Shown here: positions 1 to 64,000 of the stretch, piece after piece
Numbering within the stretch: the first letter of the stretch is position 1
Layout: each line of letters begins with the position of its first letter
Origin: Carnobacterium sp. CP1
GTDB lineage: Bacteria > Bacillota > Bacilli > Lactobacillales > Carnobacteriaceae
Assembly: GCF_001483965.1 (NCBI RefSeq)
Contig: NZ_CP010796.1
Location: forward strand, 1,837,001-1,901,000
Length of the DNA stretch: 64,000 nucleotides
Direction: 5' to 3'
Notes under the pieces: model-generated
What the model was told of the DNA's origin: nothing
The model's database searches: none
The model's input: the letters and a program-made list of their open reading frames with translations, nothing else
Made by a program: the position numbers and the translations under genes

Positions 1-762
1 ATAGATGAAATGGATAAAGCCAACATCAAGTTGCCTAAGTTCCAAAATGAAACAAACAAAGTTCCATATGTTCAAACTGAAGCAAACGATTTGTTAACAG
101 AAAACCGCGACAAACTTAGCAATCAAACCAGAATCGTTGAAGAAAATGGAGCGATTTACAGCAGTATCTTATCTAATCCAATTGCCTTGTCTCAAGAAAA
201 AAAATTAACGTCTAAAGATATCGAAAAATTAAACGATTTCGTAAAAAGCGATCAAATCTTGTTTGGAAAAGACTATCAATTTTTCCGCTATATTCCCTCG
301 GGGCAACAAATTATTTATGCACAAATTGCAAATAATATTCCGATTACCGATGGAACTTCAGAAATCATTTTTCATTTAGACAGCAGTAAGCAAGTCATTT
401 CTTACGAACAACGTTATGTAGGACCAGTCACGGTGCAAGGTGAAAGTCGTGAATTGATCACAGATAAAAATGCCGTCGATATTTTGTATCAAAATAATGA
501 AATACCGGCAGATACCACTGTGAAAAAGCCTGTTTTAGGTTATTACCGCACACTGAATTTGGAAGAATTAAGCATGTACGCGCCTGTCTGGTTTGTAGAA
601 ATAGATTCCAGTACCGATACGCAAGCGAAGCGTGTCGATGCTATTAATGGCACTATTATCAAGAGTTCTTCTATAGAGACACCGGCATCAGAAGAAAAAG
701 ACGACTCATCTGCCGATTCTTCTGAATCGAGTTCCAGTGAGCTGTCTTCAGAGAAACAATAA
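1..762 (+). CDS. walI: WalI/YycI family regulatory protein, 5'-truncated by window edge
   Basis: The reading frame is open from the first base, so the N-terminal membrane anchor lies outside the window. The visible part is an extracytoplasmic YycI-type domain, with a Ser/Glu-rich low-complexity tail over about the last 25 residues. In the family, WalI and WalH sit in the membrane and control the WalK sensor kinase of the essential cell-wall two-component system. The identification rests mainly on order: walJ, htrA and rlmH follow, as in other Firmicutes. A terminator directly after the stop suggests the operon can end here, with walJ using read-through or its own promoter. Confidence 0.8.
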   Translation: MDEMDKANIKLPKFQNETNKVPYVQTEANDLLTENRDKLSNQTRIVEENGAIYSSILSNPIALSQEKKLTSKDIEKLNDFVKSDQILFGKDYQFFRYIPSGQQIIYAQIANNIPITDGTSEIIFHLDSSKQVISYEQRYVGPVTVQGESRELITDKNAVDILYQNNEIPADTTVKKPVLGYYRTLNLEELSMYAPVWFVEIDSSTDTQAKRVDAINGTIIKSSSIETPASEEKDDSSADSSESSSSELSSEKQ

Positions 763-776
763 ACAACCAAACCCTT

Positions 777-820
777 AAACCAGCGACCTAAGAGATTTTT
801 CTTGGTTCGCTGGTTTTTTT
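777..820 (+). terminator. Rho-independent terminator after walI
   Basis: Inverted repeat with arms AAACCAGCGA and TCGCTGGTTT followed by a run of T. It starts 15 bases after the walI stop. Confidence 0.75.
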
Positions 821-926
821 GGTTCTTTATCAAACCGTGTTGGTCATTATTAGGATCAAACAGACAGGTAGATATTTTGCGGTATTTGGTATAAAATGAG
901 TGGGATGATCGAGGGGGATTAGTGAA

Positions 927-1739
927 ATGTTAAAAGGCCAAAATCAAGGATTAAAAGTCAGTATTCTAGCGAGTGGCAGTTCTGGAAACGTGACGTATAT
1001 TGAGTCAGAAAAAAAGAAACTATTAGTTGACGGTGGATTAAGCGGAAAAAAAATTACTGAATTATTAAAAAAAATCGATCGTGATGTTGCCGATTTGGAC
1101 GGTATCTTAGTTACCCATGAGCACCGGGATCATGTACATGGGGTTGGTGTGTTAGCTCGTAAATACAAATTAGATGTTTATGCTAACGAAAAAACGTGGG
1201 AAGCCATGTCTCCGATTATTGGCGATATCAAAACAGAGCAAAAATTTGTTTTTGAAATGGGTAAAACAATGGCAATTGGAGACGTAGATGTAGAAAGTTT
1301 CGGTGTGTCTCATGATGCTGTGGCTCCCCAATTTTATACGTTTCATAAGAACGATAAACGATTTGTGATGTTGACCGATACAGGATATGTGAGCGATAGG
1401 ATGCGTGGTATTTTAGCGGATGCAGATGCTTATTTATTCGAGAGCAACCATGATTTAGAAATGTTGCGGATGGGTGCTTATCCTTGGCATTTAAAACAAC
1501 GGATTTTAGGCGATAAAGGTCATTTATCAAATGAAGATGGTGCTTTAGCTTTAGCTGAAATCATAGGAGAAAAAACCAAACGTGTATACCTAGGCCATTT
1601 AAGCAAAGACAACAATATCAAAGAATTAGCCCGTATGACTGCTGAAAGTATTTTAAAAGAAAAAGGGACCGGGGTAGGTGAAACCTTCACTGTTTACGAC
1701 ACAGATCCTAGTGAACCAACTTCTTTATTTGTTATTTAA
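927..1739 (+). CDS. walJ: WalJ/YycJ (VicX) metallo-beta-lactamase-fold exonuclease
   Basis: A 270-residue MBL-fold protein with the metal-binding motif THEHRDH at residues 63-69, plus further candidate ligands (GHLS near residue 225). YycJ/WalJ proteins are cytoplasmic 5'-3' nucleases of the MBL superfamily linked to genome maintenance and cell-wall homeostasis, encoded at the end of walRK operons. The start is ATG at 927 with a GAGGGGG ribosome site about 10 bases upstream. It lies 164 bases after walI, separated from it by a terminator. A TATAAA sequence at 890-895 may be part of its own promoter, but no convincing -35 is seen. Confidence 0.9.
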   Translation: MLKGQNQGLKVSILASGSSGNVTYIESEKKKLLVDGGLSGKKITELLKKIDRDVADLDGILVTHEHRDHVHGVGVLARKYKLDVYANEKTWEAMSPIIGDIKTEQKFVFEMGKTMAIGDVDVESFGVSHDAVAPQFYTFHKNDKRFVMLTDTGYVSDRMRGILADADAYLFESNHDLEMLRMGAYPWHLKQRILGDKGHLSNEDGALALAEIIGEKTKRVYLGHLSKDNNIKELARMTAESILKEKGTGVGETFTVYDTDPSEPTSLFVI

Positions 1740-1766
1740 TGTAAACGAAAATTAAATGAACGATGC

Positions 1767-1808
1767 TCCAGACCATAGAAAAGAACGATTATGGTTTGGA
1801 TTTTTTTT
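1767..1808 (+). terminator. Rho-independent terminator after walJ
   Basis: Arms TCCAGACCATA and TATGGTTTGGA (one G-T mismatch) are followed by eight T. The hairpin separates walJ from htrA. Confidence 0.75.
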
Positions 1809-2012
1809 GCAAAAAATGCGAATAAGGGAAGATGATGGCTATCCCTAAAAATTAAGGTTAGAATAAAGAAAAGTGAGAGCAGATAAAGTCAGTAAGAAGG
1901 ATACTTATGGTAAATTAAAAGAAAAAAGTGTTAATTGGTCTAATTGTTTTCATAAAAAATTCAAAGATTAAGGTTAAACTAAAGCTATAAAAAAAGGTGA
2001 GAGGTGATTAAA

Positions 2013-3260
2013 GTGAGCCAAAATAATAAAAAATCAACGAATGAAACGAAATTTAAAAAACGAGGGTCATTAAAGTCGGGTATTCTTGGCGGAGTGATCG
2101 GTGGATTGGTTGTCGCTTTGTTGGGTGGAGGGTACCTTTATACGATGGAATCCGATACGCCCACTAATTCAACAGGGATAGTCGATGAGAATGGTAAAGT
2201 AACAACTACCGATGTCAGCGTCAATGTTACTTCTGAAGTAACTGATGCAGTAGCGAAAGTTGAAGATTCGGTTGTTTCAGTCGTAAATATGCAAGAGCAA
2301 AATACAGAAGGGTTCGGCGGCATTTTTGGTTCTGATTCTGATGGTACAAATATGTCAGAGGATTCTAGTTTGCAGACTGCTGGTGAAGGAAGCGGCGTCA
2401 TTTATAAAATCGATGGCGATACCGCTTATGTCGTGACCAATAATCATGTTATCAACGAGTCGGATGCCGTTGAAGTGCTGATGAAAGACGGTACAAAAGT
2501 AGAAGCTGAAATTATCGGAACAGATATTTGGACCGATTTAGCAGTTTTATCTATTCCATCTGAAAACGTGACAAAAGCAGCAACTTTTGGAGATTCTGAT
2601 AGTTTAACGGTTGGCGAGCCTGCTATTGCTATTGGTTCACCGCTAGGTACTAATTTCGCATCTTCTGTTACTCAGGGTATCATCTCTGCTAAAAATCGGA
2701 GCGTGGATACAGACATTAACGGAGATGGCGTCATCGACTGGGAAATGACAGCTTTGCAAACTGATGCAGCGATCAACCCAGGGAACTCAGGAGGGGCTTT
2801 GATCAATATTGCTGGACAAGTAATTGGAATCAACTCCATGAAAATCTCGACAGATACGGTTGAAGGAATGGGATTTGCTATTCCTAGTAACGATGTTGTC
2901 AGCATTATCAATCAGTTAGAAACAGAAGGTAAAGTTGTTCGTCCTGTTCTTGGCATCAGCCTCTTGGATATTTCACAAATATCTGAGCAGCAACAAGCAA
3001 GTGTCTTGAAATTGCCAAAAGATGTGACAGCAGGTGTAGTCGTTGGACAGGTACAACCTGATTCAGCAGCAGAAAAAGGCGGCTTAGAGCAATACGATGT
3101 TATAGTGAAATTTAATGGCGAAGACGTTGTTGATACCATTTCGTTGCGTAAAGAAATTTACAAAACTGAGCTTGGCAAAGAAATTGAAGTTGAGTATTAC
3201 CGCAATGGAAAATTAGAAAAAACAACCATCACCATGACCGATACAGAGTCGATAACTTAA
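2013..3260 (+). CDS. htrA: HtrA/DegP-like membrane-anchored serine protease
   Basis: HtrA proteases degrade misfolded exported proteins at the cell surface. The 415-residue product has a single N-terminal membrane anchor (about residues 22-44). It then has a low-complexity linker, a trypsin-like domain with catalytic His145 (NNHV), Asp175 (WTDLAVL) and Ser259 (GNSGGA), and one C-terminal PDZ domain (about 310-410). I chose GTG at 2013 because GAGGTGA lies 5 bases upstream; a GTG three codons earlier overlaps that ribosome site. The position next to walJ and rlmH is typical for Lactobacillales. A strong terminator follows. Confidence 0.93.
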   Translation: MSQNNKKSTNETKFKKRGSLKSGILGGVIGGLVVALLGGGYLYTMESDTPTNSTGIVDENGKVTTTDVSVNVTSEVTDAVAKVEDSVVSVVNMQEQNTEGFGGIFGSDSDGTNMSEDSSLQTAGEGSGVIYKIDGDTAYVVTNNHVINESDAVEVLMKDGTKVEAEIIGTDIWTDLAVLSIPSENVTKAATFGDSDSLTVGEPAIAIGSPLGTNFASSVTQGIISAKNRSVDTDINGDGVIDWEMTALQTDAAINPGNSGGALINIAGQVIGINSMKISTDTVEGMGFAIPSNDVVSIINQLETEGKVVRPVLGISLLDISQISEQQQASVLKLPKDVTAGVVVGQVQPDSAAEKGGLEQYDVIVKFNGEDVVDTISLRKEIYKTELGKEIEVEYYRNGKLEKTTITMTDTESIT

Positions 3261-3265
3261 AGATA

Positions 3266-3313
3266 AAAAACCGAGTATTCACATTTTAACAATGTGGATA
3301 CTCGGTTTTTTTT
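3266..3313 (+). terminator. Rho-independent terminator after htrA
   Basis: A long stem pairs CCGAGTAT with ATACTCGG and extends through TCACAT/ATGTGG, followed by T8. Confidence 0.85.
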
Positions 3314-3340
3314 AGGCTTTTTTCGTAAAAAATTCAAAAC

Positions 3341-3677
3341 TGGGGATAAACAAATCAAAATAGTTTTGAACATTGTGCATAAGTGCTGTAAAATGGAAAA
3401 AGACACACATCGTGGAAACGAAAGTTATCCACAAAAATTGGAGGAGACTGTGGATGGATTGTATTTATGCTTGTCAAGAAGATGTAGGAGAAGCGCTAGA
3501 TGATGCTGTTTACGGCGGTTTTGAAATGCCGATATTGAAGCCTGTTAACCCTGTGGATAACGTTGAAGTGAAATGTGCTTATTGCCAAAGCCCAGCCATA
3601 TATGTGGTAGAGAACGGGTATTCGTCTACCATATGAAGTGATGAAGTTGTGGACATGTGGATAACTTTTGTGGATAA
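3341..3677. promoter_or_regulatory. Cluster of DnaA-box-like 9-mers between htrA and rlmH
   Basis: Perfect matches to the DnaA box (TTATNCACA or its complement TGTGNATAA) occur at 3374-3382, 3425-3433, 3552-3560, 3656-3664 and 3669-3677. A one-mismatch copy is at 3341-3349. Five perfect 9-mers in about 300 bases is far above chance. In many Firmicutes this gene block lies near oriC, so the cluster may bind DnaA, as a titration or regulatory site or an origin-linked element. No A+T-rich unwinding element or dnaA gene is visible, so I do not call it the origin. Confidence 0.6.
3454..3636 (+). CDS. Small YyzF-like cysteine-rich (CxxH/CxxC-type) protein
   Basis: A 60-residue protein with ATG at 3454 preceded by GGAGG at a 9-base distance. 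The N-terminus has Cys residues in MDCIYACQED; a C-terminal CAYCQSPAIYVV segment supplies a CxxC pair. This layout, the size and the position between htrA and rlmH match the Bacillus YyzF family, whose function is unknown and may involve metal binding. The N-terminal CxxH of that family appears here as CxxD. A DnaA-box match lies inside the gene. Confidence 0.7.
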   Translation: MDCIYACQEDVGEALDDAVYGGFEMPILKPVNPVDNVEVKCAYCQSPAIYVVENGYSSTI

Positions 3678-3700
3678 CTACGTTTTAAAGGGGGATAACT

Positions 3701-4180
3701 GTGAATATCAAAATTATTACTGTTGGAAAATTAAAAGAAAAGTATTTAAAAATGGGAATCGAAGAATATACGAAACGGCTAGTAAGCTACTGCAAAATTG
3801 AATTAATTGAAGTTCCAGATGAAAAAGCTCCCGAAAAATTAAGCGAAGCAGAAATGCTTCAAGTCAAAGAAAAAGAAGGCGAACGGATACTGTCCAAAAT
3901 CTCAGATCAGGCTTATGTATTTGCTTTAGCGATTGAAGGAAGTCAGCGGACATCTGAAGCATTTTCTAAAGAAATTGAACAGCTCGGTATTCAAGGAAAA
4001 AGCAATTTGGTTTTTGTCATCGGCGGCTCATTGGGATTAAGCGAAGCAGTGATGAAACGCAGCAATGCCCAAATCTCTTTTGGAAAAATGACGCTGCCGC
4101 ATCAATTGATGCGTTTAGTGCTGATCGAACAAATTTACCGCAGCTTTAGAATTATGAAGAATGAACCGTATCATAAGTAA
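3701..4180 (+). CDS. rlmH: 23S rRNA (pseudouridine1915-N3)-methyltransferase RlmH
   Basis: RlmH is a SPOUT-class enzyme that methylates pseudouridine 1915 of 23S rRNA in the assembled ribosome. The product has the standard 159 residues, with the SAM-site glycine loop [12 protein letters not shown] (residues 104-115) and the conserved C-terminal end EPYHK. The start is GTG at 3701 with AAAGGGGGA upstream. The gene is intact. In staphylococci its 3' end (orfX) is the chromosomal attachment site of SCC elements, and here too the last codons are part of a repeated sequence found again downstream. Confidence 0.95.
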
Positions 4181-4188
4181 ATGAGGTT
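4163..4188 (+). repeat. Putative attachment site at rlmH 3' end (copy 1)
   Basis: A 26-base segment covers codons E-P-Y-H-K-stop of rlmH plus 8 bases beyond. It recurs at 9772-9797 with one difference and at 11376-11401 with three differences. The first repeat keeps the five amino-acid codons (TAT becomes TAC, synonymous). This is the pattern expected when an element integrates into the rlmH 3' end and regenerates it. Confidence 0.75.
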
Positions 4189-4331
4189 GTTCAAGAAAGG
4201 TATAGTGATATTTACTTTCGCTAATGTCATTTTTACTTAAAGTACATGAAGTTTTCAATTGTAATAATATTATCCTTTAAATAATACAATCATTTTTGAT
4301 TTAATAATTTATTACAATAAATCAAAGAAAT

Positions 4332-4346
4332 TTGCTAATATAGCAA
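4332..4346. promoter_or_regulatory. Palindrome in leader of the kinase gene
   Basis: A perfect TTGCTA-ATA-TAGCAA dyad lies about 90 bases before the kinase start, in an A+T-rich leader with no other clear signal. It could be an operator or a hairpin. The function is unknown. Confidence 0.3.
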
Positions 4347-4433
4347 GCAACAAAAGAAATATTTACTATAGAAAAGAAGATAAAGTAATTGTAAAAGATA
4401 TTTGAATATTTCAAAAGAAAAGAGAGGAATATA

Positions 4434-5942
4434 TTGAATAAAAATTTAATTAGAGAGTGTATAAAAAAATGTGAAAATAAAATCTCTTTACAATTGGGAG
4501 AAGTAACAGATTTAAAAAGTATTGGAGAAGGAGGAAACGGATTAGTCTATTCAGGTGTTTTGTCAGGTAAAGAAGTGGCACTTAAGTTTCTTACTATCAT
4601 TGATTCAGACACTAAATTGCAACGCTTTAAATCAGAATACTTTAATTCTATGCTAATAGAACATAATAATACAATCATTTCTTACCTTGATTATGATGAA
4701 ATAAAAATAGAGAATTCTGTAGTCCCAGTAATAATAATGAAAAAATACCAAATGTCTTTAAAAAGGTATAGAAAAAATTTAGGTAGAGAAATATCGTTTA
4801 AAGATACAATATCTTTATTCTATTTCTTAGTAGATGTTTTGGATGACTTACATAAACAAGGAGTAATTCATCGAGATTTGAAACCAGAAAATATTCTTGT
4901 CGATGAAAAAGGTCGTTTCTATATTGCAGATTTTGGAATAGCTCATTTTACTCATGAAAATTTTGCGGTTTTCATCGAGACGAAGAAAAAAGAAAGACTG
5001 GCAAATTATAATTTTTCTGCTCCAGAGCAATTAGAGGGGGGGAGAGAACCATCTCCTTCCATGGATTTTTATGCTATTGGGCAAATCTGTTACTGGTACT
5101 TTTTTGGCTATACTCATCGCGGAACTGAAATTAAAAAATTTGCTAGTGAATTTCCCGAAGAAGAAGACGCAAGACTCTTAGATGAATTAATGAATGTTGC
5201 TCTTCGCCAAAACTCTGAAAGAAGATTTCAAAACGGCAATGAGATAAAAGGATTTATTAAACAATATAAAGAAAGTGCAAAAAAACCAGATCCGTATAAA
5301 GAAATGGAAAAATTACAAGATGTAATGACATCTGTAGATCCTGACTGCTATAATTCTTCAGTCTGTATTGAAAGTGAGGAAGAAATTGAAAGATTTGTTT
5401 CTTATCTAAGTAAAACTTCTTTTTACCAACAAAGCTTATGGTTTAACTATGGAATAGGAAATAATTTTATTTCGAATTTGAAGTACCTGGGAAATAAAAG
5501 AGTACTGATAAATTCTAATGAATTAACGATAAAGAAAATTTGGTTGTCTACATCTAATCGAATGTATGATGATTTGATAATCTTAGAAGTTGAAACTATT
5601 AAGGAAGGAAACATAAAACCATTTGATATTAATGGTAGAGAAAGATTTTCTGCGGCTATTGTAGATAAGAAGTACATAGTTTCACCCGAACAAGTGGATT
5701 CAGGTAAAGTAAAAATAAATGGATCAATTAAAAGAATATCTGAAGTAGAGTATGAGCAACGAACAAGATTTAACGAGCATGGAAAATATTTTATTGGTAC
5801 CTTATGGCACTCCTCTGTAGTTAAAGAAAATGATAAGTATATTTTTTCTATTCAAAACATAGAGCTAGACAAAAACGCTGTCGAACAGATTCAAAGAAAT
5901 GTGAGAATAAACAAAAATGATTATATATTACTGAATTTGTAA
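4434..5942 (+). CDS. Hanks-type Ser/Thr protein kinase with unknown C-terminal domain
   Basis: Residues 25-280 form a complete kinase fold: glycine loop GEGGNG (31-36), ATP-binding Lys51 (VALKF), catalytic loop HRDLKPEN (146-153), DFG (166-168) and APE (196-198). All key residues are present, so it should be active. No membrane segment or PASTA repeats follow, unlike PknB/PrkC. Instead there is a soluble C-terminal half (about 290-502) that I do not recognise. The start is TTG at 4434 with AGAGAGG 6 bases upstream. It is the first gene of the cassette, 180 bases before the ATPase gene. By context it may sense or regulate in a defence module; this is inference. Confidence 0.85.
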   Translation: MNKNLIRECIKKCENKISLQLGEVTDLKSIGEGGNGLVYSGVLSGKEVALKFLTIIDSDTKLQRFKSEYFNSMLIEHNNTIISYLDYDEIKIENSVVPVIIMKKYQMSLKRYRKNLGREISFKDTISLFYFLVDVLDDLHKQGVIHRDLKPENILVDEKGRFYIADFGIAHFTHENFAVFIETKKKERLANYNFSAPEQLEGGREPSPSMDFYAIGQICYWYFFGYTHRGTEIKKFASEFPEEEDARLLDELMNVALRQNSERRFQNGNEIKGFIKQYKESAKKPDPYKEMEKLQDVMTSVDPDCYNSSVCIESEEEIERFVSYLSKTSFYQQSLWFNYGIGNNFISNLKYLGNKRVLINSNELTIKKIWLSTSNRMYDDLIILEVETIKEGNIKPFDINGRERFSAAIVDKKYIVSPEQVDSGKVKINGSIKRISEVEYEQRTRFNEHGKYFIGTLWHSSVVKENDKYIFSIQNIELDKNAVEQIQRNVRINKNDYILLNL

Positions 5943-6122
5943 GCTATTAATTCTAAAACACTATACCTATGAAGTTTTGTAGTTAGCTGTAGAAAAAATT
6001 AAAGTTATAATTGAAGACTGGAATTAGAGAACCTGAACTTTAATACAAGAATAAACTCAAAAGGAATTGTTAGATTTTAGTCTCGTGAGATTATGAATTG
6101 AGAAAGGATTGATAGTTAATTT

Positions 6123-8546
6123 ATGGTGAAAGAATATAATAGAAGGCTAGTAGATATTGCTCTTGCTTCTAGCACGTCAAAAATAAAAAAAGAATTCGAT
6201 AGCATTTTTGAGGGCTCAGAAGATGATAATAATAAAACCCGACGTAGGTGGATATGGGAATTGATTCAGAATGCATCTGATTGCACCCTTGACGGAGAAA
6301 AGATCAATATAAATTTAGAGATTAGCAATGAGAGAATAACATTTAGTCATGATGGTAAGCCGTTTACATATAACAATCTTCAAGATCTGATTACTCAGGT
6401 GTCTACAAAAGAAGAATCAGGTGAAGAATTAACAGGGAAATTTGGTACGGGTTTTATGTCAACATTTTTATTATCTAGAATTGTTGAAATTGAAGGTACT
6501 TTTATTCGTAACAATGAAACATCTACTAACATGAATTTTATTATTAATCGAACTAAAAGAGACTACAACGGAATAAAAGAACAAACAATACAAATGCTAG
6601 AGAAATTAGAGGAATTGGATAGAAGTAGCAATGAAGTACTGACAAGTAACAAAACTAAATTCATTTACAACATTGCAGGAAGTAGTCAAGATTCAAAGGA
6701 AGCAGTAAAACAAGGAGTAAAGGATTTATTAGCAACTATACCTTATCTTTTAGCGTTTAATGAAAATATTCAGTCAGTAGACTGTAATGGTAAGAGGTAT
6801 GAAAAAGCAAAAAGCAGAACATATCCAGCTTATAGTAATTTGACACTTATGCAATTAAAAACAATAGATAAAAACAATGTTAATATTGAGAGTTTATTTT
6901 ACTTCAGTAAAAATAATGTGCAAATTGTGTGTCCTGTGGAATACGATAAAGACTCGAAATTATGTATTTTTAAGCCTTTATCTAACAATATACCAAAGTT
7001 GTTTTGTGATTTTCCCTTAGTTGGAACTGAAGATTTTGCTTTTCCTATTATAGTTAATTCAGCTCTTTTCGGGGTAACAGAAGATCGAGATGCGATAAGA
7101 GAGGGGAATCAACAAAATAGGGAATTATTGGAAGAAGCAATCTCTTTATATAAAAATTTAATAGATATTTGCTCTGATAATACATTTACTAGGGATGAAT
7201 ATAATATTTGTTTGTTTGAAAAACGTCAATATAAGGGCCTGCAAAAACATTACTACGATCAAATTTATGAATATATATCTAGAAGTTCTCTTATACCGAT
7301 TAATAAGCCGAAGGTTAATTACGAGCGGAAATCGTACTTAAATGAGACCGGAGATGTTCAAGTCTATATACCAACAACAAGAAAAGAAGACAATAGTATG
7401 ATTTTCTGGAAACTTTTTTCCGACGGCGGATGTCCCAATACTTCTACAGCAGAGACATTTTTAGGTTGGAAAAAAGTTTTTGGTGGGAACCATTACCTAA
7501 AAAGCGTAAATAAATTATTTGAGGATAAGACTATTATAGATTTTAATAATACTTTTGTTAATGAAAGAGAAGCGTGTGAATGGCTGGATAGATTCTATTC
7601 GTTATGGATTGATGATGAAGGTATTGAAGAAGTAATTAAATATGTATTTGTACCAACACAACACAAGTGTTTCAATCACTTTAAGAATGTCTATTACGAT
7701 GATGATATTAGAGAGGATATAAAAAAAATATTATTTGAATTAAAGCCTTCATGGGAAAAGAAATTATTAAATCAATGTATCGAATCCTTTGACGCTCATT
7801 TTTCAGAAGATGCTTCAGAACGACAAAACACTGAGCAAGCCGCTAAATTAATTGATAACAAAGTGAGCAAAATCCTAGTAGATGAGACTTCTGATAATTT
7901 AGAACGAACAAAAGAAGTACAATTCATATTTAATAAGTTGAACGACTTTTTCTTACAAGAAAAAACTTTATCTGAAAAATATTTTCCTAAAGTGTATCCT
8001 AAAAGGATGCTAGTTTCTTCTACAAAAGAAACCTTGCGAAGAATGGCAATTGCAGAGAAAGTTGAGCGTAATGGAATTGATTTAGACGAGTATTTAAGTA
8101 ACCATCAAAAAATAAAAGATATTTTAGAAAATTCTGATTTGGAGACGGAAGATATACGTGCTTTATTAAAACATGTTGTCACTTCTACACCGGAAATGAG
8201 AGAATATGTCGAGAGTTTATTACAAAGAAGCGTAGAAAATGTATATAAGAATTTGAAAAAATCTAAAAAATATTTTGTTCCAAACACATTACAAGAATGG
8301 AAAGATAGTAGTTATTCAGAAACAATATTTCTGGCTATGAAAGAAGAAAAAGAGCTAATAATCGTTATAAGACCTACAGATAATAATCAGATTATTTTTT
8401 ATGGGGAAGAAGAATTAGAAGTACTGGATAGTGGAAATTATGAGTTGTGGACGGATAATGGAGAAGACGATGGCTGCAAAGAGATTACTTTGGGAGAACT
8501 TCTTAAGACAACTGGGATAACAAGAATTCCTTTAAAAAAATTATAG
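6123..8546 (+). CDS. Large GHKL (sacsin/Hsp90-like) ATPase
   Basis: An 807-residue protein with an N-terminal GHKL ATP-binding domain. The N-box is WELIQNASD (E46, N50, D53), followed by HDGKPF (D77-G78) and the ATP-lid loop GKFGTGF (105-111). This arrangement is that of sacsin-type and Hsp90-type ATPases, and of stand-alone prokaryotic proteins often found in defence islands. The remaining 600 residues have no motif I can name; the last 100 form a beta-rich segment. There are no membrane segments. ATG at 6123 has only a weak upstream AAAGGA. The stop is 26 bases before the TIR gene, so the two are probably cotranscribed. Confidence 0.8.
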   Translation: MVKEYNRRLVDIALASSTSKIKKEFDSIFEGSEDDNNKTRRRWIWELIQNASDCTLDGEKININLEISNERITFSHDGKPFTYNNLQDLITQVSTKEESGEELTGKFGTGFMSTFLLSRIVEIEGTFIRNNETSTNMNFIINRTKRDYNGIKEQTIQMLEKLEELDRSSNEVLTSNKTKFIYNIAGSSQDSKEAVKQGVKDLLATIPYLLAFNENIQSVDCNGKRYEKAKSRTYPAYSNLTLMQLKTIDKNNVNIESLFYFSKNNVQIVCPVEYDKDSKLCIFKPLSNNIPKLFCDFPLVGTEDFAFPIIVNSALFGVTEDRDAIREGNQQNRELLEEAISLYKNLIDICSDNTFTRDEYNICLFEKRQYKGLQKHYYDQIYEYISRSSLIPINKPKVNYERKSYLNETGDVQVYIPTTRKEDNSMIFWKLFSDGGCPNTSTAETFLGWKKVFGGNHYLKSVNKLFEDKTIIDFNNTFVNEREACEWLDRFYSLWIDDEGIEEVIKYVFVPTQHKCFNHFKNVYYDDDIREDIKKILFELKPSWEKKLLNQCIESFDAHFSEDASERQNTEQAAKLIDNKVSKILVDETSDNLERTKEVQFIFNKLNDFFLQEKTLSEKYFPKVYPKRMLVSSTKETLRRMAIAEKVERNGIDLDEYLSNHQKIKDILENSDLETEDIRALLKHVVTSTPEMREYVESLLQRSVENVYKNLKKSKKYFVPNTLQEWKDSSYSETIFLAMKEEKELIIVIRPTDNNQIIFYGEEELEVLDSGNYELWTDNGEDDGCKEITLGELLKTTGITRIPLKKL

Positions 8547-8572
8547 TATATAGTTACTGAGGTGTAATAAAT

Positions 8573-9538
8573 TTGAGAAAAAAAGATGAAATTATACAGG
8601 CCATAAAAGAAAAAGATAGAAGAGATAAAGTATATATACATCCAGTCTTATCACCCGAAAAAGCAGCTAAATATATTTCTGCTTTTTCAAATAGTAATGG
8701 GGGAGATATAATTTTAGGAATATATGATGATGGCATTAATTTACATATAAAAAAATCTAAATTCCCCATCAGATTAGAAGAAGCAAAAAAACTATTAGAT
8801 ATAAACATCAACTGTATAGTTGATAAGGTTGATTATCGTGGAGAATTAATTCCTTATATCTCGGTTGAAAAATCGAAAGAATTAGTTAAATTTCGTGGAA
8901 TTCCTTACTTAGTTAATGAGAATGGAGCGGTAGTAGAAATGAAAGTAAGTAAAGTATTTCTTTCTTATTCTCATGCAGACAAAGATCTTGCAGAGTTAGT
9001 AGAAAAAAGTTTAGACAAACAAAATGATATTAGTGTGAGTAGAGATATTAATGTAAATAATTATAGGGATGATTTAGATAGGTTTATGAAAACAATTAAA
9101 CAACATGATTTCATTATCTCAATCGTAACGAGGAAATATTTGATGTCTTTGAACTGTATGTACGAGATTACTGAGTCAATGAAAGATTCTAATTTTAGTG
9201 AGAAGTTACTGTTCATAGTAGTAGATAAAGAAGATGCACAGTACTACAAGGGAAATAATATTTATGATATGGAAGCTGGAATTTATGATGCTGATAAGCG
9301 TTTAGATTATATTATTTACTGGAACGAGAAAAATAGAAAAATGGATGAAAAACTTAAGAGTGCTGATCTTCCTTATGAGTATATTACTGAATATACACTC
9401 GATAAAAGAAAATTGGTATCCATTATTACATCGACAAGTGAATTTATGAATATACTCAAAGATAAAATTGGGAGCACGTTTAACCAAATTCAAAAGGATG
9501 ACTTCAAAATACTAAAAGATGTGATAAAAAAGAAGTGA
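8573..9538 (+). CDS. AlbA_2-TIR fusion protein, putative defence effector
   Basis: Two domains are visible in 321 residues. Residues 1-115 resemble the Schlafen/AlbA_2 fold, with FSNSNGGDIILGI at 38-50. Residues 126-270 form a TIR domain starting KVFLSYSHADKD (127-138), with the conserved helix containing NCMYEI and candidate catalytic Glu198. Bacterial TIR domains in anti-phage systems commonly cleave NAD+ or make signalling nucleotides. AlbA_2 domains occur in nucleic-acid-associated proteins. The start is TTG at 8573 with GAGGTG 8 bases upstream. It is probably cotranscribed with the GHKL ATPase gene. The effector role is inferred from domains and cassette context. Confidence 0.8.
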   Translation: MRKKDEIIQAIKEKDRRDKVYIHPVLSPEKAAKYISAFSNSNGGDIILGIYDDGINLHIKKSKFPIRLEEAKKLLDININCIVDKVDYRGELIPYISVEKSKELVKFRGIPYLVNENGAVVEMKVSKVFLSYSHADKDLAELVEKSLDKQNDISVSRDINVNNYRDDLDRFMKTIKQHDFIISIVTRKYLMSLNCMYEITESMKDSNFSEKLLFIVVDKEDAQYYKGNNIYDMEAGIYDADKRLDYIIYWNEKNRKMDEKLKSADLPYEYITEYTLDKRKLVSIITSTSEFMNILKDKIGSTFNQIQKDDFKILKDVIKKK

Positions 9539-9745
9539 TAAAGTGGTGCACATAGAATCATGATTTCTGTGTGATCTATAGAATACTCAACTTCCTTAAT
9601 TAAGTTCATTTCAAACCTAATATAGATAACATGACTAACCGAGAAAAATTAGAAGAGGAGTTATTATTAAAACGAAACATATTAGTATATTGTATAAAAC
9701 GAATTTTAGATGTCATCAACAAAATGAAAATACGAGAGTAGTAGC

Positions 9746-9799
9746 AAAACCTCATTTAGATACACTACGGAGAACCGTACCATAAGTAAATGAGGTTTT
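9746..9799 (+). repeat. Putative attachment junction (copy 2) with inverted arm
   Basis: The 26-base rlmH-end repeat occupies 9772-9797. Its outer part TAAATGAGGTTTT is present inverted at 9746-9758, so the whole unit can form a hairpin with a 28-base loop. The same 54-base unit recurs at 11350-11403. The interval from the TIR gene stop (9538) to here holds no other recognisable gene. Confidence 0.7.
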
Positions 9800-9852
9800 T
9801 AGAAAGTAATGAACGTACAAATAATTTTGAGAAATAATAAGAGGGAATTAAA

Positions 9853-9892
9853 AAATGTAAGCATATTGGCAACAACCAACATGCTTACATTT
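9853..9892 (-). terminator. Hairpin terminator downstream of the VOC gene
   Basis: Perfect 12-base arms AAATGTAAGCAT and ATGCTTACATTT flank a 16-base loop, with A/T runs on both sides. It lies 16 bases past the stop of the minus-strand VOC gene. Confidence 0.65.
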
Positions 9893-9908
9893 AAAATAGT
9901 AGAAAAAA

Positions 9909-10289
9909 TTATTTTGCACGCTTTACTTCAATTCGATAGCCATCAGGGTCTGTCACAAAGAAATATGTGGGTGTGCCGCCTGAAAGTCCTCTTAACTCAC
10001 CTGTTTCATAAGCAGAAGCCTTACAAACTTCATGCATTTTTTCTAAGTCACTGACAGTCACACCTAAATGACTGAAGCCATTTCCTACATTATATGGCTC
10101 GGCATCGTAATTGTAAGTGAGTTCAATTTGAACAGACGAACCGGGAGAATTCAGGTAAACTAAATCAAACTTATTTTCAGGGAATTCTCTGCGGCTGGCA
10201 ACTTCAAAATCGAATAGATTCGTATAAAAGTCTAAAGTAGCCTCAATATTTCTGACACGCAGGCAAATCTCAACGAGTTCTTGCTTCAT
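9909..10289 (-). CDS. VOC-family protein, lactoylglutathione lyase-like
   Basis: A 126-residue VOC-fold protein resembling glyoxalase I. It has LRVRNIEATLDFYTNLF near the N-terminus, then IELTYNY, GFSHLGVTV and a final DPDGYRIEVKR. Three candidate metal ligands (Glu, His, Glu) are in the usual places. The first ligand, a His in E. coli GloA, aligns with Glu in VEICLRV. ATG at 10289 is preceded by GGAGG about 11 bases upstream; an upstream TTG overlaps that site. It faces away from the yghU-like gene. The substrate cannot be told from sequence, but methylglyoxal detoxification would suit the nearby GloB. Confidence 0.75.
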   Translation of the reverse strand: MKQELVEICLRVRNIEATLDFYTNLFDFEVASRREFPENKFDLVYLNSPGSSVQIELTYNYDAEPYNVGNGFSHLGVTVSDLEKMHEVCKASAYETGELRGLSGGTPTYFFVTDPDGYRIEVKRAK

Positions 10290-10511
10290 AATAATATCAT
10301 CCTCCAATAGTTTCTTATTTTTATTCTAGCATGAATAGGTCATATAGGCACGCCCATGTTATCTTCTATATTGCTTTCTAATAGATCAATAGGCAAAAAG
10401 CACAGCTTAAAGGAGTTGAGAGACCTGTATAATAAATAAATAAGCTAAAACTTGGGCATATTGGTACAGGAGTAGTATGATGGAGGTACTATAAACATTA
10501 TGAGGAGTGGT

Positions 10512-11303
10512 ATGATGACAGCATATGAATTACCAAAAGTATGGCAGTGGGAAGAAGAGAATTCAAACAAAGGCGGCAATCGTCCAACAGCTGGCAGTCG
10601 TTTCGAACAAAAATTACCAGTCGGTGACGCTCCGTTCCAACTCTATTCACTAGGAACACCGAATGGCATTAAAGTCACGATTATGTTCGAAGAGCTAAAA
10701 GAATTAGGTATAGAAGACGTAGACTATGACTTGTACACTATTAATATCGGGGAAGGCGACCAATTTGGTTCGGATTTCGTCGAGATTAATCCTAACTCTA
10801 AAATTCCAGCCCTTATTGACCAAAGTCAAAGTCCTCGTGTGGAAATATTTGAATCAGGTTCCATTCTTCTTTACTTGGCCGAGAAATTTGACCAACTGAT
10901 TCCAACTGATATTCATGGTCGGACTGAAACCCTTAATTGGTTATTCTGGCAAACAGGAGCAGGTCCTTATGTTGGTGGAGGATTTGGCCACTTTTTCGCT
11001 TATGCTCCAGAGCCTATGAAATATCCGATTGATCGCTTCACGATGGAAACGAAACGACAATTGGATTTACTCGATAAAACTTTAGCACAGCGTCCTTATA
11101 TAGCTGGCGATATTTATACCATTGCAGATATTGCCATCTGGTCTTGGTACGGTCGTTTAGCTTCAGGAAAACTATATGAAGGATCATATGAATTTTTAAA
11201 TCTGGATGAATACCCTCATCTCTTAGAATGGTCTCACCGCATTGCAGAACGACCAGGCGTTCAAAGAGGTCTTGCAGCAGAGTCTCAACCGCTTGGGGAG
11301 TAA
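10512..11303 (+). CDS. yghU: YghU-like glutathione S-transferase/disulfide-bond oxidoreductase
   Basis: The product closely follows E. coli YghU. Shared stretches include LYSLGTPNG.KVTIM, FVEINPNSKIPAL, FESGSILLYLAEKF, TLNWLFWQTGAGP and GGGFGHFF. The N-terminal half is a thioredoxin-like GST domain and the C-terminal half the all-helical domain. The family reduces small disulfides using glutathione. It lacks roughly 20 residues of the E. coli C-terminal tail. ATG at 10512 has GAGGAG just upstream; another ATG lies 12 bases earlier. It lies between two rlmH-end repeats, so it may be cassette cargo. Confidence 0.88.
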   Translation: MMTAYELPKVWQWEEENSNKGGNRPTAGSRFEQKLPVGDAPFQLYSLGTPNGIKVTIMFEELKELGIEDVDYDLYTINIGEGDQFGSDFVEINPNSKIPALIDQSQSPRVEIFESGSILLYLAEKFDQLIPTDIHGRTETLNWLFWQTGAGPYVGGGFGHFFAYAPEPMKYPIDRFTMETKRQLDLLDKTLAQRPYIAGDIYTIADIAIWSWYGRLASGKLYEGSYEFLNLDEYPHLLEWSHRIAERPGVQRGLAAESQPLGE

Positions 11304-11349
11304 TTCAAGAAAATAATACATTGAGGTTTTTCTCCTCATAGATAGAACT

Positions 11350-11403
11350 AAAACCTCATTTAGATATACTACGGAGAGCCGTATTATAAATAAATGAGGT
11401 TTT
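11350..11403 (+). repeat. Putative attachment junction (copy 3)
   Basis: This 54-base unit has the same layout as 9746-9799. The inverted arm AAAACCTCATTTA is at 11350-11362 and the rlmH-end repeat is at 11376-11401, with three differences from the rlmH copy. The codons here read E-P-Y-Y-K-stop. Confidence 0.65.
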
Positions 11404-11451
11404 CTATTTTGAAATGAGATAAGAAAATCGTTTAACATTATTAATACACAG

Positions 11452-11483
11452 AAAAAAGGCTATGACTATAGAGCCATAACCTT
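11452..11483 (-). terminator. Terminator for fabV
   Basis: Read on the minus strand, arms AAGGTTATG and CATAGCCTT form a stem with one mismatch, followed by a T run. It lies about 40 bases after the fabV stop. Confidence 0.55.
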
Positions 11484-11524
11484 CCTAATCCTTACTGGCA
11501 TAGTTTGATGCGGCGCCAAAAAGA

Positions 11525-12721
11525 TTAATATTTTAATGCTTTTAATTCTTCAAGAGTAACCTCTTGGTCAACATAGTTATCAACCATGAAGCCACTTAAA
11601 TTTGAGAACTCTTTGTAAAAGATGTCATAAGCAGTTAATTCGGAATTAAAGTTTTCTTCATTTAACTTTAGAATGAGTTCCTTCGTTTTGGCTTGAGTGT
11701 CGCTGTCAAGTTCCCAACTATCAGGTCTCAATCGGCCAACTTCATCATACTCGGGCTTGTCGCCATAAATCATTTCTCGATAAATTCGGTCTTGATGCAT
11801 AATGGTTGTTTCATGAGTTCCTTTTTCTGCCATTACTTTGTAAAGACCGATACAATAAACTGGGAAGAAAGGAATAACTGAACTTGCTTTAGTGGTAACT
11901 GCAGTAGCAACCACGATCAAGGCTTTGCCGTTGATGTCCGTAAGTAATTCGTTGATATTATCTGCTTTTTCATCACAATCTGCTTTAGCACGGCCAAGGG
12001 TACCGCCGCCATAGTAATCGTGATTCAGTTCAGTTCCTAGATAAGAATAATTAGTTGTTAGAACTTCATCCGCCAATACGTCTGCTTCTTTTAGTGCTTC
12101 CATCCATAGTTGCCAGTCTTCTCCACCCATTACTTTGACTGTATCATGGATTTCCTGATCAGTTGCGGGATCTAAGGTTTCCGTGTAGAACTCTTGCTTT
12201 TGCATATTGATATTCGGTCCCACTACCGGCTCTCCAATAGCTTTAATAGAAGAACTATATGTCTCCCCAGTATCAGGATCTGTTCTTCTGCCGCTTGCCA
12301 GACTGTAAACGACTAAGTCTACTTTGCCCCCAAATTCGCTCTTTATATAATCTATGACTTCTTGCTTGCTCTCATGACTGAAGGCATCTTGAACAAAGTT
12401 TTTAGCAATCAGACCGTCTTTTTCAGCAGCTTCTCGGAAAGCAATATTGTTGTACCAGCCAGCTGTCCCTAAGTTTCTTTCGTTCTTTGGTCCTTTTTCA
12501 AAAGAAACGCCGATCGTATCTGCTCCCGCACCGAAAGCCAAGTTGATTCGAGTGGCTAAACCGTAGCTTGATGATGCACCAATGATTAGTACCTTTTTTG
12601 GGCCTTGATAAGTCCCTTTATTTTTCACATAGTCGATTTGATTCAATACTTCCTGTTTGCATCCAAGTGGATTTATACCTAGGGCTACATTTCCACGTAT
12701 ATTTTGTTCAAATTTCAACAT
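11525..12721 (-). CDS. fabV: FabV-type trans-2-enoyl-ACP/CoA reductase
   Basis: A 398-residue protein with an N-terminal Rossmann region (KKVLIIGASSSYGLATRI) and the FabV active-site region (NYSYLGTELNHDYYGGGTLG, followed by RAK), including the Tyr-x8-Lys pair of this SDR-like family. FabV reduces enoyl-ACP, or enoyl-CoA in the TER subgroup, with NAD(P)H and is intrinsically insensitive to triclosan. The length is usual for the family. ATG at 12721 is preceded by GGAGG. It stands alone, away from other fab genes, and lies between rlmH-end repeat copies, so it may be acquired cargo. Confidence 0.9.
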   Translation of the reverse strand: MLKFEQNIRGNVALGINPLGCKQEVLNQIDYVKNKGTYQGPKKVLIIGASSSYGLATRINLAFGAGADTIGVSFEKGPKNERNLGTAGWYNNIAFREAAEKDGLIAKNFVQDAFSHESKQEVIDYIKSEFGGKVDLVVYSLASGRRTDPDTGETYSSSIKAIGEPVVGPNINMQKQEFYTETLDPATDQEIHDTVKVMGGEDWQLWMEALKEADVLADEVLTTNYSYLGTELNHDYYGGGTLGRAKADCDEKADNINELLTDINGKALIVVATAVTTKASSVIPFFPVYCIGLYKVMAEKGTHETTIMHQDRIYREMIYGDKPEYDEVGRLRPDSWELDSDTQAKTKELILKLNEENFNSELTAYDIFYKEFSNLSGFMVDNYVDQEVTLEELKALKY

Positions 12722-12777
12722 AATTCATATTCCTCCATTTCATCCTCATAGGAATATAATATCAGAAAAAGGACCTA

Positions 12778-12946
12778 AAGAATAATTAACTACCAAAATT
12801 TCAATTTTAAACGATTAAAGCAAATTATAGATGAGGAGTTGTGTGAACAAGAAAAGCTTGTTTTTACTCCTGCCAGAACCAATCAATCCATAGTCATCTT
12901 GACTGAATATTTGAAAAAATCATCGATTTATTTCAAAATGAGTTAG
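12778..12946 (+). pseudogene. Short open fragment without start, possible gene remnant
   Basis: An open stretch of about 55 codons includes EELCEQEKLVFTPARTNQ and ends at a TAG. It reads like protein but has no ATG/GTG/TTG with a ribosome site, and I do not recognise it. It fills most of the fabV-gloB interval. Confidence 0.25.
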
Positions 12947-12980
12947 TTATAGTAAAAATTACAAATAAGGAGGAATAGGA

Positions 12981-13685
12981 ATGAACATTCACCCAATCAA
13001 GGCTTTTTCTGACAATTATATTTGGGTTATTGAAGAAGGAACAGAAGCAGTGGTAGTCGATCCAGGAGAAGCTGAAGGTGTGATGGATTACCTGGAAGAA
13101 CAACAGCTGCATTTAACTGCCATTCTTTTGACTCATAATCACGAGGATCATATCGGCGGAGTGAAAGAAATGTTAGCGAAATATCCGGATACTCCTATTT
13201 ATGGACCAAAAGAAACGGAGCCCTTAGCTGATCGTATTGTTCAAGAAGGAGAAAGTTTCAGGTTATTGGGCCAGACTTTTCAAGTCATCAAAACAGGTGG
13301 GCATACCCACGGACATATCAGTTTCTTGATGGGAGAGGAAGCCCTATTTTGTGGGGATGCCTTGTTCTCAGCAGGCTGTGGTCGGGTGTTCACAGGAGAT
13401 TACCAAGCCCAATATGATGCCTTGCAGAAATTGAAACGCTTAGACGATGAGACACAAGTCTATGCAGCTCATGAGTACACGCAAACGAATCTGCGTTTTG
13501 CCCATTCTATGCAGCCGTCTAACAAATCAGTTTCTGAAGCATTAGACCAAGCCAATGATCTGCGTGCAAAAGAAGAGCCAACTTTACCATCAACCATCGG
13601 CCGAGAGAAAAAAATCAATCTGTTTCTTCAGGCAGAGAGGTTGGAAGATTTTGTAGAGTTGCGTAAAGCACGTGATGATTTCTAA
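12981..13685 (+). CDS. gloB: Glyoxalase II-like hydroxyacylglutathione hydrolase (MBL fold)
   Basis: A 234-residue MBL-fold hydrolase with the two-metal motif THNHEDH at residues 51-57, later metal ligands in GGHTHGH and FCGDALF, and AAHEYT near residue 165. This matches glyoxalase II, which hydrolyses S-lactoylglutathione to lactate and glutathione. It is slightly shorter than E. coli GloB (251 residues). ATG at 12981 has AAGGAGG about 9 bases upstream. The nearby VOC and GST genes suggest a small glutathione/methylglyoxal detoxification group, though they are not one operon. Confidence 0.85.
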   Translation: MNIHPIKAFSDNYIWVIEEGTEAVVVDPGEAEGVMDYLEEQQLHLTAILLTHNHEDHIGGVKEMLAKYPDTPIYGPKETEPLADRIVQEGESFRLLGQTFQVIKTGGHTHGHISFLMGEEALFCGDALFSAGCGRVFTGDYQAQYDALQKLKRLDDETQVYAAHEYTQTNLRFAHSMQPSNKSVSEALDQANDLRAKEEPTLPSTIGREKKINLFLQAERLEDFVELRKARDDF

Positions 13686-13739
13686 AGGATTTTTTATAGA
13701 ATAGGGTTTTATAAAGGGATTGTAGAAAAGAAATGTTGA

Positions 13740-13955
13740 AAGACCAAGCGGTTCACAATTTTTCCTTTTATGCTGCAGCGGGTAACAGGTGTCAATCTCA
13801 GGATGGGTGCTGAAAAACAGGCAGCAGTGTTAGCTAGAGGTGGTAGCCCTAACATTATCTGAGTCTAATATTGCACAAGAAGTTGCCGATAAACAGATCG
13901 CAACGGAAGTAGGTACAGTAGAAGTCAAGCGAGAAAAGAAAAAAGCAATTACCTA
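13740..13955 (+). pseudogene. Degenerate gene remnant, possibly flotillin/SPFH-like
   Basis: Conceptual reading in two frames gives LRMGAEKQAAVLARGG and then SNIAQEVADKQIATEVGTVE followed by a Lys-rich end and a stop. The pieces are out of frame with one another and interrupted by stops. The Ala/Glu-rich helical text resembles the coiled region of SPFH/flotillin proteins, but this is a weak resemblance. The rest of the 13686-14129 interval holds only this and a decayed rlmH-end repeat. Confidence 0.3.
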
Positions 13956-14063
13956 AACGCTTACGAAAGTATTCAAAAAGAAATGAATAAAGGAAGGCTA
14001 GGTTTCAAACGCAAATATGTAAGATGTTAAAATTAACTTAGCATGGAAGTGTTCATCTAAGGA

Positions 14064-14087
14064 GAACCATACCATAAGCAAACAGAG
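14064..14087 (+). repeat. Possible decayed attachment repeat (copy 4)
   Basis: GAACCATACCATAAGCAAAC matches the rlmH-end repeat with several substitutions, and GGAG precedes it as in copies 2 and 3. It could be an old junction or a coincidence. Confidence 0.35.
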
Positions 14088-14129
14088 AATCAGTAGATTT
14101 TTCCGGTAGACTAGGAGGGTTTAAAATAG

Positions 14130-14996
14130 ATGGAAATAACAGAAGAGCATAAGTACGTAAAAACGAATGGAATTAAACTGCATGTTGTTCAACAAGGCCC
14201 TGAAGAAGGACAGTTGATTATTTTGCTGCATGGGTTTCCCGAATACTGGTATGGGTGGCGCGACCAGATTTCTAATTTAGCAAATAAAGGGTTCCGAGTA
14301 TGGGCACCTGACCAAAGAGGGTATAATCTCAGCGACAAACCTGAAAAAGTAAGCGACTACCGAATGGATCATCTAGTCGAGGATATTGCGGGCTTGATCA
14401 AAGCTTCTGGAAAAGAAAAAGTGTTTCTTGTGGGTCATGATTGGGGAGGAATCGTGGCGTGGAGAGTGGCGAGAGAGCATCCTGATTTACTCCACAAATT
14501 AGTCATCCTCAACGCCCCACACGGAGCAGCTATGAGCAGACAAATCTTACAACACCCAGTACAAATTCTGAGAAGTTCGTATATCCTTTTCTTTCAACTT
14601 AGAGGGATACCGGAGAGATTATTTGAACTGTCCGATTGGAAAGTTGCGGTAAAGGCATTGAGGAATAGCAGCAAGGAAGGCACATTCAGTGAGAATGATT
14701 TGCAAAAGTACCGTGCTGCCTGGTCTCGTCCGGGAGCCATGCGTTCGATGATCAATTGGTACCGCGCTAATGTGCGCAGCCTTTCCGGCCCAACTATTCC
14801 ATCTCGAGTCACGGTGCCCACCTTAGTGATATGGGGAGCCAAAGATCAATTTTTGGGGCATGAATTGGCCAGTAAAAGCCTTGAGTTTTGTGATGAAGGC
14901 CGGGGAGTATTGCTAGGGGAAGCTACTCACTGGGTGCATCACGAAGAACCAAAACATGTCAATAAGCTGATTGCTGATTTTATCAATGAAATGTAG
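14130..14996 (+). CDS. Alpha/beta hydrolase, epoxide hydrolase-like
   Basis: A 288-residue alpha/beta-hydrolase. The oxyanion motif HGFP is at 34-37, the nucleophile motif GHDWGG puts Asp104 in the elbow, and Asp239 (WGAKDQF) with His267 (ATHW) completes the triad. An Asp nucleophile and HGxP are features of soluble epoxide hydrolases and haloalkane dehalogenases; the cap domain here looks more like the former. ATG at 14130 follows GGAGGG. No signal peptide is seen. The natural substrate is unknown. A structured repeat containing a terminator hairpin follows directly. Confidence 0.8.
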   Translation: MEITEEHKYVKTNGIKLHVVQQGPEEGQLIILLHGFPEYWYGWRDQISNLANKGFRVWAPDQRGYNLSDKPEKVSDYRMDHLVEDIAGLIKASGKEKVFLVGHDWGGIVAWRVAREHPDLLHKLVILNAPHGAAMSRQILQHPVQILRSSYILFFQLRGIPERLFELSDWKVAVKALRNSSKEGTFSENDLQKYRAAWSRPGAMRSMINWYRANVRSLSGPTIPSRVTVPTLVIWGAKDQFLGHELASKSLEFCDEGRGVLLGEATHWVHHEEPKHVNKLIADFINEM

Positions 14997-15005
14997 CCCA
15001 AAAAA

Positions 15006-15179
15006 GGGAGTGAGACAAAAAGCGTTTAGACCCGAATCACTGGAACGAATAAGCGCAGTATGGTCACAGACCATCGAGCATTATTCGTGAAGTGGACGTC
15101 GGGTCTGCTTTTTGGAACACGTTCTAGAATAAATATTCGGATATGCAAAAGAGGTTGGGACTTTTGTCCCAACCTCTTT
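15006..15179. repeat. Structured interspersed repeat, copy 1
   Basis: Bases 15006-15149 match 61337-61480 with only two differences in 144. The core folds on itself: AAAAAGC/GCTTTTT, AGACCCGA/TCGGGTCT (15028-15035 with 15099-15106), ACGAATAA/TTATTCGT, and an ATGGT/ACCAT tip. A terminator-like hairpin (GAGGTTGGGAC/GTCCCAACCTC, 15151-15177) follows. It sits between the convergent epoxide-hydrolase-like and pspA genes and probably ends both transcripts. Confidence 0.8.
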
Positions 15180-15206
15180 GCTTATTTTAATAGAAAAAAG
15201 TCGTTA

Positions 15207-15884
15207 TTATAAGCCCATATCTGACTTCAGGCGGTTCAGCTCATCTTCAACAGCGGCTGAGCCTTCGCTGGAATATTTTTCTTCCAGTGATTTTGCTTCG
15301 TCAACCGGTTCTTGATTTAATTCTGACATGGCATTGGCTTCATCTAGCATGCGGTCAGCTTTGTCTTCCATACGCGAGAATGAACCCATTGCACCTTGTG
15401 TTTTGCCGATAGATTCGCTGACATTATTCAGCTTTTCTTGAGTTTTCGCTACAGACATCTTGCCTTTGATCATAGCACGGCGGCCTTTTAAAGTTTCGAT
15501 ATCAGAAGCTAGTTTATCATGCATTTGACGCATTTTTGCAGCATTTTCATGTGCAGCAGCGTAAGATTGCGCTAAGCCGGTTCCGACATCTTCCAGTTCT
15601 TGTTTTTTCTTCAGGAAAATACGTGCATCGTCTTCATTTCCGGCTGTTAAAGCTTTTTTGGCGTAGTCATTGTATTTCATAACTTCAGCTTCATTTTGAT
15701 CAACAGCGCGTTTCGTACGGGTTTCTTCAGCGATGACACCAGCTGTATTGCGTTTAACTTCTGCCAAGTCTTCTGTCATGTTGCGTAAGTATTGATCGAT
15801 CATTTTTTCAGGATCTTCCATTCGGTCAATGAGTGAATTGATGTTTGCACTGATGATGTCGGTAAAACGGTCTAAAATAGCCAT
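15207..15884 (-). CDS. pspA: PspA/IM30 family envelope-stress protein
   Basis: A 225-residue, almost entirely coiled-coil protein beginning MAILDRFTDIISANINSLID. The conserved EDPEKMIDQYLRNM segment is characteristic of PspA/IM30/Vipp1. These ESCRT-III-like proteins bind stressed membranes as oligomers. The last 30 residues are an acidic tail. ATG is preceded by AAGGAGGA. It lies 27 bases behind the TPM-domain gene and is clearly in one operon with it. That pairing is also seen in the Bacillus ydjF-ydjG-ydjH region, which supports a membrane-stress role. Confidence 0.9.
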   Translation of the reverse strand: MAILDRFTDIISANINSLIDRMEDPEKMIDQYLRNMTEDLAEVKRNTAGVIAEETRTKRAVDQNEAEVMKYNDYAKKALTAGNEDDARIFLKKKQELEDVGTGLAQSYAAAHENAAKMRQMHDKLASDIETLKGRRAMIKGKMSVAKTQEKLNNVSESIGKTQGAMGSFSRMEDKADRMLDEANAMSELNQEPVDEAKSLEEKYSSEGSAAVEDELNRLKSDMGL

Positions 15885-15911
15885 GTTTTTGTTCCTCCTT
15901 CAAGGATAATT

Positions 15912-16973
15912 TTATTTTTTTTCGTTATCGTCTTTATATTTTTTTGCCAGTTCTTCAGCTTCGGTGCTGCCGTATTTTTCCAATGGTGTGTTGAGGATAT
16001 CTTCTGTTTGTTTGGCTTCAAGATTCTTTTGCTTTTTAGAACGTTGCCACCATAAGAACAGTAGACCAATCAGCACAACGCTGCCAATAACGATAAAGAC
16101 GGTGATCCATGGTGAACGTGTCACTTCCATAATACGGTCAGCTGCATCGTGAAAAGATTTGCTAAAAAACGCTTCATCTGATAAATCTTCGTAATAGTAA
16201 CGATCGATATAATCTAATAAGATATCGCCAGCTTCTGTATCAATCACACTTTTCGCCTGAGTGCCGGTCACATAATAATCCATATACTGATCGGGGACAG
16301 GCTCATAGAACACAAGCAGGAGATGCGCCTCGTCTGTAAATAGCTGATCATATAGTTCTCTGGAAAAGTTGGACATTTCTTCATTCGTTAGACTGGCTGA
16401 GCCGTTGATGTTATCTGTTATGTAAACGTGAGGCTGTACTCCTGTTTTATCATAGAAGTACTTCAAGCCCTTAGTCAGCTCGGTTTGGTTGCTGATCCAA
16501 CCGGCTTCGTCGGTAAAGTAGGCCGTTTCATTTACGGCACCTTTATCTAACGGCTCACGTTCTATCGTTGACTTCGAGATATCATTCGAACTGCTTGGAC
16601 TACCAGAACTACTGAACATAAAACTGCCAAATAGAGAAAATAAAACAAACAGGATGAACAAGATAGCTAGAATGGTTCCGCATCCGCATCCTGAATTTCC
16701 GCCTCCGCCGCCATAATAACTTGGCCTTCTTCGATAGCTTCTTGATCTGCCTGGCATAAAAATAGGTCCTGGTCTAAAAACTGGCCCACCTGAACCACGG
16801 TTGCCGCCATAAGATCCGCGACCGGATGAACCACCGCCACCAAATGAACCGCCGCCTCTACCACTGCCACCGCTGCTGCGGCCGGCACCGCCTCTGTTTC
16901 CACCGAACGAACCGCCTCCGCCTCGGCTTCCACCGGATGAACCGCCACCTCGGCTTCCACCACCTCTGCCCAT
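15912..16973 (-). CDS. TPM-domain membrane protein with Gly/Ser-rich N-terminus
   Basis: The 353-residue product has an extreme Gly/Ser/Arg-rich N-terminal region (about 1-75). Next is a Cys-containing stretch leading into a membrane helix (about 98-122), then an extracytoplasmic TPM-type domain (about 148-290, starting FTDEAGWISNQTELTKGL). A second membrane helix (about 296-318) and a charged cytoplasmic tail finish it. TPM domains occur in YgcG- and YdjH-type proteins. AAAGGGA precedes the ATG. It is the promoter-proximal gene of the pspA operon. The glycine-rich region may be disordered; its role is not known. Confidence 0.75.
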   Translation of the reverse strand: MGRGGGSRGGGSSGGSRGGGGSFGGNRGGAGRSSGGSGRGGGSFGGGGSSGRGSYGGNRGSGGPVFRPGPIFMPGRSRSYRRRPSYYGGGGGNSGCGCGTILAILFILFVLFSLFGSFMFSSSGSPSSSNDISKSTIEREPLDKGAVNETAYFTDEAGWISNQTELTKGLKYFYDKTGVQPHVYITDNINGSASLTNEEMSNFSRELYDQLFTDEAHLLLVFYEPVPDQYMDYYVTGTQAKSVIDTEAGDILLDYIDRYYYEDLSDEAFFSKSFHDAADRIMEVTRSPWITVFIVIGSVVLIGLLFLWWQRSKKQKNLEAKQTEDILNTPLEKYGSTEAEELAKKYKDDNEKK

Positions 16974-17410
16974 GAAATCGCTCCCTTTTTATTGGAATTT
17001 GTTTATTTTAAATCTAGCATAGCAAAAGAAACCCTGTCAAACTTTAAGCTTTAAGGAGATTCACTAGTCAGAATTGCTTTGTTACTTCTTTTATTCCGCT
17101 ATTGCTTTTATGTAGAGAAGATTGATTACTTTAGAATAGTGACGGATAGATTTAACTGTATCAGCAAACAACTCAAAGAATATACCCGGAACTAGAGGTT
17201 TCTGGCGCTATTTTGAGAGATGGATCCTACATTTAAAAGAGGAAAAAGAATTTTTTCTTGCTCCTTTTTAATGTGAATGAGTTGACAATAACAATCCTAA
17301 GCATTAGTGTTAATGTATAAATAAAGAAAAACTATTTGTGATTTCATTCACTAGTTGTTCGGAAAAACCGTTTAGTAAGTCATTAACCTATAGTGAAAGG
17401 AATGGATTAA
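16974..17410. other. Intergenic region between divergent TPM and dehydrogenase genes
   Basis: This region of 437 bases has no credible gene. An imperfect A/T-rich hairpin (about 17235-17270) is visible. Promoters for both divergent genes should lie here, but I cannot pin convincing -35/-10 pairs. Confidence 0.5.
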
Positions 17411-18367
17411 ATGTTAGTTAAGTTATTAGAACCATTAAATGTTCCAGATTCGCTTATTGAAAAATTGGCGGAGCCTATCAAAGAGATCGGGCATGAATTT
17501 GTTTACTACAATGAAAAAACAACTGATCCGACAGAGTTAGCGAAACGAAGCGAAGACGCAGATGTTATTATGATTGCTAATAACCCCTATCCTACAGAAG
17601 TGATTGATCAAAATGAAAAATTAAAATTAATCAATGTCGCCTTTACTGGTGTAGACCATGTTGGCATCGCTGATGCTAAAAACCAAGACATTTTGGTCTG
17701 TAACGCAGCTGGATATGCAAACCAGGCTGTTGCAGAACTAACGATTGGTTTAGTTTTAGATTTATATCGCCAAATCGCACAAGGCAATCAAGACATCCGT
17801 GCTGAACAGTTCTCAGGAGCGTTCCAAGGTAGCGAAATAAAAGGGAAAACGGTTGGAATTATTGGTACGGGGAAAATTGGTTCCATGACTGCTCGTTTAT
17901 TTAAAGCATTTGGAGCAAAGTTAGTTGCTATGGATCATTCTCCAAGTCCTGAAGCTGAAGGGTTAGATATTGAATATATGAAATTAGATGAATTATTGAG
18001 AAAATCTGATATTGTATCCTTACATGTCCCATTAGTTCCTAGCACAAAAGGAATGATTTCTAAAGAAAAATTAGCCTTAATGAAAGAGTCAGCTATTTTA
18101 ATCAACTGCGCGCGGGGGCCAATTGTTGATAATGATGCCTTGGCGGATGCATTAAATGACGGACAGATTGCTGGAGCCGGTATTGATGTGTTTGATATGG
18201 AGCCTCCTATTCCTGGGGACTATAAATTATTACACGCAAAAAATACGATCTTAACACCACATGTAGGTTTCCTTACTAATGAAGCAATGGAACTGCGGGC
18301 TGGCATTGCGTTCGATAACACACTTTCGTTCTTAGAAGGCGAGCCTCAAAACGTTATTGAGCGATAA
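17411..18367 (+). CDS. D-isomer-specific 2-hydroxyacid dehydrogenase
   Basis: A 318-residue NAD-dependent dehydrogenase of the D-lactate/phosphoglycerate dehydrogenase superfamily. It has the nucleotide-binding GTGKIG loop (152-157), catalytic Arg235 (NCARGP), Glu264 (GIDVFDMEPP) and His284 (TPHVGF). All catalytic residues are present. Such enzymes reduce 2-keto acids to D-2-hydroxy acids; the substrate cannot be assigned here. ATG at 17411 follows AAAGGA. It is a single gene with its own intergenic regions on both sides. Confidence 0.88.
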   Translation: MLVKLLEPLNVPDSLIEKLAEPIKEIGHEFVYYNEKTTDPTELAKRSEDADVIMIANNPYPTEVIDQNEKLKLINVAFTGVDHVGIADAKNQDILVCNAAGYANQAVAELTIGLVLDLYRQIAQGNQDIRAEQFSGAFQGSEIKGKTVGIIGTGKIGSMTARLFKAFGAKLVAMDHSPSPEAEGLDIEYMKLDELLRKSDIVSLHVPLVPSTKGMISKEKLALMKESAILINCARGPIVDNDALADALNDGQIAGAGIDVFDMEPPIPGDYKLLHAKNTILTPHVGFLTNEAMELRAGIAFDNTLSFLEGEPQNVIER

Positions 18368-18591
18368 TCGTACCCAGGCTTTCGTCCAAAATCGTGATTT
18401 GTTTCAACCATCAGCGTACATTTGTAAAGCTGATTGATCAACATAAAAACTTGTGCTATTTAGAAAACAGTCTAAATAGTACGGTTTTGTGTTACACAAC
18501 TAACAATCATGAATTTATCAATATTAACATGTGAATTAATGAGCAACACATGCACAATAAAATCAAAGATAGAAAATGAGGAGGAAATACA

Positions 18592-18972
18592 ATGAACTTA
18601 ACAAAATTAGCAAGAGAGGATTTAAAAAACCGTATTTTCCATTAGCCCGATATTCAAGAATTTAGAGAAGAAGCGACAAAACATATTTTCTATGAAACAC
18701 CTAATAGCGTAGGAGCTGTATGGTGCATGTATCCAGGCCAGACATTGCCGACCCACTCACATGAGCAGGCTGACGATATTTGGATCGTCATTGAAGGAAC
18801 GGCCGATTATTATCCTGAATGCGGCGAAATAGTTCAAATCAAAGCAGGGGACGTTATAGTTGCCCGTGCAGGTGAAAAGCATGGTATGGCGAATAATTCT
18901 GATGAAGATTTCATTATGTTAGGAATTGCGGGACCGACACCACTTGGTTTCATTCCGCATAACAATGATTAA
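18592..18972 (+). pseudogene. Cupin-domain protein gene interrupted by an amber codon
   Basis: A GAGGAGG site is followed by ATG at 18592 and 17 codons, then TAG at 18643-18645. The same frame continues open for 109 codons. After the stop the protein reads through a typical cupin_2 core with TLPTHSHEQADDIWIVIEGT and a second motif around GEKHGMANNS. The metal-binding His residues are present. Only one lesion is visible, so the gene is a recent pseudogene, a read-through gene or a sequencing error. Internal initiation at ATG 18727 could still yield the cupin core. Confidence 0.75.
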
Positions 18973-18999
18973 GCTAAACATAACGTTACCTTTTCATAT

Positions 19000-19050
19000 G
19001 GACAGCACCCCAAGAAAACAGAACTATTCTGATTTTTTGGAGTGCTGTCC
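19000..19050. terminator. Hairpin between cupin and PTS genes
   Basis: Arms GGACAGCACCCCAA and TTGGAGTGCTGTCC form a stem with one mismatch. The T tract is weak. It probably terminates the cupin transcript. Confidence 0.55.
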
Positions 19051-19152
19051 ACTAATATTTATTTTTAATGTAGGAAAGAAATACATTAATGCGTTTACTA
19101 GTTAATAATTGGCATCCATTAGGAAGTGATCTGGTTTCTTTTCACTAAAAAA

Positions 19153-21102
19153 CTAAAATTGCTGCATTTTTGCTGGATTTTTTGGTTTTTCACGTTTTTC
19201 TCTCATTTGCATGGAATCGTTGTACCCCCAGAAATAAGTGAGTGTAAAGGAAACAATCAATGTAATCGCCGTTGCAAGAACTGCAAACCAAAAGTTAGAG
19301 GTAATCCCTAATTTAGGATCGATATAGGATGGCAGACCAATGATCGACCCGATAATGCTCCACATATTAACATCTAATAAACCGACCAGAAAACCGCCAA
19401 CCGCGCTGCCTATACTGGCACAGATGAAAGGACGTCGGTAACGCAGTGTTATACCATAAATAGCTGGTTCAGTAATTCCACAGAATGCGGAAATGGCTGC
19501 TGCGTATCCTATTTCTTTCAGCTCTGCTTTTTTAGTCTTCATAGCGACAGCCAATGCTGCGCCGCCTTGGCCGACGATTGTAACACTTACCATGGCTGAG
19601 AGGTGGCTATAACCTAAAGTTGCAAAGTCATTAATATATATCGGCATAATGCCCCAGTGCAATCCAAAGATAACGAGTATTTGATAAAAACCATCAATAA
19701 TGGCTCCAAAAATAGGCGCGTTCCAGTTTAGAAAGGTTTCAAGGCCGCTTGCCAAAGCAAAAGATAACCAGGTAATGACCGGTCCAGTGATCAAAAATGT
19801 GATTGAAGTGACTAATCCAATAACAATGATTGGATTAATAATTGCTTGCAGAAAAGCAGGAACCCATGTTTTTAGCCAAGCTTCTATTTTCTTTACCAAC
19901 CAGGCAGCTAATATCATTGGAAAAATAGAATAGGAATAAGAAACAAATGGAAAATCAACGGGTCCAATCGATAAAACATTCAGCCCCTTGTCAGCAGCTT
20001 CGAGGAGGGTAGGATAGGCAATGGCACCGCCAACGACCGCTGTTAAAATGGCATTGCCGCCTAATCTGATTGCAGCGTTGAAGCCGATCAAAATAGGCAA
20101 GAAGTAAAAGACTGCATCAGCCATTGCGCTTACCAGCAAATAAAAATTACCCGCTTCAGAGACAACATTTAATCCTGTTAATAAAGCCAATAACCCTTTC
20201 ATAACACCTGAAGCAGCAAGAATGCTGATGATTGGAGTCATTGAACCAGTAATGGTCCCTAATAATTGATTAGAACCATTTTTTATTTTTTCTAAGACGG
20301 TTTTATCTTCTGAGTTGTCAGGAATAGGACTGGCAGCATCTTGTTTGTTTTCAGAAAAAGACAGTTGCGACATAACGGCCTCGTAGACATCGTTAACAGC
20401 CGGGCCGATAATAACTTGATACTGGCCGCCGGCTGTTGCTACTCCGAGGACACCTTTTAAATCTTGCATTGCATCGCCATTCGTTTTTGATTCATCTTTT
20501 AAGTAAAAACGAAGACGTGTGATGCAGTGAATCAAACTATCGATATTTTCTTCGCCGCCGACATAACGAATAATGTTTTCAGCTAAACTTTGGTAATTTT
20601 CTGTTTGGTGTTGTTTGCTTTTTTTGTTACCAGGTAGAAGCTCAATAGAAGCAGCCAAATTACCAGCAGATGTATTGCCATATTCAACCGTCATTTCTTT
20701 TATTTTTTCCGAGAAATTTGTAATGGCTGTTATAACGGTCGTCTTTTTTCCTGCCGATTCAATTGCTTTAAGATCCATGGAGCAAATCTTTGAGTTCTCA
20801 GCAACTGAATCGCCTTCTTTAACAAAAAGCTCAAAAGGAGTACCGTTAAGATCTACTGTATCAATTCCCAGATGCAAGACAATAGCTAAACCTTCGTTTG
20901 TTTCAATACCGATAGCATGTTTAGTTGGAGCGATAAAAGCAATCTTTCCAGCTGCTGGGCTAACGATTTTTTCATCCATTGGCTCTATTGCAAAGCCGTC
21001 TCCCATCATTTTTTTTGAAAATACTGGGTCGTCCACGTCTGACAGTTTTATTATCCGCCCGCTGGCTGGAGAGTAGACACTGAGGTTATATATATCTTTC
21101 AT
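19153..21102 (-). CDS. Beta-glucoside-type PTS permease, domain order IIA-IIB-IIC
   Basis: A 649-residue PTS transporter that imports and phosphorylates a sugar. The N-terminal IIA domain (1-150) has active His77 in GLAIVLHLGIDTV. The IIB domain (about 172-250) has phospho-Cys193 in HCITRLRF. The C-terminal IIC domain (about 275-630) carries around ten membrane segments. The sequence is of the glucose/beta-glucoside family. The order A-B-C differs from B-C-A in E. coli BglF. Substrate specificity is not clear; no phospho-beta-glucosidase or antiterminator is adjacent. ATG at 21102 has AAAGGGG upstream, and a cre-like site lies further upstream. Confidence 0.88.
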   Translation of the reverse strand: MKDIYNLSVYSPASGRIIKLSDVDDPVFSKKMMGDGFAIEPMDEKIVSPAAGKIAFIAPTKHAIGIETNEGLAIVLHLGIDTVDLNGTPFELFVKEGDSVAENSKICSMDLKAIESAGKKTTVITAITNFSEKIKEMTVEYGNTSAGNLAASIELLPGNKKSKQHQTENYQSLAENIIRYVGGEENIDSLIHCITRLRFYLKDESKTNGDAMQDLKGVLGVATAGGQYQVIIGPAVNDVYEAVMSQLSFSENKQDAASPIPDNSEDKTVLEKIKNGSNQLLGTITGSMTPIISILAASGVMKGLLALLTGLNVVSEAGNFYLLVSAMADAVFYFLPILIGFNAAIRLGGNAILTAVVGGAIAYPTLLEAADKGLNVLSIGPVDFPFVSYSYSIFPMILAAWLVKKIEAWLKTWVPAFLQAIINPIIVIGLVTSITFLITGPVITWLSFALASGLETFLNWNAPIFGAIIDGFYQILVIFGLHWGIMPIYINDFATLGYSHLSAMVSVTIVGQGGAALAVAMKTKKAELKEIGYAAAISAFCGITEPAIYGITLRYRRPFICASIGSAVGGFLVGLLDVNMWSIIGSIIGLPSYIDPKLGITSNFWFAVLATAITLIVSFTLTYFWGYNDSMQMREKREKPKNPAKMQQF

Positions 21103-21323
21103 AACTTTTAAGCCCCTTTATTCTAGTATGTTTTCATTAAACGTATATTCTCACATCTTTGCAAATCGTTCCACTAATTGACTTTTACGGTTTTGATAAA
21201 CGAATGAAGTTGGGCAATTCTTATGGATTGATGCCATTCAAAAAACGTAGCATACAAACGTGGTTATCTAATTTGCACAATTTTATAAATAGATTTGTTA
21301 GTTTAATCTAATGCAATAAAAAC

Positions 21324-21337
21324 AGTATGCGCTTACA
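21324..21337 (-). promoter_or_regulatory. cre-like catabolite-control site upstream of the PTS gene
   Basis: On the minus strand TGTAAGCGCATACT matches the CcpA cre consensus except at the last base. It lies in the 360-base divergent interval between the PTS gene and the AllD-like gene, which is otherwise without features. Confidence 0.5.
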
Positions 21338-21470
21338 CTGGTGTGGTAGAGAAAGATAGTCTACTTCTTTTTTCGGAAGAGACAGCTAAATAAGTTTTTC
21401 AACAGAACTAAACGTACCTCTGGTGCAAGTATAGACAGTAACTTAAAATAATAAGAAATAGGTGAGTATA

Positions 21471-22550
21471 TTGACAGACGTAGTGAAAGTAATGCCAGAT
21501 AAATTACACGATTTAATCCAGAAAAAACTAGAAAAAGCCGGTTTGCATTCGGATCAGGCTGAAGAAGTTGCTAACCACTTAGTCTACGCAGATTCTAGAG
21601 GGATTCACTCTCATGGAGCTGTGCGTGTTGAATACTATGCAGAAAGAATAGCTAAAGGAGGAGTCACTTTAGATCCTCAAGTTAAATTTGAAAAGACTGG
21701 TCCAAGTTCAGCCATTTTTCATGGAGATAATGGAATAGGCCAGTACATTTGCAACTTAGCGATAGATGAAGCAATACCTTTTGCGAAAGAAAGCGGTGTG
21801 GCCATTGTAGGTGTCTCAAAAATGAGCCACAGCGGGGTTCTTTCTTATTATGTAAAGAAAGCAGCAGAAAATGACTTGATTTGTATTGCAATGTGCCAGT
21901 CAGATCCTATGGTTGTTCCTTTTGGAGGAGCCGAAACTTACTATGGCACGAATCCAATTGCTTATGGAGTACCTAGAAAAACAGGCGAGCCGATTTTATT
22001 TGACATGGCTACAACCGTTCAAGCATGGGGTAAGGTATTGGATGCCCGCTCAAAAAATAAAGATATTCCCGACACTTGGGCAGTAAATGATGAAGGTGTG
22101 CCGACCACAAACCCTCACGACGTGGCGGGCTTGTTGCCGATAGCTGGCCCTAAAGGATACGGGTTGATGATGATGGTGGATATCCTTTCAGGAATGCTGC
22201 TAGGTTTACCATTTGGCAAGCACGTTTCTTCCATGTACGCAAATATGACAGAAGGAAGAAACTTAGGGCAACTCTATATTTTGATTGATCCTAAGCGTTT
22301 TACCAACTTAGATAGTTTTAAAGATGATATTGAAGAAACGATTGATGAGTTGCACCAAATCCGTCCAGCAAAAGGGTTCGATCAAGTATACGTGCCAGGC
22401 GAGAGAGGTCAATTGCGTGAAAAAGGATTTCTTAAAGAAGGAATACCAATTGAGAAAAGCATTTATGACTATTTAGCAAGCGATATCGTTCATACAGATA
22501 GGTACAATGGATTAAATGCTTTTGCAGAAAAGCCAGATTTAAATGGCTAG
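21471..22550 (+). CDS. allD: AllD-like ureidoglycolate/malate/L-lactate (Ldh2) dehydrogenase
   Basis: The product follows E. coli ureidoglycolate dehydrogenase AllD closely: RGIHSHGAVRVEYYAERI, MCQSDPMVVPFGGAE, ATTVQAWGKVLDARS, PDTWAV and GPKGYGLMMM. The family is NAD(P)-dependent and has its own fold, unlike Rossmann-type lactate dehydrogenases. No other allantoin genes are near, so the real substrate may be another 2-hydroxy acid. I chose TTG at 21471 because AGGTGA lies 8 bases upstream; GTG 21462 and ATG 21492 are alternatives. It is divergent from the PTS gene. Confidence 0.8.
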   Translation: MTDVVKVMPDKLHDLIQKKLEKAGLHSDQAEEVANHLVYADSRGIHSHGAVRVEYYAERIAKGGVTLDPQVKFEKTGPSSAIFHGDNGIGQYICNLAIDEAIPFAKESGVAIVGVSKMSHSGVLSYYVKKAAENDLICIAMCQSDPMVVPFGGAETYYGTNPIAYGVPRKTGEPILFDMATTVQAWGKVLDARSKNKDIPDTWAVNDEGVPTTNPHDVAGLLPIAGPKGYGLMMMVDILSGMLLGLPFGKHVSSMYANMTEGRNLGQLYILIDPKRFTNLDSFKDDIEETIDELHQIRPAKGFDQVYVPGERGQLREKGFLKEGIPIEKSIYDYLASDIVHTDRYNGLNAFAEKPDLNG

Positions 22551-22572
22551 AATGTTTGATACTTTTAGGGAG

Positions 22573-22780
22573 TGAAATTTCCTCCTGAATTTACGTGTTT
22601 GCTTGTAGAAAGCCATGGGACCGCCCTCTTGGCTCTCCAGGTTTTCAAGCCTCAAACGAAGCGTAAACGCTTCGTAATTCGCATTGAATCCTCTTCATGG
22701 CTACAAGCAGCCACTATTCCTCCGAAAATTTCAAAGGTATAGAACAGGCATACATTTATTTAGCTTACCAACACCAAAAA
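22573..22780 (-). repeat. Hairpin-forming MITE-like repeat, copy A
   Basis: The block 22573-22733 folds on itself (GAAATTT/AAATTTC, CTTGTAG/CTACAAG, GCCATG/CATGGC). Its reverse complement matches the 3' part of the ISL3 element at 32033-32190. Shared stretches include AATAGTGGCTGCTTG, GGGCGGTCCCATGG and CTACAAGCAAACACGTAA. Both copies also carry GTGTTGGT, the inner end of the ISL3 terminal repeat. It is probably a non-autonomous element. Confidence 0.6.
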
Positions 22781-22809
22781 TGTTAGAAACTACTTTATTA
22801 AATCCCGGT

Positions 22810-23013
22810 TCAGGATTTATTTTTTTTACCGTCTTTGTTTTTTAGGACAATATGAACTCCATATATGACTGCAAAAAGTACTATTGAATCGATTATAACG
22901 TAAACAAAAGAATTAGAAATAAGATCTTTTACAAATAGTTCCATAATAAGCTGTACAAGAAAGACACTTATTCCAGTTAGCGCTGCATATAATGATCTAT
23001 CATTCTTTTTCAT
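22810..23013 (-). CDS. Small two-helix membrane protein, function unknown
   Basis: A 67-residue product with two hydrophobic helices (about 10-28 and 36-57) and a Lys-rich C-terminus (KNKDGKKNKS). ATG is preceded by AAGGAGG at a good distance, which supports real translation. The family is not recognised. It stands alone between the hairpin repeat and the DUF488 gene. Confidence 0.6.
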   Translation of the reverse strand: MKKNDRSLYAALTGISVFLVQLIMELFVKDLISNSFVYVIIDSIVLFAVIYGVHIVLKNKDGKKNKS

Positions 23014-23194
23014 TTTAAAACCTCCTTAAGGGTTGAATTTAAATGAAACACACACACACTTCTATTTTTTTTTGATTATTCGATGGCATGAATAAGATGT
23101 GCCAGTCTCTTATATTGACACAAATTAAAATAAAAGTAAAAATAGAAAGCAGACTGTAAAGCATTTCGAAACTGATAAGAAAGGGGAGATAAAA

Positions 23195-23755
23195 GTGGAT
23201 ATTTATACCATTGGGCATTCAACACATAGCAGTGAGGAGTTTACTGATTGGCTCAAGGCTTACAAGATAGAGACACTGGTTGATGTTCGTTCGTATCCAG
23301 GCAGCAAACATATGCCTCAATTTAATAAAGAAAATATGGAAAAGTGGATACCGGAACAGGGTATTCGCTATCTTCATATGCCGGAATTAGGCGGCAGAAG
23401 AAAGAAGAACCGGGAAATAGATGAATCATTGATCAACGGCTGGCGCAATCCTTCTTTTCGAAATTATGCTGCCTATAGTTTAACTGAAGAGTATGAAAAA
23501 GGGATAAGCGGATTGATGGCAATTGAAGATAAAGAACGCTTATGCTACATGTGTTCTGAAAGCGTGCCATGGAGGTGTCACCGATTGGTTATTTCAAATA
23601 CGTTAGTTTTAAAAGGGCTGTCGGTTCATCATATCATGACAGAGAAAAAAACGATTCTGCATGAAATCGGAATGTACGGGGCAAAAGCCGTAAGAGAAGG
23701 CTCAAAATTAATTTACCCCAAGCAGCAAGAAGATATGGAATCTTCTGCTGATTAA
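23195..23755 (+). CDS. DUF488 family protein
   Basis: A 186-residue protein with the DUF488 signature: TIGHSTHSSEEF at the start, LVDVRSYPGSK, and a C-terminal CYMCSESVPWRCHR cysteine segment. The biochemical role of the family is not established. The start is GTG at 23195 with AAAGGGGAG upstream. It is a single gene, closed by a strong terminator shared with the convergent VOC gene. Confidence 0.85.
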   Translation: MDIYTIGHSTHSSEEFTDWLKAYKIETLVDVRSYPGSKHMPQFNKENMEKWIPEQGIRYLHMPELGGRRKKNREIDESLINGWRNPSFRNYAAYSLTEEYEKGISGLMAIEDKERLCYMCSESVPWRCHRLVISNTLVLKGLSVHHIMTEKKTILHEIGMYGAKAVREGSKLIYPKQQEDMESSAD

Positions 23756-23783
23756 GGATACGATTTTTGATAAGAACAGAAAA

Positions 23784-23819
23784 AATACCGTTTATGTTTT
23801 GGTTAACATAAGCGGTATT
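23784..23819. terminator. Bidirectional terminator
   Basis: Arms AATACCGTTTATGTT and AACATAAGCGGTATT pair with one G-T. It lies between the convergent DUF488 and VOC genes. Confidence 0.75.
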
Positions 23820-23843
23820 CTTATTCTTTTGAAAGGATGCTGT

Positions 23844-24212
23844 TTAATTCATTTCTCGTACAGCATAATAATCGCCAGCATTGTCTTTGAAGTTGAACGT
23901 TCTAAAATCGCCTTGGTAGACATATTCGCCGGTGTAATAATGATCTTTTTCCAGCTGATCATGGATTTCTGCGAAAATAGGAGTATGAATCAAAATAGAC
24001 GGTTTGTTATCTGCAACTTCAGGGGATTGTTCTCTGATAAAGTCGATATCTAATAATTGAAAGTGACAGTAAGGCGACACTTCAAGCGTAATAGCAACGA
24101 AATTACCCAGTTCTATTCGCTCAATTTCTTTAGCTTTAAGGTACTGTTTCCAAAAAGAAGCATTTTCTTCTACATTTTCAACGTATAGTCCAATATTTAT
24201 CGTATTTTTCAT
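23844..24212 (-). CDS. VOC/glyoxalase-superfamily protein
   Basis: A 122-residue protein of one VOC module pair, starting MKNTINIGLYVENVEENASF and ending FNFKDNAGDYYAVRE. It has no clear complete metal-ligand set, so an enzymatic role is uncertain. Relatives are annotated as glyoxalase or bleomycin-resistance-like proteins. ATG at 24212 has GGAGGG about 7 bases upstream; a longer reading from 24248 lacks such a site. Confidence 0.7.
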   Translation of the reverse strand: MKNTINIGLYVENVEENASFWKQYLKAKEIERIELGNFVAITLEVSPYCHFQLLDIDFIREQSPEVADNKPSILIHTPIFAEIHDQLEKDHYYTGEYVYQGDFRTFNFKDNAGDYYAVREMN

Positions 24213-24386
24213 TTGAAACCCTCCATTTAAAGAATTTTTAAAATGCATGATGATAGTATTGCCTCGCTACAATTTTATGATAAATGAAGAAGGAAGTCGA
24301 TTAGATAGAATCCAAAGACAATTAACTTGGTCTAATGCCTTTCTCTCCGTATAATAAGAAGAAACTATACGAAAGGAGACGAGAAC

Positions 24387-25898
24387 ATGAAACGTGGGAA
24401 AAAAAGTTATACAGCCTATCTATCATCCGTCGTTATTTGTGTGCTTTTTACGATTTGGGGTGCCATACCTGGCAGTTTGCTGGGAAAGTACTCTATGAGC
24501 CGTGTTGCAGAGACTTTGCAAAATTGGATTTCGAAAGGTTTTGGATGGCTTTATGTGCTGTTAATGGCAGCGGTTCTGATAGCGGTGATATACTTGCTGT
24601 TTTCTAAATATGGCAACATCAAACTGGGCCGTCAGGATGACAAACCGGAATTTAGTTATTTTTCTTGGGTAGCCATGTTGTTTAGTGCAGGGATGGGGAT
24701 TGGATTGGTTTTCTGGGGAGTAGCCGAACCCGTCATGCATTTGCATGATCCAGCCATTCCATCTTCTGATAGGTTAGCAAATGCTAGAGAATCCATGACC
24801 TATACTTTTTTTCATTGGGGCTTGCAACCCTGGGCTTTATACGCTCTAATTGGGCTTATCATTGCTTATACGACTTTCCGAAAAGACAAGCCTGCTATTA
24901 TTAGTGAGAGTGTCACACCGTTGTTTGCAAAGAGGTATAGAGGAACTATCGGTACAATCGTAGATACGATCGCTATTATTGCCACGGTATTCGGAGTAGC
25001 AACTTCTTTAGGTTTAGGGGCTCAGCAAATCGCAGGGGGCCTTAGTTTTTCAATCAGCTGGATACCGAATACATTTGCTATTCAGTTGGTCGTTATCATA
25101 ACTGTAACAGTTCTTTATCTTATCAGTGCTACAACTGGATTAGATAAAGGGGTAAAAATTTTAAGCAATCTGAATATTGTGTTGGCTGTTCTTTTGATGC
25201 TTGCAGTTCTTCTTATTGGTCCGACGGCGTATCTGCTAGATTTATTCGTGCAAAGTGTTGGGAATTATTTCCAAAAACTACCGGAAATGAGCTTTCGTTT
25301 AGCAGCGTTTAGTTCCGAAAATAGACAATGGATCGACAAATGGACCATCTTTTACTGGTCGTGGTGGATTTCATGGGCACCTTACGTCTCTTCTTTTATT
25401 GCTCGAATTTCAAAAGGCAGAACGATTCGGGAATTTGTCGGAGGAGTGCTTATTGTTCCAACAGTCTTTACCTTTCTTTGGTTTTCTGTGTTTGGCGGGA
25501 CTGGAATTTGGCAAGAATTGTTCAATGATAACAATCTTATTCAAGTTATTACGGAAAAAGGAACAGAGACAGGACTGTTTGCAATGCTGGAAAGTTATGG
25601 AAGTATTGGGAAAGTAATCACTGGACTGGCTATTTTACTGATTTCGACTTTCTTTATTACTTCAGCCGATTCTGCTACTTACGTATTGGCCATGTTTAGT
25701 ACAAATGGTAATCTGACTCCGCATGCACGTGTCAAGCTCTTATGGGGAATTATCATGTCGAGTATAGCTGCGATCTTGCTTTATGCAGGAGGGCTGGAAT
25801 CTCTGCAAGCTATTGCGGTGCTTGGTTCATTTCCGTTTTTATTCGTTGTGATCTTAATGACCATCAATTTCTTTAAGTGGTTAAGGGAAGAAAAATGA
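24387..25898 (+). CDS. BCCT family betaine/carnitine/choline transporter
   Basis: A 503-residue membrane protein with about 12 helices. It carries the BCCT signatures AGMGIGLVFWGVAEP and the Trp-rich WTIFYWSWWISWAPYVSSFI segment that forms the substrate box. The family takes up glycine betaine, carnitine or choline with Na+ or H+, usually for osmoprotection. The C-terminal cytoplasmic extension is short, unlike the osmosensing tail of BetP. ATG at 24387 follows AAAGGAG. It is monocistronic and ends at a strong terminator. Confidence 0.92.
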   Translation: MKRGKKSYTAYLSSVVICVLFTIWGAIPGSLLGKYSMSRVAETLQNWISKGFGWLYVLLMAAVLIAVIYLLFSKYGNIKLGRQDDKPEFSYFSWVAMLFSAGMGIGLVFWGVAEPVMHLHDPAIPSSDRLANARESMTYTFFHWGLQPWALYALIGLIIAYTTFRKDKPAIISESVTPLFAKRYRGTIGTIVDTIAIIATVFGVATSLGLGAQQIAGGLSFSISWIPNTFAIQLVVIITVTVLYLISATTGLDKGVKILSNLNIVLAVLLMLAVLLIGPTAYLLDLFVQSVGNYFQKLPEMSFRLAAFSSENRQWIDKWTIFYWSWWISWAPYVSSFIARISKGRTIREFVGGVLIVPTVFTFLWFSVFGGTGIWQELFNDNNLIQVITEKGTETGLFAMLESYGSIGKVITGLAILLISTFFITSADSATYVLAMFSTNGNLTPHARVKLLWGIIMSSIAAILLYAGGLESLQAIAVLGSFPFLFVVILMTINFFKWLREEK

Positions 25899-25914
25899 CG
25901 GAAATTCAGATTTT

Positions 25915-25949
25915 AAAAAAGGGCTATGTCTTTTCAGATAGCCCTTTTT
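25915..25949 (+). terminator. Rho-independent terminator after BCCT gene
   Basis: Perfect arms AAAAAGGGCTAT and ATAGCCCTTTTT with a 10-base loop. Confidence 0.85.
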
Positions 25950-26123
25950 GTTCATTAAGAATAGAGCAGAAATTATGTGTTCGATGGTAAGGTGAATTTA
26001 TGGACAGGTTTTGGTAGAATAACAACTAAATGGAAAGAATTTATCTAACTTTAGTAAATTAAGATAAACGATTAAGTGCATAGTTCAAATTTCTGTAAAG
26101 AACTTGTTGAAGGAGAAGTAGAC

Positions 26124-26693
26124 ATGAATTTAAAAGAACAAATCAGCCATTACATACCTTATACTATTCAAGAAGCTAAAGAGCAAGAAGTCATGCTGCG
26201 TTATATGGATACATTCGATAACCTGCTGACACGGGAAAATGAATTTGCGCACTTTACGGCATCGGCTTGGGTCGTTAACCGTGCACGAACGAAGGTATTG
26301 ATGGCTTATCATAATATCTATCAGTCTTGGTCATGGGTCGGCGGGCATGCAGACGGTGATGCAGATCTGCTGCAAGTGGCTCTAAAGGAAACAGCAGAAG
26401 AAACAGGGGTAACAGCTATTGCTCCAGTATCGAGGGACGTTTATTCTCTTGAAATATTAGGTGTCCCGGCTCACTTAAAAAAAGGCGAACCGATTGCGAC
26501 ACATCTGCATTTAAATGTAACTTATTTGATTGAAGCCGATGAAAACGAGGACACAACCATCAAACCGGATGAAAATAGCGCAGTTGAATGGATGAGTTTA
26601 ACGGAAGCTGTTAAAGCTTGCACAGAGCCTGAGATGCGAGTCGTTTATCAAAAATTGAATGAGAAGCTAGAGACTTTTAAGCAGAAGGACTAA
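26124..26693 (+). CDS. NUDIX hydrolase
   Basis: A 189-residue NUDIX protein. The box reads GHADGDADLLQVALKETAEETG. The catalytic ETAEE core is intact, but the first Glu of the canonical box is Ala and the Arg is Lys. The family hydrolyses nucleoside-diphosphate-linked substrates; specificity is unknown. ATG at 26124 has AAGGAG 9 bases upstream, which I prefer over an ATG 48 bases earlier without a ribosome site. A shared terminator separates it from the convergent uracil permease. Confidence 0.82.
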   Translation: MNLKEQISHYIPYTIQEAKEQEVMLRYMDTFDNLLTRENEFAHFTASAWVVNRARTKVLMAYHNIYQSWSWVGGHADGDADLLQVALKETAEETGVTAIAPVSRDVYSLEILGVPAHLKKGEPIATHLHLNVTYLIEADENEDTTIKPDENSAVEWMSLTEAVKACTEPEMRVVYQKLNEKLETFKQKD

Positions 26694-26697
26694 AGCA

Positions 26698-26747
26698 AAA
26701 ACAGACAGAAAGCTTCTTTAATGAAGAAGTTTTCTGTCTGTTTTTTG
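26698..26747. terminator. Bidirectional terminator
   Basis: Arms AAACAGACAGAAA and CTTCTT pair with TTCTGTCTGTTT and GAAGAAG around a TAAT loop, with T and A runs outside. Confidence 0.75.
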
Positions 26748-26768
26748 CTTTTTATTGAAAGTTAGTTT

Positions 26769-28043
26769 TTATTCTTCAGCTGATTCGTTCATCCAGCCAG
26801 CTTTATCGAATAAATAGAAGGCGACACTTAAAATAATTCCGACCACACTTGCCAGAATCATACCTTTTAATTCGATACCAGCAAAGTTGACGGTTAATCC
26901 GCTTAACCCAGCAACAAAAACGATAGAAGTCAAAATCAAGTTCTTTGATTTGCTGTAGTCGACTTTGGATTCGACCAATAAACGCAGTCCGCTTGTCCCG
27001 ATCATTCCATAAAGTAAGAAGGTCACTCCTCCAATAACGTTGCCGGGGATGGTAGAGATCAACGCGGCTAAAGGTCCTACAAAAGCCATACAGATTGAAA
27101 AAATAGCCGCTCCGGCAATCACACGAACACTATAAACACGGGTAATAGCCATCACACCAATGTTTTCGCCATAGGTGGTGGTCGGCACTCCGCCAATCAA
27201 ACCTGACAAGGCAGAGGCAAAATAATCAGCGAATAATGAGCGATGCAGACCAGGCTCTTTCATCAAGTCACGTCCAATTACATTTGATGTAACTACTTGA
27301 TGGCCGATATGTTCAGAAGTCAGTACTAGCAGAACAGGCAGCATGGTCAAAATAGCGTTCAAATCAAATTTTGCCCATTGAAAATGCGGCATGGTGAAAA
27401 GAGAAGTTTCTAATACAGGTGTAAAATCGACCATCCCGAAAGCGATCGCTGATAGGTAACCGACTACGATAGAAATCAAAATCGGAATCGTGGATAAAAA
27501 TCCTTTGAATAGGACCGAGCCTAGGATAGCGACTCCCAACGTAATGAAAAAAACGATAAAGTCTTGAGATGCAGCAGTATCCGTCATCAAGTTTGCGCCA
27601 ATTGAGCCGCCTTGAACGGTGTTGCCTGCTAGCTCCAATCCAATCAAAGCCACGACTGCTCCCATTGCTGCTGGCGGAAGTACGACATCGATCCATTTGG
27701 TACCTACACGACGAACGAAAAGAGCCAACAGGCACCCGATAATACCCAGCACTACAAAAGCGCCTTGGGCATATTGAAAGCCTTGATTAGCAATGATAAT
27801 ACTCGTCGGTCCGATAAACGCAAAACTTGAACCTAGATAAGCTGGAGCTTTTCCTTTTGTGATCAAAATGAATAACAGAGTGGAAATCCCGTTCATCAGT
27901 AAAACAATGCTGGGATCGATACCAAAAATAATGGGAACTAAAACGGAAGCTCCGAACATAGCGAATGTGTGTTGTAAACTGAGAGGGACAAGCAATTTTC
28001 CTGGTACCTTCTCATCGACTTGTATGATTTTCTTCGTTGACAT
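26769..28043 (-). CDS. uraA: Uracil permease (NCS2 family)
   Basis: A 424-residue NCS2 transporter with about 14 membrane segments. The N-terminal signature VPLSLQHTFAMFGASVLVP and the GGVPTTTYGENIGVMA motif are typical of UraA/PyrP uracil-proton symporters. ATG is preceded by AGGAGGA. A PyrR-type RNA hairpin lies in the leader, which fits pyrimidine-controlled expression and strengthens uracil rather than xanthine as the substrate. It is a single gene. Confidence 0.9.
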   Translation of the reverse strand: MSTKKIIQVDEKVPGKLLVPLSLQHTFAMFGASVLVPIIFGIDPSIVLLMNGISTLLFILITKGKAPAYLGSSFAFIGPTSIIIANQGFQYAQGAFVVLGIIGCLLALFVRRVGTKWIDVVLPPAAMGAVVALIGLELAGNTVQGGSIGANLMTDTAASQDFIVFFITLGVAILGSVLFKGFLSTIPILISIVVGYLSAIAFGMVDFTPVLETSLFTMPHFQWAKFDLNAILTMLPVLLVLTSEHIGHQVVTSNVIGRDLMKEPGLHRSLFADYFASALSGLIGGVPTTTYGENIGVMAITRVYSVRVIAGAAIFSICMAFVGPLAALISTIPGNVIGGVTFLLYGMIGTSGLRLLVESKVDYSKSKNLILTSIVFVAGLSGLTVNFAGIELKGMILASVVGIILSVAFYLFDKAGWMNESAEE

Positions 28044-28134
28044 CTATGATTCCTCCTATTTTTGGGCACAAAAAATGCCCCTTTGAATGGTATATTCGCA
28101 AAAGGACCTAAGGTATCAAATATTGACTTGTTAC

Positions 28135-28166
28135 CCTTTTTAATCTCTCTGGATTAATTTAAAAGG
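28135..28166 (-). promoter_or_regulatory. PyrR-binding-loop-like leader element of uraA
   Basis: On the minus strand the leader RNA forms CCTTTT/AAAAGG and TTAAT/ATTAA stems around the loop CCAGAGAG. That loop is the hallmark of PyrR anti-antiterminator hairpins. A second hairpin (GGGCA/TGCCC) lies close to the ribosome site at about 28064-28081; I cannot show that it is a terminator. Confidence 0.6.
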
Positions 28167-28181
28167 ACTTTGCTTTGATTT

Positions 28182-28210
28182 ATTCTAGCAGTAAATATCT
28201 CGAATTACAA
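28182..28210 (-). promoter_or_regulatory. Promoter of uraA
   Basis: On the minus strand, TTGTAA, 17 bases, then TAGAAT with an upstream TG (extended -10). The start would lie just before the PyrR-type hairpin. Confidence 0.55.
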
Positions 28211-28362
28211 CAACCGATTATTAATTAAACAAGAGAAATAATTTAACTCTTCTAGACGGATCATTAAATGATGGTTATCTGTTGGCAAAGGATGCAATAA
28301 TAGGAATAAAGCTTTATACTGATACTAGATAACTATTGGAAAGCTTTTGGAGGGTTAATAAG

Positions 28363-28887
28363 ATGAACAATAATGACCGATTAGTGAGATTGAGATATGC
28401 TTTAGATATTAAAGATACAGATATGGTAGAAATTTTTAAACTAGGTGGTTTGGAATTAACAAAAGAAGACGTAAAGAAAATGCTGACTAAATCAATAAAC
28501 GAAAGTTCTGATAAAGTAAAAGAAGAGGAATTCCAAAAAAATGATTATGTAAAAGACTGTTCTAACCAAACGCTAGAATCCTTTTTAAATGGTTTGATCG
28601 TATTCAAAAGAGGCAGACGAGATTCAGAAGCTAAAGAAACGGAAAAACCAGTTCTAATGATGATAAACGATCGTAATGTGAACAACGTGTTGCTTAAGAA
28701 AATTAAAATAGCTCTTTCGCTTACTAGTGAAGACATGTTGGGCGTATTAGGCAATGCTGGCGTTCATTTATCAAAAAGCGAATTGAGTGCGGTGCTTAGA
28801 AAAGAAGGACACCGGAATTACAAAGAATGCGGCGATCGATACGCTAGAAACTTTTTAAAAGGGTTAGCTATCGCATGGCGTGAATAA
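28363..28887 (+). CDS. DUF1456 (YehS-like) protein
   Basis: A 174-residue protein of two repeats: RLVRLRYALDIKDTDMVEIF (about 6-25) and LLKKIKIALSLTSEDMLGVL (about 111-130). Each is followed by a helix ending in FLNGLI or FLKGLA. This duplication is the mark of DUF1456, whose function is unknown. ATG at 28363 has GGAGGG 8 bases upstream. It is monocistronic with a strong terminator. Confidence 0.85.
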   Translation: MNNNDRLVRLRYALDIKDTDMVEIFKLGGLELTKEDVKKMLTKSINESSDKVKEEEFQKNDYVKDCSNQTLESFLNGLIVFKRGRRDSEAKETEKPVLMMINDRNVNNVLLKKIKIALSLTSEDMLGVLGNAGVHLSKSELSAVLRKEGHRNYKECGDRYARNFLKGLAIAWRE

Positions 28888-28916
28888 CGATTCTTTAATA
28901 CCGTTTTATGCAGTAG

Positions 28917-28968
28917 AATACTGGACTGAACTTTCGCTCTTAGTTGCTGAAGTTTAGTCCAGTATTTT
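28917..28968 (+). terminator. Rho-independent terminator after DUF1456 gene
   Basis: Arms AATACTGGACTGAACTT and AAGTTTAGTCCAGTATT pair with one mismatch, then TT. Confidence 0.75.
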
Positions 28969-29146
28969 ATTAGTACGATAAAAAAACATTTTAATTGATT
29001 CTACACAATTTCATAGACAAAATACATTGATTATAAAAAATAAACCCCTATAATTGAAAAGGATGTAAAAATAGTGCAGTAGATTTAGGCAAAATTTAAA
29101 TTATAGACAAACGTATGCATTTTTAATAGTAGTTAGAAATAAAACC

Positions 29147-29179
29147 GTTAGGACGACAAAAATAGTCTAACTTTTTTTT
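29147..29179 (+). terminator. Terminator-like hairpin in the leader of the DUF1846 gene
   Basis: GTTAGGAC and GTCTAAC pair with one bulge and are followed by eight T, about 50 bases before the DUF1846 start. It may attenuate that gene or end a short upstream transcript. The rest of the 343-base interval 28888-29230 is A+T-rich without a gene. Confidence 0.45.
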
Positions 29180-29230
29180 GTTTCGGACGTATGCTGCTAA
29201 AACTCAACAATCATATAGGAGGAAAAGCAC

Positions 29231-30739
29231 ATGAAAAAAGTAGGATTTGATTTACAAAAATATATTGAAGAACAGTCAAAATATATCCTAGAACGAGTAA
29301 ATGATTACGATAAATTGTACCTTGAATTTGGCGGAAAACTTATTGGCGATAAACATGCTAAACGGGTATTGCCCGGATTTGATGAAGATGCAAAAATAAA
29401 GTTATTGCAAAAATTAAAAGATCAAGCTGAAATCATTATTTGTGTTTATGCGGGAGACATAGAGCGGAATAAAATTCGCGGTGATTACGGAATCACGTAT
29501 GATATGGATGTCTTTAGATTAATTGACGAATTAAGAGGGTATGGCTTAGCGATCAATAGTGTGGTCATCACTCGGTATAACGGACAGCCCTCTACGAAAC
29601 TCTTCATTAATAAATTAGAAAGAAGAGATATCAAAGTCTTTACTCATGCGGCAATTGAAGGGTATCCATCAGATATCGAGAACATTGTAAGTGAAGAGGG
29701 CTTTGGGAAAAATGAGTACATTCCAACAACTAAACCAATTGTTGTGGTTACGGCGCCAGGTCCTGCGAGCGGAAAATTGGCAACGTGCTTAACTCAGCTT
29801 TATCACGAAAGCCATCAAGGGAAAACAGCTGGGTATTCAAAATTTGAAACCTTCCCAGTTTGGAATATTCCATTAAAACACCCGCTTAATATTGCTTATG
29901 AAGCAGCAACTGTAGATTTAAATGATGTAAATGCGATTGATAGTTTTCACTTTGAAAAATACAATCAAGTAGCGGTCAATTACAATCGTGATCTTGAAAC
30001 CTTCCCAGTTATTAAAAGGATCATTGAAAAAATTACCGGAAGAGAATCGGTCTACCAATCTCCGACAGATATGGGAGTTAATCGTGTTGGATTTGGTATT
30101 ATTGATGATGAAGTTGTAAAAGAAGCCTCTAAACAAGAAATTATTCGCAGATGTTTTTCAACAGAGTGTGATTTTAAAAAAGGACTAATTGACGAGGAAA
30201 CCCTTAATCATATGAAAATGATTATGCAAGAAGTTGAACTGAAGAAAGAAGATAGAGTTCCTGTGGCACCAGCTCGTAAGTATGCTGAACAGTTGAGAGA
30301 ACGCTCAGAAACACGCGATATGCCAGCAGTTCTTGCATTCGAATTACCAGATGGCCAAATCGTTACAGGAAGAACCACGGCTTTAATGGATTCTTGTTCT
30401 GCAGCCATTTTAAATTCCATTAAGGTTTTAGCTCATATTTCAGATGAAATCCATTTATTGTCTCCTAATATTTTAGAAACAATTCAAAATCTTAAAGTAA
30501 ATGATCTTCACAGTAAAATAGCGGCTTTGAATGCAAGTGAAGTCCTTATTGCCCTTGCCATTAGTGCAGTGACTAACCCTGCTGCCCAATTGGCCTATAA
30601 TAAGTTGTCTGAACTGCAAGACGTGCAAGCTCACTCAACGGTTATGTTAAACAAAGATGATGAACAAACACTTCGAAAATTAGGACTAGATATCACTTGC
30701 GATCCAGTCTATCCATCAGAAAATTTGTATTATATTTAA
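29231..30739 (+). CDS. DUF1846 (UPF0371) family protein
   Basis: A 502-residue protein of the DUF1846 family. It begins [18 protein letters not shown] and has LEFGGKL, a glycine-rich APGPASGK loop near residue 176 and [14 protein letters not shown]. The full usual length is present. Structures of the family exist, but its reaction is not established to my knowledge. ATG at 29231 follows AGGAGG. It is monocistronic. An ISL3 element begins 17 bases past the stop. Confidence 0.88.
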
Positions 30740-30880
30740 ATAGAACATGCAAAAAAGGCTCTATAATATTTAGTGTTGGTGAACCAATCGGTTCACTGGC
30801 ACTATTTTTTATTTTTAAATGAAAAAAGACCAGTGAACTCCTATAATTAAGTTACCACACAAAAGAATAGGAGAATTCAC

Positions 30881-32104
30881 ATGGCCTACACTCATTCTAT
30901 AAAAAAACTGCTCAATATTAAAGACCCAAATATTTATTTATCTGAAGTTCCTGTTATGAAGGAAAAGAAAAAGGATCAAGAATGTCTGGTAGTGCATGGG
31001 AAATTGACCTATCGGCCTACCTGCTGTAAAGTGTGTGGTGTCAAAAACAACTCTCACCAGGATCTCATCAAACACGGCACAAAGTGTTCTACACTCACAC
31101 TGACTCATGTCAATTTCCAGCCTGTACTGCTCCGATTGAAAAAGCAGCGATTTCTTTGTAAGCACTGTGATTCGACTTTCATAGCGGAAACCTCCCTGGT
31201 CGATCGCCATTGCTTCATCTCTAATTCGATCAAGACAACTATTGCCATGGAATTGAAAGAGACACAATCCATGACACTTATCGCCCAGCACCTGTCCGTT
31301 TCTCCTCCTACTGTGATTCGGGTAATGCGCCAAGTGGGGGAGACGCTTGAACCAAACAATCAGGAACTGCCCCAACATCTTTCCATCGATGAATTCAAGT
31401 CGGTCAAGGATGTATCCGGAGCGATGAGCTTCCTGTTTATTAATGCGTCAACCCACCGGTTGACGGATGTTGTCGAGAATAGACAACTGCCTTACCTGCT
31501 GGATTATTTTATGCGGTATCCAGTAGAAGCAAGAAACAAAGTCAAAACGGTCACGATGGATATGTATTCACCCTATACACAGCTTGTGAGAGATTGTTTC
31601 CCCTACGCTAAAATCATCATTGACCGATTCCACATCGTTCAACATATGAATCGGGCTTTGAACAGCGAACGAATCAAGGTTATGAATGAACTGCGTTACA
31701 CGAGGCCAAGGGATTATCGAAAACTAAAAAAACAATGGAAGTTGGTGCTTAAAAATGAAGACGATTTAGATTTTTCCCGTTATTTTACCCACCGGTTATA
31801 TGAAGGGGCTGTTACTGAAAAAATGATGGCGGATTACCTTGTGCAACTTGATTCCAGACTTGAACGTGTCTATGCGCTTTTCAATCAATTGAAGTGGGCA
31901 CTGGAACACCGTGGTTTCAAACGATTCAAAAGATATTTAGAAGAATCAAAAAAATATGCTTTACCAAGAAAAGCGAGAACTGTTCTTCAAACGTTTGAAA
32001 AATATCTGGAGCCCATTAAAAAAGTTCTATCATTTTGGGTGTTGGTAAATGAAATGACTATATGCTACAATCTTGAAATTTTTGGAAGAATAGTGGCTGC
32101 TTGA
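30881..32104 (+). CDS. ISL3-family transposase, C-terminus replaced
   Basis: A 407-residue protein. The zinc-finger-like N-terminal part (CCKVCGVK, FLCKHCDSTF) is followed by a helix-turn-helix (LIAQHLSVSPPTVIRVM) and the DDE-type core (LSIDEFKS, TVTMDMYSPY, IIDRFHIVQHMNRAL). The usual ISL3 end, with the NGxxEGxNNxIKxxKR motif and a Tyr/Arg-rich tail, is missing. After LEPIKKVLSF the frame runs into the hairpin-repeat sequence (WVLVNEMTICYNLEIF). The missing region includes the conserved catalytic Glu segment, so the protein is probably inactive. Confidence 0.85.
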   Translation: MAYTHSIKKLLNIKDPNIYLSEVPVMKEKKKDQECLVVHGKLTYRPTCCKVCGVKNNSHQDLIKHGTKCSTLTLTHVNFQPVLLRLKKQRFLCKHCDSTFIAETSLVDRHCFISNSIKTTIAMELKETQSMTLIAQHLSVSPPTVIRVMRQVGETLEPNNQELPQHLSIDEFKSVKDVSGAMSFLFINASTHRLTDVVENRQLPYLLDYFMRYPVEARNKVKTVTMDMYSPYTQLVRDCFPYAKIIIDRFHIVQHMNRALNSERIKVMNELRYTRPRDYRKLKKQWKLVLKNEDDLDFSRYFTHRLYEGAVTEKMMADYLVQLDSRLERVYALFNQLKWALEHRGFKRFKRYLEESKKYALPRKARTVLQTFEKYLEPIKKVLSFWVLVNEMTICYNLEIFGRIVAA

Positions 32105-32190
32105 ATCCCTGGAGACCCAAAGGGCCCTCCAGGGCGGTCCCATGGATTTCTACAAGCAAACACGTAAGTTCCGAAGGAAATTTCAATCTA
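32033..32190 (+). repeat. Hairpin-forming repeat, copy B, at the 3' end of the ISL3 transposase
   Basis: It matches the reverse complement of 22573-22780, but lacks about 40 internal bases. It starts near TTTTGGGTGTTGGTAA and ends at GGAAATTTCA. It supplies the last 25 or so codons and the stop of the transposase frame. Confidence 0.6.
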
Positions 32191-32223
32191 AGAGACACCA
32201 ACACGATTTGATAAAGAGCCCTA

Positions 32224-33078
32224 TTATTTTTCTAAACCAGCAACTCCGAAAGCCCCTGGACCGCCATGAGTAGAGATCACCGATCCAGTCTGGATCCATT
32301 TGATATTTTTAAAACCTTTCTCAGCTGCGAGCTCACTCATACGATGCTGAATGCTTTTTTCAAGTCCAAGCGAGTAAAGGAAGTAAAGTTGTTCTTTATC
32401 GATGTCGTAACGGTTCAAGTAGTCGTGCAGCAATTCTTCTGCCACACGGCTCATTTTTCCCCGGTATTTTTTTGTGGACATCAGTTTACCGTCAATCAAC
32501 TCAATAAGTGGTTTTAATTTTAATAAAGAGGCTCCAAGGTAAGCCATATTTGATACTCGCCCGCCAGCTCTTAGAAACTCTAAGCTGCCTGGTACAAACG
32601 CTAGACGCGCTTTAAAGACACTTGCTCTAATGTGAGTCAGCAATTGATCAAGTTCTATATTAGGTTGTTTTTCTAACAAATCTACTGCATACATCACAAT
32701 AGCCGTTAACCCGCCAGAAACATTTAAAGCATCAATAAGGTAAAGATCTTCAAAGTCTTCGGATACGATACGTGCATTTTGGAAGGATGAAGAAGCTTTT
32801 GATGTGTAGCCAATATGAACAATAATGCAGTCTGGGTATGCTTTTTTTATCTTTGTAAAGAATTCATGGTATTCATTGGGATTTGTAGAAGTTGTCGTGG
32901 GAATCGTTTTTGTCCGTTCATAAAAATCGTAAATGTCTGTTACAGGTGTCGATCCATCATCCAGATAGTCTTTTCCATCCATAACGACGTGCATAGGGAC
33001 AACTTGAATAGCGTGTTGCTGGATCAAATCTATTGGAAGATCTGCTCCACTTTCAGTTGAAAAAACAATTTTTTTCAT
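32224..33078 (-). CDS. DegV family fatty-acid-binding protein
   Basis: A 284-residue DegV-fold protein: MKKIVFSTESGADLPIDLIQ at the start, TTTSTNPNEYHEFF with the ligand-binding Thr/Ser cluster, and GGRVSNMAYLGASLLKLKP. DegV (FakB-like) proteins bind fatty acids for the FakA kinase; without fakA nearby the specific partner is unknown. ATG at 33078 has AGGAGA about 7 bases upstream. The gene ends 3 bases from the inserted ISL3 element, so its own terminator has probably been lost or displaced. Confidence 0.85.
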   Translation of the reverse strand: MKKIVFSTESGADLPIDLIQQHAIQVVPMHVVMDGKDYLDDGSTPVTDIYDFYERTKTIPTTTSTNPNEYHEFFTKIKKAYPDCIIVHIGYTSKASSSFQNARIVSEDFEDLYLIDALNVSGGLTAIVMYAVDLLEKQPNIELDQLLTHIRASVFKARLAFVPGSLEFLRAGGRVSNMAYLGASLLKLKPLIELIDGKLMSTKKYRGKMSRVAEELLHDYLNRYDIDKEQLYFLYSLGLEKSIQHRMSELAAEKGFKNIKWIQTGSVISTHGGPGAFGVAGLEK

Positions 33079-33581
33079 AAAACTTCTCCTAATGCACAAG
33101 CTCCTGCAAGTATTTCTATACAGTCCGTGCGTTCTATACTTTTTATTTACTATAGCATATATTAAAAGGCCACACCATACTTGTATGAAATCAGTTACAA
33201 AGAAAAGCGAACATTTATTAAAATCAGAAAAACCTATTAAAAAGTGTTAGGTGATTTGGCCTTTTTCCAGTAAAATTATTTTATCATTGTTCTTTAAACC
33301 AGCCATACTGATTGTTTTTCTCAGTAAAAGAGGATAATGAACGGAGATCAACGGTTGTCTTCAAACGTTTCAAAAATAATGTAACAGCTATTAAAGAGTA
33401 TTCCGTCATCTGTCTAGGTCTTACCTTATTTTTAATCCGTTTGATTTCATTTGGAAAATGTAGCAAATATGTAAAGTGTTTCTGGAAAATCTATTCATGA
33501 GTTAAAGGTTGAAAGCTTGGCAGCCAATGCTAAAGTACGAAACCAAATTGAGAATTTGGGAGGGAAAATAAGAGTTTATTA
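33079..33581. other. Intergenic region between degV and antiporter genes
   Basis: About 500 bases are flanked by divergent genes. A widely spaced AAAAGGCCA/TGGCCTTTTT inverted pair (about 33166-33265) is the only structure noted. No credible gene is seen; a 60-codon minus-strand frame lacks a ribosome site. Confidence 0.4.
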
Positions 33582-35588
33582 ATGACAGTTTTATTACTGT
33601 TAGTTTGTTTGTTGATTTCAAATGTTATTAGTCACTATATCCCTTTTATACCGACAGCATTGATTCAAATAGCTTTAGGAATCCTTATTGCTAGTTCATT
33701 TAAGGATATTTCGTTTGAATTAGAGACGGAATGGTTTCTATTATTATTTGTTGCACCGCTTTTATATAATGATGGAAGGCATTTTCCTCGTGAAGAATTA
33801 TGGAAGATGCGCGCGCCTATTTTCGGTAATGCCATAGTATTGGTCTTATTGACGACGATTGGCGGCAGAATATTTATTCATTGGATCATCCCCAGTATTC
33901 CGCTTGCAGCTGCTTTTGCTTTGGCCGCTATTTTGTCGCCGACCGATCCAGTAGCGGTAAACGGCATCACAAAACGAATCCACTTGCCGGAAAAAGTACT
34001 GACGTTGGTTAGAGGAGAATCGCTGATCAATGATGCTTCAGGCTTAGTAGCCTTTAATTACGCGATTGCTGCGGTTATAACCGGTTATTTTTCATTAAAA
34101 GAAGCGATCTTCGACTTTTCATATATCTTTATAGCAGGAGCTTTTTTTGGACTGGTGATTGGTTTAATAATTACATGGATCAAACATAGTCTGCGGAAAA
34201 AAGGGATCAGTGATGCTTCTTTCCATTCGTTATTGCAAATCCTGACTCCGTTTATTATTTACATCATTACAGAAGAAGGTCTGCATGCCTCGGGTGTTAT
34301 CGCAGTAGTGGTAGCGGGGATAGTACATTCGATCGTCGAAGAGCGAACAGAAATTCTGGCGGCCGAGGAACGGCTTCTAACAGAAAACATCTGGTCGATG
34401 ATTTTATTTGTTCTAAATGGGATCGTCTTCTTATTATTAGGATTAAATATCCCTTCTTCCGTAATCGAAACAGTTTCCAATCCTAGGATCGGAAATGGTT
34501 TAGCGATTGAATACGTAGTAGCCATTGGTTTAGCTATTTTAGTTATTCGTTTTGTTTGGACCTATATTTTCTTCCATTATCAATATTACTTTGGGAAGAT
34601 AAAAGGTAGTGAGAAATTAGATTTTAGAACCTGTTTATTGATCAGCTTAACAGGTGTTCGCGGGACGGTCATAATGGCCGGTGTTCTTTCAATTCCTTAT
34701 GTTGTACAGAGCGGCGCCCTGTTTCCCGAGCGTTCATTGATGTTGTTTTTAGCAGCAGGCGTGATCCTGTTTACATTAGTTGTGGCAACAATATTCTTAC
34801 CGCTTTTGAGTACTGCAGGAGAATTTGTTCCTAAAAGCGATTTGACTGAAGCGAAACGTAAAATTATTGTAGAAGCAATCAAACAGATCAGACAAGAAGT
34901 AGATGAAGAAAATGAGCTAGTAGCTTATGAATTGATAGCGGAGTATAGAAGGTTACTTGGGAAAATCGAGACTGAAAAAAATGTAGCCGAAACGAAAGAA
35001 TATCAACGTAAAATTACTGAAATCAGATTAATGGGCCTAAAAGAAGAACGAAAATACATTCAAAACATCAGAGAAAAAGGCCAAATTGACCAAGAAACGT
35101 TTGAAGTAGTTGAAAATTCACTTGATCACCGAGAAGAAGTGCTATCTAACAATGTTCGTACAGACGCAAAGTATATTCTGGGAAAAGCCTTCAGAGGCTG
35201 GTTACGATATAAAGGACATTATCCTCTAAATGATGAAACGAACAAAGCACAGTTGCAATTGGGAAGAGATGTTCAGTTAAAAGCTTTTGAAGCGGCTCAT
35301 GAAAAGTTAGAGCGCTATGCAAAAGAACACCCTGAAACGGATATGATTCATATTGTTGTATTGGATTATAAACGCATGCTGAATCGACTGGTAAATACTC
35401 GAGCTCAATACAATGAGAAAAGAGAAGAACTAAGAGAAGGCTTATGCATTAAAGTGATGGGTACAGAACGCTTTGAAATAAGCCGCATGTACAAATCAGG
35501 AGAAATCAACAATGAACAATCGAAAGGTTTAAGACGGTTTGTCAATTACATTGAAAATGTTATTTTGTACGAAGCAGCTGAAGAATAA
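33582..35588 (+). CDS. CPA1-family Na+/H+ antiporter
   Basis: A 668-residue protein. The N-terminal 410 residues hold about 12 membrane segments with the CPA1 motifs LSPTDPVAV and GESLINDASGLVAFNYA, containing the ion-binding Asp residues. The remaining 250 residues are a soluble, charged helical region. CPA1 transporters exchange Na+ (or K+) for H+ in pH and salt homeostasis. ATG at 33582 is about 14 bases from GGGAGGG, longer than usual, but no better start is seen. It is monocistronic. Confidence 0.88.
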   Translation: MTVLLLLVCLLISNVISHYIPFIPTALIQIALGILIASSFKDISFELETEWFLLLFVAPLLYNDGRHFPREELWKMRAPIFGNAIVLVLLTTIGGRIFIHWIIPSIPLAAAFALAAILSPTDPVAVNGITKRIHLPEKVLTLVRGESLINDASGLVAFNYAIAAVITGYFSLKEAIFDFSYIFIAGAFFGLVIGLIITWIKHSLRKKGISDASFHSLLQILTPFIIYIITEEGLHASGVIAVVVAGIVHSIVEERTEILAAEERLLTENIWSMILFVLNGIVFLLLGLNIPSSVIETVSNPRIGNGLAIEYVVAIGLAILVIRFVWTYIFFHYQYYFGKIKGSEKLDFRTCLLISLTGVRGTVIMAGVLSIPYVVQSGALFPERSLMLFLAAGVILFTLVVATIFLPLLSTAGEFVPKSDLTEAKRKIIVEAIKQIRQEVDEENELVAYELIAEYRRLLGKIETEKNVAETKEYQRKITEIRLMGLKEERKYIQNIREKGQIDQETFEVVENSLDHREEVLSNNVRTDAKYILGKAFRGWLRYKGHYPLNDETNKAQLQLGRDVQLKAFEAAHEKLERYAKEHPETDMIHIVVLDYKRMLNRLVNTRAQYNEKREELREGLCIKVMGTERFEISRMYKSGEINNEQSKGLRRFVNYIENVILYEAAEE

Positions 35589-35688
35589 GACGATAGGGTC
35601 GCTATTATCTTTGCTTCCAGAAGTTAAAATAGCATAGTGTAGTCAGCAACAAAGGCAACCATCTAATAAAGTCTCATATATGACAGTG

Positions 35689-35732
35689 AAAACCTCTAAA
35701 ATGCCTGTTATAAAGGTGTTTTAGAGGTTTTT
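35689..35732. terminator. Terminator downstream of antiporter gene
   Basis: Arms AAAACCTCTAAAA and TTTTAGAGGTTTT are perfect with a 17-base loop. It lies about 100 bases after the stop. Confidence 0.7.
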
Positions 35733-35771
35733 ATTGTTCGTTTGTTTTAAAATTTCTTTTATCTTTTTTGA

Positions 35772-35860
35772 GTACCGTAAGGATGTTAAAACGCTATCGA
35801 TAAGGTACGCAAACCCCATTTAAGTACCTTAAGTATGTTAAATCTCTGTTGTTAAGGGAC
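35772..35860. repeat. Two tandem 37-base hairpin repeats
   Basis: Units 35772-35808 and 35824-35860 are each 37 bases, begin GTACC, contain ATGTTAAA, and end GGTAC or GGGAC paired to the start. The second has a longer stem (GTACCTTAA/TTAAGGGAC, one mismatch). They fill part of an otherwise gene-free 500-base interval (35589-36093). Confidence 0.5.
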
Positions 35861-36093
35861 ATAAGAACATCATGTAGACTTTATATATGAGATAGGAGTC
35901 TTTGAACTCCTTTTTTAAATCTGCACGGTTATTCTCAGAAGTTAAATCAGCTAAAGTGTGGTCACCATCAAAGACAGTAATTAAATAATATGAGATACTA
36001 GAGACAGAAAAAACACTTGAATGCATATTGTTTATTAGGAGAAGTTTTGGAATAAATAGTAAAATGTAAAAAAGATTATTGGAGGGGAAAATA

Positions 36094-36495
36094 ATGGCAG
36101 AATTTTCATTAGATTTTCAGTTGAAAAGTTCAATCGATACTGTCTGGAGCGCACTAACCGATTCAACTATGTTAGAAAAATGGATATGGAAAAATGATTT
36201 TAAACCAAGTGTAGGGCATACCTTTCAATTTCAAGCGGAACCAAATGAATGGTGGGATGGAATTGTAACAGGCAAAGTCCTTGTGGTGGACGCTCCGAAT
36301 ACATTATCTTATACATGGGGCACAGGTTCTGAAGTACATACGGTTACATGGTCACTGACAGCAACAGGTGTTGAAACGACTCACTTGCACCTTGATCAGA
36401 CCGGAATTAGTGAAAGACCAGGCGCCTTAGAAGGAGCTGAATCTGGTCAGATAGCATTAGTTGGAAAACTTGAAAACGTGTTAGCTGAAATGTAA
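36094..36495 (+). CDS. SRPBCC/AHSA1-like domain protein
   Basis: A 133-residue single-domain START-like protein. LDFQLKSSIDTVWSALTDST at the N-terminus, EKWIWKNDFKPSVGHTFQF, and a C-terminal amphipathic helix (ALVGKLENVLAE) are typical of the AHSA1 group. Such domains bind hydrophobic ligands or, in eukaryotic Aha1, Hsp90. The function here is unknown. ATG at 36094 has GGAGGGG 6 bases upstream. Confidence 0.8.
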   Translation: MAEFSLDFQLKSSIDTVWSALTDSTMLEKWIWKNDFKPSVGHTFQFQAEPNEWWDGIVTGKVLVVDAPNTLSYTWGTGSEVHTVTWSLTATGVETTHLHLDQTGISERPGALEGAESGQIALVGKLENVLAEM

Positions 36496-36523
36496 TACCA
36501 ACACTGTACAAAAAAGACATGCG

Positions 36524-36560
36524 AAAAAAGCTGTCTAAGAAATTTTAGACAGCTTTTTTT
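36524..36560 (+). terminator. Rho-independent terminator
   Basis: Arms AAAAAAGCTGTCTAA and TTAGACAGCTTTTTT, perfect, with a 6-base loop. Confidence 0.85.
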
Positions 36561-36614
36561 CGTGGTTTTAAAGCAGAGAACACAGAGTAGTTTGATAAAA
36601 AGGAGGTTTTTTCC

Positions 36615-37232
36615 ATGAAATACGAATGGCGGAAAAAGGACAAGAATATTTACTTGCCCAAAGAACAACCGACGATCGTGACACTTCCTAAAATACAGTA
36701 TTTGATGATTGAAGGGGAAGGAAACCCTAACGGCAGTGGTTTTTCTCAAACCATTGAGGCGCTTTACGCTTATTCTTATGCTTTAAAAATGTCCCCACGA
36801 AAAGGGATTGAAACAGCTGGTTATTATGATTACACTGTTTTTCCTTTAGAAGCTTTTTGGGATTCCAAAGTACCGGTTGTTAAGGGCGCCCCTCTTGACA
36901 AAGATCAGCTTCTTTATTGTATTATGATTCGACAACCAGAATTTATAACCGAAATGTTAGTAGAAAAAGTCGAAGAAACCGTTGCGAAGAAAGTGCCGAA
37001 AGAAATGCGTGACCGTGTCTTCTTACGATCCCTCGAGGAAGGTCGCAACTTACAAATTCTGCATGTAGGAAGTTACGATGATGAACCTCGAAGTTTCCAA
37101 CGAATGTCAGACTATTGTGACGAACAGGGTCTGGAACGTATTGGACACGTTCACAAGGAAATCTATCTTTCCGATGCTCGAAAAGTGGCGCCAGATAAAT
37201 TGAAAACAGTGTTGCGTTTTCCAATTAAATAG
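36615..37232 (+). CDS. GyrI-like small-molecule-binding domain protein
   Basis: A 205-residue protein with the GyrI-like/SOUL-type layout: IQYLMIEGEGNPNGSGF near residue 28, AGYYDYTVFPLEAFW and a C-terminal HVHKEIYLSDARKVAPDKLK. This stand-alone form has no DNA-binding domain. Related proteins bind hydrophobic or cationic ligands; one subgroup was reported to hydrolyse cyclopropanoid toxins. The role here is unknown. ATG at 36615 follows AGGAGG. Its terminator is shared with the convergent CofE-like gene. Confidence 0.8.
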   Translation: MKYEWRKKDKNIYLPKEQPTIVTLPKIQYLMIEGEGNPNGSGFSQTIEALYAYSYALKMSPRKGIETAGYYDYTVFPLEAFWDSKVPVVKGAPLDKDQLLYCIMIRQPEFITEMLVEKVEETVAKKVPKEMRDRVFLRSLEEGRNLQILHVGSYDDEPRSFQRMSDYCDEQGLERIGHVHKEIYLSDARKVAPDKLKTVLRFPIK

Positions 37233-37246
37233 AACTATAGACTAAA

Positions 37247-37287
37247 AAAGGCAGTCAATTGAGTGATTTCTCAATTGACTGCCTTTC
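37247..37287. terminator. Bidirectional terminator
   Basis: Perfect 17-base arms AAGGCAGTCAATTGAG plus flanking A, with a TGATTT loop, between convergent genes. Confidence 0.85.
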
Positions 37288-37304
37288 GTTAAAGAAAGCT
37301 GTTT

Positions 37305-38495
37305 TTAGTTTGTATAGTTGTCAAAATAGCCTTGGATAAAGACAATAGGAGTGCCTTTATCTCCGCTGCCTGAAGTTAAATCAGCTAATGATCCAATTAA
37401 ATCCGTTAATTGACGTGGGGTTGTTCCTAGCGTTTCATTAGAACCAACAAGATCGACATCTTTATTGTCAATGAAGCTAGAAATGGCTTGTTTCAATTCT
37501 TCGCCTCTTAAATCAGCAAAATTGTTGTCAGCAAGGTATTTTAATTTTACTTCGCTAGGAGTTCCTTCAAGTCCTGATGTGTATGCGGGAGATACAACTG
37601 GATCAGCCAGTTCCCAAATCATTCCGACTGGATCTTTGAATGCTCCATCTCCATAAACCATGACTTCTACATTTTTACCAGTTTTTTCTTTAAGCATATG
37701 TTGGATTTGATCTACGACAGGTTGGCAATTGCGCGGAAACAGTTTTATGCTGTCTTCCGTTGCTGTATTTGAACCTAAAAGGCCAAATTCTTCATTATAT
37801 CCACTGCCATCGATTGATTCAGCTAAGACATTATCAAGGCTGTAGATTTTTTCTCCGCCATTTGCTTTTAATATTTTTTTAGTTCTGTTTCTTGTGTGGA
37901 TATCACAAGTCAAAACATTTTTTGTATAGTCAAGAATCGTTCTTGGGTTATTAGAGAAGATTATTTCGCATTCGGCTCCGGCTTCTTCTATTAATGATTT
38001 ATAGAATTCAATATAATCAATACCTGTAAATGCATGTTTTTTATATCCGAAATGATTGCGGAATTCTTCTTCTGTTAAAACGTCAGTCCAAGGATTGACG
38101 CCTTTTTCATCAAGCATATCAAGATCAACTAAATGATTCCCAACTTCGTCTGCTGGATAGCTAAGCATCAAAACTATTTTTTTAGCTCCTTTAGCAATAC
38201 CGCGCAAACAGTTTCCAAAACGGTTACGGCTTAAGATAGGAAAGATGACGCCGATCGTCTCTTGGCCAAATTTTGTTTGGATATCTTGAGCAATTTGATC
38301 TGTGGTTGCATAATTTCCTTGAGCCCGGGCAACGATCGATTCTGTGATCGCTACAATATCTTTATCAAGAATTTGAAAGCCTTCAGATTCTGAAGCAGCC
38401 AATACGCTTTCCATTACGATCTCTTCAATCCGATCTCCTTCATTAACAATAGGACAACGAAGCCCTCTAGTAACTGTTCCAACTACACGTTCCAA
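37305..38495 (-). CDS. CofE-like (F420-0:gamma-glutamyl ligase family) protein
   Basis: A 396-residue protein starting GTVTRGLRCPIVNEGDRIEE, with DIVAITESIVARAQGNY and VMVYGDGAFKDPVG. It resembles the coenzyme F420-0:L-glutamate ligase fold in a form that is common in lactic acid bacteria. These bacteria are not known to make F420, and no other cof genes are here, so another gamma-glutamyl ligation is likely. It is divergent from the LysR gene, 125 bases away, which may regulate it. Confidence 0.75.
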   Translation of the reverse strand: MERVVGTVTRGLRCPIVNEGDRIEEIVMESVLAASESEGFQILDKDIVAITESIVARAQGNYATTDQIAQDIQTKFGQETIGVIFPILSRNRFGNCLRGIAKGAKKIVLMLSYPADEVGNHLVDLDMLDEKGVNPWTDVLTEEEFRNHFGYKKHAFTGIDYIEFYKSLIEEAGAECEIIFSNNPRTILDYTKNVLTCDIHTRNRTKKILKANGGEKIYSLDNVLAESIDGSGYNEEFGLLGSNTATEDSIKLFPRNCQPVVDQIQHMLKEKTGKNVEVMVYGDGAFKDPVGMIWELADPVVSPAYTSGLEGTPSEVKLKYLADNNFADLRGEELKQAISSFIDNKDVDLVGSNETLGTTPRQLTDLIGSLADLTSGSGDKGTPIVFIQGYFDNYTN

Positions 38496-38620
38496 TATAA
38501 ACCGCTCCTTATAACTCTTAAAGTTTATTTAAACAATGATTCTATCTACTTGTAATATACCCCATTTTAGTGGTATAAGTAAAATTAATCTATTGAATGG
38601 TAGGTATAAGGAGTGATTAT

Positions 38621-39511
38621 GTGGTAAGCAAATTAGATTTATATAAAGTATTTTGTACGGTCGGCAAAAGCGAGAGCTTTTCTCAAGCAGCAAAAGATAT
38701 GTACATGACACAGCCGGCGGTAAGCCAAGCCATCAGGCAGTTAGAAAAAGAACTAGAGATACGCCTCTTTAATCGTACACCTAAAGGAGTCACTTTGACT
38801 CATGACGGGCTGCTTTTATTTGAATATGCTAACTCAGCGTTGAATTTGCTTCGTATCGGAGAAGAGAAAATGGTGGAATCCAAAAATTTAATGGCCGGAG
38901 AACTGAGAATAGGAGTAGGCGATACGATTTCAAGATATTTTCTGCTGCCTTATTTAGAGGCGTTTCATAATAGCTACCCTCAGATAAAATTTAAGATTTT
39001 TAATGGCACAACATTAGAACTTAGCGCACTATTAAAATCAGGCGAAGTCGATATCATTATTTGTAATTTTCCGTTAAATGACCCTGCATTAGAATTACGA
39101 CCTTGCCTGGAAATCCAAGATATTTTTGTTTGCGGAGAGAAATACAAAAGCCGCTTAACAAAACCGTTAACTCTTACTGAAGTAGCAGCATTCCCGTCTA
39201 TCTTACTTGAGCCGAAATCAATCTCTAGAAAGTATGTCGAAGATTATTTATTGACCAAAGGGATAAAAATCTCACCGGAATTTGAATTAGGTTCACATGA
39301 TTTATTATTGGAATTCGCTAAAATAAATTTAGGGATCGCTTGTGTGACAAAAGAATTTTCGCAAGAATATTTAACCAAAGGATTAGTCTACGAAGTTCCT
39401 TTGGTTGAAGAAATACCTCAGAGAAACATAGGAGCCTGTTCGTTAAAAAGCGTCCCTTTATCTTCAGCTGCCACGAAATTTATTGAGATGATCGAAAACC
39501 AAGAAATTTAA
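38621..39511 (+). CDS. LysR family transcriptional regulator
   Basis: A 296-residue LysR regulator with the N-terminal winged HTH (ESFSQAAKDMYMTQPAVSQA and IRQLEKEL, about 18-50) and a C-terminal effector-binding domain (about 90-290). I chose GTG at 38621 because AAGGAG is 7 bases upstream; an earlier in-frame ATG at 38597 precedes that site. LysR genes typically control the divergent neighbour, here the CofE-like gene. No clear T-N11-A operator was pinned. Confidence 0.88.
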   Translation: MVSKLDLYKVFCTVGKSESFSQAAKDMYMTQPAVSQAIRQLEKELEIRLFNRTPKGVTLTHDGLLLFEYANSALNLLRIGEEKMVESKNLMAGELRIGVGDTISRYFLLPYLEAFHNSYPQIKFKIFNGTTLELSALLKSGEVDIIICNFPLNDPALELRPCLEIQDIFVCGEKYKSRLTKPLTLTEVAAFPSILLEPKSISRKYVEDYLLTKGIKISPEFELGSHDLLLEFAKINLGIACVTKEFSQEYLTKGLVYEVPLVEEIPQRNIGACSLKSVPLSSAATKFIEMIENQEI

Positions 39512-39535
39512 TTTTATTGGTTTATCGCCAATTCA

Positions 39536-39575
39536 AAAATCCCCTACAAAAACAACTGTTTTTGTAGGGGATTTT
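39536..39575. terminator. Bidirectional terminator
   Basis: Arms AAAATCCCCTACAAAAAC and GTTTTTGTAGGGGATTTT are perfect around AACT, between convergent genes. Confidence 0.88.
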
Positions 39576-39590
39576 GTGTCAATCATGGAA

Positions 39591-41024
39591 TTAGTCTAAA
39601 AAGTATCCTTTTAATTTTTCGACTAATTCTTGGCTTTGAGCATTCAAGCCTTCTATTTCAACCTGTTTATTTTGTGCTTTAAGTTTTTGGATTACTTTGA
39701 TGATCGCTTCTACACTGGAATCATCCCAGATATGCGAATGCGTAAAGTCCAAAATAATCAAATCTTCTTGAATAGGTTCTGCGAAAGCTTGTGTAAAGTC
39801 ATGAGTAGAAGCAAAAAATAATTGCCCATGAATCTTAAAACGATTATTTTCTTTTACAACATAGACTAAAGAGATTTTCGTCATAAAGACTATAGCACTT
39901 AAGACAACTCCTGCGATAATTCCGATGGCTAGATTATGTGTGTAGACAACGATTCCTACAGTAATCAGCATAATAGCTCCTTCGGTGATGTGCATCGTTT
40001 TGAGATACTGGAAACTTTTCCAATCAAATGTGGCAATAGCGACAGTGATCATAATTCCAATTAAGGCTGCTGTAGGGATTTGAATCATCAGTCCTTTTAA
40101 AACGACGATTAAAAACAAAAGAAAAGAGCCGGCCGCAAAAGTCGACAAACGTTTTCGTCCACCTGATTTAACGTTGATAACAGCTTGTCCAATCATGGCA
40201 CAACCAGCAGGACCGCCTAAGAAACCAGTCACGATATTCGCTAATCCTTGTGCTTTGACTTCGCGCTGGTTATCGCTTGTTGTATCGGTCATCTCGTTGA
40301 TCAATGGAGCGGTCAATAAAGATTCTACTAGACCAACGATCGAAAGAGCTAATGCTGTCGGGAAAATAATTCTTAAAGTTTCAAAATTTAACGGAATGTT
40401 GGGAAACGATAGGCGTGGCAAAAGGCCATTCATATCGCCCATATCCCCTACTGTTTGAATGCCCATAGGAAATACGATTGAGCACACGGTCATCAAAACA
40501 ATGACAATCAGTGCAGGAGGGATTGCTTTTGTGATTTTGGGAATTAAATACATTAAAGCAATAGTGACTCCGGCCATTAGGTAAGTCCATTGATTTCCGC
40601 CAACCAATTGTTGGATTTGAGCAGTAAAAATCAGCAAAGCTAACGAGTTAACAAAACCGAGCATAACGGGTTTTGGAACAAAGCGCATCAATTTTTGAAT
40701 GCCTAAGTAACCTAGAATCAATTGAATGATCCCAGTTAAAATAGTGGCTGCAATCATATACTGTATCCCATGATTCTTGATCAGACTCACCATTACCAGA
40801 GCCATAGAGCCAGCAGCAGCAGAAACCATCGCTGGGCGCCCGCCAGTGAAAGAAGTCACCAGTGCCGTTGTAACAGATGCAAATAAAGCAGTCATAGGGT
40901 TAACCCCAGCAATAATGGCAAAACCAATAACTTCGGGTATTAAAGCAATAGAAGTAACCATTCCGGCTAGGAGATCATTTTTGACATTTCCCAACCATTC
41001 TTCTTTTTTTATAGCAATTAACAT
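39591..41024 (-). CDS. SulP family anion transporter with STAS domain
   Basis: A 477-residue protein. About 12 membrane segments carry SulP signatures (LAGMVTSIALIPEVIGFAII, GGRPAMVSAAAGSMAL, GGPAGCAMIG). A C-terminal cytoplasmic STAS domain (about 385-477) follows, with ILDFTHSHIWDDSSVEAI. SulP proteins move sulfate, bicarbonate or dicarboxylates. The substrate cannot be assigned. ATG at 41024 has AAAGGA about 8 bases upstream; a longer reading to 41171 lacks a ribosome site and looks unlike the family. Confidence 0.88.
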   Translation of the reverse strand: MLIAIKKEEWLGNVKNDLLAGMVTSIALIPEVIGFAIIAGVNPMTALFASVTTALVTSFTGGRPAMVSAAAGSMALVMVSLIKNHGIQYMIAATILTGIIQLILGYLGIQKLMRFVPKPVMLGFVNSLALLIFTAQIQQLVGGNQWTYLMAGVTIALMYLIPKITKAIPPALIVIVLMTVCSIVFPMGIQTVGDMGDMNGLLPRLSFPNIPLNFETLRIIFPTALALSIVGLVESLLTAPLINEMTDTTSDNQREVKAQGLANIVTGFLGGPAGCAMIGQAVINVKSGGRKRLSTFAAGSFLLFLIVVLKGLMIQIPTAALIGIMITVAIATFDWKSFQYLKTMHITEGAIMLITVGIVVYTHNLAIGIIAGVVLSAIVFMTKISLVYVVKENNRFKIHGQLFFASTHDFTQAFAEPIQEDLIILDFTHSHIWDDSSVEAIIKVIQKLKAQNKQVEIEGLNAQSQELVEKLKGYFLD

Positions 41025-41223
41025 TATTTCATTCCTTTTCTTTAAAATTTTCAGTTTATTCAACTTAGCAGCAATACAGATTTCATTATAGCCAAATGCA
41101 GATAAGATAGAAAGGTGTAGTTGCCGGCACCTTGATATTTTCTTAGAAAATAGACAAAACAGCAGCATCAAGGAAATAGGAACTGATTTTATCTGACAAA
41201 GCCGTTCAGAAATGCTATGTCCT

Positions 41224-42135
41224 TTAAAATAAATAACTAATGAGTAACCCAGCAGTTAACAAGAACCCAAAGAAGGTAGTGGTCAGAGCAGTTGATTTCA
41301 TTGCTATGCGCATATATTGCGGTTCAGTATACCCTCTAAGAAATCCTTGAATGGCTTCGAACGGTTTTTTCACCGTTAAGAAAACAATAAATGCCCAAGG
41401 ACTGATATATCCCGACGCAACTAGAAATACGATCCATACATATGAAACAGCGAATGCAATAGATAACACAATGATTCCTTTCTGATCTCCAAGAAGAATC
41501 GCTAATGTTTTCCGTCCACCTTTACTATCTTCTTCGATATCGCGGATGTTATTGGACAGGTTGATGGCACCAACTAGAATCCCGATTGGAATAGAAATCA
41601 AGAGGCTTTGAAGAGTGATGGTCTGTGTCTGAATAAAAAAAGCAATCAATACGAAACCTATTCCCATTGATAATCCAGAGAATAATTCTCCAAAAGGAGT
41701 ATACGCAATTGGGAATGGCCCGCCAGTATATAAATAACCGATGGCCATCCCCAGTAAACCAATTGCTGCCAACCACCAACTGCTGTTCATACAAATGTAT
41801 ACACCAATAAAAGCAGCTAGAACGTACAATAAAAATGCTGTTGTTAATGCGTTTTTCGGTTGTAAACTATGCCGTACGATGTCACCGCCAATTCCAGTAG
41901 AGTCAGCGGTATCCAGCCCTCGTTTAAAATCATAGTATTCGTTAAATAAGTTTGTTGCGATTTGTAGCGCTAAACAGGCAGCCATCATAGCAATAAATAA
42001 AAGCCCATTGATTTTTGATTCGGACATGGCTATTACGGTTCCTAAAATGACTGGAGAAAAAGTCGCTGTTAGGGTATGTGGACGCGTCATTTTCCACATC
42101 AGTTTTGCAGAGCTTAGTTCTTTTTTATCTTCCAT
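41224..42135 (-). CDS. menA: 1,4-dihydroxy-2-naphthoate polyprenyltransferase
   Basis: A 303-residue UbiA-superfamily membrane enzyme with eight or so helices. Its first Asp-rich motif is NLFNEYYDFKRGLDTAD and its second is NNIRDIEEDSKGGRKTLA. MenA joins a polyprenyl chain to DHNA to give demethylmenaquinone. Some lactic acid bacteria keep it for respiration with exogenous haem, or for extracellular electron transfer. ATG at 42135 and TTG at 42147 are both possible starts near AGGAG. No other men genes are adjacent. Confidence 0.88.
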   Translation of the reverse strand: MEDKKELSSAKLMWKMTRPHTLTATFSPVILGTVIAMSESKINGLLFIAMMAACLALQIATNLFNEYYDFKRGLDTADSTGIGGDIVRHSLQPKNALTTAFLLYVLAAFIGVYICMNSSWWLAAIGLLGMAIGYLYTGGPFPIAYTPFGELFSGLSMGIGFVLIAFFIQTQTITLQSLLISIPIGILVGAINLSNNIRDIEEDSKGGRKTLAILLGDQKGIIVLSIAFAVSYVWIVFLVASGYISPWAFIVFLTVKKPFEAIQGFLRGYTEPQYMRIAMKSTALTTTFFGFLLTAGLLISYLF

Positions 42136-42147
42136 AAAATTATTCAA

Positions 42148-42459
42148 CTCTCCTACTTTAATAGATTCAAATTACTTGTATAACTGTTCTTATTTTCCGT
42201 TTCCTGAACCTTTCTTGCAATATACTTGGTGATGCTTCCTGGCAACAGTATCTTAATTATACTTCATATACAATGCGATTAGAGGCATTCAATACACCCG
42301 ATTAGACAACGTCTTAGATGGAAACGTTTTATTTGAGTTGTGAAATGAAAAAATATTCATTATAATTAGATAAAAGTAATAAAACGCTGTTAGTTTAATG
42401 TGGAGATTTTATGAACGGCGGTGATGAACTAAAAAAGGTTTAAGCAAAGGAGAGCAGAC
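42148..42459. other. Divergent intergenic region menA / serine hydrolase
   Basis: A TATAAT for menA on the minus strand lies at about 42255-42260. TGGAAACGTTTTAT near 42319 is a poor cre-like match. No gene is seen. Confidence 0.35.
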
Positions 42460-43278
42460 ATGGATTGGATGAAAGAAACAAAAAATTTGAAAGAAACATT
42501 TGCACCCTATATGCATTCTGCGTTATACATAACGGATGGAAAGCAGGTGTTAGCAGCAGATCAGGAAGCAGAATTGATTTGGGCAGCGAGCATCATAAAA
42601 CTACCGATTTATTTATACTATTACGAAAAAGCGATTGAAGGAAAACTGGATTTGTCTGAAACGCTAACGCTGCCAGCTGAAGGGCGCGTAACCGGTTCGG
42701 GGGTCCTTCATTTACTGACGACGAAAGAGAGTTGGACAGTAGAAGAATTATTGCAGTTGATGATCGCTGTTTCAGACAATGAAGCCACGAATCAATTAAT
42801 TCGTTACGCTGATTTGAAAACGCTTCAAAGTTGGATAAAAACCAAAGAATGGGGAGATGAAATTAAACTCAGACGGTACTTGATGGATTATGCTTCTGGT
42901 TTAATCAACGAAGTATCAGCAAGAGGCGCAGTTCAAGTCTTGCAAGACATCATCGCCTTGGGCCAGGCAGCCCCACTATGGAAGGATAGAATCGAAAAGC
43001 CTTTAGTGAAGCAGCAATTTCGTACCGGTTTACCAGGCGCTTTAGATGAACGAGAAATTCCTGTTTTAGAAATGCTGAATAAAACCGGTGAAGACAATGG
43101 CATTCGCCATGATGTTGCATTGTTTCGTTACCATGATCAAGAGTTGTTTATCGCAGCTTTGACGAAAGAAGGGCAAGAAGAAGCGAAAGCATACGAATGG
43201 ATGCAAGAAATTGGCAAGCTTGCTTTTGAAGCCTTAAAAGCGGCTGACGCTCAGTCAAAGTCTATTCATTCAACGTGA
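42460..43278 (+). CDS. Class-A-beta-lactamase-like serine hydrolase, cytoplasmic
   Basis: A 272-residue protein with the penicillin-recognising motifs in order: SIIK (Ser44-Lys47), SDN (105-107) and KTG (208-210). It lacks a signal peptide, so it should act inside the cell, unlike secreted beta-lactamases. It starts an apparent operon with a cytoplasmic NlpC/P60 protein (36 bases on) and an OppA lipoprotein. This suggests hydrolysis of imported murein peptides rather than antibiotic resistance (inference). ATG at 42460 follows AAAGGAG. Confidence 0.82.
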   Translation: MDWMKETKNLKETFAPYMHSALYITDGKQVLAADQEAELIWAASIIKLPIYLYYYEKAIEGKLDLSETLTLPAEGRVTGSGVLHLLTTKESWTVEELLQLMIAVSDNEATNQLIRYADLKTLQSWIKTKEWGDEIKLRRYLMDYASGLINEVSARGAVQVLQDIIALGQAAPLWKDRIEKPLVKQQFRTGLPGALDEREIPVLEMLNKTGEDNGIRHDVALFRYHDQELFIAALTKEGQEEAKAYEWMQEIGKLAFEALKAADAQSKSIHST

Positions 43279-43313
43279 CGTGAGAAAAAGGAAACAAGGA
43301 AAGGCGGATAAAA

Positions 43314-44201
43314 GTGAAAAAAATGATAAATAAGAGTTCGGCTTTTTTGTGGTCCGATCATAAACCGCATGCCGTAAAAGAAAAGCTGATGCATCAAGAA
43401 CGAAAAGCCAAATTCTATCAACTAACAGATGAAGAAGTCCTATCTTTATATACAGATCGGCTAGTAGATTCAGAATTGCTTTATGGTGAAATAGTCGATA
43501 CAAAAGAAACGAGTGGAGCCTACACTAAAATCGTGGTGCCCGATCAAAAAAGTTCCAAAGATCAGGCTGGTTATCCAGGATGGGTGTTCACAAAAGATCT
43601 AAGTCCTATTCCTGAAGACTGGTCAGCGGAACTAGATAAAGCCGCCATTAAAAAATCAACAGCTCAGCTGAATTTTTTTGATATGGCATATGAAAAGCAA
43701 GAAATCTCAGTAGGAACGGTTTTTTCAGTCACTGAGGCAGACGAAAAAAACATTTATGTTCTCACTCCTGATGGTCCAGGCTGGATTGCTAAAGAAGCCG
43801 TTCAATTCCTCGGCCAATCTAGTCAGGATAGCGCTGAACAAATCATTTCTTTGGCAAAAGAATTTTTGCACCTACGTTATGTCTGGGCAGGAACGAGTGC
43901 TGCGGGGTTTGATTGTTCTGGTTTTGTTTATAGCTTGTATCGTGTTTTCGGTAGAGAACTGAGCCGCGATGCACACGAACAAGCTTTGGAGGGTACGGAA
44001 GTGCACTATTCAACTGCACAGCTAGGCGACTTGTTATTTTTTGCTTACGAGGAGGGAAAAGGCGCCGTTCACCACGTAGGAATTTACATCGGCGACGATC
44101 AAATGATCCATTCGCAAACACCTGGATCAAAAGTAATCATTACGACTATTTCTGGAACGAATTATGCAAAAGAATTGTGTACCGTCAGACGTCACTTTTG
44201 A
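43314..44201 (+). CDS. NlpC/P60 endopeptidase with SH3-like domains, YkfC-like
   Basis: A 295-residue protein. The first 165 residues form bacterial SH3-like segments, and the C-terminal NlpC/P60 domain has Cys201 (FDCSGF), His254 (HHVGIYIG) and His266 (MIHSQ). There is no signal peptide. Layout and context resemble Bacillus YkfC, a gamma-D-glutamyl-L-diamino-acid peptidase that trims cell-wall peptides in the cytoplasm. The start is GTG at 43314 with AAGGCGG upstream. It is the middle gene of the putative murein-peptide recycling operon. Confidence 0.82.
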   Translation: MKKMINKSSAFLWSDHKPHAVKEKLMHQERKAKFYQLTDEEVLSLYTDRLVDSELLYGEIVDTKETSGAYTKIVVPDQKSSKDQAGYPGWVFTKDLSPIPEDWSAELDKAAIKKSTAQLNFFDMAYEKQEISVGTVFSVTEADEKNIYVLTPDGPGWIAKEAVQFLGQSSQDSAEQIISLAKEFLHLRYVWAGTSAAGFDCSGFVYSLYRVFGRELSRDAHEQALEGTEVHYSTAQLGDLLFFAYEEGKGAVHHVGIYIGDDQMIHSQTPGSKVIITTISGTNYAKELCTVRRHF

Positions 44202-44246
44202 ATGAACTAAAAATCAGCAAACAGGATAAGGAAAGGGTGAATTAAG

Positions 44247-45929
44247 ATGAAGAAAAGGTTAAAAGGACTTATTGGTGTAATAGGAGTTGGACTAGTTTTA
44301 AGTGCATGCGGGAATACGAAAGAGGCTGTTGTGAATGATTCAGCTTCATCGTCAACCAGTGACAAGAAAAATCTTGCTGAAAAACAAGAACTGCATTTAA
44401 CTGCAGCTTCAGAAATACCTTCACTTGATACGGCTATTGCGACAGATTTGACAAGTTTTACTGTCATGAACAATATTTTTGAAGGACTGTATGAATTGGG
44501 CCCAGATGGCAAACCTATTTTAGGAGTAGCAGATAGTAAACCGTCCATTAGTGAAGATGGCAAAACATATACTTTTAACATTCGCGAAGACGCTGTCTGG
44601 TCAAACAATGAGGCTGTGACAGCGGATGATTTTGTTTATGCTTGGCAAAAAATAGTAAATCCTGAGACCGCTAGTGGTTACGCTTATATGTACGATGGGT
44701 TGATTCAAAACGCGACGGAAATCATCAACAGCGAAATGGAACCAGCCGAATTAGGTATTGAAGCCGTTAGTGAGAAAGAATTAAAAATCACCTTAGCTCA
44801 ACCTACTTCTTATTTTGATCAATTGCTGACATTGCCTTTCTTTTTCCCTCAAAATAGAGCGTATGCTGAATCACAAGGTTCGGATTATGGCATGAGCAGC
44901 GAAAATTTGGTTTACAATGGTCCATTTGTTTTGACGGATTGGGTACAAGCGAGCAGTGTAGAATGGTCTTATGAAAAGAATCCCGATTACTGGGATAAAG
45001 AAGCAGTTTTACTCGATAAAATCACCGTAAGTGTCATCAAAGAAGTTTCAACGGAATTAAATTTGTATGAAAATGGCGATGTAGACATTGCTGTATTGAG
45101 CGGTTCTTTTGTCGAACAATACAAAGACGATCCTGCTATTGTTTCGACCTTGCAAGCTGTTTCGTTTTACATTGAAATGAATAACGTTAACAGTGGGGAA
45201 ACGACGGAATTAAACAATCCCAATATTCGTATGGCCATTGCTTCAGCAATTGATAAAGAAGCCTATGTGGACAGCGTGCTGCAAGATGGTTCAGAATCCA
45301 TCGATGGTTTTGTACCTGCTGGTCTAGCAGCCAATCCTAAAACAGATGCTGATTACCGTGAAGATGCTGGCAATCTGTTGCCTTACGATCTTGAAAAAGC
45401 AGAAACAGCTTGGAAAAAAGGCTTGTCTGAATTAGGAGTTGACGGGATCGAATTAGAATTGATCACTTCTGATACAGAAAGCTCAAAACGGTTAGCCGAA
45501 TATCTGCAAAATGAATTGCAGACGAACTTGCCAGGGATGACAGTTAAGTTAAGAAGCATGCCGTTCTCGATGAAACTGGATACGGTCCGTAAAGGAAGTT
45601 ACGATATGGCTGTTAATTCATGGGTTGCGGATTTTGCGGATCCCATCAATTATGTTGAACGATTCCATACCGACATCAACCGAATGAATTATTCTAATCC
45701 TGAAGTTGACGCATTGGTAGAAAAATCTAAAGCAACTTACGATAACGATGAAGCGCGTTGGAACACGCTCGTTGAGATTGAAAAAGTCGCACTTGGCGAA
45801 GATGCGGCCTTGGCGCCTTTATACCAATCTGCTGAATCTTATCTGCTGCAGCCTTATGTGCAAGATATGTACAAACGGGTTTTTGGTCCAGACAGTTACA
45901 AATGGGCTTGGATCTCAGCGGATAACTAA
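44247..45929 (+). CDS. OppA-like peptide-binding lipoprotein
   Basis: A 560-residue solute-binding protein of family 5 (SBP_bac_5). The lipoprotein signal ends VLSAC at residue 21. The mature part has TAASEIPSLDTAIATDLTSF and the typical SPADPINYVERF-like WVADFADPINYVERF near the C-terminus. It captures oligopeptides outside the cell for an ABC importer. No permease or ATPase genes follow, so it must share an Opp system encoded elsewhere. With the two preceding hydrolases it suggests uptake of murein peptides. A long perfect terminator follows. Confidence 0.9.
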   Translation: MKKRLKGLIGVIGVGLVLSACGNTKEAVVNDSASSSTSDKKNLAEKQELHLTAASEIPSLDTAIATDLTSFTVMNNIFEGLYELGPDGKPILGVADSKPSISEDGKTYTFNIREDAVWSNNEAVTADDFVYAWQKIVNPETASGYAYMYDGLIQNATEIINSEMEPAELGIEAVSEKELKITLAQPTSYFDQLLTLPFFFPQNRAYAESQGSDYGMSSENLVYNGPFVLTDWVQASSVEWSYEKNPDYWDKEAVLLDKITVSVIKEVSTELNLYENGDVDIAVLSGSFVEQYKDDPAIVSTLQAVSFYIEMNNVNSGETTELNNPNIRMAIASAIDKEAYVDSVLQDGSESIDGFVPAGLAANPKTDADYREDAGNLLPYDLEKAETAWKKGLSELGVDGIELELITSDTESSKRLAEYLQNELQTNLPGMTVKLRSMPFSMKLDTVRKGSYDMAVNSWVADFADPINYVERFHTDINRMNYSNPEVDALVEKSKATYDNDEARWNTLVEIEKVALGEDAALAPLYQSAESYLLQPYVQDMYKRVFGPDSYKWAWISADN

Positions 45930-45935
45930 ACCTTA

Positions 45936-45986
45936 AAAAAATCTTCTTTTCTTAATGAATCATTCATTAAGAAAAGGAGATTTTTT
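45936..45986 (+). terminator. Rho-independent terminator after the OppA gene
   Basis: Arms AAAAAATCTTCTTTTCTTAA and the complementary TTAAGAAAAGGAGATTTTTT with one mismatch. Confidence 0.85.
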
Positions 45987-46149
45987 AGTCAGTGCAACAA
46001 AACCGATTTTTTTTATTGAAAAGTAGTCGGAAATTCAAACCATCGTATGTGAAAAACCCGTGTTATAAAGAATCAGAAAGTGTGGTGCGGGCTGAGCTTA
46101 TCGCTTTACATTCTGTGAAATTACCCCTAAAGTAAAGATGCGTGAAAAA

Positions 46150-46163
46150 TGTAAGCGCTATTA
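46150..46163 (+). promoter_or_regulatory. cre-like site upstream of glpK
   Basis: TGTAAGCGCTATTA fits the CcpA consensus with one mismatch, 20 bases before the glpK start. It implies glucose repression of the glp genes. Confidence 0.55.
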
Positions 46164-46182
46164 AAAGTCAGGAGGTATAGGA

Positions 46183-47695
<1,513 letters not shown>

Positions 47696-47786
47696 ATCAA
47701 ACCTCATAACTTTTAAGGAGCAGCTTAAAAAGAGGGAGGACTACTATGCCGTTTTCAGCAAAAATAAGAAAAGGGGTTAGAACAAT

Positions 47787-48518
47787 ATGGATACATCAGT
47801 TTGGTTACAGATGCTCGGTGAGTTTATTGGGACATTAGTTTTGGTGTTGATGGGAGATGGCGTTGTAGCTGCCAACTCTTTGCGAAAGTCTAAAAGTGAA
47901 GGAGCAGGTTGGGTAACTATTGCACTAGGATGGGGAGCTGCTGTTACATTAGGGGTTTATGCCTCTAGTTTCTTGAGTCTGGCACATCTAAACCCGGCTG
48001 TATCAATTGCAATGGCTGTTGCAGGCGAATTTAGCTGGTCACTAGTTCTTCCATATAGCGTCGCCCAAATCGCAGGAGGGATCGTTGGAGCTGCTTTAGT
48101 TTGGTTGAATTACTACCCTCATTGGGAAGAAACAAAAGATCCTGCTACAATTCTAGGAGTTTTTTCTACAGCTCCTGCTATTCGGAACACCGTTTGGAAT
48201 GTTTTCAGTGAAGTACTGGGAACCGCTGTATTGGTATTCTCATTACTTGTTTTTACTCGTGGCGACTTTACCGATGGATTGAATCCAATCGTTGTTGGTT
48301 TATTGATTGTTTCCATTGGTTTATCACTAGGCGGATCAACGGGTTATGCCATTAACCCAGCACGGGACTTAGGACCGAGAATTGCTCACCAACTGTTGCC
48401 AATCAAAAATAAAGGCGATTCAGATTGGGGCTATTCATGGGTTCCTGTAGTCGGCCCAATTATTGGCGGAGTTATCGCAGCGCTCTTATATCTTTTAATT
48501 CCGATCACACAGCTATAA
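47787..48518 (+). CDS. glpF: Glycerol uptake facilitator (aquaglyceroporin)
   Basis: A 243-residue MIP-family channel with six membrane helices and the two pore motifs NPA at 69-71 (HLNPAVSIAM) and 190-192 (AINPARDLGPR). The Asp after the second NPA is typical of glycerol-conducting GlpF rather than water-only channels. It follows glpK by 91 bases and probably belongs to the same transcript. ATG at 47787 has AAGGGG upstream. A short out-of-frame reading frame with a strong GAGGGAGG site (ATG 47746) overlaps its start. It ends at a 24-bp perfect terminator. Confidence 0.92.
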   Translation: MDTSVWLQMLGEFIGTLVLVLMGDGVVAANSLRKSKSEGAGWVTIALGWGAAVTLGVYASSFLSLAHLNPAVSIAMAVAGEFSWSLVLPYSVAQIAGGIVGAALVWLNYYPHWEETKDPATILGVFSTAPAIRNTVWNVFSEVLGTAVLVFSLLVFTRGDFTDGLNPIVVGLLIVSIGLSLGGSTGYAINPARDLGPRIAHQLLPIKNKGDSDWGYSWVPVVGPIIGGVIAALLYLLIPITQL

Positions 48519-48530
48519 GCTTTTATTAAA

Positions 48531-48585
48531 GACCACAAAACAGCGCCTCTCCTTGATTGTTAAGGAGAGGCGCTGTTTTGTGGTC
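48531..48585. terminator. Bidirectional terminator between glpF and dhaM
   Basis: Perfect 24-base arms (48531-48554 and 48562-48585; core CAGCGCCTCTCCTT) with a GATTGTT loop serve two convergent operons. Confidence 0.92.
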
Positions 48586-48606
48586 AATGATTCTCTTGGT
48601 TTTTTC

Positions 48607-48984
48607 TTATTTTACAACTAAGGCTTTCAATTGCTCTTCGATAGCGTCAAGAGGCGCTTCTGCTTGTAACAATGCAGAAGCCGTATACGCTCCTTCAACA
48701 AAAGCCGCATCATAAAGCGTGACTGTTTTGTCAGATGTTTCAATCGCTAATTCTAAATTCATTTTAGCACTGCCGAGATCATAAAAAGCTAAAATGGTTT
48801 CTTCTTCGAATGACTGTAAAGCAGCTTCAATTTTTTCAAAGCTGGTTCCCACTTCGCCTTCAGAAGTTCCACCGGCACTTTTGATCGAAACTTCTTTAGC
48901 AACTTCATTCACTAAAGTGGCTACGCCATCTGCCAAACCTTCAACGTGTGAGACCAATAAAACACCATACTCTTTACTCATCAT
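48607..48984 (-). CDS. dhaM: Dihydroxyacetone kinase phosphotransfer subunit DhaM
   Basis: A 125-residue EIIA-man-like protein with phospho-His13 in GVLLVSHVEGLADG. It receives phosphate from HPr and re-phosphorylates the ADP held by DhaL. The start overlaps the end of dhaL, which indicates translational coupling. ATG at 48984 or 48981 is likely. It is the last gene of dhaKLM; this Gram-positive DhaM has only the EIIA-like domain. Confidence 0.9.
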   Translation of the reverse strand: MMSKEYGVLLVSHVEGLADGVATLVNEVAKEVSIKSAGGTSEGEVGTSFEKIEAALQSFEEETILAFYDLGSAKMNLELAIETSDKTVTLYDAAFVEGAYTASALLQAEAPLDAIEEQLKALVVK

Positions 48985-49561
48985 AGACACCTGCTTCCAT
49001 CATGGTTTTGAAAAGGTAACTGCTGGACATAGCGCCTGGATCGATGTGACCAATAGAACGATCTCCTAAATAAGATGCCCGTCCTTTTGTCGCTTTCATG
49101 TCGATGGTTTTTTCTACACTTTTTTCAATCAGTTCAGTGGTTAGATTTTTATTTTTGACTGCTTCAATCACAGGAATCCATTCATCCACCATCGTTTTTT
49201 CGCCTGCCATAGCTTTGCCGCGTTTTTGAACGCCTTCCAATCCAGCTTCTAATAACACAGCCAGATCCTCACTCTCTTGACTCGCTTTAGCCATGCTGAT
49301 GAATGCTGAACCGTATAAAGGACCCGAAGCTCCGCCAACTTTGCTGACAAGGGTCATACCGGTCAACTTCAAGAGATCGGTTACGTTGTCCGGTTCTTTG
49401 ACTGTGAGAGCTTCTTTCAAAGCAGTTGCTCCACGAGCTAAATTATTGCCATGGTCGCCATCTCCGATCGCAGTGTCCAATTCGCTTAAATAAGCTTTGT
49501 TTTCGAGCAGTTGTTCAGTAAAAAGAGTCATCCATTTTTTCATATTTTCAAGATTTACCAT
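48974..49561 (-). CDS. dhaL: Dihydroxyacetone kinase ADP-binding subunit DhaL
   Basis: A 195-residue all-helical subunit with the Mg-binding Asp motif DTAIGDGDHGNN (Asp29, Asp34, Asp36) and GGASGPLYGSAF. It carries ADP as a bound cofactor and passes phosphate to dihydroxyacetone on DhaK. It is 19 bases downstream of dhaK and overlaps dhaM. Confidence 0.93.
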   Translation of the reverse strand: MVNLENMKKWMTLFTEQLLENKAYLSELDTAIGDGDHGNNLARGATALKEALTVKEPDNVTDLLKLTGMTLVSKVGGASGPLYGSAFISMAKASQESEDLAVLLEAGLEGVQKRGKAMAGEKTMVDEWIPVIEAVKNKNLTTELIEKSVEKTIDMKATKGRASYLGDRSIGHIDPGAMSSSYLFKTMMEAGVYDE

Positions 49562-49580
49562 TTATTTTTCCATCCTTTCT

Positions 49581-50570
49581 CTACCAACTAATCGTTGTTA
49601 CTGGAGCGTTTAAATAGTCTAACCAACGTGAGTCTTCAAGTTTAACTAAAGTCAGCGACAATCCTTGCATATCGATTGAAGTCATATAATCTCCGACTTT
49701 TCTAAAATCAATGTGTAATCCTTCTTCAGCCAATAAGTTCCTTACATCGTTCATAAAAACAAATTGTTCCATTAAAGGTGTGCCGCCCATACCGTTTACC
49801 AAAACGGCATACTGATCGCCATTTTTCCATTGAAATTCTTCTTTCAGACGCTCAATCAATTCTTTTGCTAATTCTTTTGAAGGTTTTATTTTTTCTCTTC
49901 GGTAACCAGGTTCGCCATGGATGCCTACCCCAAACTCAATTTCGTCATCAGCTAATTCAAACCCTGGTTTGCCTACTTCTGGAACAGTGGCAGCTTTTAA
50001 AGCCACACCGATCGATTTGATGTTTGGAATCAGTTTATCGGCCAGTTCTTTGACTTCAGCCAACGTCAATCCTTGCTCAGCAGCGCCGCCTAAAATTTTA
50101 TGAACCAATACGGTACCAGCTATTCCTCGTTTTCCAGCAGTATATGTGCTGTCTTCTACAGCGACATCATCGTCAACGATGACAAATTCAACAGGAATAT
50201 CTTCCATTTCAGCTAGATCTTTTGCCATATCAAAGTTCATAACGTCTCCAGAATAGTTTTTAATAATCAAAAAGACGCCATGGCCTTCATCGCTGGCTTT
50301 GATGGCTTCAAAAATTTGATCGGGTGTAGGAGAAGTGAAAACCTCGCCACAAACGGCAGCAGAAAGCATTCCTTTTCCAACAAAACCTGCATGGGCAGGT
50401 TCATGGCCGCTGCCTCCACCGCTGACCAATGCAACCTTATCGTTGTGATCTACTTTACGGTGTATAACCGTCGTTTCAGGCAGACGTTCAACTAAATCTT
50501 CATAAGCAAACGCGAGCCCCTCGAGCATTTCATCTAAAATATCTGCGGGATCGTTAATAATTTTCTTCAT
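49581..50570 (-). CDS. dhaK: Dihydroxyacetone kinase substrate-binding subunit DhaK
   Basis: A 329-residue protein with SGGGSGHEPAHAGFVG (50-65) and His218 in VGIHGEPGY, the residue that binds dihydroxyacetone covalently. Together with DhaL and DhaM it makes DHAP using PEP through the PTS. ATG is preceded by GGAGGG. It is first in the dhaKLM operon, and a cre-like site lies in its promoter region. No dhaS/dhaQ activator genes or glycerol dehydrogenase are present in the window. Confidence 0.93.
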   Translation of the reverse strand: MKKIINDPADILDEMLEGLAFAYEDLVERLPETTVIHRKVDHNDKVALVSGGGSGHEPAHAGFVGKGMLSAAVCGEVFTSPTPDQIFEAIKASDEGHGVFLIIKNYSGDVMNFDMAKDLAEMEDIPVEFVIVDDDVAVEDSTYTAGKRGIAGTVLVHKILGGAAEQGLTLAEVKELADKLIPNIKSIGVALKAATVPEVGKPGFELADDEIEFGVGIHGEPGYRREKIKPSKELAKELIERLKEEFQWKNGDQYAVLVNGMGGTPLMEQFVFMNDVRNLLAEEGLHIDFRKVGDYMTSIDMQGLSLTLVKLEDSRWLDYLNAPVTTISW

Positions 50571-50618
50571 TAATAAAACCCTCCTATAATTTATTTCAAA
50601 AAGCTGCTACACTTTTAG

Positions 50619-50632
50619 TATAAACGTTTTCA
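50619..50632 (-). promoter_or_regulatory. cre-like site upstream of dhaK
   Basis: On the minus strand TGAAAACGTTTATA matches the cre consensus with one mismatch, about 50 bases before dhaK. A weaker TGAAAGCGTTATTT lies at 50711. Confidence 0.5.
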
Positions 50633-50819
50633 TAGTTAACGACAAATATAAGTAATCAAGCAACTGATAAAAATTTTTGGCTGTTTTAATGGAATAAAAA
50701 ACCAAAAAACTGAAAGCGTTATTTTGTGTTTTACATTTTAAGAACAACTATGATACAGTCATAGAGAATATGGGATAAAGTGCTATTCTGTATGGTTTAA
50801 GAAAGCAGGTGAATAAAAA

Positions 50820-51947
50820 ATAAAAAGATTGGATTATTATATTGTTGTTCCTTATTTTTTATTGCTTTTTATAGGAGCTTTGATGGTTTATAGTTCCAGC
50901 AGCGATATTTCGCTTGTTTATACAGGATGGAATGCTGCTTACTTTAGAAACCAGTTGGTGTATATCTTTATCGGTTTGATTGGCTTGATCGTAACGTTTA
51001 ATTTAAAAATCAGCTTTTTGAAAAATAAGAAACTGCTAGCCTTTTTACTCGGATTGATGTTTTTTCTTTTAGTGACCGTACTTTTTTCTGAAAAAGTAAA
51101 TGGAGCTAGTCGCTGGATAAGAGTAGGATCCTTTAATATCCAACCTGTTGAATTAACGAAATTGATTTTATTATGGTATACAGCCTACATACTTTCCCGA
51201 AAACAATATTTCATAGAAAAAAACTGGATACAAGGGATATGGCCGCCTTTTGTGGTTTTATTTCTGGCTTCTTTGCTGATATTATTACAACCCGATGCTG
51301 GCAGTATTGCGATCATTGGTTTGGTCATCACCATTCAAGTGTTTTCAAGCGGTATGCCTTTTCGTATAGGAATCATGAGCAGCGGTGCATTTATTGCATT
51401 GATCGCTGTATATACCCGTGCAATATATTTATTTGGAGATAAAGTGCCCGGAATGTCTGATTACCGATTGGAACGATTTGCCGCTTTTTGGTCGCCTTTT
51501 GAACTAGCAGAAGGAGCAGGTCTGCAATTGATAAATTCTTACTACGCTTTATCCCGTGGGGGTTTAACGGGTGTGGGATTAGGAAAGAGCGTGCAAAAAA
51601 CAGGCTATTTACCAGAACCGCATACTGATTTTATACTATCTGTGATTGGCGAAGAATTAGGGCTGCTAGGAGTTGTCTTTATTTTAAGTCTATTGTTCTT
51701 TTTGATCACTAGGATTTATTACGTTGGAATTAAAAGTACAGATACGTTTAGTTCGCTTATTTGTATTGGAGTTGCGAGCTTGTTGCTGATACAAAGTGCT
51801 ATCAATATTGGAGGAGTAGTAGGGTGGCTTCCCATCAGTGGTGTGACCTTGCCGTTTATGAGTTATGGCGGCTCCAGCATGATCGTCTTATCGATTTGTA
51901 TTGGGATGGTGTTAAATGTCCAGAAAAAAGAGCGGAAAAGTTCATAA
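50820..51947 (+). CDS. ftsW: FtsW/RodA/SpoVE (SEDS) peptidoglycan polymerase, atypical start
   Basis: A membrane protein of about 375 residues with ten helices and SEDS motifs: RVGSFNIQPVELTKL, PEPHTDFILSVIGEELG and a C-terminal LPFMSYGGSS. SEDS proteins polymerise lipid II; the C-terminal motif suits FtsW, but RodA is possible. The expected start IKRLDYYIVVPY falls on ATA at 50820, 8 bases after AGGTGA. The first standard start codon is TTG at 50829, 17 bases from that site. So it either uses AUA, or TTG with poor spacing. Confidence 0.85.
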   Translation: MKRLDYYIVVPYFLLLFIGALMVYSSSSDISLVYTGWNAAYFRNQLVYIFIGLIGLIVTFNLKISFLKNKKLLAFLLGLMFFLLVTVLFSEKVNGASRWIRVGSFNIQPVELTKLILLWYTAYILSRKQYFIEKNWIQGIWPPFVVLFLASLLILLQPDAGSIAIIGLVITIQVFSSGMPFRIGIMSSGAFIALIAVYTRAIYLFGDKVPGMSDYRLERFAAFWSPFELAEGAGLQLINSYYALSRGGLTGVGLGKSVQKTGYLPEPHTDFILSVIGEELGLLGVVFILSLLFFLITRIYYVGIKSTDTFSSLICIGVASLLLIQSAINIGGVVGWLPISGVTLPFMSYGGSSMIVLSICIGMVLNVQKKERKSS

Positions 51948-52121
51948 ATTATTTATATCAAAGCGATAAAAATAAGGTGAATCGAAAAAGAAAAATAAAC
52001 CTATTCTGATAGGTTTATTTTGGTATACTAGCACTATAAAGTGAGATAAGGGAAAACGTGAAAGTAACTGGAACAAACATCAAAAGGAATAAACTAAAAC
52101 GTTGAAGAAAGTTGGGAACGA

Positions 52122-53162
52122 ATGGAGCAGCAAGAAGAGCGTTTGTTTTCATTAGCTAAACAGTTATATGAAGCCAATTTTTGGGAAGATTATTGGGATA
52201 AAGATTTAATTGCCATTCAATTGGCCAATCGAAGTGAGCCAGTATTTGTTTCCGTGCTGGGCAAAATCGATCAAAATTACGGTTTTTTATTTTATCGAAA
52301 TTTAGAAGAGTTATCTTACTTTTTTGAAACGGTGAAACGTTCTCAATTCAGAGAATTTCGCTCTTTAATGGAAATCCTTCAAACAAAAAAATGCCTTTCG
52401 CTTGAATACGATGATCGCACCAATTTAAGCAAAACGGATTATCAACGAATCAAATCAAGCAACGTTACATTCAGAGGGAAAATGGCATGGCCGGTCTTCA
52501 TCGATTATTGCCCTGGTTACTGTCCTTATCCTATGAGAGAAGAAGATACGCCTTTAATGATCGACTTAATGGAAAAACTATTGCCGACAGCTCTTGATTT
52601 TCGTAAGAAGCTTGTCGTTTGTGCAGAAGAAAGAAGCGCTGTAGAAATTTTTCTTCGAACGTATAAAAAAGATGGAAGCTATGAAGATGGCTTGCTGGTC
52701 TTGCCCGAGGTGATCACTGAAGGACTGAACCTAGCTAAAGAAGAATCCTCTATTTTAGTAACGAATTTTGAAATGAAGCGTGTTGATACACAAAAATTTG
52801 TCCCTTCTGTCTGGGAGCTGGATATCGATTTTGTAGGTGCGGCAATACACCCAGATACCAATGAGCGGCCTTATTTTCCAAGTGTTTTAATCGTTGTCGA
52901 CAGCGAAAGCAGTCAAGTGATTTGCAGCGAACTTATCAAGCCGGAAGATATTGAAGGAGTCCAACGGCTTTTGATTCAATTGATATTATCAGAGAATGGC
53001 AAACCGCCAAAAATCGTCGTCGATGCCAATCACTATTTTCAAATTGCTAGTTATTTGGAAAGTGTGTTGAATGAATTAGGCATTGAATTAGTTCCCATCC
53101 AAAAACTGCCGATGATTTCTGTTATAAAAGAAGATATGTTGGATTATTTTAAAGAACAATAA
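52122..53162 (+). CDS. Uncharacterised protein, DUF6930-like C-terminal part
   Basis: A 346-residue soluble protein without signal or membrane segments. The C-terminal 120 residues (from about WELDIDFVGAAIH) alternate beta strands and helices, with RPYFPSVLIVVDSESSQVI and PKIVVDANHYFQIASYL. This resembles what I recall of DUF6930 proteins, but I could not check. The N-terminal region is of unknown type. ATG at 52122 has only a weak GTTGGGA ribosome site. It is a single gene. Confidence 0.6.
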   Translation: MEQQEERLFSLAKQLYEANFWEDYWDKDLIAIQLANRSEPVFVSVLGKIDQNYGFLFYRNLEELSYFFETVKRSQFREFRSLMEILQTKKCLSLEYDDRTNLSKTDYQRIKSSNVTFRGKMAWPVFIDYCPGYCPYPMREEDTPLMIDLMEKLLPTALDFRKKLVVCAEERSAVEIFLRTYKKDGSYEDGLLVLPEVITEGLNLAKEESSILVTNFEMKRVDTQKFVPSVWELDIDFVGAAIHPDTNERPYFPSVLIVVDSESSQVICSELIKPEDIEGVQRLLIQLILSENGKPPKIVVDANHYFQIASYLESVLNELGIELVPIQKLPMISVIKEDMLDYFKEQ

Positions 53163-53347
53163 TCAAAAGCATCCATTATTAATGAGGCAGCTCATAGTAA
53201 TGGATGTTCTTTCTTATCTAAAAATAAAGCTAAAGAAGCATTAGGCCAAACAGTTGGATTCTTATTAAAAAGTGTTACTATTAAAGAGGAAGCAACCCAA
53301 GGTATAATAAGAAAAATAAAAAAACGAAAAGAGGCGATAGATAAAAA

Positions 53348-54040
53348 ATGAAAACATTAGTCATTCTTTCTCATCCTGATATCAAAGAATCAAGCAGCCA
53401 GCAGTACCTGCTCAGCTCTGTGCCAGAGGATTCTGATGTTACGCTTCATCATTTGGAGCAACTGTATCCCGACTTTAAAATTAATGTCGCAAAAGAACAG
53501 GCTTTAATTGCTGCCCATGATCGAATCATATTCCAATTTCCATTCTACTGGTATAGTTCGCCGGCTTTGCTTAAACAATGGCAAGATGAGGTATTGACAG
53601 AAAATTTTGCATATGGAAAAACAGGGCAGATCTTGCAAGGAAAAGAATTTGGTTTGGTCCTGTCAGTCGGTATACCTGAAAGAGAATACCAAGCTGGCGG
53701 AAAAGAAGGATTCAGTATAAATGAATTGACAAAACCTTTCCAAGCAATGGCTCGAAAAACTGGAATGTCTTACCTGAGACCCTTTACGATTTATCAATTT
53801 GCTTATATGACAGAAGAGCAAAAAATGAATGTACTGATTGAGTATCAACTTTATCTTTCTCACGAAAATGAAACGAGCTTAGCCAGCCGTGAAAACTGGT
53901 TTTTGGAACAATTAGGAAAAACAAATTTGGCTGCATCGGGTTCGGCAGACGCGGATAAATTAGCGCATATAATCGAAATCATTGAAGAAAACCGTGACAC
54001 CATTGATGATTTAAAATTATCTTTAGAAGAAATGGAATAG
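53348..54040 (+). CDS. NAD(P)H oxidoreductase, flavodoxin-fold (YwrO/NQO1-like)
   Basis: A 230-residue protein. The first 175 residues are the NAD(P)H-quinone reductase type flavodoxin fold: MKTLVILSHPDIKESSSQQY, FQFPFYWYSSPALLKQWQDEV, and GKEFGLVLSVGIPEREYQAGG. The family binds FMN or FAD and reduces quinones by two electrons. The last 50 residues form an extra acidic helical tail. ATG at 53348 follows GAGGCGAT. A 60-residue gene follows 10 bases later. Confidence 0.85.
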   Translation: MKTLVILSHPDIKESSSQQYLLSSVPEDSDVTLHHLEQLYPDFKINVAKEQALIAAHDRIIFQFPFYWYSSPALLKQWQDEVLTENFAYGKTGQILQGKEFGLVLSVGIPEREYQAGGKEGFSINELTKPFQAMARKTGMSYLRPFTIYQFAYMTEEQKMNVLIEYQLYLSHENETSLASRENWFLEQLGKTNLAASGSADADKLAHIIEIIEENRDTIDDLKLSLEEME

Positions 54041-54050
54041 GAGAATAGCA

Positions 54051-54233
54051 ATGGATAAAGAAGAATGGGCAGTGTTAGAACTTGATTCATTGTTTGCTGA
54101 CAGCCAGGACTATAAGCAAAAAGCGCTGTTGAAAGCGACAAGTCAGCTGATCAAAGAACAATTTAAACGTATTCGCCAAATGGAAGGCGAACTGGACGGG
54201 AAACTCTGGAGCCCGAGCAACTGGGGAGAATAA
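54051..54233 (+). CDS. Small acidic-helical protein in operon with oxidoreductase
   Basis: A 60-residue protein rich in helix-forming charged residues, ending KLWSPSNWGE. ATG at 54051 has AGGAGAAT upstream and lies 10 bases after the oxidoreductase stop, so the two are cotranscribed. The family is not recognised. The close coupling suggests a linked role, but nothing more can be said. Confidence 0.6.
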   Translation: MDKEEWAVLELDSLFADSQDYKQKALLKATSQLIKEQFKRIRQMEGELDGKLWSPSNWGE

Positions 54234-54286
54234 ACGGAGTCCTGATATTTTTATGCCAGTCTCCAAAAAGAATAGAGTTCTATGTT

Positions 54287-54320
54287 AACCTTCGAAAGGA
54301 TATCCTTTCGAAGGTTTTTT
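54287..54320 (+). terminator. Rho-independent terminator
   Basis: Perfect palindromic stem AACCTTCGAAAGGAT/ATCCTTTCGAAGGTT followed by T. Confidence 0.88.
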
Positions 54321-54365
54321 ATCGGTTATTGTCAGAATTGAAAGCCTTGTTTTCATTTTTTTGCA

Positions 54366-54403
54366 CAAAAATAGGTGTTAGTGATTTTTATTCACTAACA
54401 CCT
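54366..54403 (-). terminator. Terminator of the IclR gene
   Basis: Perfect 12-base arms AGGTGTTAGTGA/TCACTAACACCT, with a T run on the minus strand. Confidence 0.8.
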
Positions 54404-54447
54404 ACTAGCGTAGAGTCACTATTCTATATCTGAACTGTATGTTGATT

Positions 54448-55212
54448 TTAAAAGTGTCCTAACAAATTTGAAATTTTGTGAGTCGTTTCAATGATTTTTT
54501 TGATATAAAGTGGTTTCATCTCAATATCTGTACTAGGAATGGATACACTAATTGCACCAGCAGCAGCATCTTTATAGCTCGCAAAAGAAGCTCCCACACA
54601 AACAATGCCATACTCGTTTTCTTCATTATCCAAAGCGTAACCTTGTTGGCGGATGGTTTCGATTTCGGCTAAAAAGCTGTCAAAGTCAGTAAAAGTATGG
54701 GTCGTTAACTCGATAATATCTGTATTATCCCAATATTCTTTGATTTGTGCATTCGTTTTAGTTGCTAAAATAGCTTTACCAACAGCAGTGACGTACATAG
54801 GTGCTTTTTGGCCGATTTTTGAACGCATTCGATTTTCGTTATCGCTTGGATCATGTTTATCAATATACAAAACTTCTTGATTGTCTTCAACGACTAAATG
54901 AACCGTTTGATTTAATTCTAAAGATAACTGACGAATCATGCTTTTTGCAACATTTAGAAAATCAATGTTTTGGACGCGTCGATTTCCAATTTGAAATAGT
55001 TTTAAAGAAATACGATAATGTTTTGTAGTAGGTTCTTTCTCAATATAACCGTTTTCAAGTAATGAGTTGACTAAACGATGAGTTGTCGCTTTATGGAGAC
55101 CAACTTTTTCGCTGATTTGCATCAAACTAAGAGTATCATAATTTGAAAGGGTTTCAAGTATTATAAGGGCTCGATCAATAGTCTGAACTCTAACTGGTAA
55201 ATTTGCAACCAT
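54448..55212 (-). CDS. IclR family transcriptional regulator
   Basis: A 254-residue IclR protein. The N-terminal winged HTH is around LMQISEKVGLHKATTHRLVN, and a C-terminal effector domain (about 80-250) holds YVTAVGKAILA and a Cys/Gly-rich IVCVGASFASYKDAAAGAIS. IclR members often repress hexuronate or carbohydrate genes. Here the neighbour is a wrecked carbohydrate locus (GPH transporter and GH3 remnants), so its target genes may be gone. ATG at 55212 has AAAGG 12 bases upstream. 102 bases of the gene are copied, inverted, at 56228-56329. Confidence 0.88.
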   Translation of the reverse strand: MVANLPVRVQTIDRALIILETLSNYDTLSLMQISEKVGLHKATTHRLVNSLLENGYIEKEPTTKHYRISLKLFQIGNRRVQNIDFLNVAKSMIRQLSLELNQTVHLVVEDNQEVLYIDKHDPSDNENRMRSKIGQKAPMYVTAVGKAILATKTNAQIKEYWDNTDIIELTTHTFTDFDSFLAEIETIRQQGYALDNEENEYGIVCVGASFASYKDAAAGAISVSIPSTDIEMKPLYIKKIIETTHKISNLLGHF

Positions 55213-55953
55213 AGTTTTTAACATCCTTTTATTTTAAAATTAGATTTCACGATATGAAACTAACTGTACTAAGCAAATCAATTATAGGGGGAAAAAGCTA
55301 AAAGCACAAGTAATAAAAAACCTGAATTGTTTACAAATCATTTTAAGACGGCCGATTTACGAAGAGAAAATAGTTATGTCTTTAGTAAATAGATAAAGCG
55401 CTCGCAAACAATGGTACAAAAATAAGTTGTTTTATAAGCTTTTCTTTTTAAAACAATGAAAGGGATTACAACTCAATCAGCTCGCTTTTTTTTAAAATAA
55501 GCTGCGAACCACTCTGTCTTCGCCAACCATTACAAGACAATTTATTAACGAAAGAGTGGTTGACAAGGATTCAGAGGCTCGTTATAACAAAACTCGTATT
55601 GCAAAATAAAGTTTCACTAAGTGAGGCTTCGGCGGTTTTAAAAAGTTTAATCTTTTTCAATCTGATTTCTGCCAAATTTAACTATAAGCAAAAGAAGAGG
55701 CGAATCAGGTTTGTTTTAAATTGCAATTGAAAGCGATTTATGAAAAGGCTATCTAGCAAAAGATGCGGATTTTTATACTCTGAATAAGCAAGTTACATTT
55801 TATAAATGCTTCTCAATGTTAGTCAATCAAGGACGTCGGAAAATGATGAAAACGTTATAGCCAAAAATGAAATCGCTTTTATAGAAGAAAAGTATTGAAT
55901 AGATGTAGTGCTTTTTATGGTTTACATATATACAAGAGGGGGAATAACACAGA
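55213..55953. other. Gene-poor, probably degenerate region
   Basis: About 740 bases have only short stop-ridden frames. One fragment reads KGYLAKDADFYTLNKQVTF (about 55740-55800) but belongs to no family I recognise. TGAAAGCGATTTAT at about 55728 resembles a cre site. The region probably holds decayed genes. Confidence 0.4.
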
Positions 55954-56239
55954 ATGGAAGAATTAAAGAAAAACCGACTGTAAATACATCGACTGTAAAT
56001 GCAAAATCAGGTTTAAAAGAAAAGATAGCTTATGGTACAGGTGATTTGGGAAAGGGGTTAATGTTCCAAATGGCATAAATGTATTTACTAAAATTTTATA
56101 CAGATGTTTTAGGAATTTCTCCTTATTGGGGCGGAATGATTTTTCTAGTTACGAAATTCGTCGATGCAGTTACAGATGCTGGGGTTGGAACTTATGTCGA
56201 TTCGCGAACCAACATTGGACCTAAAGGCAAATTCACCAG
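55954..56239 (+). pseudogene. GPH/MelB-family sugar symporter, N-terminal remnant
   Basis: GAGGGGG and ATG 55954 are followed by a frame that shifts in an A-rich run, then reads SGLKEKIAYGTGDLGKGLMF. A stop at 56076-56078 interrupts QMA*MYLLKFYTDVLG, and the text goes on ISPYWGGMIFLVTKFVDAVT and DAGVGTYVDSRTNIGPKGKF. This is the N-terminus of a glycoside-pentoside-hexuronide:cation symporter. The rest of the gene is missing; an iclR fragment is joined directly at GPKGKF. Confidence 0.8.
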
Positions 56240-56329
56240 TTAGAGTTCAGACTATTGATCGAGCTCTTACAATACTTGAAACCCTTTCAAATTATGATAC
56301 TCTTAGTTTGATGCAAATCAGCGAAAAAG
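56228..56329 (+). repeat. Inverted copy of the iclR 5' region
   Basis: 102 bases agree with the complement of 55104-55205 at all but three positions. They encode VRVQTIDRAL and on to QISEK. The copy joins the GPH remnant on the left and the GH3 remnant on the right. Confidence 0.9.
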
Positions 56330-56766
56330 GCGGAATTTACGAAGCCGGATCTGATGTTGCTCAAGCGATCACGGAAGAACTAGAAAGCCGCGGCTATAAA
56401 GTAACGTTAAACGATGGTTCGACACGTGTTAAAGGCAAAACATTGGACTATCGTAATGAGGTCGACTTAGCTCTAGAAATTGCTGGTGTCATTGGTTACG
56501 GTGCTCAAAATAACTACCGCATTCAATGGAAAACAGCAATGTCTAACGAAGTTCCTTGGTTCGTATACGAAGTGCCAACAGTCTTTGCTTCATTGAATTT
56601 CACAACTCATCTGCATGATGCAACAATGGTAAAAACATATATCAATACATACCATGATAACGATGAAAATATCAAACAATTGATTGATAAACTTGAAGGG
56701 AAATCCGAATTTAAAGGAACTCTAAATGAAAATGTTTGGGCCAATAAATGGCAAGCTAAACTATAG
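56330..56766 (+). pseudogene. GH3 glycoside hydrolase, C-terminal remnant (in chimeric frame)
   Basis: The text from GIYEAGSDVAQAITEELESR through VIGYGAQNNYRIQWKTAMSN and VPTVFASLNFTTHLHDATM to EGKSEFKGTLNENVWANKW is the C-terminal domain of a family-3 glycoside hydrolase. The catalytic domain is absent. An open frame starting at 56164 runs through the out-of-frame GPH remnant and the iclR copy into this segment without a stop, giving a 200-residue chimera. No good ribosome site precedes it. A terminator-like hairpin follows at 56809-56846. Confidence 0.75.
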
Positions 56767-56914
56767 AATAAATCAATTTTAAAAGAATATTTCTCTTTAT
56801 GAAGAAGTGCGTCAATTGACTGTGACAGTCTGTTGGCGTGCTTTTTTATTATTTCAGTAATATCGATATATGCGGTATAATTTAGAAAATCAAAAAGAAG
56901 AGAGGACGTTTCGT

Positions 56915-58099
56915 TTGAGAGAAAAGTTAATGGCTTTATTAGAAGAACGCCAAGATGAAATGATTGAGATCAGACGGTATTTGCATGCTCATCCAGAACT
57001 GTCGTTTCAAGAAAGCGAAACAGCGGCTTATATAGCTAAATGGTATGAAGGAAAAAAAGCCCTTGTTCAAACGGAAGTCGGAAATGGCCATGCGGTTGTA
57101 GTGACTATCAAAGGTGGAAAACCAGGGAAGACAATCGCTTTACGAGGAGATTTTGATGCTTTGCCGATTACTGAAGAAGCCGATGTTCCTTTTAAATCGG
57201 AAAATCAAGGAGTGATGCATGCTTGCGGCCATGATGCTCATACTGCTTATCTATTGGTTTTAGCGGACTGCTTGATCCAATTGCAGGACGAGATTCCAGG
57301 AACGATCAAAATCATTCATCAACATGCTGAAGAAAAGCCTCCAGGCGGTGCAAAAAGCATTTTAGCAACAGGAATTTTGGATGACGTTGGCACAATTTTT
57401 GGCATCCATATTTTTCCAAACAAACCTGCTGGTGAAATTTCATACCGCAGCGGATTTGCGATGGCCGGCAGAACGTATTTCAAATTAAAGATTCAAGGTG
57501 TGGGCGGTCATGGTTCATCGCCGCATAAGGCTAATGATGCCATTGTTGCTGCTTCACACTTTGTAACAGCGGTTCAGACAGTGATCAGCCGTCGCTTAAA
57601 CCCTTTTGATATAGGAGTTGTAACGATTGGCTCATTTGATGGAAAAGGAACATTTAACGTGATTAAAGACAGCGTGGAACTTGAAGGCGATGTTCGGTAT
57701 ATGACAGATGAAACTCAAGAGATGCTTGAGCGGGAAATAAAAAAAATCGTTAAAGGAATTGAAACACTGTTCGGAGTAACTTCTGAATTAACGTATACAG
57801 CTGACTATCCTCCGCTTTGCAATGATCCAGCAGTTACTGAACAAGCGATCAGCTACTTGGAAAAAGGCAAAGGGGACTACTTAACGCGCATTTCTGAAAG
57901 TGAATTGTTATCAGGTTCTGAAGACTTTGCTTACTATCTTGAAAAGATCCCTGGTAGTTTCTTCTATATTGGCTGCGAACCAAAAGGCATTGAAGAAGCT
58001 TATTTCAACCACCATCCTAAATTTACGATTGATGAGGATTGCTTAATTGTCGCAGCTAAATCGGTTGGCGAAATTGTTTGCGGTTATTTCGGTATTTAA
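56915..58099 (+). CDS. M20 family amidohydrolase (first of tandem pair)
   Basis: A 395-residue M20D peptidase-like amidohydrolase with metal-binding motifs MHACGHDAHTAYL and HQHAEEKPPGGAKS, the lid-domain GGHGSSPHKANDAI, and SGSEDFAYYLEKIPGSFFYIG. The family removes acyl or amino-acid groups from N-acyl or dipeptide substrates. TTG at 56915 has AGAGAGG 8 bases upstream and makes the N-terminus (REKLMALLEER) match the paralogue. It is about 60% like its downstream neighbour by eye. Confidence 0.88.
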   Translation: MREKLMALLEERQDEMIEIRRYLHAHPELSFQESETAAYIAKWYEGKKALVQTEVGNGHAVVVTIKGGKPGKTIALRGDFDALPITEEADVPFKSENQGVMHACGHDAHTAYLLVLADCLIQLQDEIPGTIKIIHQHAEEKPPGGAKSILATGILDDVGTIFGIHIFPNKPAGEISYRSGFAMAGRTYFKLKIQGVGGHGSSPHKANDAIVAASHFVTAVQTVISRRLNPFDIGVVTIGSFDGKGTFNVIKDSVELEGDVRYMTDETQEMLEREIKKIVKGIETLFGVTSELTYTADYPPLCNDPAVTEQAISYLEKGKGDYLTRISESELLSGSEDFAYYLEKIPGSFFYIGCEPKGIEEAYFNHHPKFTIDEDCLIVAAKSVGEIVCGYFGI

Positions 58100-58235
58100 A
58101 CTGAGCCTGACCCTGTAGTCTTTTTTGCACTATTAAATGGAACAGTAAAACAAACAGAAAACGCTTTATCGAAAATATGCTATAGTGAATAAAAAGAAGA
58201 AAAAATTGTGGTGAAAACTGGGCGGAGGAGTTCAC

Positions 58236-59426
58236 ATGAGAGAAAAACTGATGACGATGTTAGAAGCGCGCAAAGAAGAAATGATTGCGATTCGCAGACA
58301 TTTGCATGCACATCCTGAATTGTCTTATCACGAAGAAAAGACAGCAGCGTATATTGCCGATTTTTATCAAAGAAAAGCTGTTGATGTTCAAACAGACGTT
58401 GGTGGAAATGCTGTTATTGTCACCATTAACGATGCATCCTCTGGCGATACGTTAGCTTTGCGGGCAGATTTTGATGCACTGCCGATTGAAGAAGAAACAG
58501 GCTTACCATTTGCCTCAACGTCTCCAGGAGTCATGCACGCTTGCGGACACGATGCACATACGGCTTATTTGATGGTCTTGGCGGATTGCTTGATTGAATT
58601 AAAGGCAGAGATTCCCGGAACTATAAAGGTCATTCACCAACATGGGGAAGAAGCTCCACCAGGCGGTGCTAAATTCATTATGGAAACGGAAGCTTTAGCA
58701 GACGTGGACCACATCATTGGTATCCATGTTTTTCCTGACCGTCCGGCGGGAGAAGTCGCTTATCGAAGCGGAGCAGCCATGGCTGGCGGCACACAATTCA
58801 AATTGATTATCCAAGGAGTTGGCGGTCATGGTTCGTCACCGCATAAAGCCAACGACGCCATTGTTGCAGGAGCCTATTTTGTGACTACGCTCCAAACGAT
58901 TCTCAGCCGGCGTGTCAATCCTTTCGAAGCAGGAGCGATCACTGTTGGATCATTTGATGGAAAAGGGTCTTTCAATGTGATCAACGATGCCGTTACGCTT
59001 GAAGGCGATATGCGTTATATGACGACAGGTTTATTCGAGGTACTGAGCAAAGAATTGCATCAGTTAGTAAACGGATTAGAAGAATTATTCGGCGTTCAAA
59101 CAACATTGACTTTGTTTGAAGGGTGTCCGCCTGTCTACAATGACCCTGAGTTGACCAGCAGCGTAGTTGATTACTTAACGACTGGTATTGGAGACTACTT
59201 GACTGATGTCGTTGAATCTCCGATGCTGACTGGTAACGAAGATTTTGCTTATTACACACAAAAAATACCGGGTTGTTTTTTCTATATTGGCTGTCGGCCA
59301 AAAGGCATTGTAAACAACGTTGTTTATGACAATCATCATCCTAAATTTGATATAGATGAGGAAGCGATCAGTGTTGCAGCAAAAGCAGTAGGGGAAGTTG
59401 TTTGTGGTTATTTTGGTATTGAATAA
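58236..59426 (+). CDS. M20 family amidohydrolase (second of tandem pair)
   Basis: A 396-residue paralogue of the preceding protein with the same motifs (MHACGHDAHTAYL, HQHGEEAPPGGAKF, GGHGSSPHKANDAI, TGNEDFAYYTQKIPGCFFYIG). ATG at 58236 follows GGCGGAGGAG. The 136-base gap to the first gene has no clear terminator. The pair looks like a tandem duplication that has since diverged. Substrates are unknown. Confidence 0.88.
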   Translation: MREKLMTMLEARKEEMIAIRRHLHAHPELSYHEEKTAAYIADFYQRKAVDVQTDVGGNAVIVTINDASSGDTLALRADFDALPIEEETGLPFASTSPGVMHACGHDAHTAYLMVLADCLIELKAEIPGTIKVIHQHGEEAPPGGAKFIMETEALADVDHIIGIHVFPDRPAGEVAYRSGAAMAGGTQFKLIIQGVGGHGSSPHKANDAIVAGAYFVTTLQTILSRRVNPFEAGAITVGSFDGKGSFNVINDAVTLEGDMRYMTTGLFEVLSKELHQLVNGLEELFGVQTTLTLFEGCPPVYNDPELTSSVVDYLTTGIGDYLTDVVESPMLTGNEDFAYYTQKIPGCFFYIGCRPKGIVNNVVYDNHHPKFDIDEEAISVAAKAVGEVVCGYFGIE

Positions 59427-59513
59427 TTTTTACATTGATCATAAGATTTGGTTTTACTGATGTTCTTTAGTAGGCTTAAGTAAGCAACAAGAATGGAAGG
59501 AGACAAAGTGCAC

Positions 59514-60158
59514 ATGAAAGTACTAGTCGTTGGAGCAAATGGACAGATTGGGGAAAAAGTGGTCGATTTACTGCAGGAAAGCCAAGAACATGCCGTACGG
59601 GCTTTGGTTCGTAAACAAGAACAAGCAGATAACTTTTCTGCTAAAGGAATCGACACTTATTTAGGAGACTTAGAAGGATCCGTTGATTCCCTTGCAGCAG
59701 CTATGGAAGGAATCGATGCCGTAGTTTTCTCCGCTGGGTCAGGCGGAGCAACAGGTTACGATAAAACCATCCTGATTGACTTAGATGGAGCCGTTAAAAC
59801 AATGGAGGCTGCTGAACAAGCAGGCGTCAGCCGTTTTGTGATGGTCAGTTCCATTCTTTCAAATACGAGAGAAAAATGGGCTGAAGGGATGAAACCATAT
59901 TATGCAGTGAAACGGTATGCAGACCAAATCTTAAAACAAATGGACTTAACGTACACGATCATTCGCCCTGGAGCGTTGAAAAACGAAGCAGGAACTGGCA
60001 AAGTCAATCTAGCTGAACACGTCACACCAGGTTCGATCCCACGAGAAGATGTAGCAAAAGTAGTGGTTGCCAGTCTGGATAATAAAAAAGCAGAAAATCA
60101 AGAGTTTGATCTGGTTTCCGGCGAAACGCCTATCGAGAAAGCCTTCACGCAACTTTAA
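59514..60158 (+). CDS. Atypical SDR / NAD(P)-binding protein (YhfK-like)
   Basis: A 214-residue Rossmann protein starting MKVLVVGANGQIGEKVVDLL. It has GDLEGSVDSLAAAMEGIDAV, FVMVSSILSNTREKW, the YAVKRYADQIL active-site-like Tyr-x3-Lys, and IRPGALKNEAGTG. It belongs to the atypical SDR group of YwnB/YhfK-type proteins, whose functions are mostly unknown. ATG at 59514 has GGAAGGAG about 12 bases upstream; GTG 59508 is an alternative. It is monocistronic with a terminator. Confidence 0.82.
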   Translation: MKVLVVGANGQIGEKVVDLLQESQEHAVRALVRKQEQADNFSAKGIDTYLGDLEGSVDSLAAAMEGIDAVVFSAGSGGATGYDKTILIDLDGAVKTMEAAEQAGVSRFVMVSSILSNTREKWAEGMKPYYAVKRYADQILKQMDLTYTIIRPGALKNEAGTGKVNLAEHVTPGSIPREDVAKVVVASLDNKKAENQEFDLVSGETPIEKAFTQL

Positions 60159-60179
60159 AACAGATAAAAAAAGAGAAAG

Positions 60180-60207
60180 TCCGCTGAAAACACAGCGGAT
60201 TTTTTTA
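60180..60207 (+). terminator. Rho-independent terminator
   Basis: TCCGCTG/CAGCGGA with an AAAACA loop and a T run. Confidence 0.8.
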
Positions 60208-60615
60208 TTCAACAAAGATACATTTTGTATTTTTACATTAGCACTAAAAAGCGGTAAAGTTGTCCTGAAAGTGTGAATCCGAGACGAACTAAGATAAAAA
60301 AGAGATGAGTTTGTCCCGAAAATATAGAAATAGACAAACGGTCTTAGAAAAAGAGCGCGTTTGTCTATAAATTTAAATTACACAAAGAAACTAGATGAGA
60401 TTGAACAAACGAAGTCAGTTACTTTCTTTGTGTCAAAGTTTCTGGCCTAACCAGCTGAAATCTCGATACTTTTTCATCTACGCTGTTAAAAAACGAAAGC
60501 AGTCTCAATGTTTATTTGAGACTGCCCTTTTTATGATTAAGATATGTGTTTTCGGATTCATCGGCGGCATTAACCAGTAACTTTGATAGTTCCTGTAGTT
60601 ACAAATAAAGGCCTG
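60208..60615. other. Intergenic region with two hairpins, no gene
   Basis: ACACAAAGAAA/TTTCTTTGTGT brackets about 60380-60432. A clear terminator-like stem GCAGTCTCAA/TTGAGACTGC followed by CCCTTTTT lies at 60499-60532. No credible reading frame is seen, so a short untranslated RNA is possible. Confidence 0.4.
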
Positions 60616-61028
60616 TTATGCTACTGGAGGTGTTCCTTCAGTATTTGACACAACTACATCAATTGCACCAAAGCATCCATAGGCAAAGCTGAATATGCAA
60701 CTGTTGTCCGTGCAGGAATACCGCTTGGGAAGAATGTCGCATAAACTTCGTCTACAGCATTACTATCTGCAATGTTTTTAAGGAAGATAGTTACTTTTAC
60801 TACATCGTCCATAACATGGTCGACACTTTCTACAATGGTTTTGATATTTTTTAAGCACTGTTCAGCTTGCTCTTTTACACCACCAGCTACCATTTTACCA
60901 GATGTTGAATCGATAGGTAATTGAGCTGAAAGATGATTGTAATGAGAAAAAGCTACCGTTTGTGTAGATAGAGAACTTTTTGGTGCATTTTCTGTATTTC
61001 TTGCTAGTACTGCGTTGTAGCCACTCAT
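60616..61028 (-). pseudogene. ridA: RidA family enamine/imine deaminase, 3' frameshift
   Basis: The first 118 residues follow the RidA/YjgF family: LSAQLPIDSTSGKMVAGGVK, VKVTIFLKNIADSNAVDEVY, PSGIPARTTVAYSALPMDAL. RidA hydrolyses reactive 2-aminoacrylate. After VQ the frame hits an early stop at 60654. Restoring one base near 60657-60661 gives VQIDVVVSNTEGTPPVA and a stop at 60616-60618, the normal family end. The lost tail includes active-site-region residues, so function is doubtful. The ATG has AAGGGG upstream. Confidence 0.75.
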
Positions 61029-61336
61029 TATAGTAATCCCCTTTTAATTAAAATTTTTAATAGATAGGTTTATGGACTCAAGTTTCAGCCGAGTTATACT
61101 AAGGCTTGATTTCTGCTGCGAACTTTAATTAGCAAACTATAAAACGGTTACATAAGTGAAATTGTAACAAACTTACCTAGCTTTGACTACCTGTTTCTGG
61201 AGATAGCCATTTATAATGGATATAAAACAAGAATTGATACACGTACCAATGAACTGAACCACATCAAATAAGAAATCATCTCACTAAAGTACGGTTCTGT
61301 TAGAGCCTTAACGTAAAGATGTTTAACGAATAAAGA
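61029..61336. other. Intergenic region downstream of amidase repeat, no recognised gene
   Basis: About 300 bases lie between ridA and the structured repeat. A minus-strand frame reads hydrophobic text (MISYLMWFSSLVRVSILVL), but its start lies inside the repeat and no ribosome site supports it. Confidence 0.35.
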
Positions 61337-61510
61337 GGGAGTGAGACAAAAAGCGTTTAGACCCGAATCACTGGAACGAATAAGCGCAGTATGGTCACAG
61401 ACCATCGAGCATTATTCGTGAAGTGGACGTCGGGTCTGCTTTTTGGAACACGTTCTAGAATAAACATTTGGATATGCAAATGAGGATGAGACTTTTGTTT
61501 CATCCTCTCT
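61337..61510. repeat. Structured interspersed repeat, copy 2
   Basis: 144 bases agree with 15006-15149 at all but two positions. The following hairpin (GAGGATGAGAC/GTTTCATCCTC, 61482-61507) is at the same place as in copy 1. It has a different sequence and keeps its base pairing. It lies 8 bases before the amidase stop and probably terminates that gene. Confidence 0.8.
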
Positions 61511-61518
61511 TTATCAAT

Positions 61519-62979
61519 TTAGGTGAATAAACCATCTTGTTCCATTTCTTGGCCAATAGCCAGCAGCCAATCTTCGTTGCCTTTAGGGGCAGTAAACTGA
61601 ACGCCGATCGGCAGTCCGGAGTTAGCAGATAAATGAACCGGCAAGCTGATAGCAGGTTGTCCCGTTAAGTTGGCTTGTTGAGTGAAAGGTGTAATGTCTA
61701 AACTTGCAGCAAACATATCCCAGACAATTTTTTGCTGGTCTTTTGCATTCATTTCCGTAACATGATGCATTCGTTCAAACTGTTCATCCGTTTGAAGTTT
61801 AGCATCGACACGCGGAGCAACATCAGCTGTTGCAGGAGTCAGATACAAGTCATAAGTTTGATGGAAATCAGCCATAACTTCTGCAGCCGTATCCCAAGCA
61901 GCGATGCTATTGGAATAAGTGCTCGCTGAAATAGATTGTCCGGCATTGAATAAAACCCAAGTCATCAGTTCCATGTCTGATTTCGTAACGGGACGCTGCA
62001 GACCTTTTTCAATGTTGGCAAACATAGCAGCTGTTTCGCCTGAATTCATGATGTAGTAACTTTCCATCAAAGAGACTCCGTCAATGGCTGGTTTTTCTTC
62101 AACCACTTGATGGCCGTTTTGTTCGAGCCAACGAACGGTTTTTAAAACCGCTGCTTTTGCTTCATCGCTGACCGGTCCGTGAACGGGCGATACCAGTGAA
62201 TAAGCTACGCGAAACTTTTTCGGTTCAGAATCAGCTAATGCATTCAAATAGCCGCGTTCAAAAAGCGGGGTTTGAAAAGCAGCGCTTTGCTGGACGGTTT
62301 GTAAAGCATCCATCATGGCAGCTGTATCGCGAATGGTTTTGGTTAAAGCAAAGGAAATGGAAGCTCCTTGCCAGCCACGTCCAACTCCAGGTCCGATCGG
62401 TGTTCGTCCACGAGTCGGTTTCAATCCTACTAAACCGGTAAAAGAAGCCGGGATCCGAATGGAGCCGCCGCCGTCGCTAGCACTAGCAATGGGCACTAAA
62501 TCAGCAACCACGCTAGCGGCTGCTCCGCCACTAGAACCGCCTGGCGAATAGGCTGTATTCCAAGGATTGCGGGATGGCCCGTAGAGTGTCGGATCCGTAA
62601 TGTTTTTAAAAGCAAATTCTGGTGTATTGGTTTGGCCGATCACAACAAAACCGGCTTTTTCTAACGCTCGAACAAAGTGACTGGTTTGTTTAGAACGGTT
62701 GTTCTGTAGCAAACGAGAACCTGAGGTGCTTGGTTCGTCTATTTGATCTTGTCCGATGCCTTTGATAAGGATGGGCTGTCCGCCAAATAATGTACTGGAA
62801 AAATCTCGTTCTGCAGCTTCTTTCAGCGCTTTTTCTTTACGCGTATGGGTAACAGCATTTAAAATAGGATTTTGTGCTTCGATTTTTTTGAAGGCTGTTT
62901 CAATCAACTCTTGTGGAGAAACATCTTTTTGATGAAGTTTTTTTGCAAGAGCCAATCCGTCTTCTTTTCGGTTAAACAT
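61519..62979 (-). CDS. Amidase signature family protein
   Basis: A 486-residue amidase with the Ser-cisSer-Lys triad: Lys73 (ILIKG), the GGSSGG motif with Ser149/150, and nucleophile Ser173 (SDGGGSIRIPAS). It resembles GatA-like stand-alone amidases that hydrolyse carboxamides. No gatB/gatC are adjacent, so it is not the tRNA amidotransferase. ATG at 62979 has GAGG 9 bases upstream; an earlier ATG overlaps that site. There is no signal peptide. Confidence 0.88.
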   Translation of the reverse strand: MFNRKEDGLALAKKLHQKDVSPQELIETAFKKIEAQNPILNAVTHTRKEKALKEAAERDFSSTLFGGQPILIKGIGQDQIDEPSTSGSRLLQNNRSKQTSHFVRALEKAGFVVIGQTNTPEFAFKNITDPTLYGPSRNPWNTAYSPGGSSGGAAASVVADLVPIASASDGGGSIRIPASFTGLVGLKPTRGRTPIGPGVGRGWQGASISFALTKTIRDTAAMMDALQTVQQSAAFQTPLFERGYLNALADSEPKKFRVAYSLVSPVHGPVSDEAKAAVLKTVRWLEQNGHQVVEEKPAIDGVSLMESYYIMNSGETAAMFANIEKGLQRPVTKSDMELMTWVLFNAGQSISASTYSNSIAAWDTAAEVMADFHQTYDLYLTPATADVAPRVDAKLQTDEQFERMHHVTEMNAKDQQKIVWDMFAASLDITPFTQQANLTGQPAISLPVHLSANSGLPIGVQFTAPKGNEDWLLAIGQEMEQDGLFT

Positions 62980-63118
62980 AGTATAGAGCCTCATTTCTTA
63001 ATTCTGTAATGAATTCAGTTTAGCATCACAAGTCTAAATATTGAATGGAGAGACAAAAAGAAAGCCGGACAAAAGCCGTTAATTGCTAAAGCGAACGGTT
63101 TAAAAGACAGTATTGTTT

Positions 63119-63616
63119 TTATGGCAGGCGATATTCCATAATGTAATCATCCATGACATAACCATGACCGATATCCGCTACTTGCTCCTCAATGATCTTA
63201 AAGCCTAATTTTTTATAAACAGCGATAGTAGGGTGATTGAATTTATTGACCGTCAAAAACACCGTCTTTTTATTTGCTTCATTTGCTGTGTTTTTTAGCT
63301 TTTCAATAAGCTCTTTTCCGATTCCATTGCCGCGGCTGCTGCTTTTTAAATAAAGTTTGCTCAGAAAAAGCTGCTCTGCTGACAAGGCATATGAAAGATA
63401 GCCGATGGCTGTTTGATGGCTTTCAACTAAGAAATAAGCTTTGCCATCCAGTATTTCTTGGTGAATAGCGGCTGCGGATTGCAAATGAGTCAGCATATAA
63501 GCGACTTGTTCTTCGCCTAAAATCGCTGTATAGTGCTCTTCCCAAATTTCTTTTGCGAGTTGAGCGATCAAATCAGCGTCTTCTTGAGTAGTAGCTTGTT
63601 TAAGTTGGGTCATATA
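63119..63616 (-). CDS. GNAT family N-acetyltransferase
   Basis: A 165-residue acetyltransferase with the acetyl-CoA motif LKSSSRGNGIGKELIEKL (R/QxxGxG/A type) and HPTIAVYKKLGFKIIEE. The family transfers acetyl groups to amines or N-termini; the substrate is unknown. ATG at 63616 has AAGGAGG about 6 bases upstream; a longer frame begins upstream of that site. It follows the tyrS terminator and is probably transcribed alone. Confidence 0.85.
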   Translation of the reverse strand, partial: YMTQLKQATTQEDADLIAQLAKEIWEEHYTAILGEEQVAYMLTHLQSAAAIHQEILDGKAYFLVESHQTAIGYLSYALSAEQLFLSKLYLKSSSRGNGIGKELIEKLKNTANEANKKTVFLTVNKFNHPTIAVYKKLGFKIIEEQVADIGHGYVMDDYIMEYRLP

Positions 63617-63646
63617 AATCCTCCTTAATTGTTTTAATGGATAGAA

Positions 63647-63677
63647 AAGCAGCAGAAACAAAGAGCGTTTCTGCTGC
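63647..63677 (-). terminator. Terminator after tyrS
   Basis: AGCAGCAGAAAC/GTTTCTGCTGCT is a perfect 12-base stem, followed by TTTCT on the minus strand. Confidence 0.78.
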
Positions 63678-63705
63678 TGAACCTGTTAGAGAAAGTCCTT
63701 TAGCT

Positions 63706-64000
63706 TTATACCAATTTTACTAAGAAATATTTTTTCTTTCCTCGGCGGATCAAAATAAATCGTCCGTCAAAAGAATTTCCAGGAGTTACGACAGCATCGA
63801 CATCGGTTACTTTTTCCCCATTCATTGAAAGGGCGCCGTTAGTGATGTCTTCACGTGCTTGGCGTCTAGAAGGTTCGATACCGACCACATCTACCAACCA
63901 TTCAACAATGTTGCGTTCTTCTTTAAGAGCTTCGAAAGTCGGCATATTTTTGAATCCTTCTTCGATTTGACGAGCCGTTAAACTTTTTACATCACCAGAA
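63706..64000 (-). CDS. tyrS: Tyrosyl-tRNA synthetase, C-terminal part (window edge)
   Basis: The last 98 residues of TyrRS are visible; the catalytic domain lies beyond the window. The visible part is the linker (SLTARQIEEGFKNMPTFEAL) and the C-terminal S4 RNA-binding domain, with GIEPSRRQAREDITNGALS, NGEKVTDVDAVV and RFILIRRGKKKYFLVKL. It recognises tRNA-Tyr. The minus-strand gene ends at a strong terminator. Any T-box leader would be outside the window. Confidence 0.9.
   Translation of the reverse strand, partial: SGDVKSLTARQIEEGFKNMPTFEALKEERNIVEWLVDVVGIEPSRRQAREDITNGALSMNGEKVTDVDAVVTPGNSFDGRFILIRRGKKKYFLVKLV

Follow-up and report, generated by a model that had tools for sequence, protein, structure and literature searches.

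What kind of sequence is the 174-bp structured repeat that stands at gene ends in Carnobacterium sp. CP1, and how did it reach its sites? Two copies lie in the window, the whole stretch of 64,000 nucleotides that was analysed. A sequence-only reading of the window had noted that 144 bases of the two copies match with two differences. This match was borne out between 15006-15149 and 61337-61480, with the differences at 15134 (T/C) and 15138 (C/T). The genome that bears both copies (G000) comprises 2.61 Mb in two contigs. Copy 1 (C1:1852006-1852179, site 1) was used as the reference copy, L001, and copy 2 (site 2) is referred to as L012. The features of both copies are given below in window coordinates.

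15006..15179, + strand: copy 1, whole element (unit, tail and terminator hairpin), the reference copy L001
15011..15125, + strand: core hairpin unit of copy 1, from the alignment to model R2 (96.2 bits, E 2.7e-21; its family helped build R2)
15017..15023, + strand: stem P1, 5' arm AAAAAGC, from unit alignments and pairing counts
15024..15027, + strand: conserved 4-nt bulge GTTT at the P1/P2 junction, from folds; 109 of the 127 distinct A3 units have GTTTAG or one of its variants
15028..15034, + strand: stem P2, 5' arm AGACCCG, from unit alignments and pairing counts
15039..15094, + strand: upper hairpin region; in other copies, module I1 lies directly after 15038, at the 5' edge, and module I2 takes the place of bases close to the 3' side
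15100..15106, + strand: stem P2, 3' arm CGGGTCT, from pairing counts
15107..15113, + strand: stem P1, 3' arm GCTTTTT, from pairing counts
15118..15129, + strand: conserved 3' motif CACGTTCTAGAA (CACGTTTA in many relatives), the end of the unit
15148..15179, + strand: terminator-like hairpin of copy 1 (14 pairs, loop of 4)
61337..61508, + strand: copy 2, whole element, apparently a mosaic of young core and older tail
61342..61456, + strand: core hairpin unit of copy 2 (model R2, 96.2 bits)
61482..61507, + strand: terminator-like hairpin of copy 2 (11 pairs, loop of 4)

When folding was compared with shuffles, z was -9.2 for copy 1 and -7.0 for copy 2. The fold of copy 1 consists of two adjacent stem-loops, the unit hairpin and the terminator hairpin. 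The end hairpins, GAGGTTGGGAC-TTTT-GTCCCAACCTC in copy 1 and GAGGATGAGAC-TTTT-GTTTCATCCTC in copy 2, are separated by two double compensatory changes and one change of G-C to G-T, with 11 of 11 pairs kept. The two hairpins thus differ in sequence and keep full pairing, as had been claimed earlier, but they are not a feature adjoining the repeat: other copies in the genome (e.g., L002 and L003) are 100% identical to copy 1 across the hairpin, which is therefore part of the repeat. The AATAAACATT tail of copy 2 recurs in L017 and in copies from G002, a related genome, and copy 2 looks like a mosaic in which a young core sits on an older tail. For this reason, covariation between the two copies alone carries little weight. 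Copy 1 has an alpha/beta-hydrolase gene on one side and a PspA/IM30 gene on the other, and the two genes meet end to end. An amidase gene has its 3' end beside copy 2, and an L-PSP-type gene starts on the other side. For the L-PSP-type gene (window 60654-61028), the genomes G003, G004 and G001 each contain three matches side by side (for example, G003:C1:1003143-1004486), a small tandem gene family.

A search of G000 itself returned 18 full copies, namely 12 plain ones, four with one extra module of ~53 bp and two in which a second module joins the ~53-bp one, as well as one further decayed copy. The picture of just two copies, explicable by recent duplication, was therefore not upheld. The 12 plain copies are 95-100% identical to the query, and one of the 18 full copies, L018, has a different terminator hairpin at its end. 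The plain element is 174 bp long, the added modules measure ~53 bp and ~70 bp, and the general plan is a unit of ~115 nt followed by a tail and a terminator hairpin. The order within the unit is GAGTG, P1 (7 bp), the 4-nt bulge GTTT on the 5' side, P2 (7 bp), the upper hairpin, the return arms of P2 and P1, and CACGTTYTA. Distances from the 5' to the 3' anchor were taken in 86 distinct copies extracted from several genomes, seven loci that match only the short terminator hairpin being left out. They fall into classes of 42-47, 80-87, 107, 127-135, 140-141 and 196-202 nt, and in the 42-47 nt class the upper hairpin is lost. An end hairpin of the same kind was found without the unit at C1:2342086 and C1:1157159. 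In other genomes, the unit is nested in another palindromic repeat (L074-L080) or forms tandem arrays with a period of 115-124 nt, in which neighbouring units may carry different stems that still pair.

Tree-based covariation was not significant in 58 closer copies alone, so the two copies cited by the sequence-only reading could not show selection on structure. The set of units was widened after this null result, and the tests that follow are a second look at one question. A set of 89 units was anchored by sequence motifs only and compared with 10,000 shuffles. In P1, 200 of 217 positions pair over 31 distinct arm pairs (shuffled mean 159, maximum 176); in P2, 288 of 315 positions pair over 45 distinct arm pairs (shuffled mean 206, maximum 237). 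For alignment A1, three odd copies were left out at selection, and L089, one of the 40 chosen, was also left out. For alignment A2, 72 of the 89 units were kept by length (units with inserts were left out), and 40 remained after near-identical units had been removed. These 40 diverse units show changes on both sides in 24 of 28 pairs, and 88.8% of the cells are paired against 64.9% in shuffled alignments, the scored structure being partly derived from A2 itself. The ranking of all 6441 column pairs is independent of the structure. Tested against a home-made null in which the tree is preserved, the top 11 of them are all structure pairs; E<0.05 was reached by 3 structure pairs over all pairs and by 14 of 28 within the structure set.

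Alignment A3 contains 139 units (127 distinct), aligned by the model and fitted to the structure. Changes on both sides were observed at 28 of 28 pairs, a value that 8 of 500 shuffles also reached; none reached the other four measures. In A3, 89.6% of the cells are paired against 57.6% after shuffling, and 1205 cells are changed on both sides against 390. Sliding one side by one base lowered the pairing to 43-45%. The 83 loci from the source search for A3 were intended to be independent of A2, but L234 and L103 of A2 turned out to be one unit, and a further five show 90-97% similarity. After removal of these six overlapping units, 122 distinct units remained, each at most 90% similar to any unit used in model building. 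They gave 89.8% paired cells against 57.2% in shuffles, both-side changes at 28 of 28 pairs, and 1166 both-side cells against 363. Selection on structure, one of the possibilities raised from the two copies, is thus supported by the changes on both sides at all 28 pairs and by the 11 top covarying column pairs, all of them structural. We conclude that the folded structure of the unit, as RNA or as single-stranded DNA, is under selection.

Model R1 matches 12 of the 18 genomes of the family, and the other six are without a match. Model R2 matches 123 of 395 sampled Lactobacillales genomes in 36 of 80 genera (families f1, f2, f4, f6, f8 and f9), with the E-values of such short-calibrated models being rough. 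In one genus (g22), all 22 genomes examined match. In a sample of the whole class, R2 matches only 14 of 398 genomes, ten of them outside Lactobacillales, so the model does not fire everywhere. Loci inspected by eye show the P1-GTTT-P2 framework. The 12 genomes scored in depth have 6 to 71 matches each, with both strands counted, so that one copy may count twice. Named carriers include Trichococcus palustris DSM 9172, Carnobacterium jeotgali, Jeotgalibaca caeni and Atopococcus tabaci.

The nearest named enterococcal unit is on plasmid 3 of Enterococcus faecium DO (NC_017963.1, L289), where two tandem units score 39.3 and 38.5 bits with R2; blast matches were found in 13 other E. faecium plasmid records. 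Among four blast queries of the enterococcal type, two name only Enterococcus faecium plasmids and two name nothing. One query of this type had no match among phages, and two blast queries from family f9 had no match. NC_017963.1 is the conjugative megaplasmid of this strain, and together with the matches in the other plasmid records it suggests a possible route of spread. A plasmid or phage origin of the form present in the window was dropped, as searches of 72,556 plasmid records and 50,697 phage records gave no match to 15006-15125, in a collection from which near records were possibly omitted. Rfam 15 gave no match in the window at the gathering threshold. Searches of 12 loci returned only a TPP riboswitch, and in 20 loci only T-box and PyrR were above gathering, in each case located elsewhere than the element. 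The detection of T-box, PyrR and TPP in these loci indicates that the search worked. Membership in a known Rfam family was dropped, since none was found at gathering, and the sub-gathering matches were taken as chance. A literature search among open-licence papers turned up neither the repeat nor a printed EFAR sequence.

The gene neighbours were surveyed for 48 of the 86 copies, those with long enough flanks, and 45 of the 48 had two called neighbours, that is, mechanical open reading frames of at least 60 codons. These 45 copies lie between convergent genes in 22 cases, in the two codirectional settings in 10 and 11 cases, and between divergent genes in 2, all as raw counts. Where the upstream gene is on the + strand, no more than 45 nt separate its stop codon from the start of the element in 29 of 32 cases. 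The element adjoins gene 3' ends on either strand, and this lack of bias toward one gene orientation argues against a role confined to the 3' UTR.

Of the 18 sites in G000, six were compared with orthologous sites in G002, of which part was covered; another two loci had a match for just one of their flanks. In G002, the counterparts of L001, L012, L003, L014, L015 and L007 are plain terminators without the unit in all six cases. The counterpart of L014 (GGAGTTGGGG...CCTAACTCC) is somewhat like the end hairpin of the element, and the other five are unrelated to it. The L007 site in G002 has an extra gene in between, and site 2 has yet other terminators in G003 and G004. At L003, the sequence is AAAAAAAG[23 nt]CTTTTTT in G002 and AAAAAAAG[170 bp]TTTTT in G000, with few differences in the flanks, and the 23 nt are the top of the G002 terminator. 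The replacement at this one site occurred without target duplication. Because the copies in G000 are nearly identical, we infer that the change at L003 is a gain in G000 and not a loss in the relative. The suggestion of an element that inserts next to terminators is supported in its tie to terminator sites, as the plain terminators at the orthologous sites of the relative attest. The element appears to replace a terminator and not to insert beside it.

Perfect stems of at least 6 bp within ~90 bp outside the element revealed no further hairpin in 16 of the 18 copies in G000; the remaining two have one short palindrome each. Scored without gaps, the left and right flanks complement each other better than shuffled flanks do: their mean score was reached by 18 of 10,000 shuffles for all copies, by 39 when shuffling was within groups and by 29 for G000. 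With gaps, it is weaker, the corresponding numbers being 233, 710 and, for G000 alone, 3882 of 10,000. An ungapped score of at least 10, a cut-off set after seeing the data, was obtained for 8 of 44 copies against 2.5 expected. Judging from these flanks, it is likely, if unproven, that the base of the old terminator stem has been retained.

We think it fairly probable that the repeat belongs to the EFAR type of mobile elements, is non-autonomous and encodes no protein, and that it replaces terminators and supplies its own. Such an element would land in an intrinsic transcription terminator, within the hairpin, and take the place of the hairpin's upper part, leaving the surrounding A-tract and T-tract where they were. 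Its own hairpin is predicted to terminate transcription, so that the flanking genes would still be terminated and the event would be nearly neutral. The movement may proceed by copying into hairpins, perhaps through template switching or through a transposase recognising a folded single strand, and the conserved P1-GTTT-P2 fold would be what the mobilising machinery reads. That the element moves is suggested by its multiple copies and by orthologous sites of different species, not strains of one species. One point against a mobile element is that the conservation of the fold over Bacilli is deeper than a neutral parasite strictly needs. A search for a mobilising enzyme that covered the Y1 transposases (PF01797) found none in G000; they were absent from 16 of the 18 family genomes and present in G004 and G009, with the controls of this search giving matches in 5 of 14.

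The repeat could instead be a functional 3'-UTR RNA: a host protein or ribonuclease would bind the folded transcript and set the stability or the 3' end of the upstream mRNA, and the repeat would spread because it is useful. This is in line with the both-side changes that keep the fold at all 28 pairs and with the GTTT and CGTTTA motifs, which are conserved and unpaired in the model. Mismatches in A3 comprise 149 G-T against 60 A-C (17 against 0 in P1), an excess that favours a folded + strand RNA, although the model used to pick these units itself rates G-T higher. The corresponding counts in the anchor-based set are 5 against 8 in P1 and 17 against 10 in P2. In G012, 24 of 28 units fold better as the + strand, and the G-U pairs of this strand outnumber those of the other (63/23), as they do in G007 (26/13), in Trichococcus and others (22/15) and in G009 (16/12). 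However, it is the other strand that is richer in G-U pairs in G000 (35 against 25) and in the close relatives g1/g3 (96 against 68). The strand of the repeat also shows no preference relative to genes; with 10 and 11 copies in the two codirectional settings, roughly every second one of these would lie antisense. Moreover, no promoter-like site was found near copy 1 in 14900-15300, the one - strand promoter-like site in the vicinity of copy 2 is within chance, and the repeat has no match in six of the 18 family genomes. Hence, we regard a 3'-UTR RNA as unlikely.

We give even less credence to a DNA-architecture site comparable to BIME/REP, whose cruciforms between convergent genes would bind gyrase or nucleoid proteins. 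The 22 of 45 copies between convergent genes, the occurrence in either orientation at gene 3' ends and the low number of copies in divergent gaps (2 of 45) would suit such a site, but the asymmetric 4-nt bulge and the strand-specific framework are conserved, which a symmetric cruciform site does not need, and the Y1 transposase of REP systems is absent from G000. Ordinary terminators homogenised by gene conversion, with no mobile element involved, would account for the mosaic appearance of copy 2 and for the end hairpins that stand without the unit (C1:2342086 and C1:1157159). Against this, the ~115-nt unit occurs without this terminator, both nested (L074-L080) and in tandem arrays, and conversion needs a prior copy at the site, of which G002 has none at the six compared sites; this explanation seems to us very improbable.

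A broader proposal, which we put forward tentatively and consider possible, concerns the framework itself. P1 of 7 bp, GTTT, P2 of 6-8 bp, a long upper hairpin and a CGTTTA or CTAGAYA-like end may define a superfamily of terminator-invading elements across Bacilli, maintained by compensatory change amid sequence turnover. Its fold would be read by trans-acting machinery as RNA or single-stranded DNA, and the mobile element would be defined by shape and not by sequence. If our reading of the repeat is right, one family of structured repeats that Rfam does not match captures transcription units at their ends, and scattered reports such as that of EFAR would be linked. The fast turnover of terminators would be partly explained, and the conserved fold would make the search for the machinery testable.

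The nearest known kind appears to be EFAR of Enterococcus, the likeness being one of behaviour. The EFAR repeats of Enterococcus faecalis, reportedly described by Venditti et al. in 2007, are said to be ~170 bp long, modular and variable in length, with two stem-loops. Their empty sites are reportedly unrelated stem-loops of 24-37 bp, mostly deleted on integration, and the target stem is said to be partly retained at the ends of the element. The repeat described here is similarly modular, variable in length and close to 170 bp (174 bp when plain). Its empty sites are also comparable, being plain terminators at six of six compared G002 sites, five unrelated to the element and that of L014 somewhat similar. 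Retention of the target stem is seen here at L003, and for the flanks the within-group shuffles gave 39/10000 ungapped and 710/10000 gapped. We know of no EFAR work reporting the P1-GTTT-P2 framework, its covariation or a distribution that takes in Lactobacillales and further Bacilli. Possibly, the class-wide framework is the new part, the element itself being filed as a variant of the EFAR kind. EFAR elements in Enterococci are named among MITEs in a passage of one paper (PMC3733652), and another gives Efa-1 as a 163-bp intergenic repeat with 65 (18) members and a pair of adjacent stem-loops (PMC2267715). In our view, EFAR is probably the same as Efa-1. Both share with the fold of copy 1 the two adjacent stem-loops.

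REP elements are 20-40 bp long, bear a GTAG or CGTC tag and are associated with a Y1 transposase. REP/BIME with RAYT are described as hairpin repeats at gene 3' ends (PMC3733652), which resembles the present element, but the Y1 transposase is absent here. REP/RAYT was excluded for G000 because this enzyme is missing. BOX of Streptococcus pneumoniae and S. suis is presented as modular, intergenic, tightly folded, variable in length and held to be parasitic, with terminal inverted repeats and target duplications (PMC3049150). The first four of these properties are shared by the element, as is the reading as a parasite; unlike BOX, it shows no target duplication at L003, the one site concerned. 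Family f3, which we take to be Streptococcaceae, is not represented among the 123 matching genomes of the order, nor do any of the 13 f3 genomes listed in the class sample match.

SPRITE of S. pneumoniae is a terminator-like repeat enriched near gene 3' ends, with an 18-bp duplex and a U-rich tract (PMC3049150). It is similar to the element in being terminator-like and near gene 3' ends, and it differs in being a simple duplex with a U-rich tract and no long unit. STAR of Staphylococcus aureus is described as intergenic arrays opened by GTGGGACAGAAATGAT, with a 14-bp GC-rich motif and 40-44-bp spacers (PMC3532100). This opening is only partly similar to the left end of the element, GAGTGRGACAAAA. 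Both are modular and have units with locus-specific spacers; the motif and the spacer length of STAR may set the two apart, and no shared unit emerged here. A different intergenic repeat, opening with GAGAGTGGGACAGAAATCGG and close to the STAR start signature, was observed at L043, L057, L045 and L059 (G019 and G034 of f3, probably Streptococcus). It ends beside a GAGGCTRGGAC...GTCCYAGCCTC terminator, a kind common to the element.

Several further observations concern the anatomy of the copies. At L074-L080, L093 and L094, in some Carnobacterium-type genomes, the unit lies within a second long inverted repeat, TTTGCTTGTAGCCATG ... CATGGCTCTCCACAAGCAAA, which is probably an element of its own. 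The ~70-bp module I2 (L067, L068, L093-L098; L104) replaces differing stretches of the unit, mostly ends just before AAGTGG and recurs in the second Trichococcus unit; it may itself spread. In L071, L086 and L183, the upper hairpin is now a near-perfect palindrome, as hairpin-templated repair would give. In many copies, the left end, GTGGGACAAAA, complements TTTTGTCCCA, the 3' arm of the end hairpin (window 15006-15022 with 15162-15171), with one mismatch in copy 1 of the window. An alternative long-range closing stem is therefore possible.
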